Shown: one piece after another, positions 1 through 42,453 of the stretch
Numbering within the stretch: position 1 is the first letter of the stretch
How the letters are laid out: the number at the start of each line of letters is the position of its first letter
DNA from: Candidatus Coproplasma avistercoris
GTDB taxonomy: Bacteria > Bacillota > Clostridia > Christensenellales > Borkfalkiaceae
Assembly: GCA_018711385.1 (NCBI GenBank)
Contig: DVIK01000028.1
Location: 1 to 42,453, forward strand
Direction: 5' to 3'
DNA: 42,453 nucleotides
Translations under genes and position numbers: made by a program
Notes under the pieces: model-generated
Told to the model about the DNA's origin: nothing
What the model saw: only the letters and a program-made list of their open reading frames with translations
Databases searched by the model: none

Positions 1-74
1 CAAACGCAAATTCCGCGGCCTTTTTTTATGTAATTTTTATATTTTGCGGCAAAACAGCCGCATATATGCCGTGT

Positions 75-257
75 TTATCGTTCATTCAATGCCAACATGA
101 ACAGCTGTCCGTTTTTAAGATGCAGCATGGCGCGGTTTTCCGTTTGATTGGCAACCATGTCAAAATAGTCTTGTATTATCGGAAGAATTTCTTCCAAAAG
201 CTCCTTTGCTCTCGCCCTGTAATCAAATACGGGTTGCGTTTCAAAAAAATTGTCCAT
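75..257 (-). CDS. small hypothetical protein (60 aa)
   Basis: ORF with AAAGGAGA Shine-Dalgarno just upstream of the ATG on the minus strand; possible promoter TTGCCG-17-TATAAT at 342..314 (minus). Confidence 0.5.
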   Translation of the reverse strand: MDNFFETQPVFDYRARAKELLEEILPIIQDYFDMVANQTENRAMLHLKNGQLFMLALNER

Positions 258-393
258 AAACGTGCGTTCTCCTTTGAATTATTAAAGCCGTGCGCATTGC
301 CTTTGTACACACAATTATATCTATTCTTTTCCGACACGGCAAGAAATTTGTCGGGTTTCAGAAGAGAATAGATTGTGGAAAAAGGTCTGTTTT

Positions 394-833
394 ATGGTAA
401 ATTTGTCGAAAATCTCTGAAAACCTCAAAGAGCTTATGGCGGAACATGAAATAAGCCAGAAGGAGCTTGCGGAAAAGCGAATACGGGGCGCACAAAACTT
501 TCGGATATACTCGGCGGCAAGAATGCGCCGAGCTATAACACATTTGTCGCACTTGCCGAATACTTCAACTGTTCCGCGGATTTTTTGCTCGGGCTCGATG
601 ATTACCCGCATGAAGATGTCGCCTACGCGCCCGTCCGGCCCTTTTGCCGGTCGCTACGGCTCTTATTGGAGCAGAGTGGCACCACCGTATATGCATTTCA
701 GAAGGGCACAAAACTTTCATGGAGCGTAATTTACGGCTGGCTCAACGGCAAAACTCTGCCCTCGTGTTATAATCTTGCAAAGGTGGCGGCGTTTTTCGGC
801 TGTTCGGCGGACTGCCTGCTTGGCAGACGGTAA
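394..833 (+). pseudogene. XRE-type tandem HTH regulator split by a frameshift
   Basis: Frame 1 gives MVNLSKISENLKELMAEHEISQKELAEK. From about position 480 the homologous continuation NTGRTKLSDILGGKNAPSYNTFVALAEYFNCSADFLLGLDD...SADCLLGRR is in another frame. Two HTH-like modules are visible. Confidence 0.65.
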
Positions 834-840
834 CGCAGAG

Positions 841-915
841 GTTATGAGCTGCGCTCTGCGCAGCGCGATGGGTGATGATTGCGCTTTGCGCAAGTTATGA
901 GCTGCCTGCGGCAGT
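841..915. repeat. cluster of three short GC-rich hairpins separated by GTTATGA/GATGA spacers
   Basis: GCTGCGC-TCT-GCGCAGC (848-864), TTGCGC-TTT-GCGCAA (879-893), CTGCC-TGC-GGCAG (902-914); GTTATGA at 841-847 and 894-900. Confidence 0.6.
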
Positions 916-959
916 GCTTACAGCCTCATAAAAATTTTTGCATAATTGCATAAAATCGG

Positions 960-988
960 TTGACAATTCCTTTCCCATGACATATAAT
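960..988 (+). promoter_or_regulatory. consensus sigma70/sigmaA promoter for rplJL
   Basis: TTGACA (960-965), 17-nt spacer, TATAAT (983-988). Confidence 0.85.
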
Positions 989-1004
989 ATCAGCGCAAAA
1001 CAAG

Positions 1005-1120
1005 ATATGCCGCAGACAGCAGGTGCGCTTGCGCTCAATATCCTGCCGAGGTGTTAAGGAATAAAGATCATAAAGCTGTTCTTACGTTGTCCTTATGCCG
1101 CGCGGCATAAGGGCTTTTTA
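1005..1120 (+). ncRNA. ribosomal protein L10 leader with terminal attenuator hairpin
   Basis: Between the promoter and rplJ; GACAGCAGGTGCGCTTGCGCTCAATATCCTGCCGAGGTG block resembling the Rfam L10_leader; CCTTATGCC-GCGC-GGCATAAGG hairpin followed by CTTTTTAA. Confidence 0.75.
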
Positions 1121-1142
1121 ATTCTTAAAGGAGGTACACGGT

Positions 1143-1664
1143 TTGTCAGCTAATTTCGAAGCCAAGAAGGCCGTTGTCGAGGAGATCGTCTCCAAGATCA
1201 AGGCGGCAAAGTCGGTGGTGTTCGTAGATTACAACAAGCTCACCGTTGCAGAAGTTTCCGAACTCAGGAACAAGTGCAGGGAAGCGGGCTGCGAATATAA
1301 GGTCTACAAGAACACGCTGGTAAGAAAGGCGTTCAACGATCTCGGTTTCAATCAGTTCGACGAAGCCCTCAACGGCCCCACGGCTGTGGCGTTCAGCGCG
1401 GATGAAGTAACCGCCGCCAAGCTCATGACCAAGGCCGCAAAGGACTACGACGGCAAGATCGTTCTCAAATGCGCGTTTTCCGACAATGCTTACGTTGACA
1501 AGAAGGGTGTGGAAGCACTTGCAACTATGCCCTCGAAGGAAGAGCTCGTCGCAAAGATGCTCGGCTCTATGCAGGCGCCCCTTTCCAACTTTGCAGGCGT
1601 TCTGGGCAATCTCGTCTCCGGGATCGTCCGCGTGCTTGCCAGGGTGGCGGAGAGCAAGGCGTAA
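1143..1664 (+). CDS. rplJ: 50S ribosomal protein L10 (TTG start)
   Basis: MSANFEAKKAVVEEIVSKIKAAKSVVFVDYNKLTVAEVSELR...; AAAGGAGG upstream. Confidence 0.95.
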   Translation: MSANFEAKKAVVEEIVSKIKAAKSVVFVDYNKLTVAEVSELRNKCREAGCEYKVYKNTLVRKAFNDLGFNQFDEALNGPTAVAFSADEVTAAKLMTKAAKDYDGKIVLKCAFSDNAYVDKKGVEALATMPSKEELVAKMLGSMQAPLSNFAGVLGNLVSGIVRVLARVAESKA

Positions 1665-1778
1665 ACTTACCGCTTAAAGCGGCAGAACACGGCATTTCCC
1701 GCGCCGCATAAGGCGGGTAAGCGCTGCCCGCGCTCAAGGGGCACAAATAACATCAAAAAAAATCGGAGGAACTTAAAA

Positions 1779-2156
1779 ATGGCAGATATCAATAAGTTTA
1801 TCGAAGAAATCGGCAACATGACCGTTATAGAGCTCAACGAGCTCGTAAAGGCACTCGAAGAGAAGTTCGGCGTATCCGCAGCCGCTCCCGTAGCAGTTGC
1901 AGCCGCTCCCGCAGCAGGCGCGGCAGCCGCTCCCGCAGCTGAGGAGAAGACCGAGTTCAACGTAGTTCTCAAGGACGTAGGCGCCAAGAAGATCGACGTT
2001 ATCAAGGTCGTACGCGGCTTCACCGGCCTCGGCCTTGTAGAGGCAAAGGCAGCCGTAGAAAAGGGCGGCGTGCTCAAAGAGAACGTTGCCAAGGAAGAGG
2101 CTGAAAAGATCGTTGCGGAGCTCAAGGCGGCAGGCGCAACGGCAGCCATGGAATAA
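1779..2156 (+). CDS. rplL: 50S ribosomal protein L7/L12
   Basis: [32 protein letters not shown]..., Ala-rich hinge, [17 protein letters not shown]-terminal domain. Confidence 0.97.
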
Positions 2157-2171
2157 TTTAAGAATTAAAAG

Positions 2172-2207
2172 CCGAAGCCGCGGGCAGTCATTCTGCCCGC
2201 GGCTTTT
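2172..2207 (+). terminator. intrinsic terminator after rplL
   Basis: GCCGCGGGCAG-TCATT-CTGCCCGCGGC followed by TTTTT. Confidence 0.85.
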
Positions 2208-2302
2208 TGCGCGGCTTTACCGCAATGCCGCGCGCCGGCGGCCCTGCCTGCGCTATTTTAGGTGGCAAAGCGGTGAAATTTGTCCGCCGCGGCGCAAATT
2301 GC

Positions 2303-2331
2303 TTGACTGTCCGCGCAAAATTAAGTAAAAT
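2303..2331 (+). promoter_or_regulatory. promoter for the cyclophilin-like lipoprotein
   Basis: TTGACT-17-TAAAAT. Confidence 0.6.
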
Positions 2332-2392
2332 GGGATAGTATCAGCAAAAATATAAATATTGCGGAAGATCTGTTCTTCCCGAGGCGGCAGAT

Positions 2393-3349
2393 ATGTCATT
2401 CAGAAAGATAAAATATGCTGCGGCGGGCGTGGCCGTCGCTGCGGTAGTGGGCGTAACGGCAGCGCTTTCGGGCTGCACCATCGAAACGGGCAGGCCCCGC
2501 GCAAGGATCACCGTCGAGTTCAACGGGACGGAGTACGTCACCGATTTCGAACTCTACAGGGACATGTATCCCCAGACGGTGCGTCACTTCATAGAACTTG
2601 CCGATGAAGGCTTCTACGACGATACCGTTATCCACGACTATACCTCCAACGATATATACGGCGGCGGGTATAAGTATGATCAGGAGAAGTACGAGGAGAG
2701 CATTGGCGGCGGTTCGCCCGAAGATTACCTCGACGACTCCGAGATCTACCTCGAAGACGACTACTATGCGCTCGCCACACGCGAAGACAGCCCCATCACG
2801 CCTTCGGTGTTCGACGACGCGGGCTATACCTACGATGACGAGGGCAACATGCTTCCCGAAGAGGGCGACGCCCTTCCCACGCTGTACGGCGAATTTTCCG
2901 AAAACGGCCATACCGTGGAAAACGGCCAGCGCGGGGCGGAATACGGCTCGCTCAAGATGTATTACAGCGAAAAGGTCATCTCCGATACCGCCGGCGCGCA
3001 GGTGCTCGTGAGGACGGGCAGCGGCGAAACGCTGCTGCGCGAGTATCAGTATAACAGTGCCACCAGCCTGTTCGCCATTCAGACGAGCGCTTCCACCGCG
3101 CTCGACGCCGACGAATATGCCACGTTCGGCTACCTTCTGAACGACGATGCCGAGGCCGTGCTCGACAGCCTGATGGACGCCATCGACGACTACATCGACG
3201 AGGAGTACAACTCGTCGAGAGACTTCACCGTAAACGCGGGCACCGAGATCGACAGGTTCGAACAGGTCGCCGAACAGGCCACCGCCGCAGATTTCGATCT
3301 TCCCAAACTCGCCATAATAATAAGGTCTGTAGAGATCACGAGATACTGA
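2393..3349 (+). CDS. cyclophilin-type PPIase-like lipoprotein
   Basis: Lipobox LSGC; ITVEFNGTEYVTDFELYRDMYPQTVRHFIELADEGFYDDTVIHDYTSNDIYGGGY matches the cyclophilin fold signature; ends PKLAIIIRSVEI. Confidence 0.7.
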   Translation: MSFRKIKYAAAGVAVAAVVGVTAALSGCTIETGRPRARITVEFNGTEYVTDFELYRDMYPQTVRHFIELADEGFYDDTVIHDYTSNDIYGGGYKYDQEKYEESIGGGSPEDYLDDSEIYLEDDYYALATREDSPITPSVFDDAGYTYDDEGNMLPEEGDALPTLYGEFSENGHTVENGQRGAEYGSLKMYYSEKVISDTAGAQVLVRTGSGETLLREYQYNSATSLFAIQTSASTALDADEYATFGYLLNDDAEAVLDSLMDAIDDYIDEEYNSSRDFTVNAGTEIDRFEQVAEQATAADFDLPKLAIIIRSVEITRY

Positions 3350-3411
3350 TCCCCGAATCCGAGGGGCGGCGCAACGCGCCGCCCTTTTCTGTTGCAAAAA
3401 TTGTCCGCGTG

Positions 3412-4296
3412 CTATTCCGCCGGGAATATGTTCGAAACAAGTCCGTCTTCGAGCTCTGCGCGGAACCACTTTATATCGTACAGCCCCTCTTCAAGGCGGT
3501 ATACAAGCCCCGCGGCGGCGTCACCGTATTTTTGCCGCGCGCTCTCCGTGGGCGGCACCACCGCGCAGAAGTCGCCCAGGTATCCTTTAAGTTCGCCCGC
3601 GCGGCCTTTAAGGCTTTTGCACAGGCAGTCCGAGCAGTCGGCGCCGTGCAGCACGCGCTCGAACAGCGCTATGTGCCTCACTGCAGGCAAGGCTGCGCGC
3701 CGCGCCGCAACGCTGCGCTCTTGCGGGTGCAGTATATCGAAGGTAAGCACGCTGTCCTCGCAGTCGCGCAGGCATACCGTCACCTTTCCGCCGGCTTCGT
3801 CAAATCCGTCGGCCGCGCCCTCGTAAAGCAGTTCCGTCCCTCGCGCAATTGCCAGCGTGCCCTCGCCGCGCAGCAGAAGCAGCTGTTCGCCGCGCAGCGT
3901 CAGTTCATGCATATCCGCGCCCGTATAGCTGTTTTTCAGCCTTATCAGCGCACAGTCGGGGCCGTCGCACGCAAGGTATGTTCCGCCGAATCGCAGCAGC
4001 GAATACAGCGTTCCGCCCGCCCTCAGCTGCGCCTCCACGCCCTGCCCGGCGCACTTTTTGCGCGGCCTCAGCAGCAGGAACCGCTCTTCGCCCGCCCGGG
4101 CGGCGCAGACGTCTTCGTGCGGAGCGCCGAAGAATGCGTCGTCGATGTAAAAATGCACCGCCTCGCCCGAAAAGGGCAACCACTCCGCAAAGGCGGATCC
4201 GAATTCGGCAAATCGCGGGTAACCGTCGGTGATCCCCGCATATTCCCCGTCCAATTTCAGCCAGGCCCTGCCTTCTGAAAAGAAATATATCCTCAT
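3412..4296 (-). CDS. hypothetical protein (294 aa)
   Basis: Full-length ORF running opposite to its neighbours, with a GGAGGGA-type RBS upstream; family not recognised. Confidence 0.7.
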   Translation of the reverse strand: MRIYFFSEGRAWLKLDGEYAGITDGYPRFAEFGSAFAEWLPFSGEAVHFYIDDAFFGAPHEDVCAARAGEERFLLLRPRKKCAGQGVEAQLRAGGTLYSLLRFGGTYLACDGPDCALIRLKNSYTGADMHELTLRGEQLLLLRGEGTLAIARGTELLYEGAADGFDEAGGKVTVCLRDCEDSVLTFDILHPQERSVAARRAALPAVRHIALFERVLHGADCSDCLCKSLKGRAGELKGYLGDFCAVVPPTESARQKYGDAAAGLVYRLEEGLYDIKWFRAELEDGLVSNIFPAE

Positions 4297-4402
4297 TGTT
4301 CCCTCCGTAAATTTTGCCTTTTTTATATTTTAACGTATCGCCGGCGCAATATATGTCAATATAAAGTAGGCAAGCAAGTGAAAAACAGGAGGTAACTTTG
4401 CC

Positions 4403-4987
4403 ATGAACAAGATAAACGGCTATACCGAGGACGAGGCGCGCTCCTTCGTACAGTACATCTATGCGGGCAGGCGCGCGGGGTCGACCCTCACTTCGCTGTT
4501 CGAAGGCTATGCAAGGCAGTCGGGCAGGGCAAAGGGCAGCGTGCGCAACTACTACTATGCGCTGCTGCGCAGCACGGGAGACGAAAAAGTGCGCGCGCTG
4601 TTGCGGGGCACGGGGCTCAAGGCAGAGCCCATCCACGCCTTCTCCGACGAGGAGACCGACAGGCTGCTGCGCGCCATACTCACCGAAAAGAGCAAGGGCA
4701 TATCGGTGCGCCGCGCCGTGCTCAACCTCGCAGGCGGTGACGACAGGCTGATGCTGCGCTATCAGAACAAGTATCGCAACGTGCTCGCAAAGCAGCCGGA
4801 GCGCATCGAAAAGCTCATGGAGGAGTGCGGCGGGGCAAAGCGCCGGGTCGAGCGCGCCATCGACGGGCTGTACGACAGGTTAGCCCTCTCGTTGCGGCGT
4901 GAAAACGCCAGGCTGCGCGCCAAAGTGAAAAAACTTTGCGAGGAAAATTCCCGCCTGAAAGAGCAGATGAAAAATTTACATTCATAA
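4403..4987 (+). CDS. RsfA/Myb-like DNA-binding protein with C-terminal coiled coil
   Basis: N-terminal YTEDEARSFVQYIYAGRRAG...YARQSGRAKGSVRNYYYALLR; C-terminal LRRENARLRAKVKKLCEENSRLKEQMKNL heptads; AGGAGG RBS. Confidence 0.55.
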   Translation: MNKINGYTEDEARSFVQYIYAGRRAGSTLTSLFEGYARQSGRAKGSVRNYYYALLRSTGDEKVRALLRGTGLKAEPIHAFSDEETDRLLRAILTEKSKGISVRRAVLNLAGGDDRLMLRYQNKYRNVLAKQPERIEKLMEECGGAKRRVERAIDGLYDRLALSLRRENARLRAKVKKLCEENSRLKEQMKNLHS

Positions 4988-5082
4988 TTTTCCGCGCATG
5001 CCGCATACTGCTTACAAAGGCGGCGGTAACGGCTTAAACGGGCCGCGGCCCTTGCCGCGCCGCGCTTTTAAGGAGCGTTTTT

Positions 5083-5283
5083 GTGAAAGAATTTGTAATG
5101 GGCATAGCACTGGGCATGGCGGGCGGCGCGCTCGTCGTTGCCAACAGCTGTAAGCTGAGGAAGATGATCAGAAAGAACCAGGAAGAGATAATGCAGAAGG
5201 CCGAAAGTTACATCGACCGGCAGCTGGAAAAGGCTTCCTGCAAGGCATCGGACGGCGCGTCTGCCGCCGAAGGCTTACAGTAA
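5083..5283 (+). CDS. small membrane-anchored (YtxH-like) protein
   Basis: N-terminal MKEFVMGIALGMAGGALVVA hydrophobic segment plus charged tail; RBS AAGGAG. Confidence 0.5.
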   Translation: MKEFVMGIALGMAGGALVVANSCKLRKMIRKNQEEIMQKAESYIDRQLEKASCKASDGASAAEGLQ

Positions 5284-5338
5284 AACTCTCTCCCTGCCGC
5301 ACCGCGGCGGGGAGTTTTTATAAATTTTCCGTCTGCGC

Positions 5339-5367
5339 TTGTAAAATGCGCCTGCGCATGATATAAT
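5339..5367 (+). promoter_or_regulatory. promoter for ruvX
   Basis: TTGTAA-17-TATAAT. Confidence 0.6.
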
Positions 5368-5392
5368 GTATGTGCCGCAGCAAGGAGGCAAC

Positions 5393-5824
5393 GTGGAGAG
5401 ATACATAGCATTCGACATAGGCGACAGACGCATAGGCGTCGCCGTTTCAGATCCGTTCAACAGCTACGCGCTGCCCTCTTCAACGTACGTGCGCACGGGG
5501 TTTGAAAAGGATATCGCCGCGCTCGTCGCGCTGATAAGGGAAAAGGGAGCAACAAAGGCGGTGTGCGGGCTGCCCGTCAATGCCGACGGCACCCCCTCGG
5601 AGCAGACGGAAAAGACCGAACGGTTCATTCGTGCGCTGGAGGAGGCTTCGGGCATGCAGGTGATACGCGCCGACGAGCGCTATACCTCGCTTGCCGCGCA
5701 CGAACAGCTGCACGAGAGCGGACGGCGCGCGAAGGAGCACAAAAAGTATGTCGACGCCCTCGCCGCGGCGAGCATCTTAGACGGCTATCTTTCAAAAATA
5801 AACAGCAAAGGAGCAAATTCATGA
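5393..5824 (+). CDS. ruvX: RuvX/YqgF Holliday junction resolvase-like protein (GTG start)
   Basis: VERYIAFDIGDRRIGVAVSDPF...GLPVNADGTPSEQTEKTERF...DERYTSLAAHEQL; AAGGAGG at 5382-5388 supports GTG 5393 over ATG 5366. Confidence 0.9.
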   Translation: MERYIAFDIGDRRIGVAVSDPFNSYALPSSTYVRTGFEKDIAALVALIREKGATKAVCGLPVNADGTPSEQTEKTERFIRALEEASGMQVIRADERYTSLAAHEQLHESGRRAKEHKKYVDALAAASILDGYLSKINSKGANS

Positions 5825-6129
5825 ACAGCGAAAAGCAACCCGAAAACGAGGAGCTCACCCCCGAGGAGGAGCTTGAAGACGGAATAATAGAACTTGTCGA
5901 CGAGGACGAAAACGTCGTAAAGTTCAGGCTGCTCGGCGTAACCGAATACAAGGGCGCAAAGTACACCCTGCTGCTGCCCGCCGAGCCCAACGACGACGTG
6001 GAGGAGGACGAGGTGGTCATCTTCACGCTCAACGAAGAAGAGCAGACGCTCGACCCCATCGAGGACGAGCAGCTCTTGCAGGAAGTGTTCGACTTCTACC
6101 TTTCGGAACAGGACGAAGAGGAGAACTGA
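5821..6129 (+). CDS. DUF1292 (YrzB-like) protein
   Basis: IIELVDEDENVVKFRLLGVTEYKGAKYTLLLPAE...EDEVVIFTLNEEE; ATGA overlap with ruvX. Confidence 0.85.
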   Translation: MNSEKQPENEELTPEEELEDGIIELVDEDENVVKFRLLGVTEYKGAKYTLLLPAEPNDDVEEDEVVIFTLNEEEQTLDPIEDEQLLQEVFDFYLSEQDEEEN

Positions 6130-6138
6130 GCCGCCGGT

Positions 6139-6660
6139 ATGAAGAGGTTTGTTTCGGTCATATGTGCCGCTCTTTCTGCGGCGGCGTGTCTGCTTCCGCT
6201 CTCCGCATGCGGCTCAAACGGCGATCTTGCCATGTTGTTCGGGTATGCCATGGGCAGCTCGATGGACCGGATAATAGCCGGTGAGGCGGCGGACACGGGC
6301 GAAGATAACGAAGAAGTGCCCGCCGAACCCTTCGCCGATATCGCCGGCGATTATATCCTCGACTACGTCACGCAGGGAGACGTAACTGTGTATGGCGACG
6401 AACCGGTCGGCGACTATTCCGCTGCCGCCGAAATATTCACGCTGAGCATCGACGAGGACGGGTATATCGACATATGGGTGCCGTGGCACGATTTTCGCAT
6501 TTTAAGGCATCTTTGGGGGGATGCCGTGCGCTCCGGCGACAGCTTTACCTTTACATGCGAAGAGGTGACTTTAAGCGGCTCGGTGAGCGGCAACACGGTA
6601 ACTTTCAGCGGCGATTTGAACGGGAAATATACCGTTTTGCAGTTTACTATGGCAGATTGA
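6139..6660 (+). CDS. lipoprotein with one lipocalin-like/beta-barrel repeat domain
   Basis: Lipobox LSAC; IAGDYILDYVTQGDVTVYGDE... resembles repeat domains in downstream genes. Confidence 0.6.
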   Translation: MKRFVSVICAALSAAACLLPLSACGSNGDLAMLFGYAMGSSMDRIIAGEAADTGEDNEEVPAEPFADIAGDYILDYVTQGDVTVYGDEPVGDYSAAAEIFTLSIDEDGYIDIWVPWHDFRILRHLWGDAVRSGDSFTFTCEEVTLSGSVSGNTVTFSGDLNGKYTVLQFTMAD

Positions 6661-6726
6661 ACAAGCGGCGCGCCCTTTTCGGCGCGCCGCTCTTTTGCAC
6701 GAGGCGGATTATTTTTATGCATAGTG

Positions 6727-6755
6727 TTGACAAATATACAAATCTGTTGTATCAT
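6727..6755 (+). promoter_or_regulatory. promoter for the 6795 lipoprotein
   Basis: TTGACA-17-TATCAT. Confidence 0.6.
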
Positions 6756-6794
6756 TATAACACAATATGAAAATTTTCAACATGGAGGGAAATT

Positions 6795-7214
6795 ATGAAA
6801 AAGTTTATCGCAGCGCTCTGTGCCGCGCTCGTCGCGGCGGTCATCTCCGTAACGCTCGCCGCGTGCGGCGGCGGAGGCGTGGCGGGCACCTATAAGCTGG
6901 CGTCAATGTCCATGGCGCTCAGTCCCGGCGAAGACCCCGTCGTTCTGGAAGTGGGCGACGAATACATGGGGGAGATCCTCTCCGAAGATTTCTATACCCT
7001 GGAGCTTAAAGACGACAACACCTTTACAATGCATATAAACGTCGGCTCGGGCGAAACGTCATTCAGCCATGAGCAGGACGGCACGTGGGAGCTTGACGGG
7101 AACAAGCTCAGCCTGACCGCCGAGGGCGAAACCGTCGAGGGTACCCTGGAAGACGGGACCATCACCATGACGATGGGCGGCGAGGGTGCGCCCACTATAG
7201 TCATGAAAAAGTAA
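6795..7214 (+). CDS. lipoprotein, lipocalin-like domain
   Basis: Signal peptide plus lipobox LAAC; VAGTYKLASMSM...DGTWELDGNKLSLTAEG. Confidence 0.7.
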   Translation: MKKFIAALCAALVAAVISVTLAACGGGGVAGTYKLASMSMALSPGEDPVVLEVGDEYMGEILSEDFYTLELKDDNTFTMHINVGSGETSFSHEQDGTWELDGNKLSLTAEGETVEGTLEDGTITMTMGGEGAPTIVMKK

Positions 7215-7315
7215 CAGTTATCGCGGCTGCGCGCGGTTTTCCGCGCGCAGCCTGTTTTTTAGCGGCGCGGCCCGCCGCGGCCGTCGCGTTTATCTTAAAA
7301 TAAGGAGGAGAAATC

Positions 7316-9291
7316 ATGAAGAAGTTTATCTTGGCGGCATTTGCCTGCACGGCAGTTGCGGGCGCGTGCGTGCTGGGCGCCTGCGGAGACATGTCCGGAG
7401 GGGCCGATGAGGTCGCGGGGAGGAAGTACAGGCTCACCGACTACGAGCTGACGTACGAAGGCGACTTTATCGAGAGCTTGCTGGACGGCATCGACATCGA
7501 CTCCATTTTGCGGCCGGCGCTCGAGCAGGGCGCGTGGTATGCCTTCGGCGAGGACGGTTATCTGTATTCGATAGGCGGCACCGCCGTTCCCGATGCGGCG
7601 CTGCCCGTTGCGGAACAGATCGCGGGAGAGCGCGAAACGGCGTATAAGTATTACAGGTACGAACAGAACGGCAAGGATATAACCTTCGACGTGCCGCAAA
7701 TGAGTGAAATTTACGGCGTCGGAATGCAGATCGATTTTACCGCAGAGATAGACGGCGGCATATTGAGCTGCAACTATGACGCAGCCATCACCTTTCCCGA
7801 CGACTACATAGGCACCGTGGCGCAGGATAAAGTGCAGACGTTTTCTATAAGCTGCGAGGGTGAGGACGACGGAGCGTTCGACCCCGCCGACTACGATATC
7901 GAGGATATGGGTTACGACGATACGGGCGAAGATGACGCCGGGATCACGGGCATATATGTGCTGGACTATCTCGAAACAGGCGGGGTGCGCTACGGGATCG
8001 GCGACGAGTACGTGCAGGGCGGTCAGTCGGTCACGCTCACCGAGGAGATGTTCACGCTGGCCCTCGCAGAGGACGGCACCCTGCGCGGCTCCGGATACGG
8101 CACTCCGTTCAGCGGCACGTGGAGCATGGACGGCGACGGCATAGTGATAGTTTCGGAAAGCACTCTGAGCGGCACGTTCGGCGACGGCGGCACGCTCGTC
8201 CTGGTGTCGGGGTCGACTACCATAGGCCTCGTAAAGACGGACATGAGCGAACTGCCCGACTACGCGCCCCCTGCGGAGCAGTTCGAAGGGACGTATTACT
8301 TTGTGTCCATCACCACTATGGACGGCAACACGGTGGAGATGGGCGACGAGATAAACGGCATGCCCGTCACCGACGAATACTATGTGCTGCAAATCAACGC
8401 CGACGGCACGTTTGACTTTACGTACAACCCCCTCGACGGTTCGGACGGCATGCCCATGGAGGGCACGTGGGAGGTAACCGACGGCACCATCGACATGACT
8501 GCCGAACTCGGCACCATGTCGGGGCAGCTCTCGGGCTCCGCGCTCACGCTCACCGCAAACGACGGGACGGTGCTCGAATTCACCCGGAACAGGGGCGGAT
8601 CGCCCGAACCCGATGACCCCGGCGGCGAAGCGCACGACCGGTGGGCGCAGCTGTTTTTCTTCCGCTCCATGACCGTGTCTGACGGGAACGGCGGGGAGAA
8701 CACATACCGCGTCGGCGACGAGCCGACGCCCGGCTACGTTATCGACGAGTTCCTCTTTGTACTGCGCATAACTGAGGACGGCGGGTTTGAACTTACGCTC
8801 GCGTCTGCGGACGGCAATGATACCGCCGTCAGCGGCACCTGGGAATACGACGGCGACGGCATACTGCTGCTCACGGACGACGGACAGGAGATCGGCGCCG
8901 TCATAGATGGCGACCCGAAGACCGGCGGCACGGTCACGCTCACGATCGGCAGCATCACCGTTATTTTAAGTTCGGACGATCCGGAGATGGCCGAGGCTGC
9001 CGGCAGGTACGAGCTGTATTCCGTAACGTATAACGGCATCACCTATCAGGCGACCTGTTCGATCAGGACGGTCAGTCCATAATCGTCACCGAGGAGACGT
9101 TTTGGGTCGTGCTCGCAGAGGACGGCACAATGCACGGCATCAATAACAACTTGCCTTTTTAGGGCGAACGGACTCTCGATGAGGACGGCAGGACAGAACT
9201 GTACTGCGATCGGGTCACCGTTGCCGGCATATACCTCGGCGATGAACTCATGCTCGGCACCGATCCCGGGATGGTGCCGGTGCGGGCATAG
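7316..9291 (+). pseudogene. multi-repeat lipoprotein; intact to 9082, last repeat decayed by frameshift and nonsense codon
   Basis: ORF 7316..9082 (588 aa) with lipobox LGAC and several GTWxxDGDGI repeats. Frame +1 from 9049 continues GDLFDQDGQSIIVTEETFWVVLAEDGTMHG...LPF*GERTLDEDG to a TAG at 9289-9291. Confidence 0.7.
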
Positions 9292-9424
9292 GACGGCGGC
9301 ATAAATTTTTTTGCAGGCAGGCGCCGCCCGCCGGCTGTGCGGGCGGCGCGCGGTTATACCGCATATATGCCGCGGCCAAAGCGGCGCGCAATGTCCGTGC
9401 TGCCGTGTTTTCAGGAAAAAATAC

Positions 9425-12148
9425 ATGAAAGATACGATAAAAGTGTTCATCGCCTCGTCGATAGTGGAATTTGCCGACGTGCGCGACGACATAGAAAATT
9501 TTCTGTGGAGGCTGCGCGCGGAGCGCGGCCTGGACGTGGCGCCCGTGAGGTGCGAAACGGCAGACCCGTCGATGAGCGTCACCCGCAAGGAGGACGACTA
9601 CTGCGGCCTGATAAGGGACAGCGACATCTGCCTGTTCCTGTTCGATAAAAAGCTGGGCGCCTATTCGCTGGAAGAGTACGAATTTGCAAGGCGCCTCAAC
9701 GGCGAGGGCGCAGGTCCCGAGGTGATGCTGTTCTTCCGCGGCGACGCGCTGTCCGGTTTCCGCAGCCGTGCCGAAGAGGAGGGGTGCGCCGTATACGGCT
9801 TTAGCGACGCCCGCGACGTGTGCGCGCTGCTCGGGGAAAAGCTGAAAAAGGAGGCGGGCTCCTGCCCGCAGTCGGCCGTACGCGCGCCCGTCAACATCTT
9901 TCTCGCCTCGTCGATAAAGGACGACGAACGGCGGCGGATAAAGATAGAGAACTTCATCTGGAAGATGAACTTCGAGTTCGTAAGCGCATACGGCCTCTCC
10001 GTGCGCCCCCTCGTGCCCGGCGCGGACGGCGGCCTCGGCGAGATAATAGGCAGCAGCCGGATGTGCTTCTTCATTGTGTTCACGCGCGTCGGCGACGAGG
10101 CGCGCAGAGAGCTGGAGTTTGCAAAAAAATATTTCGACCGCACCGGCTATCCCAAGATATATGTCTATTTCAACGCCGTCCCGGACGGCAGGAGCGAAGA
10201 GCGGTCTGTCGCCGAATTCAAGGATTATCTCGACAGGGAGCTCAAGCATTTTTACGGCACGTTCGACGGCATCGACACGATAAAGCTGCGCATACTGCTC
10301 AACCTCGCCATACAGGAGACCGGCTCCAAGGCGGTGTCTTTCAAAGACGGCAAGTGTTTTTTCGGCGGCGACGCGCTCTTTTCCGTGGACAACGTTTCGG
10401 AGTTTGCCAACAACAAAAAACTCGCCGAGCTCAAGGCGCAGTTTCCCGCCGTCTCCGAAGAATACCACGTCTGCAGGCGCGAATACGAAAGGGACCGCGC
10501 CGACAGCGCGCTGTGCGAAAGGTTCTACGAGGCGGGCACAAGATATAACAGCCTCAAAAAGCAGATAGAGGACCTGGAAGACAAGATATTCGGCGTGGCG
10601 CTCTCCATGAGCAGGGACGAAGTGGGCGGGCATATAACCGAACGGCAGAAGCGCGCCTACAGGTATTTCGAGGCGGGCGACGTGGAAAACGCCGTGGCGA
10701 TACTCGACGTGGACGAGGCGCTGGAAGAATACCGCCGCGCCGAAAAATATGCCGCTGCCAAGGCGGCGGAGGTCATCGCCGAAGGCAGGCTGAAAATAGG
10801 CTTTCTGAGGACTATGTTCAGATACAGGGAAAGATTCGGCATCATGGAACAGACCTACGAAAAGCTGTTGCCCGTGGCGGCCGCGCAGCAGATATGCCTG
10901 GACATATATAACGATTACGCCCTCTTCCTTGCGGAAAGGGACAGGCACCGCGAGGCGCTTGAAAAGGCGCTCATGCTCAAAACGTTATATACCGTATTTC
11001 CCGCAGCGGGCGATGCCGCGGGGCGGGCGGACAACCTCACCGTGCTCGCCGCCGTCAGCGCAAAGATGTCCGATATGCAGAGGCAGACCGAGGAATATTC
11101 CCTGCAATCGCTCGCGCTGCGCGAAGAGATATATTCGAAGGCCCCCTCGGACGAGTCCAACAACGCGGGCATGGCAAGTTCGTGCATGATACTCGGCGAA
11201 ATATGCCGCAAGGCCCAGCGCACGGAGGAGGCGGCGGAATACCTCGAACGTGCGGACGGGATATTCGCAGGGCTGGAAGCGTCTTCCGACAGGTACATAA
11301 CCGAACACGCCCGCGCGCTCATCTTCATGGGGCAGATCAGTTACGACAGGTATATGGCCGGGGAGGCGCTCGCCTGCTACCGCAGGGCGGAGGAGCTTCT
11401 GCGCAGGCTGCCTTTGAACGATCCCGCGGAGAAGTACCTGCTTTCATCATGCTGGCAGAACGGCGCGTCCATCTGTAAAAAGATCGGCAGGCGGGACGAG
11501 GCGTTGCGGCTGTTCGCCCGGTCGCGCGACGTGCGCGAGGAACTGGCGGACGAGGATCCGGCAGGCTATATGCCCGCTCTCGCCTATGCCTGTCAGGGGA
11601 TGGGCAACCTGCTGCGCGCGATGGGGAAGTATGGAGAGGCGCTGGATAATTTCATCCGCGCATACAGCATGCGCAAAGCCATGTGCGCCCGCAATAACGG
11701 CGCGCACGAGGTGGAACTCTCCGATTCGTGCGTAAAGCTCGCCGGTACTTATCTCGACGAGGGCAGGGCGGACGAGGCTTTCAGGTATATCTCTGAGGCC
11801 GAGGCCATCCGCGGGCGGCTGAACGGCGTAAGCCCGCAGACCTACCGCAAGGGATACGCACAGGTACTGTTCGAGTACGGCAGATATTACGAGGCCGCGG
11901 GCGACGCGGCCGCAGCCGAAAGGTACTACGAGCGCGCGCTGGAGCTGCGCACGCAGGGCGACGTTGACGTTGCCGTGAATGCAGAGGCGCTGCACGACAG
12001 CTTCACCAAGATGAAGCAGCTCTGCGGCGAAAATTACGCCGAAAAGCTGGACCCCGCGGCGAGAAGAGTGCACGACGCGCTCTACGGCTACAACCGTTCC
12101 CGCCCCGAGGGCGGGCGCATAGTCCTTGAAACGTCCTACCGCGTATGA
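9425..12148 (+). CDS. large protein with two tandem DUF4062/TIR-like N-terminal domains and C-terminal TPRs
   Basis: KVFIASSIVEFADVRDDIENFLWRL...GAYSLEEYEFARRL and NIFLASSIKDDERRRIKIENFIWKM...ARRELEFAKKYF...KIYVYFNAVPDG; then ALAYACQGMGNLLRAMGKYGEALDNFIRAYSMR-type TPRs. Confidence 0.75.
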   Translation: MKDTIKVFIASSIVEFADVRDDIENFLWRLRAERGLDVAPVRCETADPSMSVTRKEDDYCGLIRDSDICLFLFDKKLGAYSLEEYEFARRLNGEGAGPEVMLFFRGDALSGFRSRAEEEGCAVYGFSDARDVCALLGEKLKKEAGSCPQSAVRAPVNIFLASSIKDDERRRIKIENFIWKMNFEFVSAYGLSVRPLVPGADGGLGEIIGSSRMCFFIVFTRVGDEARRELEFAKKYFDRTGYPKIYVYFNAVPDGRSEERSVAEFKDYLDRELKHFYGTFDGIDTIKLRILLNLAIQETGSKAVSFKDGKCFFGGDALFSVDNVSEFANNKKLAELKAQFPAVSEEYHVCRREYERDRADSALCERFYEAGTRYNSLKKQIEDLEDKIFGVALSMSRDEVGGHITERQKRAYRYFEAGDVENAVAILDVDEALEEYRRAEKYAAAKAAEVIAEGRLKIGFLRTMFRYRERFGIMEQTYEKLLPVAAAQQICLDIYNDYALFLAERDRHREALEKALMLKTLYTVFPAAGDAAGRADNLTVLAAVSAKMSDMQRQTEEYSLQSLALREEIYSKAPSDESNNAGMASSCMILGEICRKAQRTEEAAEYLERADGIFAGLEASSDRYITEHARALIFMGQISYDRYMAGEALACYRRAEELLRRLPLNDPAEKYLLSSCWQNGASICKKIGRRDEALRLFARSRDVREELADEDPAGYMPALAYACQGMGNLLRAMGKYGEALDNFIRAYSMRKAMCARNNGAHEVELSDSCVKLAGTYLDEGRADEAFRYISEAEAIRGRLNGVSPQTYRKGYAQVLFEYGRYYEAAGDAAAAERYYERALELRTQGDVDVAVNAEALHDSFTKMKQLCGENYAEKLDPAARRVHDALYGYNRSRPEGGRIVLETSYRV

Positions 12149-12198
12149 CGCGGCGGCGCCCGCGCCTGCTATATTTTGGCATGCGCGTGCAAAAACGC

Positions 12199-12227
12199 TT
12201 TACAACGGCGAGTTTTTCTGCTAAAAT
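12199..12227 (+). promoter_or_regulatory. promoter for rpsB-tsf
   Basis: TTTACA-17-TAAAAT. Confidence 0.7.
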
Positions 12228-12233
12228 ATCAAC

Positions 12234-12311
12234 GCTGTAAAAATTCACACCCGCGGGGCACGCGCTCCGTGGCGGCAAAATCTTTCAGTGCCGCCGTAAG
12301 CGCCTTACAGC
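12234..12311 (+). ncRNA. candidate structured 5' leader of rpsB
   Basis: Closing stem GCTGTAA (12234-12240)/TTACAGC (12305-12311) enclosing CACG/CGTG and GGCGGC/GCCGCC hairpins; begins at the predicted transcription start. Confidence 0.45.
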
Positions 12312-12346
12312 TGCGCCTGCGGGGAGGTAAAACGGAGGAATTAAAT

Positions 12347-13111
12347 ATGGCAGTTATAACCATGAAGCAGCTGCTCGAAGCCGGCGTTCATTTCGGCCAC
12401 CAGACCAGAAAGTGGAACCCCAAGATGAGCCGCTACATCTACGCAGCGCGCAACGACATTCACATCATCGACCTTCAGCTCACCGTGAACCTTATCGAAA
12501 AGGCTTACAACTATGTTGCGGAGAGCGTAAAGGAGGGCAAGACGGTGCTCTTCGTCGGCACCAAGAAGCAGGCTCAGGAGGCCATCAGGGAAGAGGCCGA
12601 GCGCTGCGGACAGTTCTATGTGAACTCCCGCTGGCTGGGCGGCACGCTCACCAATTTCAAGACCATACGTTCGCGCATCGACCGCATGGTAAAACTTGAA
12701 AAGATGGAGGAAAACGGCGAATTCGACCTTCTGCCCAAGAAGGAAGTGGCAAAGCTCAAGGAAGAGATGGGCAAGCTGCAGACCAACCTCAACGGCATAC
12801 GCAACATGAACAAGCTGCCCGGCATAATGTTCGTCGTGGATCCTCACAACGAGGACATCGCCGTTGCCGAGGCGCGCAAGCTCAACATCCCCATCGTTGC
12901 CATAACCGACACCAACTGCGATCCCGACCTCATCGACTATGTTATCCCCGGCAACGACGACGCGATAAGGGCAATCAAGCTCATATCCTCGGTAATAGCC
13001 AACGCCGTCATCGAGGCAAACCAGGGCGAGACCGCCGAAATTGCCGCCGAAGAGGGTGCAGAAGAAGTGCAGGCGCAGGAGGAAGCTCCCGCCGAAGAGC
13101 AGGCCGAGTAA
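12347..13111 (+). CDS. rpsB: 30S ribosomal protein S2
   Basis: [43 protein letters not shown]...; RBS GGAGG; upstream ORF extension rejected. Confidence 0.97.
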
Positions 13112-13146
13112 CTTTTATCACGGAATAATTGAAAGAGGTTAAATAT

Positions 13147-14043
13147 ATGGCATTCACAGCAAAAGACGTTATGAATCTCCGCGAAAAGAGCGGCGCCGGC
13201 ATGCTCGACTGCAAGAAGGCGCTTCAGGACGCGGACGGCGATATGGAGAAGGCTGCGGAGCTCCTGCGCGAGCGCGGCATAGCCAAGGCCGTAAAGAAGG
13301 AAGGCAGGATAGCTGCAGAGGGCGTAGTCGGCGCATATGTAAGCGGCAATACCGGCGTTCTGCTTGAGATCAACTGCGAATCCGACTTCGTGTCCAAGGG
13401 CGAAAAGTTCCACGGCATAGTCGACGCGGTGGCGAAGGTTGCCGCCGGAAACAAGCCCGCCGACGTAGAGGCGCTGAACGCCTGCCCCATGGAAGGCGGC
13501 ACGGTAAAGGATTTCATCACCGCCCAGACCGCCGTCATCGGCGAAAAGATCTCCATCCGCAGGTTCGAGATAATCGAAACGGCGGGCAGGATAGAGACCT
13601 ACATCCACATGGGCGGCAAGGTCGGCGTAATGGTCGAGGCGCTCGACTGCAAGGACGGCTGCGAGGAGACCCTTCACGACGTAGCTCTTCAGATAGCGGC
13701 GTCCCGCCCCTCCTATATCACCAAGGAGGAAGTTCCCGCCGAGGTGCTCGAAAAGGAGAAGGAGATACTGCTCGTTCAGATGCAGAACGACGAAAAGAAT
13801 GCCAAGAAGCCCAAGGAGATACTCGAAAAGATAGTAATGGGCAAGCTCGGCAAGTTCTATTCGGAAAACTGCCTGCTGCTGCAGCCGTTCGTAAAGGACG
13901 ACTCCAAAACCGTCGGCGAAGTCATCGGCAGCAAGTTCAAGGTAAACAAGTTCGTCCGCTACGAAATGGGCGAAGGCCTTGAAAAGAAGAGCGAGGACCT
14001 TTCGGAAGAGGTGGCCAAGCAGGTCGCAGCAATGAAGAAGTAA
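13147..14043 (+). CDS. tsf: elongation factor Ts
   Basis: MAFTAKDVMNLREKSGAGMLDCKKALQDADGDMEKAAELLRERG... Confidence 0.97.
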   Translation: MAFTAKDVMNLREKSGAGMLDCKKALQDADGDMEKAAELLRERGIAKAVKKEGRIAAEGVVGAYVSGNTGVLLEINCESDFVSKGEKFHGIVDAVAKVAAGNKPADVEALNACPMEGGTVKDFITAQTAVIGEKISIRRFEIIETAGRIETYIHMGGKVGVMVEALDCKDGCEETLHDVALQIAASRPSYITKEEVPAEVLEKEKEILLVQMQNDEKNAKKPKEILEKIVMGKLGKFYSENCLLLQPFVKDDSKTVGEVIGSKFKVNKFVRYEMGEGLEKKSEDLSEEVAKQVAAMKK

Positions 14044-14052
14044 ATGCAATAT

Positions 14053-14087
14053 GTCTCCGCGGCGCGTCTGCGCCGCGGAATTTTTAT
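14053..14087 (+). terminator. intrinsic terminator after tsf
   Basis: CCGCGGCGC-GTCT-GCGCCGCGG followed by AATTTTT. Confidence 0.75.
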
Positions 14088-14137
14088 GCCCGCGGCGGCG
14101 CAATTTGCGCCTGCACGATATTGTTGTCTGTATTTTG

Positions 14138-14166
14138 TTGAATTTTTTTTGTTTTGGTGCTATAAT
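14138..14166 (+). promoter_or_regulatory. promoter
   Basis: TTGAAT-17-TATAAT. Confidence 0.6.
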
Positions 14167-14219
14167 TTTGGTAAATGGTGTAAGGCATTGTATCGCCTCA
14201 CACAGGGGAGGGCCCGGCA

Positions 14220-14768
14220 ATGAACAACGAACTGAAGCAGATAAAACTTGAAAGCGTGTATAAGGACGCATACATCGACAGGTACCGCCGCCTCGGCTAT
14301 TCGCTCGTGAGCGACATCTCCGTCGCGGAGCATGGCGAGGACTATTCGCTGCTCGTGTTCCGGCGCGACAGGTCGCAGCCCAACTACGCCAGGCTCGCCG
14401 AAATAGAGAAGGAGGTCGACGAACTGTGCGTAAAGGCAAAGCAGGAGCAGTCCGTCGTGGACGAAACTAAACTGCACCGCAGGGCGGCGCTCGGCTCGCT
14501 CATGTCGTTCGGGATCATCCTGATGTGCATAGGCGTCGTGCTCACGGTGACGGGGCTGGTATATTCCGAACTCTATGCGGCGTTTGCCGGCTGGGCGGGC
14601 GTATTCGCGGGCGCGGTACTCATAATCATATTCGCCCTGCTGCGCGAAAAGTGGCGCATGCGCGCCGTCGACAGGCGCGACGACGCCGAGCACCCCGGCT
14701 TCGGCATAGACAGATATTCTAAGGAAGTGGAAAACAAACTCAAAGAGGCTGAACTGCTCGCGGCGTAA
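14220..14768 (+). CDS. hypothetical membrane protein (two TM segments)
   Basis: Hydrophobic segments GSLMSFGIILMCIGVVLTVTGLVY and AAFAGWAGVFAGAVLIIIFALL. Confidence 0.65.
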   Translation: MNNELKQIKLESVYKDAYIDRYRRLGYSLVSDISVAEHGEDYSLLVFRRDRSQPNYARLAEIEKEVDELCVKAKQEQSVVDETKLHRRAALGSLMSFGIILMCIGVVLTVTGLVYSELYAAFAGWAGVFAGAVLIIIFALLREKWRMRAVDRRDDAEHPGFGIDRYSKEVENKLKEAELLAA

Positions 14769-14792
14769 GCTGCGGATCGCAGGCAAGCGAAA

Positions 14793-14822
14793 GCGGCGGA
14801 GGCATCCGCCGTTTTTTGCTTT
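14793..14822 (+). terminator. intrinsic terminator
   Basis: CGGCGGA-GGCA-TCCGCCG followed by TTTTTT. Confidence 0.8.
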
Positions 14823-14858
14823 TTTTGCCTTTCGGGCGCATTATTTTGCCGCAGGTTA

Positions 14859-14887
14859 TTGTAATTTGCCCGCTTGTGTGATATAAT
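14859..14887 (+). promoter_or_regulatory. promoter for pyrH
   Basis: TTGTAA-17-TATAAT. Confidence 0.6.
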
Positions 14888-14932
14888 TCTGAAAGACGGG
14901 GCCATTGCCCGCAAATCGGAGGTATAATTCAA

Positions 14933-15643
14933 ATGCAGGCTAAGTATAAGCGCGTGCTCATCAAACTTTCCGGCGAAGCTCTTGCGGGCGAAAAGGGGCA
15001 CGGCCTCGACGAAGCGGTGATAGCCCGCGTAGTAGACCAGATAGTCACCGTAAAGAATATGGGCGTGGAAGTCGCGCTCGTCATAGGCGGCGGCAACTTC
15101 TGGCGCGGCAGGCAGGGCACGCACATGGAGCGCACCACCGCCGACCAGATGGGAATGCTCGCAACGGTAATGAATTCGCTCGCCATGATGGACGCCATCG
15201 AAAGCAGGGGCATCCCCACCAGGGTGCAGACCGCGCTCATCATGACTTCGGTGGCGGAACCCTACATCCTTCGCAAGGCGCTGCACCACTTCGAAAAGGG
15301 CAGGGTGGTGATAATGGCTTGCGGCACGGGCAACCCCTATTGCTCCACCGATACCGCCGCGGCGCAGCGCGCGTGCGAGATCCAGGCCAACGTGCTGCTC
15401 ATGGCAAAGAACATCGACGGCATTTACGACAGCGACCCCAAGCTCAACCCCGATGCAAAAAAATACGATCATCTCAACTACCTCGACATAATCAAGAACG
15501 GCATCCGCGCGATGGACGCCACCGCCGCCACCATGTGCATGGAAAACAACATACCCGTGCTGGCGTTCGGGCTGGACGAGGAGAATTCCATAGTAAAGGC
15601 GGTGTGCGGCGAAAAGATCGGCACGCTTATAGACAACAATTGA
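14933..15643 (+). CDS. pyrH: UMP kinase
   Basis: YKRVLIKLSGEALAGEKGHGLD...VIGGGNFWRG...DATAATMCMENNIPVLAF. Confidence 0.97.
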   Translation: MQAKYKRVLIKLSGEALAGEKGHGLDEAVIARVVDQIVTVKNMGVEVALVIGGGNFWRGRQGTHMERTTADQMGMLATVMNSLAMMDAIESRGIPTRVQTALIMTSVAEPYILRKALHHFEKGRVVIMACGTGNPYCSTDTAAAQRACEIQANVLLMAKNIDGIYDSDPKLNPDAKKYDHLNYLDIIKNGIRAMDATAATMCMENNIPVLAFGLDEENSIVKAVCGEKIGTLIDNN

Positions 15644-15742
15644 AGCGCGGCCCGCTGCCGGCGGACGCCCGGCTTTGCGCGATATGAAATAATTTGCGCC
15701 TTGCGGCGCTCATTCCCATAAAAATATTCAAGGAGACAATTT

Positions 15743-16315
15743 ATGATAGACAACGAACAGGTCGAAGAAATCATGCTCGTTCTGGACGACAAGCTCGCCA
15801 AAACGGTGTCCGTGCTCAAAGAGGACTTCACGGTCATCCGCGCGGGCAGGGCCAATCCCCACATACTCGACAGGGTAAACGTCGATTACTACGGCGCGCC
15901 CACACCCATAAACCAGACCGCCAATATCTCCGTACAGGAGGGCAGGTGCCTGGTCATCTCCCCGTGGGACGTGTCCATACTCAAAAACATCGAAAAGGCC
16001 ATACTCGTGTCCGATATCGGCCTTACGCCAACCAACGACGGCAAGGTGATACGCCTCGTGTTCCCCGAACTCACCGAGGAGCGCCGCAAGGAGCTGGTGA
16101 AAAAGATACGCAAGATGGGCGAGGACGCCAAGGTTGCCGAGCGCAACGTGCGCAGGGAGGCAATGGAGGCGCTTAAAAAGCTGAAGGCGGATAAGGCCAT
16201 TTCGGAAGACGAATTCGCTCTTTTTGAAAAGGACGTCGAAAAGCAGGTAGCCGACGCCGTCGCAAAGACGGACGCCGCCGTATCCGAAAAGGAAAAGGAA
16301 ATAATGACCGTCTGA
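15743..16315 (+). CDS. frr: ribosome recycling factor
   Basis: FTVIRAGRANPHILDRVNVDYYGAPTPINQTANISVQEGRCLVISPWD... Confidence 0.97.
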   Translation: MIDNEQVEEIMLVLDDKLAKTVSVLKEDFTVIRAGRANPHILDRVNVDYYGAPTPINQTANISVQEGRCLVISPWDVSILKNIEKAILVSDIGLTPTNDGKVIRLVFPELTEERRKELVKKIRKMGEDAKVAERNVRREAMEALKKLKADKAISEDEFALFEKDVEKQVADAVAKTDAAVSEKEKEIMTV

Positions 16316-16995
16316 TGGCAGACAAGGTTCCCGCAAGCGTAGGCATAATAATGGACGGCAACGGGAGGTGGGCAAAGCGCCGCCTTCTGCCCCGTTCGGC
16401 CGGTCACGAGGCCGGCATGAAGCGCATACTCGGGCTTGTGGAACACGCCCGCGCGCGCGGGGTGAAATACCTCACGCTGTATGCGCTGTCCACCGAAAAC
16501 CTCTCCCGCCCCCGGGAGGAGCTGGAGGGGCTGTATTCGCTGTTCCGCAAATACTTTGCGCAATACGCGCCGCGGCTTTCCGGTTCCGGCGCGGCGGTAA
16601 AGGTGATAGGCGACATTTCGGTGCTTCCGCGGGACGTGCGGCAGAGCATCGCGGACGTCTGCTCGCAGGCGCCCGTGCAGGCGGAGTTCACGCTGGTGTT
16701 TGCCATCAACTACGGCAGCCGTGCAGAAATCGTGCGCGCGGCCAACCTTGCCGCGGGGCGGGGCAGTCTTACCGAGCGCGACTTTGCACAGCTTTTGTAT
16801 ACGGCGGACGTGCCCGATCCGGACCTGATAATAAGGACGGGCGGCGAGCTGCGCCTTTCCAACTTTCTGCTGTGGCAGTCGGCGTATGCCGAGCTGTATT
16901 TTTCCAAAGTGCTCTTCCCGGATTTCGACGATCGCCGCCTGGACGAAGCGCTCAAAGAATATTCACGGCGCAACCGCCGTTTCGGCAGGGTGTGA
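16315..16995 (+). CDS. uppS: undecaprenyl diphosphate synthase
   Basis: VGIIMDGNGRWAKRRLLPRSAGHEAGM...RTGGELRLSNFLLWQSAYAELYF; TGATG overlap with frr. Confidence 0.96.
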   Translation: MADKVPASVGIIMDGNGRWAKRRLLPRSAGHEAGMKRILGLVEHARARGVKYLTLYALSTENLSRPREELEGLYSLFRKYFAQYAPRLSGSGAAVKVIGDISVLPRDVRQSIADVCSQAPVQAEFTLVFAINYGSRAEIVRAANLAAGRGSLTERDFAQLLYTADVPDPDLIIRTGGELRLSNFLLWQSAYAELYFSKVLFPDFDDRRLDEALKEYSRRNRRFGRV

Positions 16996-17044
16996 CGGGC
17001 TGCTGTGAAAGATCCGCATATATATTGCATTTACCAAGGTTTAT

Positions 17045-17917
17045 ATGAAGACAAGAGTTATAACTAGCACCGTCTATATGCTGGCGGTGGCGGCGCTGTG
17101 CGCCGCAAAATGGTTTATACCCGACGGCTGGGGCGCGCTGCTTTTCGACGCGCTCTTTCTCGCGGTGGCGGCAATAGGTTCGTTTGAACTTTTAAGGGCG
17201 TTCGGCGGCGTATCGGTCGTCCAGCGCGCGGTGGCGTGCACGTTCTGCGCGCTCTCAGCGCCCATGTACGCGCTCACGGCCATGCTCATGGGCAGCGGCT
17301 GGACAGGCGCGGCGGTGGCGCTTTGCCTGGGGCTTTTAGGCGTGTTCTTCGCCTTTGTGGCGGATCATTCCCGTTCCGACGCGAACAGTACGCTCCGTTC
17401 GGCATTCGCGCTCGTATATGTGGGGTTGCTTTCCGCCGTGCTCGCGGCCTCCAACCACCTCACTGCGGGCGATAACTCCATGTTTGCCATGCTGTTCCTG
17501 TTTTTAAGCGTGCCCTTCTCCGATGCCGGCGCCTACCTCATCGGCATTGCGCTCGGCAAAAAACTGCCCGCAAAGCTCGCGCCCGCGATCAGTCCCAACA
17601 AGACGGTCATAGGCGCCGTCGGCGGACTGATAGGCGGAATGGCGGGCGGTGTGGCCGCCTACTACATCCTCGTGGCGCTCGGCGGCACGTTCGCGTCCTC
17701 CTCGGCGCTGCCCGGCTGGGCGTTTGCGCTGATAATAGGGCTTGCGGTATCGGTCTGCGAGCAGTTCGGCGATCTGTTCGAAAGCGCGATAAAGCGCTCG
17801 TGCGGGGTAAAGGACATGGGCAATCTGCTGCCGGGTCACGGCGGCGTGCTCGACCGCTTCGACGGCACTTTGTTCGCGGGCATAGTCATATTCCTCGCGT
17901 TCACGTTCGTCGCCTGA
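17045..17917 (+). CDS. cdsA: phosphatidate cytidylyltransferase
   Basis: Polytopic; SVCEQFGDLFESAIKRSCGVKDMGNLLPGHGGVLDRFDG signature. Confidence 0.95.
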   Translation: MKTRVITSTVYMLAVAALCAAKWFIPDGWGALLFDALFLAVAAIGSFELLRAFGGVSVVQRAVACTFCALSAPMYALTAMLMGSGWTGAAVALCLGLLGVFFAFVADHSRSDANSTLRSAFALVYVGLLSAVLAASNHLTAGDNSMFAMLFLFLSVPFSDAGAYLIGIALGKKLPAKLAPAISPNKTVIGAVGGLIGGMAGGVAAYYILVALGGTFASSSALPGWAFALIIGLAVSVCEQFGDLFESAIKRSCGVKDMGNLLPGHGGVLDRFDGTLFAGIVIFLAFTFVA

Positions 17918-17929
17918 AAAAATGCGGAA

Positions 17930-17960
17930 ATTTCCCTCCCGTAAGCGGAGGGATTTTTTA
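17930..17960 (+). terminator. intrinsic terminator after cdsA
   Basis: TCCCTCC-CGTAAGC-GGAGGGA followed by TTTTTT. Confidence 0.75.
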
Positions 17961-18034
17961 TGGGCAAACCGGAATATTGTCATTAAACGGCGCGCGGCCG
18001 GGTATAATATTTTTAGCCGCGCCATAGGTGTGTT

Positions 18035-19198
18035 ATGAAGAGGATCGCGCTCATAGGCAGCACGGGCAGCATAGGCCGGCAGACGATAGAGGTCGCGCTC
18101 GCCTCGCCCGATGAATTCAGAATAGTTGCGATGGCGGCGGGCAGTTCCCATGCGGAGTTTTCCCGTCAGGTTGCCGCGATAAAGCCGGAGTATGCCGCCC
18201 TGGCAGACGGCGCCGCCGCGCGCAAGGTCACCGAAATTCCCGCGTGCACGGCGTTTGCCGGCGGAGAGGAGGCCGCGCTTGCGGCCGCCGCCTGGGATAC
18301 TGCGGACGTGGTGCTCGTGGCGGCGGGCGGCTTTGCCGGGCTGAAATATTCGCTCGCGGCGATAAGGGCCGGCAAGACTCTCGCCCTCGCCAATAAAGAG
18401 ACTCTGGTGTGCGGCGGCGACTGCGTCATGCCGCTTGCGGAGCGCGCCGGGGTGGAGATACTGCCCGTAGACAGCGAACATTCGGCCATATGGCAGTGCC
18501 TGGGCCTGAACAGGCGCGCGCCGTTCAGGCGGCTTATAATCACGGCGAGCGGCGGGCCGTTCAGGGGATATACCGCGGAACAGCTCAGATCCGTCACGCC
18601 GCAGATGGCGCTCAGGCACCCCACGTGGAGCATGGGCGCAAAGATCACGGCCGACAGCGCCACCATGCTCAACAAGGGATTCGAGATCATCGAAGCTCAC
18701 CACCTGTTCGGTGCGGAATATACCGCGATCAACGTTGTGATCCACCCGCAGAGCATAGTCCACTCCATGGTGGAACTGTGCGACGGCGCGGTGCTTGCGC
18801 AGCTCTCGCGGCCAACCATGAAGCTGCCCATACAGCTGGCGCTCTCCTACCCGCAGCGGCTGCCGCTCGCGGATGCGCGGCTCGATTTTTCAAAGGCGCT
18901 CTCGCTGGAATTTCTGCCGCTCGAACGGGGCATGTATCCCTGTTTCGACATCGCCTTGCAGTGCGCAAGGGAGGGCGGAACGCTGCCCTGCGCGCTCAAC
19001 GCCGCAGGCGAAGTGGCGGTGCGGGCCTTCCTCGAAGGGGAAATAGCTTTCACGCAGATCGCCGACGTGCTCTCCGGCGTGCTCTGCCATACGGTGCGCG
19101 GCGAGGCCGACTGTTACGAGGCGCTGTGCGAGGCCGACGGGCGCGCGCGCATTGCGGCGGGGGAGCTCGTCCGCAGGCTGGCGGGGCGGCCTACATAA
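18035..19198 (+). CDS. dxr: 1-deoxy-D-xylulose 5-phosphate reductoisomerase
   Basis: RIALIGSTGSIGRQTIEV...LANKETLVCGGD...PVDSEHSAIWQCL...VVIHPQSIVHSMVE. Confidence 0.96.
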   Translation: MKRIALIGSTGSIGRQTIEVALASPDEFRIVAMAAGSSHAEFSRQVAAIKPEYAALADGAAARKVTEIPACTAFAGGEEAALAAAAWDTADVVLVAAGGFAGLKYSLAAIRAGKTLALANKETLVCGGDCVMPLAERAGVEILPVDSEHSAIWQCLGLNRRAPFRRLIITASGGPFRGYTAEQLRSVTPQMALRHPTWSMGAKITADSATMLNKGFEIIEAHHLFGAEYTAINVVIHPQSIVHSMVELCDGAVLAQLSRPTMKLPIQLALSYPQRLPLADARLDFSKALSLEFLPLERGMYPCFDIALQCAREGGTLPCALNAAGEVAVRAFLEGEIAFTQIADVLSGVLCHTVRGEADCYEALCEADGRARIAAGELVRRLAGRPT

Positions 19199-19246
19199 AA
19201 ATATGCGCGCCCGCCGCATCGCGGCGGGCGCTCTTCAAGGGGTAAG

Positions 19247-20350
19247 ATGTATCTGCTTTTGTCCTCCGCGCTCGGCGGGATAGGTTCCGTGTTGCTCGCC
19301 GTGCTGATATTGCTCGCAATGATAACCGTGCACGAATTCGGCCACTACCTTTCGGGCAGGGCGCTCGGGTTCGCTGTGGAGGAATTTTCCGTGGGCTTCG
19401 GGCCGGCGCTGTTCAAACGCAAAAGCAGGCGCACGGGCGAGCTGTTCAGCATACGCGCCGTGCCGCTCGGCGGCTACTGCGCATTTGCGGGCGAGGAGGG
19501 CGAGAGCGGCTTCAACGCAAAGCCGCCGTGGAAGCGGATAATAGTGCTCGTCTCGGGCGCGCTGGCAAACTACCTGCTCGCCGTCGCGCTCATCATGGTC
19601 GCGTTTGCCGCCTTCGGCCAGACAGCGCTGCGCATAGACGGCGTGACCTATCCCGACGGGTACGACAGCTCCGACAGCTTCGTCGCGGGCGACGTGCTGT
19701 TGCGGGCGGAGGGCAGGGGCATATACCTCACCACCGACATAATGGATGCGCTCGCGGGGAAGAGCGCCGGCGAAAGGGTTGATTTCACCGTCAGCCGCGG
19801 CGGCAAAGAGACGGATATAGGCGTGGAGCTGCGCGCCGACTGCAATTTTTCCGGCTCGGCCGACACCTCGCTCATGTGGGAGGCGCTCGGGGTGGACAGC
19901 GCCGTGGGTGAAGACGGCGTGGAATATCTGATGCTCAGTTCGGTCAATGTGCGCTTCCCGTTCTTCGAAAGCGTGGGCCGCAGCTTTGCCTATTCGGTAA
20001 AGATAGGCGGCACCATCTTCCGCGTGCTGGGCGAACTGATAACCGGCAATCTTTCGCTGAACGCCGTGGGCGGGCCCGTGACTACCATAAAACTCACCTC
20101 GCAGCTGGCGGCGCAGGGGGTGCAGAGCATGCTGGAGATCGCGGCATATATAGGGGTCAATCTTGCCGTGTTCAACCTTCTGCCAATACCCGCGCTCGAC
20201 GGCAGCAAGGTCGTTTTCTGCCTGATAGAGCAGGTGCGCGGCAGGCCCGTGTCCCGAAAGGTGGAATCGGCGATCCACTTCGTCGGATTCATTTTCATCT
20301 TAGGCTTTGCGCTGCTTGCCGACCTTCTGCAGTTCGTCAGGTGCGGATAA
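19247..20350 (+). CDS. rseP: RseP/RasP site-2 zinc metalloprotease
   Basis: HEFGHYLSGRALGFAVEEFSVGFGP; NLAVFNLLPIPALDG. Confidence 0.93.
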   Translation: MYLLLSSALGGIGSVLLAVLILLAMITVHEFGHYLSGRALGFAVEEFSVGFGPALFKRKSRRTGELFSIRAVPLGGYCAFAGEEGESGFNAKPPWKRIIVLVSGALANYLLAVALIMVAFAAFGQTALRIDGVTYPDGYDSSDSFVAGDVLLRAEGRGIYLTTDIMDALAGKSAGERVDFTVSRGGKETDIGVELRADCNFSGSADTSLMWEALGVDSAVGEDGVEYLMLSSVNVRFPFFESVGRSFAYSVKIGGTIFRVLGELITGNLSLNAVGGPVTTIKLTSQLAAQGVQSMLEIAAYIGVNLAVFNLLPIPALDGSKVVFCLIEQVRGRPVSRKVESAIHFVGFIFILGFALLADLLQFVRCG

Positions 20351-20359
20351 AAGAAAGTA

Positions 20360-20395
20360 AAGGCGGGCTGCACTATAGTTGCAGCCCGCCCTTAT
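20360..20395. terminator. strong hairpin between convergent rseP and thiT-like gene
   Basis: AGGCGGGCTGCA...TGCAGCCCGCCC. Confidence 0.75.
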
Positions 20396-20435
20396 GTTTG
20401 CGCTATTTAAGGCATATATGCAGGGGTATTTGTAT

Positions 20436-21653
20436 TTAAGCGTTGCTGCCGGCCTGCTGCGTCTGCGTGGCGGCGGGCTTTTCGAACTCGCCGTAGCGCA
20501 TTATCTCGCGCCTTAAATTGCCCGAAGAGAGCAGCAGCGTGCCCACTGCTATGACAATTATCATTTCGGGTATTATGTAGAGCGACTGATACACGAACGA
20601 ATAGAAGTAGGGGTTGGCGAGAGCGGATATCCCGTATTCCTCGGCATAGTCTGCGCCGAACACGCCGAAGGCGAACACGCCCGAGAAGAAGTGCGAAAGA
20701 TAGCGCGTCACGCCCGCTATCGTCCCTCCGAGCGCGAACTGCGTGCGCATCCTGCCCTTTAAGGCGGGCACATTCCTCAGACATCCCGTCAGCGCTATCG
20801 CCATGAACGCCGTTACATAGTCGAGCACGAACTGTGCGGGGTGCAGTATCCACGCGTCCTGTATCGCCTGCAGGAAGCCGTACACCACGCCCGCGACCAG
20901 GCCCTTTTTGCAACCGAACATGTAGCTGTACAGCATGAGCGGCAGCAGCGAAGCCAGCGTTATCGAGCCGCCCATGGGCATGCGGATTATCCTTATGTAG
21001 GAGAGCGCGAAAGACAGCGCTATGCACACCCCGCCGAAGGTTATCGCGCGCGTATCGAATCCCTTCGTGCGGTCGGCAAAAAAGCTCGCGCCTATTATTG
21101 CGGCGGTCAGCGCTATCGCGCATATATACATGGCCGCACTGTTTCCCGGGTCGTTTTCGACGCCGTTCCACTCGCCCGCCGCGCCGCTCGAATAGTAGAC
21201 GATAAGGCATACTATTGCGGCAATGAGCGCCGCGCCCGCAACCGAGACGGCGGCTGTCTTCACCGCCTTTACAGGTTTAAGCGCCACCGCAAACCCGCCC
21301 GCAACGGCGGCGACGGCAAACACCAGCAGCGGGTAAAAGGTGATGGGCACAAGGCTCTCTTCTCCCTTGGCGACGTCGCTGAAATAGCACGCCGCAAAGG
21401 TGATTATGGCGGCCGCGGCGTAGCCGAGCAGGGTGAACAGAGCTATCCTGTTGGCCTTTTTCTGCCTTGCGTCCGTGCCCTCTGCGGGGGCGGTGCGCCA
21501 CAGCACCAGCTTTGTTACGGCAAACGCTATAAGCAGGGCTATCGCCAGCCACAGCGCAACCGTGCGGCAGCCGTCGGTGGCAGTTTCGAAGTTGGCGAAA
21601 TAATTCACCACGTCATTCATCATGTCGCCGAAGGCAAGCAACGAAGTATTCAT
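20436..21653 (-). CDS. thiT: ThiT-like thiamine ECF transporter S component with N-terminal membrane extension
   Basis: C-terminal ITFGGVCIALSFALSYIRIIRMPMGGSITLASLLPLMLYSYMFGCKKGLVAGVVYGFLQAIQDAWILHPAQFVLDY; TPP riboswitch upstream; RBS AAGGAGG. Confidence 0.85.
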   Translation of the reverse strand: MNTSLLAFGDMMNDVVNYFANFETATDGCRTVALWLAIALLIAFAVTKLVLWRTAPAEGTDARQKKANRIALFTLLGYAAAAIITFAACYFSDVAKGEESLVPITFYPLLVFAVAAVAGGFAVALKPVKAVKTAAVSVAGAALIAAIVCLIVYYSSGAAGEWNGVENDPGNSAAMYICAIALTAAIIGASFFADRTKGFDTRAITFGGVCIALSFALSYIRIIRMPMGGSITLASLLPLMLYSYMFGCKKGLVAGVVYGFLQAIQDAWILHPAQFVLDYVTAFMAIALTGCLRNVPALKGRMRTQFALGGTIAGVTRYLSHFFSGVFAFGVFGADYAEEYGISALANPYFYSFVYQSLYIIPEMIIVIAVGTLLLSSGNLRREIMRYGEFEKPAATQTQQAGSNA

Positions 21654-21737
21654 TGAAATGTCCTCCTTCTACCGCCGAAAAGCAAAAGGGCCGCCCTCTT
21701 TTTTACGCGCAAAAATAAAGAGAACGACCGCAGTTTA

Positions 21738-21826
21738 TTGGTCCTTGTACTATCGCTCAAGCATTACCTTGCCGATTCAAAGGGTATGATCTCAGCCTTT
21801 TCAGGCACCCCCGACGGTATTACGTT
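21738..21826 (-). ncRNA. TPP (THI-box) riboswitch
   Basis: Minus strand: GGGGGTGCCTGAAAAGGCTGAGATCATACCCTTTGAATCGGCAAGGTAATGCTTGAGCGATAGTACAAGGA. Confidence 0.9.
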
Positions 21827-21858
21827 GTAAATTTGCGGGCAATGCCCGACTACAAAAA

Positions 21859-21887
21859 ATTATATTACGTATGCCCCTTTAAGTCAA
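21859..21887 (-). promoter_or_regulatory. promoter for the riboswitch-thiT transcript
   Basis: Minus strand TTGACT-17-TATAAT. Confidence 0.7.
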
Positions 21888-21916
21888 TTGAATTTGAGCG
21901 GAAAATGTATTATAAT
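21888..21916 (+). promoter_or_regulatory. promoter for the yfbR-like gene
   Basis: TTGAAT-17-TATAAT. Confidence 0.65.
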
Positions 21917-21951
21917 GGCAATGGAAAACAGAACAGGACAGGGAGGACGCA

Positions 21952-22542
21952 ATGCCTTACAATTTTTATGCCTTCATGGACAGGATGAAATATATAAAGC
22001 GCTGGTCGCTCATGCGCTCGGTGCGGGAAGAGAATATAATGGAACATTCCCAGCAGGTCACGGTGATAGCGCACGCGCTCGCCGTCATCGAAAACAAGCT
22101 GTTCGGCGGCAGGCTGGACGCGGGCAAGTGCGTGCTGTACGCGCTCTATCACGAGTGCCCCGAGGTGCTCACGGGCGACCTGCCCACGCCCATAAAGTAT
22201 TTCAACGGCTCCATCACGGGCGCATACAAGGATATCGAGGACGTCGCGTGCGACAGGTTGCTCTCTACCCTGCCCGAGGAGCTCAGAGATGAGCTTTCGC
22301 CCTGGGTAAAGGCCGATACCTCCTGCGCGGAGTGGAAGGTCGTAAAGGCTGCAGACAGGCTCTCGGCGTACATAAAATGCCTCGAAGAGCGCCGCTGCGG
22401 CAACACAGAGTTCGAAAAGGCGGAAAAGTCCATAAGGGAGGATATCCTCTCGCGCGGGCTTAAAAGCGCGGAATATTTCATGGAAAACTTCATTCCACCG
22501 TTCACGCTCACGCTCGATGAGTTGGAAAAGGGGATAATGTAG
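21952..22542 (+). CDS. yfbR: YfbR-like HD-domain 5'-deoxynucleotidase
   Basis: MKYIKRWSLMRSVREENIMEHSQQVTVIAHALAVI...ALYHECPEVLTGDLPTPIKYFN...VKAADRLSAYIKCLEE. Confidence 0.88.
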   Translation: MPYNFYAFMDRMKYIKRWSLMRSVREENIMEHSQQVTVIAHALAVIENKLFGGRLDAGKCVLYALYHECPEVLTGDLPTPIKYFNGSITGAYKDIEDVACDRLLSTLPEELRDELSPWVKADTSCAEWKVVKAADRLSAYIKCLEERRCGNTEFEKAEKSIREDILSRGLKSAEYFMENFIPPFTLTLDELEKGIM

Positions 22543-22550
22543 GAGGATGC

Positions 22551-22886
22551 ATGAAGAAGGTAAAGATAACCATATTAAAGACCACGCTCGATAAGGGGCT
22601 TGCGGCGGAGTACGGCATAGCGGGGCTCACCCGCTGCCCGCTGATGAAGAAGGGGCAGGTGTTCTATGCGGACTACGCAAAGCCGGAGGGCTTCTGCGAC
22701 GAGGCGTGGAAGGCCGTCTATCAGTATGTATTTGCGCTGGCGCACGGCGCGGGCTCAGGCGGCGGGCTGTTCTATTACGGCGACTGGATAAGAAAGCCGG
22801 GCGTCGCCATATGCAGCTGCAACGACGGGCTGCGCCCCGTCATCATGAAGCTGGAGGTCGAGGACGCGCCCTCTGCAGATTTTTAA
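22551..22886 (+). CDS. TIGR04076 family protein
   Basis: KVKITILKTTLDKGLAAEYG...CPLMKKGQVFYADYAKPEGFCDEAWKAVYQYVFAL...CNDGLRPVIMKLE. Confidence 0.75.
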   Translation: MKKVKITILKTTLDKGLAAEYGIAGLTRCPLMKKGQVFYADYAKPEGFCDEAWKAVYQYVFALAHGAGSGGGLFYYGDWIRKPGVAICSCNDGLRPVIMKLEVEDAPSADF

Positions 22887-22889
22887 GCC

Positions 22890-22927
22890 ATAAAAAAATT
22901 CCCGCCTGTCTGCGGGAATTTTTTTGC
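22890..22927. terminator. bidirectional terminator between convergent genes
   Basis: AAAAAAATTCCCGC-CTGTCT-GCGGGAATTTTTTT. Confidence 0.85.
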
Positions 22928-22951
22928 GGCTTTCGCCGCGCCGTATTGTTT

Positions 22952-23146
22952 TCAGCAGCCGTGGCAGTTCTTGCAGTTGCCGCTGCAGTGCGGGCGCTGT
23001 TTGCCCGTGGCGGAAAACATCTGCCCGCTGTAGCTGCGCTCCGCCCTGCTTCCGCAGCCGGGGCACTTCACCTCGTCGTCGAATCTTTTTACAAGCTCTT
23101 CGAATTCCTTCCCGCAGGAAGGGCACTTATACTGCAAAATAGGCAT
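22952..23146 (-). CDS. FmdB-type zinc ribbon protein
   Basis: MPILQYKCPSCGKEFEELVKRFDDEVKCPGCGS; extra Cys-rich tail CSGNCKNCHGC. Confidence 0.85.
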   Translation of the reverse strand: MPILQYKCPSCGKEFEELVKRFDDEVKCPGCGSRAERSYSGQMFSATGKQRPHCSGNCKNCHGC

Positions 23147-23148
23147 GG

Positions 23149-24153
23149 TTACTTTTTATCCTTATCCTTGCGTTTCTTATTGCGGCGCGTCCTTTTTATC
23201 ACGTCGCCGTTTTTCATGAACTTGCCTAAGAATATGCCCACGCCCACGGTGAGCAAAAGCGTGCAGGCGAGTATCACCCAGAACCACAGCCCCGAGTTTG
23301 TGCCCTCGCCTATCTGCCCGGGCACGTAAACGTTCATGCCCCAGAATCCCGCGATCATCGTCGGTATCGCCAGCAGCACGGTGATTATGGTCAGCTTCTT
23401 CATGCTGTTGTTGGCGTTGTTGGAGATCATCGAACCGTAGGCGTCCATCGTCACGGTGAGTATGTCCTTGTATATGTTGCACATCTCCATCGCCTGCTTG
23501 CTCTCTATGGCCACGTCGTCGTACAGGTCCTGATAGTCCTCGCGCGTGGTCACTGCCTCCGCCTTGGAGAGCTTCTCCTGTACGCCGTAGTTGGAGTTGA
23601 GCGACGTGGAGATATATACCAGCGAGTTTTCGAGATCCAGAAGCTGCGCTATCTCCTCGTTCTTCATCGTCTTGCCCAGCTCTGCCTGAACGCGGCGCGA
23701 CTTTCTGTCGATCTGGGTGAGGACGTTCAGAAAGCGCTTTGCGTTGCCCAACATGAAGTTGAGCGTGAATAAAACGGGCTTTTCGGTGAGCACCTTCTGC
23801 CTGCCCGTTATGAAGTCTTTGAGCACGGGGTTGCCTTTAAGGCAGACGGTGACAACGCATTTTGAATTGTATATGACTGCGAGGGGGAGGGTGGAGTATA
23901 CGTCGCCGCTGTCGCCCTCCTCGATGACAGGGCAGTCGAGTATGAACATATAGTTGCCGTCGTCGATCTCGGCACGCGCGCGCTCCTGGTCGTCCAGCGC
24001 CGAGGCGAGCATATCCTCGGAGATGCCCGAAAGCGCGGCGATGTCCTCCATCTCGTCGTCGGTGGGGTTTATCATATCCACCCAGCACAGCGGGCGGAAC
24101 CCTTCGAGCTGCATAAGCGGGCGTTTTTCCGAAGTGCAAAAGAACTGTACCAT
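23149..24153 (-). CDS. corA: CorA-family magnesium transporter
   Basis: C-terminal PTMIAGFWGMNVYVPGQ with GMN motif and two TM helices. Start placed at MVQFFCTSEK (24153) because the longer ORF runs through the leader terminator. Confidence 0.88.
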   Translation of the reverse strand: MVQFFCTSEKRPLMQLEGFRPLCWVDMINPTDDEMEDIAALSGISEDMLASALDDQERARAEIDDGNYMFILDCPVIEEGDSGDVYSTLPLAVIYNSKCVVTVCLKGNPVLKDFITGRQKVLTEKPVLFTLNFMLGNAKRFLNVLTQIDRKSRRVQAELGKTMKNEEIAQLLDLENSLVYISTSLNSNYGVQEKLSKAEAVTTREDYQDLYDDVAIESKQAMEMCNIYKDILTVTMDAYGSMISNNANNSMKKLTIITVLLAIPTMIAGFWGMNVYVPGQIGEGTNSGLWFWVILACTLLLTVGVGIFLGKFMKNGDVIKRTRRNKKRKDKDKK

Positions 24154-24367
24154 AGCTTTGTACCGCCTTGAAATTAGTAAAAAAATGCACGGGATAAAAA
24201 CCCGTGCCAAGGAAGGTATGGTACGGAATTTTTATCTCTTAAAGTATTGTGTTACAGTTAAAACTGTAATATGGGTCCATAAAAAACTCCCCGTCCGCGC
24301 GGACGTAATTATTCGGCTGCGCACGCATTTGCGCACGGCAAAAAAGACCGCATATCCGCATCGGTGT
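24154..24367 (-). promoter_or_regulatory. long structured leader of corA with intrinsic terminator
   Basis: Terminator GCACGGG-TTTTTAT-CCCGTGC-A-TTTTTTT (minus, 24207..24179); IR TTACAGTTTTAACTGTAA (24252-24269); GTCCGCGCGGAC palindrome. Confidence 0.6.
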
Positions 24368-24373
24368 AACCCT

Positions 24374-24402
24374 ATTATAATGTATTATATTCCGTTTGGC
24401 AA
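24374..24402 (-). promoter_or_regulatory. promoter for corA leader
   Basis: Minus strand TTGCCA-17-TATAAT. Confidence 0.65.
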
Positions 24403-24531
24403 GCAAAAGGCAAAAAAATCCGGCAAAATTTAACGCCCGCGCGCCCGCGGTTGCGGGCGCGCGGGGCCGATGCGCGCGTTGTTCAGGGCATATATGCGGT
24501 GCGATCTGCTGTTTTGCCGCCGGATGCCTTG

Positions 24532-25959
24532 TTAAATTATCACCTTGCCTTCTATAAAACTTTCAAACACGCCCGAAAGGTCGCCGTGCTTTTCAAAGCA
24601 TTTTTGCAGCGCGTCGGCGGTCGCCGTCTTTCCGCGCATGTCTTCGAAGTAACTTTTAAGCGCCCCGAAGAACTTATCGTCGCCTACGGAGGAGCGCAGC
24701 GTCTCGAACAGCAGCAACCCCTTGTTGTAGGCTATGTTAACGTATTCGTAGTCGCTTAAAAAGTCCTTAAGGTGCCTGTTCATCGTGGTGTCGGCATCGC
24801 CGAACAGCTGCCCGTACACCGAATAGAACGCCCTGTACGCCTCGGTGGCGGAGTGTACTATGCCCGCGCGGGTATAGCCGTACTGCGGGTGTTCCTCGAA
24901 AAAGCACAGCGTGCTGTATTCCGCCAGCCCCTCGTCCTGCCATGCGCAGTTCAGCTGGTCGCTGCCCACCATGGCGTACCACCACTGGTGCGCCACCTCG
25001 TGCACGGTCGCATATATGGCATCGTCGCCCGAAAGTTCGTCGCTTATCATCGCCAGCGCGGGATACTCCATGCCGCCCGCGGCAAATCCCGTCTGCACTA
25101 TGTTCAGCTGCGGATATTCGTATTCTCCGAACTTATCTTCGAAGTACGCAAGCGCCTGCGCCGCCGCGTCCAGCACCTCTTCCGCATGCGCGTCGTCGCA
25201 ATGATAGTAATTCACGGGCGTGCCGCCTGCATCCGCCGTCAGCTTTTCAAATCCGTCGGAGAGCACTATGCAGAAGTCGCGCGCGTTTTCCAGCTCGTAA
25301 AACAGCGTATTGCCGTCGGCTCCCGTCTGCATTCCGCTCGCCGCCGCGCCGAAGCCCGCGGGCAGCGTCAGCTCCACCGTATAGTCGGCGCAATCGCTTG
25401 CGAACGGGTCGCCGTCGCTGTAATATTCGCACTGTAAAAATCCGCCGTCCTCCGTGCGCGTGCAGACCGTCGGATAAAAGTTGCCCAGGTTGACCGTGCG
25501 CTGCGTTATCCCCGTGCGGTGGTTTACTTTTGCAAGCGTGAGCTCGTAGCTTAACGTAACGGTAGCGCGCCCGCCCGTCTCAAGCGTGTCGGGCAGCGTT
25601 ACCTGCAGTATATTCTCGTCCGAACCGCAGATCTTCCACTCCTTCGCGCCGTCAACTGCGGTTATCTCCATTCCGCCGTAGCTCGTGCCCGCATAGTATG
25701 CGCGTGAGCGCAGTTCGTCTGAAACGGGCCTGAACTGCGCGCCGCTGCGGTAGGCGTTGGGATAGATGTTGAATTCCAGCGTGCCGGTGGGTGCGGAGGC
25801 GTTGTAGTAGTCGACTTCGCACTCGGCGGTGAGCGTGCCGTTTGAGTACTGTGCGGATATGCGGTAATCGGTGCGCCCGTCGTCGTTTCTGCACGCCGTT
25901 GCGGGCATTGCGCCGCAGCATACCGCCGCGGCTATTATAAGGCAGAATGATCTCTTCAT
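24532..25959 (-). CDS. M1 (gluzincin) family metallopeptidase, putative lipoprotein
   Basis: GGMEYPALAMIS...HEVAHQWWYAMVGSDQLNCAWQDEGLAEY (HExxH-x18-E); N-terminal signal MKRSFCLIIAAAVCCGAMPATAC. Confidence 0.9.
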   Translation of the reverse strand: MKRSFCLIIAAAVCCGAMPATACRNDDGRTDYRISAQYSNGTLTAECEVDYYNASAPTGTLEFNIYPNAYRSGAQFRPVSDELRSRAYYAGTSYGGMEITAVDGAKEWKICGSDENILQVTLPDTLETGGRATVTLSYELTLAKVNHRTGITQRTVNLGNFYPTVCTRTEDGGFLQCEYYSDGDPFASDCADYTVELTLPAGFGAAASGMQTGADGNTLFYELENARDFCIVLSDGFEKLTADAGGTPVNYYHCDDAHAEEVLDAAAQALAYFEDKFGEYEYPQLNIVQTGFAAGGMEYPALAMISDELSGDDAIYATVHEVAHQWWYAMVGSDQLNCAWQDEGLAEYSTLCFFEEHPQYGYTRAGIVHSATEAYRAFYSVYGQLFGDADTTMNRHLKDFLSDYEYVNIAYNKGLLLFETLRSSVGDDKFFGALKSYFEDMRGKTATADALQKCFEKHGDLSGVFESFIEGKVII

Positions 25960-26044
25960 GGTACAATATCGTATGCGTCCGCGGTCGCCGTCTTGACAGG
26001 TTTTGCAAAAAATTTTTTCACAAACGCGCGGCAAATCAAATACA

Positions 26045-26701
26045 ATGGATTGTATGAAGGTGTGTGTTGTTACGTCGGGGGCGGCGCGGCTGCCGGAGTG
26101 CGACGTCGCGCTGTTCGGCTTCGAAAGGCTGGGCGCCGTCGATTATGAAAGCGAACTTTCGGGCAAGAGCGAAAAGTTCGAAGAGGTCGCGCGCCTCTCG
26201 CGCGCGGCGGGCTGCGGCGTGGTGTGCGGCTGCATAACTTCATCGCGCGGGGCGGTGCGCAAGTCTGCCGCGGCGGCGTGTTCGGGCAAACTGCTCGGCA
26301 TATCCGATATGTGCCGCGTATTCGGCGACGAGAAGTATAAGAGCGGCGCCTCGCTCGGGCTGTATATGCTGGGCGGATGCAGGGCGGGCGTGCTTATAGA
26401 AAACGATATATATTTCCCCGAATGCATGCGCTCGCTGGCGGCGTGCGGCTGTTCGATCGTGTTGTTTTTAAGCGAGGGGCTGCGCCCCGTCCACTCCGTG
26501 CTCATGCGTGCCTACGCGTATCTATACGGCGTTCCGGTCATCGGCTGCGCGGGCAGGACGGCGCTGTTTGCCGAAACTTCGGGCGGGCTGGCCACTTCCA
26601 ATCTGCCGCTCACGCTGTTCGAAACTTCCCGCGTCCCGTGCTGGCGCACGGTCACCTCGCGCATGCGCGGCGCCGCGGAGGACGACGACGCCGATTTTTA
26701 A
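26045..26701 (+). CDS. nitrilase/carbon-nitrogen hydrolase-like protein, probably non-catalytic
   Basis: AGVLIENDIYFPECMRSLAACGCSIVLFLSEG...RAYAYLYGVPVIGCAGR aligns with nitrilase G-x-x-I-C-x-D-x-x-F-P-E with Cys replaced; exact start (26045 or 26054) uncertain. Confidence 0.65.
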   Translation: MDCMKVCVVTSGAARLPECDVALFGFERLGAVDYESELSGKSEKFEEVARLSRAAGCGVVCGCITSSRGAVRKSAAAACSGKLLGISDMCRVFGDEKYKSGASLGLYMLGGCRAGVLIENDIYFPECMRSLAACGCSIVLFLSEGLRPVHSVLMRAYAYLYGVPVIGCAGRTALFAETSGGLATSNLPLTLFETSRVPCWRTVTSRMRGAAEDDDADF

Positions 26702-26749
26702 CCGTTTGTAAAATCAGTGCGCAAAAATTGCCGTAACGGGGCAAACCGC

Positions 26750-26778
26750 TTGAAATTTTTTGCACGGTTTGCTATAAT
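26750..26778 (+). promoter_or_regulatory. promoter upstream of yicC-gmk-rpoZ
   Basis: TTGAAA-17-TATAAT. Confidence 0.65.
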
Positions 26779-26851
26779 GTAGTCTGCAGTAATGTCGGCG
26801 GCTATGCCGGCGGCTGCAAATTTACGGTATTTGCAAAAGGGGTTTGCGCAT

Positions 26852-27736
26852 ATGCTCAGCATGACGGGTTACGGCAGAGGCGGATACAGCGGCGGAGGAA
26901 TAGAGCTCTCCGTGGAGATCAAGACGGTGAATAACCGCTATCTCGACGTATCGGTAAAGGCGCCGCGCGTATTTGCCGCCTATGAAGAGGCCGTGCGCAA
27001 CGCCATCCGCAAAAAATTCACGCGCGGCCATGCCGACGTCTACGTCAATCTTACGGACAAGCGCGAAGAAAAGTGCGGCGCCCGCCTGGACGAGGGCGTT
27101 GCGACCGCCTGCCTGAACGCGCTCAGAAGGCTGAAAGAGCTCGCGGCGGACATCGTGCCCTCCGCGGCCTGCGGCGATCTCGTTTCCCTGCTGCGCATGC
27201 CCGATATGCTGGTGCAGGGCGAGGCGCAGGCGGCCGACGAGCAGTTGACCGGAGCGCTCGACAACGCGCTGGACGCGGCGCTCGATAACCTCAACGCCAT
27301 GCGCCTGAAAGAGGGCGAAAAGCTCAGGGCAGACATGCTCTCGCGCATGGACAGGATAGAGGCGCTCGTGGGCGAAGTTTCCGCCCGTGCGCCCCTCGTT
27401 GCCGAGGATTACAGGGCAAAGCTCAAAGAGAAGGTGGAAAAGTACCTCGCGGATGCAACGGTGGACGAGGGCAAGCTGCTCACCGAGGTGGCGCTGTTTG
27501 CCGACAAGTCGAACATAGACGAAGAGCTCACCCGCCTGCGCTCGCACATAGAGCAGTTCAGGGAGATCTGCGGGGCCGGGGTAGTGGGCAGGAAGCTCGA
27601 CTTCCTCGTGCAGGAGTTCAACAGGGAGACCAACACGATATGCTCCAAGAGCAACGATCTGACCATCACCCGCTGCGGGTTGGAGCTCAAAAACGAGATA
27701 GAAAAAATACGCGAACAGGTGCAGAACGTTGAATAG
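26852..27736 (+). CDS. yicC: YicC/YloC family endoribonuclease-like protein
   Basis: MLSMTGYGRGGYSGGGIELSVEIKTVNNRYLDVSVKAPR...REINTI-type C-terminus FNRETNTICSKSNDLTITRCGLELKNEIEKIREQVQNVE. Confidence 0.93.
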   Translation: MLSMTGYGRGGYSGGGIELSVEIKTVNNRYLDVSVKAPRVFAAYEEAVRNAIRKKFTRGHADVYVNLTDKREEKCGARLDEGVATACLNALRRLKELAADIVPSAACGDLVSLLRMPDMLVQGEAQAADEQLTGALDNALDAALDNLNAMRLKEGEKLRADMLSRMDRIEALVGEVSARAPLVAEDYRAKLKEKVEKYLADATVDEGKLLTEVALFADKSNIDEELTRLRSHIEQFREICGAGVVGRKLDFLVQEFNRETNTICSKSNDLTITRCGLELKNEIEKIREQVQNVE

Positions 27737-28301
27737 GCAGAGAAATGTGCTCGCCGTCATCTCCGGGCCGTCCGGGGTGGGCAAGGGCACCGTCATAAAG
27801 GAGATGTTCAGGCTGCGCCCCTCGCTCAAAGAGAGCGTGTCGTGCACCACGCGCGCGCCGCGCGCGGGCGAGCGGGACGGCGTGGATTACTTCTTCGTCA
27901 GCCGCGAACGCTTCCTGCAGATGATCGAAGGCGGCGAGCTTCTGGAATACTCCGAACACTTCGAAAATTACTACGGCACGCCGCGCGCCTTTGTGGAAAA
28001 GACGCTGCTCTCGGGCGATATCATCCTCGAAATAGACGTCGACGGCGCGCTCTCGGTAAAGGCGGCGCACCCTTCGGCGGTGCTCATCATGATAGAGCCG
28101 CCCGACATGGACGAGCTGAAAAGGCGGCTGGAAAAGCGCGGCACGGAGAGCGGGGAAAAGGTCGCCCTGCGCATATCCCGCGCCGAATACGAACTTTCAA
28201 AGAAAGATAAATACGATTACTGCGTGGTGAACGAAGACGTCACTGCCGCGGCTAAGCGTATTCTGGAAATAATAGATGCAGAAAAGGAGGTTTTGCTATG
28301 A
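27729..28301 (+). CDS. gmk: guanylate kinase (TTG start)
   Basis: VLAVISGPSGVGKGTVIKEMF...SVSCTTRAPRAGERDGVDYFFVSRERF. Confidence 0.96.
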   Translation: MNRQRNVLAVISGPSGVGKGTVIKEMFRLRPSLKESVSCTTRAPRAGERDGVDYFFVSRERFLQMIEGGELLEYSEHFENYYGTPRAFVEKTLLSGDIILEIDVDGALSVKAAHPSAVLIMIEPPDMDELKRRLEKRGTESGEKVALRISRAEYELSKKDKYDYCVVNEDVTAAAKRILEIIDAEKEVLL

Positions 28302-28510
28302 TAAATAAACCTGCGGTAGACCAACTTATCGGAAAACTTTCGGCAGACGGCCACGATGCCTCGCGCTACGAACTGTGTGTGGTCGCTTCGAAGCGCGCCC
28401 GCCAGATAATCGAGCAGAACAACGGCAGGGAGCTGCCGGGCAAGATGAAACCCATAACCGTTGCCTGCAACGAGATCGCGGCAGGCAAGGTGATAAGCGC
28501 AAAGGATTAA
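28298..28510 (+). CDS. rpoZ: DNA-directed RNA polymerase omega subunit
   Basis: SRYELCVVASKRARQIIE...KPITVACNEIAAGKV. Confidence 0.92.
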   Translation: MINKPAVDQLIGKLSADGHDASRYELCVVASKRARQIIEQNNGRELPGKMKPITVACNEIAAGKVISAKD

Positions 28511-28573
28511 CCTGTTCAGCCCCGCGCCCCGCGCGGGGCTGAATATTACCGGCCGACCGCGGCGGAGCCTTGT

Positions 28574-30745
28574 ATGTATGCACAGGTAATAGTTGATATA
28601 GCCCACAGCCAGGTGGACAGAATTTTTGAATATTCCTGCGAAGACGGCACCCCTGCGGGCAGCCGCGTAAAGGTGCCCTTCGGCGGCAGGACGGTGGACG
28701 GCTTCATAGTGGGGCTGTCCCGCACGAGCGCCTATCCGGCGGAAAAGGTCAAACCTGTCAGCTTCGTATATGAAGAGCCTCCCGCCCTCGTGCCCGAATG
28801 CTTTTCGCTGATGAGCGAGCTTTCGGAACGCTACCGCGTGCCCAAGGCGGTGTGTTTAAGGCTGTTTCTGCCTTCGGAGATGCGCTCTGGCAAGGTGCGC
28901 GAACTCTATAAAAAGGTGCTGAAATTCAGCGGCGCCGCGCTCAGTTTTTCCGGATCGGCAAAAAAGCAGCGGCAGTTTTACGACTTTTTAAGGGAGGCCG
29001 GGCAGGCCGAATACACCCCCTGCTGCGAAAAGTTCGGCCGCGGCGCTGTGAACGCCGTAGTCGAAAAGGGCGGCGCGCTCATGGAGAGGGTGCGCATAAA
29101 CCGCTCTCCCTCGGGGTTTGCAGACGGTGAGGAGGCGGGCAAGGTGCTCACTCCCGCGCAGTCTGCGGCGCTGGACGGCATAGAGCGCGACAGCCGTACC
29201 GTGCAGCTTGTGCACGGCGTCACGGGCAGCGGCAAGACGGAGATATATCTGAACGTCATAAGCCGCGCGCTGCAGCGCGGCAAGACGGCCATCTTCCTCG
29301 TGCCCGAGATCTCGCTCACGCCGCAGATGTTCTCGCAGCTGAAGCGCCGCTTCGGCGAACGGGCCGCCATACTGCACAGCGGGCTTTCGGCGGGCGAGCG
29401 GTTCGACGAGTGGTGGAGGCTGCGCACGGGCGAGGCAAAGATAGCCATAGGCGCCCGCAGCGCCATATTCTCCCCGCTGGAAAACATCGGTGCTATAATC
29501 ATCGACGAGGAGCACGACGGCTCTTACTTTTCCGAATCGGCGCCGCGCTATTCCACTCTGGAAGTGGCGCGCCTGCGCGCCGAACACAACGGCTGCAAAC
29601 TCATCCTCGGCAGCGCCACCCCCTCGGTGGAGAGCTATTCCGCCGCCGTGGAGGGCAGGTACAATCTCATCACGCTCAAAGAGCGCATAAACGGCAAGCC
29701 GCTGCCGCACATAACCATAGCCGACATGCGCAAGGAGGTAAAGCGCGGCAACAACACCGCCTTTTCGTCCGCGCTGCGCGAACAGCTCAAAGACACGCTC
29801 GAAAGCGGCAACCAGGCAATAATCTTCTTAAACCGCCGCGGCTATTCGCGCACTGTCATCTGCCAGGACTGCGGCTATGCCTTGAAGTGCGAAAACTGCG
29901 ACGTGGCGCTCGCTTACCACTCGGAGGAAAACTGCCTTAAATGCCACTATTGCGGCGCAAGGTACCGCATGCCGCGCGCCTGTCCCGAATGCGGCGGGCT
30001 GCACCTGCGCTACGGCGGCACGGGTACCCAGCGCGTGGTGGCCGACCTTAAGCACGACTTCCCCTCGGCGCGCATACTGCGCATGGACAACGACACCACT
30101 TCGGGCAAAGAGGGGCACTATAAGATACTCAGACAGTTTGCCGAAAGGCAGGCGGACATACTCGTGGGCACGCAGATGATAGCCAAGGGGCACGACTTCC
30201 CCGCCGTTACGCTGGTGGGCATACTCGACGCCGACATGAGCCTGCACTTTTCCGACTACCGCGCGGGCGAACGCACCTTTCAGCTCATAACGCAGGTCGC
30301 GGGCCGCAGCGGCAGGGCGGGAGAGGCCGGGCAGGTGGTGCTGCAGACCTACTCCCCCGAAAACGCCGTTTTAAGGTATGCGGTCAACTACGACTACGAG
30401 GGCTTCTTCAAAAACGAGGTCGCGCTGCGTAAGGCCACGCGCTTCCCGCCGTTCTCGCTGATATGCAGGGTGATGGTGACGGCGGAGGAAGACGGCCCCG
30501 CGCTCGAGGCGCTCAGAGGCGTATATTTCGGCGCGGAGGAGCTGCGGCAAAGGCACCCCGAAGAGTTCATCTTTCTCAACAAGATGCACTCGCCCATAAA
30601 AAAGATCCAGGGCCGCGTGCGCTATCAGGTTCTCATGCGGCTGGAGGACGGCGGGCTGCTGCCCGAGATCTACGCGCTTGCGGTAAAGTTTTCCTCGCAA
30701 AAGGCGCTCGTCTATGTCGAGGAAAACCCCGTAAATCTTTCATGA
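28574..30745 (+). CDS. priA: primosomal protein N' (PriA helicase)
   Basis: LVHGVTGSGKTEIYL...IIDEEHDGSYFS...zinc-binding CQDCGYALKCENCDVALAYH...GTQMIAKGHDFPAVTLVGILDAD. Confidence 0.96.
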   Translation: MYAQVIVDIAHSQVDRIFEYSCEDGTPAGSRVKVPFGGRTVDGFIVGLSRTSAYPAEKVKPVSFVYEEPPALVPECFSLMSELSERYRVPKAVCLRLFLPSEMRSGKVRELYKKVLKFSGAALSFSGSAKKQRQFYDFLREAGQAEYTPCCEKFGRGAVNAVVEKGGALMERVRINRSPSGFADGEEAGKVLTPAQSAALDGIERDSRTVQLVHGVTGSGKTEIYLNVISRALQRGKTAIFLVPEISLTPQMFSQLKRRFGERAAILHSGLSAGERFDEWWRLRTGEAKIAIGARSAIFSPLENIGAIIIDEEHDGSYFSESAPRYSTLEVARLRAEHNGCKLILGSATPSVESYSAAVEGRYNLITLKERINGKPLPHITIADMRKEVKRGNNTAFSSALREQLKDTLESGNQAIIFLNRRGYSRTVICQDCGYALKCENCDVALAYHSEENCLKCHYCGARYRMPRACPECGGLHLRYGGTGTQRVVADLKHDFPSARILRMDNDTTSGKEGHYKILRQFAERQADILVGTQMIAKGHDFPAVTLVGILDADMSLHFSDYRAGERTFQLITQVAGRSGRAGEAGQVVLQTYSPENAVLRYAVNYDYEGFFKNEVALRKATRFPPFSLICRVMVTAEEDGPALEALRGVYFGAEELRQRHPEEFIFLNKMHSPIKKIQGRVRYQVLMRLEDGGLLPEIYALAVKFSSQKALVYVEENPVNLS

Positions 30746-30805
30746 TCCCGCAAATTCTGAAATTTACCCGCACATATGGCGGAAATAATAACAAGAGGTG
30801 AAGTT

Positions 30806-31273
30806 ATGGCACGGAGATATGTGGTGCAGGTGGGCGACCCCATACTGCGCACTGTGTGCAGAGAGGTGAAAACATTCAACGGCGAGCTCGCCGCGCTTTT
30901 GGACGACATGAAGGAGACGGTGCGCGCCGAAGACGGCGCGGGCCTTGCCGCCCCCCAGGTGGGAGTGGACGCGCGCGCGGTCGTTATCGACGTGGAGGAG
31001 GGGTTCTTCGAACTTATCAACCCCGAAATAATCTCGCAGAAGGGCGAACAGACCGGCCCCGAGGGCTGCCTTTCGGTAAAGGGCAAGCAGGGCACCGTCA
31101 CCCGCCCCGAAAAGGTCAAGCTCGTCTACCGCGACAGGCAGGGCAGAAAGCACAAGCTCACCGCCGAAGGTTTCTTTGCGCGCGCGGTCTGCCACGAACT
31201 CGACCACCTCGACGGCGTCATCTACACCGACAAGGCCACGGACGTTGTAGACGTGAAAGAGGAGGAGAGGTGA
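30806..31273 (+). CDS. def: peptide deformylase
   Basis: GAGLAAPQVGVDARAVVID...GPEGCLSVKGKQGTVTRPEKV...CHELDHLDGVIYTDKA. Confidence 0.96.
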   Translation: MARRYVVQVGDPILRTVCREVKTFNGELAALLDDMKETVRAEDGAGLAAPQVGVDARAVVIDVEEGFFELINPEIISQKGEQTGPEGCLSVKGKQGTVTRPEKVKLVYRDRQGRKHKLTAEGFFARAVCHELDHLDGVIYTDKATDVVDVKEEER

Positions 31274-32187
31274 AGATACTGTATGCCGGCACGCCGCAGT
31301 TTGCGGTGGAGCCGCTCAAAGCGCTCGTAAACAGCGGCGCCGATATAGTCGGCGTGGTCACTCAGGAGGACAGGCCCTTCGGCAGGAAGGGCGTGCTCAC
31401 CCCGCCGCCCGTAAAGAGCTTCGCGCTCGGGCTGGGGCTGCCCGTGTATCAGTTTGCAAGGATACGCGACCACGCCGAAGAGCTGAGAGCGCTCGGCGCC
31501 GACGCCATGTTCACCTGCGCTTACGGCCAGCTGCTCACGCGCGAAGTGCTCGAAGCCTTCCCCGGGGGGGTGTGGAACGCGCATGCCTCGCTGCTGCCTG
31601 CCTTTCGCGGCGCCTCGCCCGTTCAATCGGCAATACTTGCGGGCGAAAAGGTGACGGGCGTCACCATAATGAAGACCGAACTCGCGCTCGACAGCGGGGA
31701 TATCCTGCTCGTAAAGCGCTGCAAAATAGGGGAGGGCGAGACGAGCGGCGAACTCTCGCAGCGGCTCTCCCTGCTCGCCGCCGAGGCGCTGTGCGAGGCG
31801 GCAAAACTGATAGAGAGCGGCGACGAAAACCTGCTCTTGCAGGACGATGGTGCCGCCACCTACTGCAAAAAGATAAAAAAAGAGGACGCAAGGGTAGATT
31901 TTTCGCAGCCTGCGACAAGGGTGTGCGCGCTGATAAACGGCATGAGCCCCTCGCCCGCGGCGTACTGCATGCACGGCGGCAGCCCGCTCAATCTTTTAAG
32001 GGCGTTCGTCCGCGAAGGCGGCGGCGCGGCGGGCAGCGTGCTCGAAGTTGCAAAGGGCGGATTTGCCGTTGCCTGCGGCGAGGGCAGCGTGCTTGTGACC
32101 GAGGCGCAGTTTGCGGGCGGCAAGCGCCTTTCGGCGGCCGACATCTTCAACGGCAGGAAACTCAAAGCGGGGGATATGCTTGAATAA
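31270..32187 (+). CDS. fmt: methionyl-tRNA formyltransferase (GTG start)
   Basis: KILYAGTPQFAVEPLKALVNSGADIVGVVTQEDRPFGRKGVLTPPPVK...NAHASLLPAFRGASPVQSAILAG. Confidence 0.96.
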   Translation: MKILYAGTPQFAVEPLKALVNSGADIVGVVTQEDRPFGRKGVLTPPPVKSFALGLGLPVYQFARIRDHAEELRALGADAMFTCAYGQLLTREVLEAFPGGVWNAHASLLPAFRGASPVQSAILAGEKVTGVTIMKTELALDSGDILLVKRCKIGEGETSGELSQRLSLLAAEALCEAAKLIESGDENLLLQDDGAATYCKKIKKEDARVDFSQPATRVCALINGMSPSPAAYCMHGGSPLNLLRAFVREGGGAAGSVLEVAKGGFAVACGEGSVLVTEAQFAGGKRLSAADIFNGRKLKAGDMLE

Positions 32188-33403
32188 CCCGCTTACTGAC
32201 CCCTATCTCGTCCTCTCCGAGGTGTACAGCCGCGGCGCCTACTTGAAGCAGGCGCTCGCCTCGGTGCCCACAGAGCCGCAAAACCGCCCGCAAACTTCCA
32301 AAATCTGCTACGGCGTGCTCGAAAAGGACGTTTATTTAAGCTATATCATAGGGGCAAATTGCCAAAAACAGCCCAAGTCGGCAATACGGCTGATACTCAA
32401 AATAGCGCTGTATATGCTGGAATTCATGGGCAAGCACGGCTACATGGTGGCCGACTGTGCCGTGGAGCTTGCCAAAAAGGCGGGCAAGGGAGGCGCCGCC
32501 GGTTTCGTCAACGCCTTTCTGCGCTCGTACAAGCTCCCCGCGCTGCCCGCGGGCGCCGACGAGCGGCTGTCGGTGGAGGTCAGCGCGCCGCTGTGGCTGG
32601 CAAAGAGGGTGCGCCGCAGCTACAAGCAGGAGGCCGCCGCCATACTCTCCGCCCCCTCGCACGGGGTGTGCGTCCGCTTCGAACGCGGAGCGGAGCGCTA
32701 TCTTGCGCTCCCGCATGAAGAGACGCCCTTCAAAGGCGTATATATCTTCAGAAATTTCGTGCGCGACGGCGGCTACGATGCGGGCGACTACACCTTCCAG
32801 TCGGTCGGCTCGGCAGCCATCTGTTCGGTGGTATCCCCGTGCGGACGCCTGCTCGACGCCTGCGCCGCCCCCGGCGGCAAGAGCGTGCTGCTCGCAAAAA
32901 AGTGCGGCTCGGTCACCGCGCAGGAACTGCACCCTCACCGGGTAGAGCTTATAGGCAGCTATGCCCGCCGCATGGGCGCGGACAACGTGTTTCCCGTTGC
33001 GGGCGACGCCTCTGCATTCAACCCCGAATGGGAGGGGCTGTTCGACGGCGTGCTGTGCGACGTCCCCTGCTCCGGCAGCGGCGTTATAAACGAAAATCCC
33101 GACATAAAGCTGTTCAGGCGGGAGGAGGACATAGCCTCGCTTGCCGCGCTGCAGCTTAAAATACTTGCAAACTGCGCCCGTTACGTAAGGCCGGGCGGCA
33201 GCCTTTACTATTCCACCTGCTCCGTCCTCCCCGAAGAGAACGACAGCGCGGTGCATGGCTTCCTCGCTTCGGTGCAGGGGTTTGAGCTCGACATACCGGA
33301 GTGCGCCCTGCCTTCGCGCCGCACAAAGACGGGGCTGCAGTTCCTGCCGCACATCTCGCAGGGGGCGGGCTTCTTCGTCACGCGTTTCATACGCAAAAGC
33401 TGA
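32180..33403 (+). CDS. rsmB: 16S rRNA (cytosine-967-C5)-methyltransferase (TTG start)
   Basis: NusB-like N-terminus; LLDACAAPGGKSVLLA; DVPCSGSGVINENPDIK; YSTCSVLPEEND. Confidence 0.94.
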   Translation: MNNPLTDPYLVLSEVYSRGAYLKQALASVPTEPQNRPQTSKICYGVLEKDVYLSYIIGANCQKQPKSAIRLILKIALYMLEFMGKHGYMVADCAVELAKKAGKGGAAGFVNAFLRSYKLPALPAGADERLSVEVSAPLWLAKRVRRSYKQEAAAILSAPSHGVCVRFERGAERYLALPHEETPFKGVYIFRNFVRDGGYDAGDYTFQSVGSAAICSVVSPCGRLLDACAAPGGKSVLLAKKCGSVTAQELHPHRVELIGSYARRMGADNVFPVAGDASAFNPEWEGLFDGVLCDVPCSGSGVINENPDIKLFRREEDIASLAALQLKILANCARYVRPGGSLYYSTCSVLPEENDSAVHGFLASVQGFELDIPECALPSRRTKTGLQFLPHISQGAGFFVTRFIRKS

Positions 33404-33456
33404 TCCCGCGGGCACTGCTGAAAGTTTGTCCGTCGGCACATATGCCGCGTTGAATT

Positions 33457-34506
33457 ATGAAAGAGATACTTGCAGATTACAACTTTACGGAGCTTAAGCG
33501 GCTTGCGGAGGAGATGGGCGAAAGGCCTTTCCGCGCAAAACAGCTCTTCGACGGGGTGATGCGCGGGCACGATATCTCCGGCATCCCCGCCCTGCCCGCG
33601 GCGTTCGTGCAGAGGCTGCTCGGGCGGTTCGAGGACTGCGCGCTGAAGATAGTAAAGACGCTCATTTCTTCCGACGGCACCGAAAAGTACCTCTATAAAC
33701 TTGCCGACGGCAACATAATCGAGGGCGTGTTCATGCGCTATAAGTACGGCAACACGCTGTGCGTATCCACCCAGGCGGGCTGCCGCATGGGCTGTAAGTT
33801 CTGCGCCAGCACCCTCGGCGGGCTGGTGCGCAACCTCACCCCGGGCGAGATGCTCTCTCAGGTGCTCAAGGTAAACGCGCTGCACGGCGGCACGCCTGCA
33901 AAGCGGCAGGTCACCAACGTCGTGCTCATGGGCAGCGGCGAACCGCTCGACAACTACGGCAACGTTATAAAGTTCGTGCGCGACATGGCGGCGGAGGGCG
34001 GCATAAATATCTCGCCGCGCAACGTCAGTCTCTCCACCTGCGGGCTGGTGCCAAGGATGTACGACCTCGCGGAAGAGGGGCTGCCGCTCAACCTCACCGT
34101 CTCGCTGCACAACGTCACCGACGAAGAGCGCGCCCGCACCATGCCCGTCGCCCGCGCCTATAAGATAGAGGACATCCTCGCCGCCTGCGCCAACTACTTT
34201 GCAAAGACGGGCAGGCGCTACATTTTCGAGTATTCGCTCATCGCGGGCGAAAATTCCGACGCGGCGCACGCCCGCGCGCTCGTAAAGCTGCTCAAAGGCA
34301 GGCCGTGCCACGTCAACCTTATAAGGCTGAACGACGTAAAGGAGCGCAAACTTTCCGCCGCCACCGAGCGCGGCGCGCAGGAATTTCTTAAAATACTCAC
34401 CGAGGGCGGCATCTCAGCCACGCTCCGCCGCAGGATGGGCGCCGACATAGGCGGCGCGTGCGGCCAGCTGCGCGCGGGCTACCTCGGCGAAAACGGCAAC
34501 GGCTGA
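33457..34506 (+). CDS. rlmN: 23S rRNA (adenine-2503-C2)-methyltransferase, radical SAM
   Basis: CVSTQAGCRMGCKFCASTLGGLVRNLTPGEMLSQV...MGSGEPLDNYGNV. Confidence 0.96.
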   Translation: MKEILADYNFTELKRLAEEMGERPFRAKQLFDGVMRGHDISGIPALPAAFVQRLLGRFEDCALKIVKTLISSDGTEKYLYKLADGNIIEGVFMRYKYGNTLCVSTQAGCRMGCKFCASTLGGLVRNLTPGEMLSQVLKVNALHGGTPAKRQVTNVVLMGSGEPLDNYGNVIKFVRDMAAEGGINISPRNVSLSTCGLVPRMYDLAEEGLPLNLTVSLHNVTDEERARTMPVARAYKIEDILAACANYFAKTGRRYIFEYSLIAGENSDAAHARALVKLLKGRPCHVNLIRLNDVKERKLSAATERGAQEFLKILTEGGISATLRRRMGADIGGACGQLRAGYLGENGNG

Positions 34507-34538
34507 ACGGCCGCGACTAAATTACGGAGTCTATTCAT

Positions 34539-35204
34539 ATGCAGATAAAAATAGCGCCTTCCATACTTTCCGCCGACTTTTCCCGCATGGGCGAGGCGGT
34601 GGAGCTCTGCCGGGCGGGCGGGGCAGACCTCATACACTGCGACGTGATGGACGGCTCCTTCGTGGGGCCGATAACCTTCGGCGGGCAGATGGTAAAGAAT
34701 ATCCGCCCTCACACGAAGCTGCCGCTCGACGTGCATCTCATGATAGAGCATCCCAAGACGCAGATAAAGTTCTTTGCCGAAGCGGGCGCCGACATCATAA
34801 CCGTGCACTACGAGGCGTGCGCAAAGATATCGCAAAGCTACCTTAAAGAGACGCTCGCGCTCATAAGATCGTACGGCGTAAAGTGCGGCGCGGTCATCAA
34901 TCCCGACGTCCCCGCCGAGGCGCTCTTCCCCGTGCTGCCGCTTTGCGACATGGTGCTGGTGATGAGCGTGTTCCCCGGCTACGGCGGACAGAAGTTCATT
35001 CCCGAAGTGCTGCCCAAGATATCGGCGCTCAGGGCGCGTGCGGCGCTTTTTGGCAGGGCGGATATGGATATAGAGATAGACGGCGGCATAAACGCGCAGA
35101 CGGCCCCGCTTGCGGTCGCGGCGGGCGCAAACGTGCTTGTGGCGGGTTCGGCGCTGTTCGGCGCGCCAGATTTTGCCGCGGCGGTAAAGGAGCTGCGCGG
35201 ATGA
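34539..35204 (+). CDS. rpe: ribulose-phosphate 3-epimerase
   Basis: KIAPSILSADFSRMGEAVELCRAGGADLIHCDVMDGSFVGPITFGG...MSVFPGYGGQKFIPEVLPKI. Confidence 0.96.
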   Translation: MQIKIAPSILSADFSRMGEAVELCRAGGADLIHCDVMDGSFVGPITFGGQMVKNIRPHTKLPLDVHLMIEHPKTQIKFFAEAGADIITVHYEACAKISQSYLKETLALIRSYGVKCGAVINPDVPAEALFPVLPLCDMVLVMSVFPGYGGQKFIPEVLPKISALRARAALFGRADMDIEIDGGINAQTAPLAVAAGANVLVAGSALFGAPDFAAAVKELRG

Positions 35205-35806
35205 AGGCGCTGCTCCTCCTCAACGGCGAGCCGTATGCGGGCGAGCTTCCGCGCGGGGTGCCCGCCTACTGTTGCGACGGCGCCTACGCCTGGGCAAAGG
35301 GCAGGGCGGACATAGTAAAGAACATAGGCGACTTCGACAGCCTGAAAGAGCCGCCCGTTCCCCCGCCAGAGGAGATCTACCCTTCGGAAAAGAACTTCAC
35401 CGACGGCGAGATAGCGCTGCGCAAGATGATATCCGACGGGGTGACCGAAATAGATTGCTACGGCGCGTTCGGCGGCAGGGCCGACCACTTCCTCGGCAAT
35501 ATCCAGCTGCTGCATTTTGCGCTTTTGCATGGCGTATCCATGCGCCTCATCTCGGAAGATGCCGAAATCTTCGCCGTGCGCGGCACCTTTCGCGCGGGGG
35601 AGTTTGAAGGCAAGACGGTCTCGGTGTTCCCCTTTTCCTCCCCGCTGCATATACTGGATAGCGGGGGAATGAAGTACGGCTATCCGAAGGTGATAGACTA
35701 CGGCGAGTGCAGGGGCGTATCCAACATAGTTTTAAGCCCCTCCGCCTATGTTGCCTTCGGTGAAGGCTGCACTGCCCTCGTAATAATAAACCTCGGGAGC
35801 GTGTAA
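35201..35806 (+). CDS. thiN: thiamine pyrophosphokinase
   Basis: CDGAYAWAKGRADIVKNIGDFDSLKE...SEKNFTDGEIALRKMISDGVTEIDCYGAFGGRADHFLGNIQLL. Confidence 0.93.
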   Translation: MKALLLLNGEPYAGELPRGVPAYCCDGAYAWAKGRADIVKNIGDFDSLKEPPVPPPEEIYPSEKNFTDGEIALRKMISDGVTEIDCYGAFGGRADHFLGNIQLLHFALLHGVSMRLISEDAEIFAVRGTFRAGEFEGKTVSVFPFSSPLHILDSGGMKYGYPKVIDYGECRGVSNIVLSPSAYVAFGEGCTALVIINLGSV

Positions 35807-35892
35807 TGAAAAAGACCTTCGTCATCTGCGTAAAACCCCCCAAGCCCGTGCGTGCGCTGCTCTCTGCGGCGGTGCGCATAAAGCGCGGCTGA
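35806..35892 (+). CDS. spoVM: SpoVM-like small amphipathic peptide (28 aa), candidate
   Basis: MKKTFVICVKPPKPVRALLSAAVRIKRG; TAATG overlap with thiN; thiN-spoVM-rpmB synteny; not in supplied ORF track because of size. Confidence 0.6.
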   Translation: MKKTFVICVKPPKPVRALLSAAVRIKRG

Positions 35893-35918
35893 ACGTATAA
35901 TTTTGCAAAGTTATATTA

Positions 35919-35965
35919 TCAAATCGCCCTGCCGCGCCCATTCGGGCGCGGCAGGGCGATTTTAT
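35919..35965 (+). terminator. 19-bp perfect hairpin terminator after thiN/spoVM-like ORF
   Basis: AAATCGCCCTGCCGCGCCC-ATTC-GGGCGCGGCAGGGCGATTT then T. Confidence 0.8.
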
Positions 35966-35996
35966 GCCCGCACGCGGCGTGCCCTGTGTTGCGCAC

Positions 35997-36033
35997 AAAA
36001 AAATCCCGCGCCGTTTGTCGGGCACGGGAAAAT
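35997..36033 (-). terminator. terminator for rpmB (minus)
   Basis: Minus: TCCCGTGCC-CGACAAAC-GGCGCGGGA followed by TTTTTTT. Confidence 0.65.
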
Positions 36034-36142
36034 TATAACAAGTTATATTGTCACTTTAATGTATCGGGGGTGCGGCTGCGCTCCGCGGCGGCCCGGAGGC
36101 CGCGCTCCGCGGAAGGCGCGAAGTCTTTTCAAAGCAAAATAA

Positions 36143-36165
36143 GCGGGCGGCAATCTGCCGCCCGC
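36143..36165. terminator. 10-bp perfect hairpin downstream of rpmB
   Basis: GCGGGCGGCA-ATC-TGCCGCCCGC; only a weak U-tract on the minus strand. Confidence 0.5.
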
Positions 36166-36195
36166 AAACAAGCCCTATAGCTGCGGAAGGAGGGG

Positions 36196-36381
36196 TTACG
36201 CCCTCTCTACCGTCTTCATGCAACGGGTGCACACATAGCCCGTTACAGCCTTGCCGTTTGCGTCGATATAGCTTATCTTCTGCACGTTGGCCTTGAAAGT
36301 CCTCCTCGTTCTCCTCTTGGAGTGGCTTACGTTGTTGCCGGACGTCTGACCCTTGCCGCATACGCTGCATACTCTCGACAT
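36196..36381 (-). CDS. rpmB: 50S ribosomal protein L28
   Basis: MSRVCSVCGKGQTSGNNVSHSKRRTRRTFKANVQKISY...YVCTRCMKTVERA. Confidence 0.96.
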   Translation of the reverse strand: MSRVCSVCGKGQTSGNNVSHSKRRTRRTFKANVQKISYIDANGKAVTGYVCTRCMKTVERA

Positions 36382-36627
36382 GATTGAACACCTCCGTGGT
36401 GGAATTTACCTGAAAAAAATGAGCAAATAAAAACCGTTTCTCAAAAACGGCTATACTAATATAGCACCTGTTTTCAAAAAAATCAATCAAAAACATGCCG
36501 TTTTGGCAAATTTTTTGCGCGGTGAAAAAATAAATGTTTCCGCTTGCGGGAAAAATCGCTGCAAAAGCGGGGCAAAGGCTTGCAAAATAGCGGCAAATGT
36601 TATAAAATGAAACAGACAGGAGTTATT

Positions 36628-36981
36628 ATGTCAGTCAACACAAGCAACGTTTACGGTAAAATTTCAATATCCGACCGGGTTCTCGCCAGGGTTGCGGCAT
36701 ACGCCGCGCTCGATTGTTACGGCATCGTGGAACTCGTATCCCGCCGCTTTATGGATTCCATAACCGAGCTTTTAAGAAAGAAGCCTTCGGAGGGCAAGGG
36801 GATCAAAGTCGTGACGAGCGGCGACAGGATATATATAGACGTTTACGTCATCATCAAATACGGCGTGTCGATAAACGCCGTCGCAGAGGCGCTGAAAGAG
36901 GGAGTCAAGTATAAGGTAGAGCGCTTTTCGGGTATGATAGTGGATACGGTAAACGTAAACATAATGGGGGTCAAGCTCTGA
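36628..36981 (+). CDS. Asp23/Gls24 family envelope stress protein (YloU-like)
   Basis: YGKISISDRVLARVAAYAALDCYGIVELVSR...IDVYVIIKYGVSINAVAEALKEGVKYKVE. Confidence 0.9.
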   Translation: MSVNTSNVYGKISISDRVLARVAAYAALDCYGIVELVSRRFMDSITELLRKKPSEGKGIKVVTSGDRIYIDVYVIIKYGVSINAVAEALKEGVKYKVERFSGMIVDTVNVNIMGVKL

Positions 36982-37036
36982 CCTCACTTTAAGCGCGCCC
37001 TTCGCGGTCGCGCCTTTTTGAATTTTAAGGAGTCAT

Positions 37037-38686
37037 ATGCAGAAAATCATCAACAGCACCGACTTCCGCAAGATGGTTTCGAGCGGTGCCAGAATGCTTG
37101 AAATAAACAGGGCCAAAGTCGACGCCCTGAACGTATTTCCCGTGCCCGACGGCGATACGGGCACCAACATGTCGCTCACCATGCAGTCGGCGATATCGGA
37201 AATGAACGCCTGCTCCTCCAACCGCTTCCAGGAGATATGCGACGCCGTATCCAAGGGCGCGCTGCGCGGGGCAAGGGGCAATTCGGGCGTAATAACCAGC
37301 CAGATCTTCCGCGGCATCTGCTCTGTGGTGCGCGAGTGCCAGAACGGCATAGATACAAAGACCTTCGCAAAGGCGATGGAGGCTGGCACCAAGGTGGCTT
37401 ACAGCGCCGTGTCCAAGCCCAAGGAAGGCACGATTTTAACGGTAGTCAGGATGATGAGCGAGGCGGCGCCCAAGCTCGCGGGCAAGAACAAGGACTTCGT
37501 CGACTTCTTTACCGCGCTCATCGCGGTCGGCGACGAGGCGCTCGCAAAGACGCCGGAACTTTTGCCCGTGCTAAAAAAGGCGGGCGTGGTCGACAGCGGC
37601 GGCGTCGGCCTCATGACCATAATGCGCGGCTTCCTTGCCGCGGTCTCGGGCGAGGACATCGGCACCGACGACATCCCCACCGACGCCCAGCAGGGCAAAA
37701 AGGAGCCCGAGTTCGGCGACAATTCCGATATAATCAACCTCGACCTCGGCGAGATAGAGTTTGCATACTGCACCGAATATTTCATCATACACTTAAAGCA
37801 GATGACCACGCTTGCCGATATCGACAGGCTCAAAGAAAAGCTCATGCAGATAGGCGACAGCGTCATCTGCATAGGCGATCTGGAGCTCGTCAAGGTGCAC
37901 GTCCACACCAACACTCCCGGCATAGCGCTTTCCTACGCGCTCGAGCTGGGCGAACTCGACAGGATCAAGATAGAGAACATGCTCGAAGAGAACCGCCAGC
38001 TCAAGGCCAAGCTGGAGGCCGAAAAGAAGGAGATGGGCATGCTCGCCATCTGCTCGGGCGACGGCCTTGCCGATATCTTCAAAGACCTGCTGTGCGACAA
38101 GGTCATCGAGGGCGGGCAGACCATGAATCCCTCGGCGCAGGACATTGCCAGCGCCGTGCAGAAGATAAACGCCTCCAACGTGTTCGTCTTCCCCAACAAC
38201 TCCAACATTATCCTCGCGGCGGAGCAGGCAAAGGACCTCGTGACCGGCCGCAACATACATGTGATACCCACTAAAAACGTGCCTCAGGGCTACGCGGCTG
38301 CGCTCGCGTTCAATCCTGAAAGTTCGGTCGCCGTCAACAAGACCAACATGACGCACGCCATCGACAACGTCGTCTCGGGCATGGTCACCTACGCCGTGCG
38401 CAACACCACGATGAACGGCTTCAAGCTCAGGGCGGGCGACATAATCGGCCTCGACAACAAAAAGATCCTCGCCAAGGGCAGCGATATAGCCGAAACCACC
38501 ATCGCCCTTATCGAAAAGCTGAAGAATCCCGACCACGAGATGATTACCCTCTACTACGGCGAGGGCGTCACCGAAGAGGACGCCTCGGCGCTTGCCGACA
38601 AGGTCGCGGAGATGTTCCCCGAATGCGACGTGGATTTCCACTACGGCGGACAGCCTGTATATTATTATATAGTATCGCTTGAATAA
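37037..38686 (+). CDS. fakA: fatty acid kinase catalytic subunit FakA / DAK2-domain protein (YloV-like)
   Basis: ALNVFPVPDGDTGTNMSLTMQSA...GARGNSGVITSQIFRG...DSGGVGLMTIMRGF. Confidence 0.92.
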   Translation: MQKIINSTDFRKMVSSGARMLEINRAKVDALNVFPVPDGDTGTNMSLTMQSAISEMNACSSNRFQEICDAVSKGALRGARGNSGVITSQIFRGICSVVRECQNGIDTKTFAKAMEAGTKVAYSAVSKPKEGTILTVVRMMSEAAPKLAGKNKDFVDFFTALIAVGDEALAKTPELLPVLKKAGVVDSGGVGLMTIMRGFLAAVSGEDIGTDDIPTDAQQGKKEPEFGDNSDIINLDLGEIEFAYCTEYFIIHLKQMTTLADIDRLKEKLMQIGDSVICIGDLELVKVHVHTNTPGIALSYALELGELDRIKIENMLEENRQLKAKLEAEKKEMGMLAICSGDGLADIFKDLLCDKVIEGGQTMNPSAQDIASAVQKINASNVFVFPNNSNIILAAEQAKDLVTGRNIHVIPTKNVPQGYAAALAFNPESSVAVNKTNMTHAIDNVVSGMVTYAVRNTTMNGFKLRAGDIIGLDNKKILAKGSDIAETTIALIEKLKNPDHEMITLYYGEGVTEEDASALADKVAEMFPECDVDFHYGGQPVYYYIVSLE

Positions 38687-38689
38687 AGA

Positions 38690-39026
38690 AGTTCACAATT
38701 TTTTCGTGCCGGCGGGGCGCGAAAAAATTCGTGATTTGAGGGGCCTGCCCCTCTGGCGACGATAATTTGACGCCCTCGTTTATATAATCGTCGCCATTCA
38801 CCCCGCTGAGGCGCAGGTATGCGCAAATTGTGTCGCGCGGCGGCGGGCAACCCGCCTTGCGCCGTAATTATTTTATACGCCCCGTCACGGGCTGAGTGAC
38901 CTCGCATCTTCAAGGGTTGATGTAACCGGGTCGCGCGGCGGCGGGAAATTCGTTTTGCGCCATACATTATTATCTGAAACTCATCATAAAAACATTTTGC
39001 AAAGGGGAAAGGCGGAGTCTTTCCCC
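38690..39026. repeat. hairpin-rich intergenic region with internal direct repeat (candidate dispersed repeat or ncRNA)
   Basis: Direct repeat GTCGCGCGGCGGCGGG..TTGCGCC..TA..TTATT at 38832 and 38930; inverted repeats at 38690-38734, 38738-38753, 38754-38796, 39003-39026. Confidence 0.5.
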
Positions 39027-39081
39027 GTTTGAATTTGGCGGGCGCGGCATGGCGGCTTCCGCACGGCATGCAGGGGGTGCG

Positions 39082-41088
<2,007 letters not shown>

Positions 41089-41120
41089 AAGGCCTGAAAA
41101 CAGCTCACAATTATTCCGTA

Positions 41121-41153
41121 AAAACCGCAGGGCGGCCGTCCTGCGGTTTTTTT
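41121..41153 (+). terminator. intrinsic terminator after recG
   Basis: AAAACCGCAGG-GCGGCCG-TCCTGCGGTTTTTTT. Confidence 0.85.
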
Positions 41154-41165
41154 GCGTAAATTTTG

Positions 41166-41194
41166 TTGACAAAGTGACATTCGTTTGGTAAAAT
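41166..41194 (+). promoter_or_regulatory. promoter for rpsL
   Basis: TTGACA-17-TAAAAT. Confidence 0.75.
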
Positions 41195-41338
41195 AGCCTT
41201 TGCGTTACGGTCAGAGTGGGTCGTTGTGCCCGTTCCTGCACCCGCGGCGCCCTTTTTATTCGTATTTGTTTAAGGGAAAATGCGGATAAAGATATATTCC
41301 ACAGGCCGCAAGGCCGAGTAAAACAAGGAGGATGCAAG

Positions 41339-41713
41339 ATGCCCACAATCAACCAGCTTATAAAGCACGGCAGGGAAAAGCAGGTCTACAAATCCAAGTC
41401 GCCCATACTCGACAACTGCCCCCAGAAGCGCGGCGTGTGCCTTTCGGTCACCACCACGACTCCCAAAAAGCCCAACTCTGCTATAAGAAAGATTGCCCGT
41501 GTGCGCCTTACCAACAAGCAGGAAGGTACCGTATATATTCCCGGCGAAGGCCATAACCTTCAGGAACACTCTTCGGTGCTCATCCGCGGCGGCAGGGTAA
41601 GGGACCTTCCCGGCGTCCGTTACCATATCATCCGCGGCGCCCTCGATACGGCAGGCGTGGCAAAGCGCAAGCAGGCGCGTTCGCGCTACGGCGCCAAGAA
41701 GCCCAAGGCGTAA
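41339..41713 (+). CDS. rpsL: 30S ribosomal protein S12
   Basis: [51 protein letters not shown]...[13 protein letters not shown]. Confidence 0.97.
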
Positions 41714-41730
41714 GCCTTGAAATCAGTTAA

Positions 41731-42002
41731 CCTACTTGTTTCGGAATATATCTTCCCTTAACCGATAAAAGTAGGCAGTATTCGCCGAGTGCCTTGAATT
41801 CAAGGCAGACGGGCGGAGAAGGTTTGCTACCAGGATATAATGCCGAAACGCGGCAGCACGAATTTAGTTCGGGCGTCAGGCCGCGTTACGACAAAATAAA
41901 TTTCACGGCAAAAGATTTGCCGAAGGCAAAGATTTTGCGTGAGGTTTTTATTGTGGCAAGCAATAGCTTATTTGGGCCGCGGAATATAAACTCCGCGACC
42001 AC
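41731..42002 (+). ncRNA. candidate structured RNA in the rpsL-rpsG intercistronic region
   Basis: At least five consecutive strong stems (see finding), ending about 30 nt before the rpsG start codon. Confidence 0.5.
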
Positions 42003-42034
42003 CCTTAAAGAAATAAATAAAAGGAGACAAGAAT

Positions 42035-42453
42035 ATGCCCAGAAGAGGTAACGTTCCCAAGAGGGACGTGCTGCCCGATCCCGTGTATAATTCCAAGGTC
42101 GTGACTAAGCTTATCAATCAGATAATGTACGACGGGAACAAGGGTACGGCACAGAACATTGTTTACGACGCGTTCAAAATAATGTCCGAAAAGCTCGGGC
42201 AGGACGCAATGGATATCTTCAATCAGGCAATGAACAACATCATGCCCGTATTGGAAGTAAAGGCAAGGCGCGTAGGCGGCGCCAACTACCAGGTGCCCAT
42301 GGAGATCAGGCCCGAGAGGAGGCAGACCCTTGCCATCCGCTGGCTTGTCATCAACACCAGGAAGCGCTCCGAAAGGGGCATGAGCGCAAAGCTCGCCGCG
42401 GAACTCATGGACGCTTTCAACAACACCGGCGGCACCGTTAAGAAGAAGGAAGA
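42035..42453 (+). CDS. rpsG: 30S ribosomal protein S7 (3' end beyond window)
   Basis: [47 protein letters not shown]...[36 protein letters not shown]. Confidence 0.96.

What the first reader, a model, noticed from the sequence alone, without database searches (positions are those of the whole stretch)
41731..42002. Unassigned ~270-300 nt structured RNA between rpsL and rpsG
Seen directly: rpsL and rpsG are separated by about 320 nt packed with nested pairings. CCTACTT (41731-41737)/AAGTAGG (41769-41775). TTCGCC...TGCCTTG-AATT-CAAGGCA...GGCGGA (41781-41817). AACGCGGC (41847-41854)/GCCGCGTT (41880-41887), enclosing CGAA/TTCG. Two sequential look-alike hairpins, CGGCAAA-AGA-TTTGCCG (41906-41922) and GCAAA-GAT-TTTGC (41926-41938), bracketed by TCAC/GTGA. 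Then a three-way arrangement GTGG[AAGC-AATA-GCTT][CGCGGA-ATATAAAC-TCCGCG]CCAC (41953-42002). Established: in E. coli S7 represses the str operon through the rpsL-rpsG intercistronic RNA, but that element is shorter and I see no obvious match here. Inference: an autoregulatory S7-binding RNA, an independent ncRNA or riboswitch-like element controlling rpsG, or a structured small mobile element.
Basis: partly seen in the sequence, partly recalled or inferred. Interest (0 to 1): 0.75.

Follow-up and report, generated by a model that had tools for sequence, protein, structure and literature searches.

The report
New S7-type ribosomal leader RNA candidate
Between the genes for ribosomal proteins S12 and S7, a large family of gut Clostridia carries a conserved folded RNA that imitates the spot on 16S rRNA where S7 binds, so it probably lets S7 switch off its own production; in this genome the RNA also carries an inserted repeat that made it look twice as long.

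Summary
The pairings are really there, but the 270-300 nt object is composite. A conserved cis-RNA core (P1-AGUA-P2-GAAG-P3, window 41731-41969 plus a 3' hairpin) occupies the rpsL-rpsG spacer. Its P3 loop is filled here by about 120 nt, of which 41840-41943 is a dispersed repeat with an 86% copy elsewhere in the genome. The core occurs in 132 of 151 searched genomes of the family (17 of 18 genera), one per genome in all but one. Every fetched locus lies next to rpsL and/or rpsG; in a separate GTDB scan 80 of 80 loci did. Covariation is strong (A1: 11 of 26 pairs change on both sides, 0/500 shuffles). No Rfam 15 family matches. The invariant AGUA-[hairpin]-GAA reproduces 16S rRNA A1346GUA1349-[h43]-G1373AA, part of the S7 site (site assignment from general knowledge). 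The same signature lies in the known E. coli S7 target spacer and in two other families. Other Clostridia show AGUACC paired with GAAG directly after the rpsG Shine-Dalgarno sequence (18/20 versus 2/61). Best reading: an unreported, lineage-specific S7 ribosomal-protein leader. RNA certain, S7 likely, switching mechanism inferred.

The parts
41166..41194 (+). probable str-operon promoter, TTGACA-17-TAAAAT with TG before the second hexamer, upstream of rpsL
   Evidence: 11 of 12 consensus positions; consensus match only
41339..41713 (+). rpsL (S12)
   Evidence: ORF; 76-100% identity across relatives
41731..41775 (+). P1 hairpin: CCTACTT 41731-41737 / AAGTAGG 41769-41775, inner CGG 41742-41744 / CCG 41762-41764
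   Evidence: 98-99% of cells paired, changes on both sides
41777..41780 (+). AGUA, invariant; equivalent of 16S A1346-A1349
   Evidence: 107 loci; E. coli 16S position
41781..41817 (+). P2 hairpin (TTCGC..GCGGA base, variable apical part), equivalent of 16S h43
   Evidence: four basal pairs formed in 99/99 distinct sequences, two-sided changes in all; the calling script required 3 flush pairs
41818..41821 (+). GAAG, invariant; GAA corresponds to 16S G1373-A1375
41824..41831 (+). P3 5' strand UUGCU-A-CC
   Evidence: covarying with 41955-41963
41832..41954 (+). variable apical region of P3, here holding inserted repeat sequence
   Evidence: length 0 to 375 nt in relatives
41840..41943 (+). dispersed repeat (AACGCGGC hairpin plus TCACGG..CGTGA hairpins)
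   Evidence: 86% copy at G000:C4:88-193(-), second partial copy at C4:1-29
41955..41963 (+). P3 3' strand GG-CA-AGCAA
41967..41969 (+). CTT pairing with AAG 41819-41821 at the base of P3 in this genus
   Evidence: invariant in the genus, partly lost in other genera: weak support
41974..42004 (+). 3' hairpin region, GGG..CCC enclosing CGCGGA/TCCGCG; position conserved, sequence lineage-variable
   Evidence: 40-nt tails fold better than 93% of shuffles on average
42022..42026 (+). Shine-Dalgarno sequence of rpsG (AGGAG)
   Evidence: sequence
42035..42453 (+). rpsG (S7), cut by the contig end
   Evidence: ORF; 71-100% identity across relatives

Best explanation
The rpsL-rpsG spacer holds a cis-acting ribosomal-protein leader RNA of the str operon, with S7 as the most likely ligand. 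Shown: a conserved, covarying three-helix RNA (P1, P2, P3) with invariant joints AGUA and GAAG, family-wide and at one gene location, followed by a hairpin and the rpsG Shine-Dalgarno sequence. Supported: AGUA-P2-GAAG imitates the h29/h43 junction of 16S rRNA where S7 binds. Inferred: when S7 exceeds free 16S rRNA it binds this junction and represses rpsG translation, with fusA downstream, as S7 does at the same place in E. coli. Also inferred is how binding reaches the ribosome-binding site. A possible route is that S7 takes AGUA out of pairing with the UACU/UAUU just after P3 and so rearranges the 3' hairpin before the Shine-Dalgarno sequence. In this window the P3 loop additionally carries an inserted dispersed repeat, probably neutral.
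For: Family distribution: 132/151 genomes, 17/18 genera, one hit per genome except one. Synteny: 73/73 loci beside rpsL and/or rpsG (72 with both) and 80/80 in an independent pattern scan of GTDB genomes (76 with both flanks, 4 truncated); fusA follows rpsG. Covariation: MAFFT alignment A1, 96.3% of cells paired, 11 of 26 pairs changed on both sides, 0/500 shuffles, slid controls 41-55% paired; A4 18 of 26 pairs; anchored count of 99 distinct sequences. 16S resemblance: AGUA-7 bp h43-GAA at E. coli 1346-1375 and in the family's own 16S. A chance AGTA + at least 5 flush bp + GAA is expected 0.037 times per 16S-length sequence. Same signature in rpsL-rpsG spacers of two other families, f19 and f9, and in the E. 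coli spacer, AGUA[AGG..CCU]GAAU, where S7 is the known repressor (PMC10931766). In other Clostridia AGUACC in the spacer goes with AGGGAAG at the rpsG Shine-Dalgarno sequence, 18/20 versus 2/61, and 0/20 at rpsL. No terminator-like site in the core; the two found at 41916-41930 lie in the inserted repeat.
Against: No binding or expression data. The bare AGUA-hairpin-GAA descriptor is short: with 4 or more pairs it also occurs at E. coli 16S 432 and 23S 371, and the E. coli spacer match has only 3 flush pairs. In some relatives repeats lie between the RNA and the Shine-Dalgarno sequence (e.g. L034), which fits poorly with direct occlusion. The P1-loop to 3'-tail pseudoknot I suspected was not convincingly supported. 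The UACU/UAUU complement is missing in about a fifth of sequences.
Confidence: 0.82

Rival explanations
1. A leader RNA of the str operon whose ligand is not S7 (S12, EF-G, another r-protein or a small molecule).
For: Only synteny and a partial rRNA resemblance point to S7; ligand assignment of r-leaders by position is known to be uncertain (PMC7247131).
Against: The element is immediately upstream of rpsG, not rpsL. S7 is the known regulator at this position in E. coli. AGUA..GAA falls on the S7 site of 16S.
Confidence: 0.12
2. A structure for mRNA processing or differential stability of rpsL versus rpsG-fusA, with no ligand.
For: It lies between two cistrons, tolerates insertions on either side, and has no terminator in its core.
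Against: Invariant unpaired-type joints AGUA and GAAG and a deeply conserved core suggest specific recognition; processing hairpins need no such conservation.
Confidence: 0.05
3. The whole spacer is a structured mobile or dispersed repeat.
For: 41840-41943 is a dispersed repeat; repeats recur in the P3 loop and flanks of relatives.
Against: The core occurs once per genome and always at rpsG; it is present without the repeat in most relatives.
Confidence: 0.01

Closest known systems
E. coli str-operon S7 target (rpsL-rpsG intercistronic RNA)
   Same: Same gene position; AGUA-helix-GAA signature; S7 is the repressor there (PMC10931766).
   Different: 96 nt, one AGUA[AGG..CCU]GAAU helix by my reading; no P1/P3 architecture and no detectable sequence homology.
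16S rRNA h29/h43 junction (S7 site)
   Same: Helix - AGUA - hairpin - GAA order; P2 in this genus keeps a U.G second pair like h43.
   Different: 16S continues into h28; the leader has the unrelated P3 instead; GAAG versus GAAU.
rpsL-leader of Naville and Gautheret 2010 and the Pelagibacter rpsL motif of Meyer 2009
   Same: Leaders of the same operon (PMC2965389, PMC2704228).
   Different: Those lie upstream of rpsL (or of fusA), in other lineages, with terminator-based or other structures.
Rfam ribosomal-protein leaders (e.g. L10_leader RF00557, present at 992-1129 of this window)
   Same: Same kind of element: an r-protein mRNA leader.
   Different: No Rfam 15 family matches the spacer or its insert-free relatives.

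Membership tests
Ribosomal-protein leader (r-leader) | Conserved RNA secondary structure supported by covariation | tested here: met
Ribosomal-protein leader (r-leader) | Consistent location in the mRNA of an r-protein gene | tested here: met
Ribosomal-protein leader (r-leader) | Encoded protein binds the RNA and lowers its own expression | not testable with these tools
   needs binding and reporter assays
S7-regulated str intercistronic element | Lies between rpsL and rpsG | tested here: met
S7-regulated str intercistronic element | Resembles the S7 binding site of 16S rRNA | tested here: met
   AGUA-hairpin-GAA; a short motif, so supportive rather than proof
S7-regulated str intercistronic element | Repression through rpsL-rpsG translational coupling | not testable with these tools
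   spacers of 147-835 nt make E. coli-style re-initiation coupling doubtful
E. coli S7 element as a homologous RNA family | Alignable structure beyond the core signature | tested here: not met
   by inspection, the 96-nt E. coli spacer has no P1/P3 counterpart
Known Rfam family | Score above a gathering threshold | tested here: not met
Intrinsic-terminator attenuator | G+C-rich hairpin followed by a T run in the core | tested here: not met
   only terminator-like hits in the spacer are inside the inserted repeat, 41916-41930

The most novel reading that the evidence does not exclude
S7 autoregulation in Clostridia uses one portable recognition signature, AGUA-helix-GAAG (a copy of the 16S h43 junction), in at least two structurally unrelated leaders. 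One is the P1-P2-P3 leader of this family, with the Shine-Dalgarno sequence outside the site. The other, in many other Clostridia families, has the Shine-Dalgarno sequence AGGAGG itself as the 3' strand of the h43-like helix (AGUACC..AGGAGG-GAAG), so that S7 binding would directly hide the start site. Neither is in Rfam.
Probability: 0.55. Interest if true: 0.65.

Novelty: new variant of a known kind. Interest (0 to 1): 0.55.

Why it matters
S7 control of the str operon is a textbook case from E. coli, yet I found no S7 leader described for Clostridia in the papers and the Rfam release available. A family-wide, covarying candidate with rRNA mimicry gives a precise testable target (AGUA, GAAG). 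It adds a case where the same r-protein is read by unrelated RNA architectures sharing only the rRNA-like core. It also shows how dispersed repeats can settle in a tolerant loop of a regulatory RNA and disguise it.

Tried and rejected
Treating the whole spacer as a repeat: rejected for the core. Rfam at gathering and permissive thresholds on the window and on six relatives: no credible match. Pseudoknot between the P1 loop and the 3' G-run, and a switch with the downstream CCC: matched duplexes only marginally better than permuted ones, not significant within the genus. Attenuation by an intrinsic terminator: none in the core. Phylum-wide search of 399 genomes: no hit beyond the window (strict filters, weak homologues could be lost).

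Full report
WHAT IS THERE. The window is contig C80 of an incomplete 1.38-Mb genome in 84 contigs. rpsL ends at 41713 and rpsG starts at 42035, so the spacer is 321 nt. There is no Rfam 15 match in the spacer.

ONE THIRD OF IT IS A REPEAT. Searching the genome with the spacer found a second place: 41840-41943 matches contig C4:88-193 (minus strand) at 86%, with another partial copy at C4:1-29, at the contig end. This covers the AACGCGGC hairpin and the two look-alike hairpins.

THE REST IS A CONSERVED RNA. rpsL hits in 36 same-genus genomes gave their rpsL-rpsG spacers. All the spacers I read carry the same core, most of them without the repeat: P1 (CCUACUU..AAGUAGG), GCAGUA, P2 hairpin, GAAG, P3 (UUGCU-A-CC..GG-CA-AGCAA), then a 3' hairpin and the Shine-Dalgarno sequence. 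Insertions of up to 375 nt sit in the P3 loop of about a third of the genus, as in the window.

COVARIATION. On a sequence-only MAFFT alignment of 20 genus members (A1), 96.3% of pair cells are standard pairs and 11 of 26 pairs show changes on both sides. No shuffle of 500 reached this, and slid partners fall to 41-55%. On 82 family members aligned to the model, 18 of 26 pairs show two-sided changes (that alignment leans towards the structure). With anchors on the conserved joints, 99 distinct sequences form the first four P2 pairs in 99/99 cases, against at most 65 and 57 in shuffles for the two most variable pairs. P3 covaries C-G with U-A in 42 sequences. Caveat: the script that placed the anchors required three flush P2 pairs and chose the best-pairing P3 strand, so pairs 4-6 of P2 and the MAFFT count are the cleaner evidence.

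DISTRIBUTION AND SYNTENY. A covariance model (R1) scores the window at 95.3 bits. It finds the RNA in 132 of 151 genomes of the family, in 17 of 18 genera, one per genome in all but one case. Of 73 fetched loci, 72 lie between rpsL and rpsG and one was cut before rpsG. An independent exact-pattern scan of GTDB genomes returned loci of which 80 of 80 lie at this place: 76 with both genes, 4 on truncated contigs. All carry Clostridia, Clostridiales, Firmicutes or uncultured labels, apart from one labelled Christensenella sp. and one Candidatus Gallimonas. From memory, Gallimonas belongs to GTDB Borkfalkiaceae, order Christensenellales; I did not test that. fusA follows rpsG on the same strand in 50 of 62 long loci. 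In the order, a second model found 34 family members and four weak hits in another family, f19. Across 399 genomes of the phylum nothing but the window was found. Most other families of the order have short spacers.

16S MIMICRY. The joints are nearly invariant: AGUA directly before P2 and GAAG directly after it. In 16S rRNA the h29 strand is followed by A1346-G-U-A1349, then hairpin h43, then G1373-A-A (positions read from E. coli rrsA). The 16S of a family member, G245, reads AGUA-[AUCCCAA..UUGGGGU]-GAAUGCGUUC; the leader of the same genome (L127) reads AGUA-[UUCC GAAA GGAA]-GAAGGUUC. That this junction is part of the S7 site is established knowledge that I recalled, not tested. A chance AGTA plus at least 5 flush pairs plus GAA is expected 0.037 times in a sequence of 16S length and composition. 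The descriptor is short, though: with 4 or more pairs E. coli 16S has another hit at 432 and 23S one at 371. I therefore count it as support, not proof.

SAME SIGNATURE ELSEWHERE. The E. coli rpsL-rpsG spacer, the known target of S7 (PMC10931766), reads AGUA[AGG..CCU]GAAU. Spacers of families f19 and f9 keep AGUA-[hairpin]-GAAG although the periphery differs. In a class- and phylum-wide sample 20 spacers contain AGUACC. In 18 of these the rpsG Shine-Dalgarno sequence continues as AGGAGG-GAAG, against 2 of 61 other spacers, and 0 of 20 at rpsL of the same genomes. An alignment of 16 shows AGUACC and AGGAGGGAAG invariant. That is a different architecture with the same ends, and the Shine-Dalgarno sequence would be the 3' strand of the h43-like helix. 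The flush pairs there are only 2-4, so this second element is a lead, not a result. It has no Rfam match either.

HOW IT MAY WORK. Shown: structure, conservation, location, resemblance to 16S. Inferred: S7 in excess over 16S rRNA binds AGUA-P2-GAAG and lowers rpsG, and probably fusA, translation. The element has no terminator in its core, only terminator-like matches inside the inserted repeat, and a good promoter lies upstream of rpsL. That points to control of translation or mRNA decay. The step from binding to the start site is open. AGUA has a complement (UACU/UAUU and G-U variants) within 10 nt after P3 in 79 of 98 sequences against 26 in shuffles, which could be a competing S7-free pairing. 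A pseudoknot with the P1 loop was not convincingly supported. Repeats between the RNA and the Shine-Dalgarno sequence in some species (e.g. L034) argue against simple steric occlusion there.

NOVELTY. Eckert and Weinberg's 20 new r-leaders include none for S7 (PMC7247131). The 2010 rpsL-leader and the 2009 Pelagibacter motif lie upstream of rpsL or fusA (PMC2965389, PMC2704228). A 2024 survey of 50 genomes does not mention rpsG or rpsL in its main text (PMC11109978). Phrase searches for an S7 or rpsG leader gave only the E. coli review and unrelated papers. The library holds open-licence papers only, so an earlier description in a subscription journal cannot be excluded. I file it as a new variant of a known kind: the kind (S7 control of str) is known, the RNA architecture and lineage are new.

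Noticed in passing
L288, L290, L292, L294, L296, L297, L299-L312 (rpsL-rpsG spacers of other Clostridia families; alignment A5): A different conserved element: an upstream hairpin, invariant AGUACC, a variable AU-rich stretch, then AGGAGG-GAAG at the rpsG start; the Shine-Dalgarno sequence may be part of an AGUA-[helix]-GAAG S7-like site. 18/20 versus 2/61 association, no Rfam match.
   Followed up: partly
L276-L279, L049 (family f19) and L053 (family f9): Diverged rpsL-rpsG spacer RNAs that keep AGUA-[hairpin]-GAAG but have a different periphery (UCUCC..GUCGAGUUGGCUGUAU in f19).
   Followed up: partly
window 41840-41943; L004 1-193; L006, L008, L013 spacers: Dispersed palindromic repeats (TTCACGnAAAAAGATTTTTGC..-type and TGCCGAA-hairpin-TTACGAC-type) recur in intergenic DNA of this genus; at C4 they are tandem and lie at the contig end.
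   Followed up: partly
L034 and L023 spacers: Repeat insertions expand the rpsL-rpsG spacer to 771-835 nt (in L034 as a tandem array of about 100-nt units downstream of the RNA) while the core RNA stays intact.
   Followed up: no
window 992-1129: L10_leader (RF00557), a known ribosomal leader, 78.8 bits.
   Followed up: no
L115 and L116 (genome G335): Two rpsL-rpsG loci with the RNA in one genome bin, possibly contamination (2% listed) or a duplicated operon.
   Followed up: no
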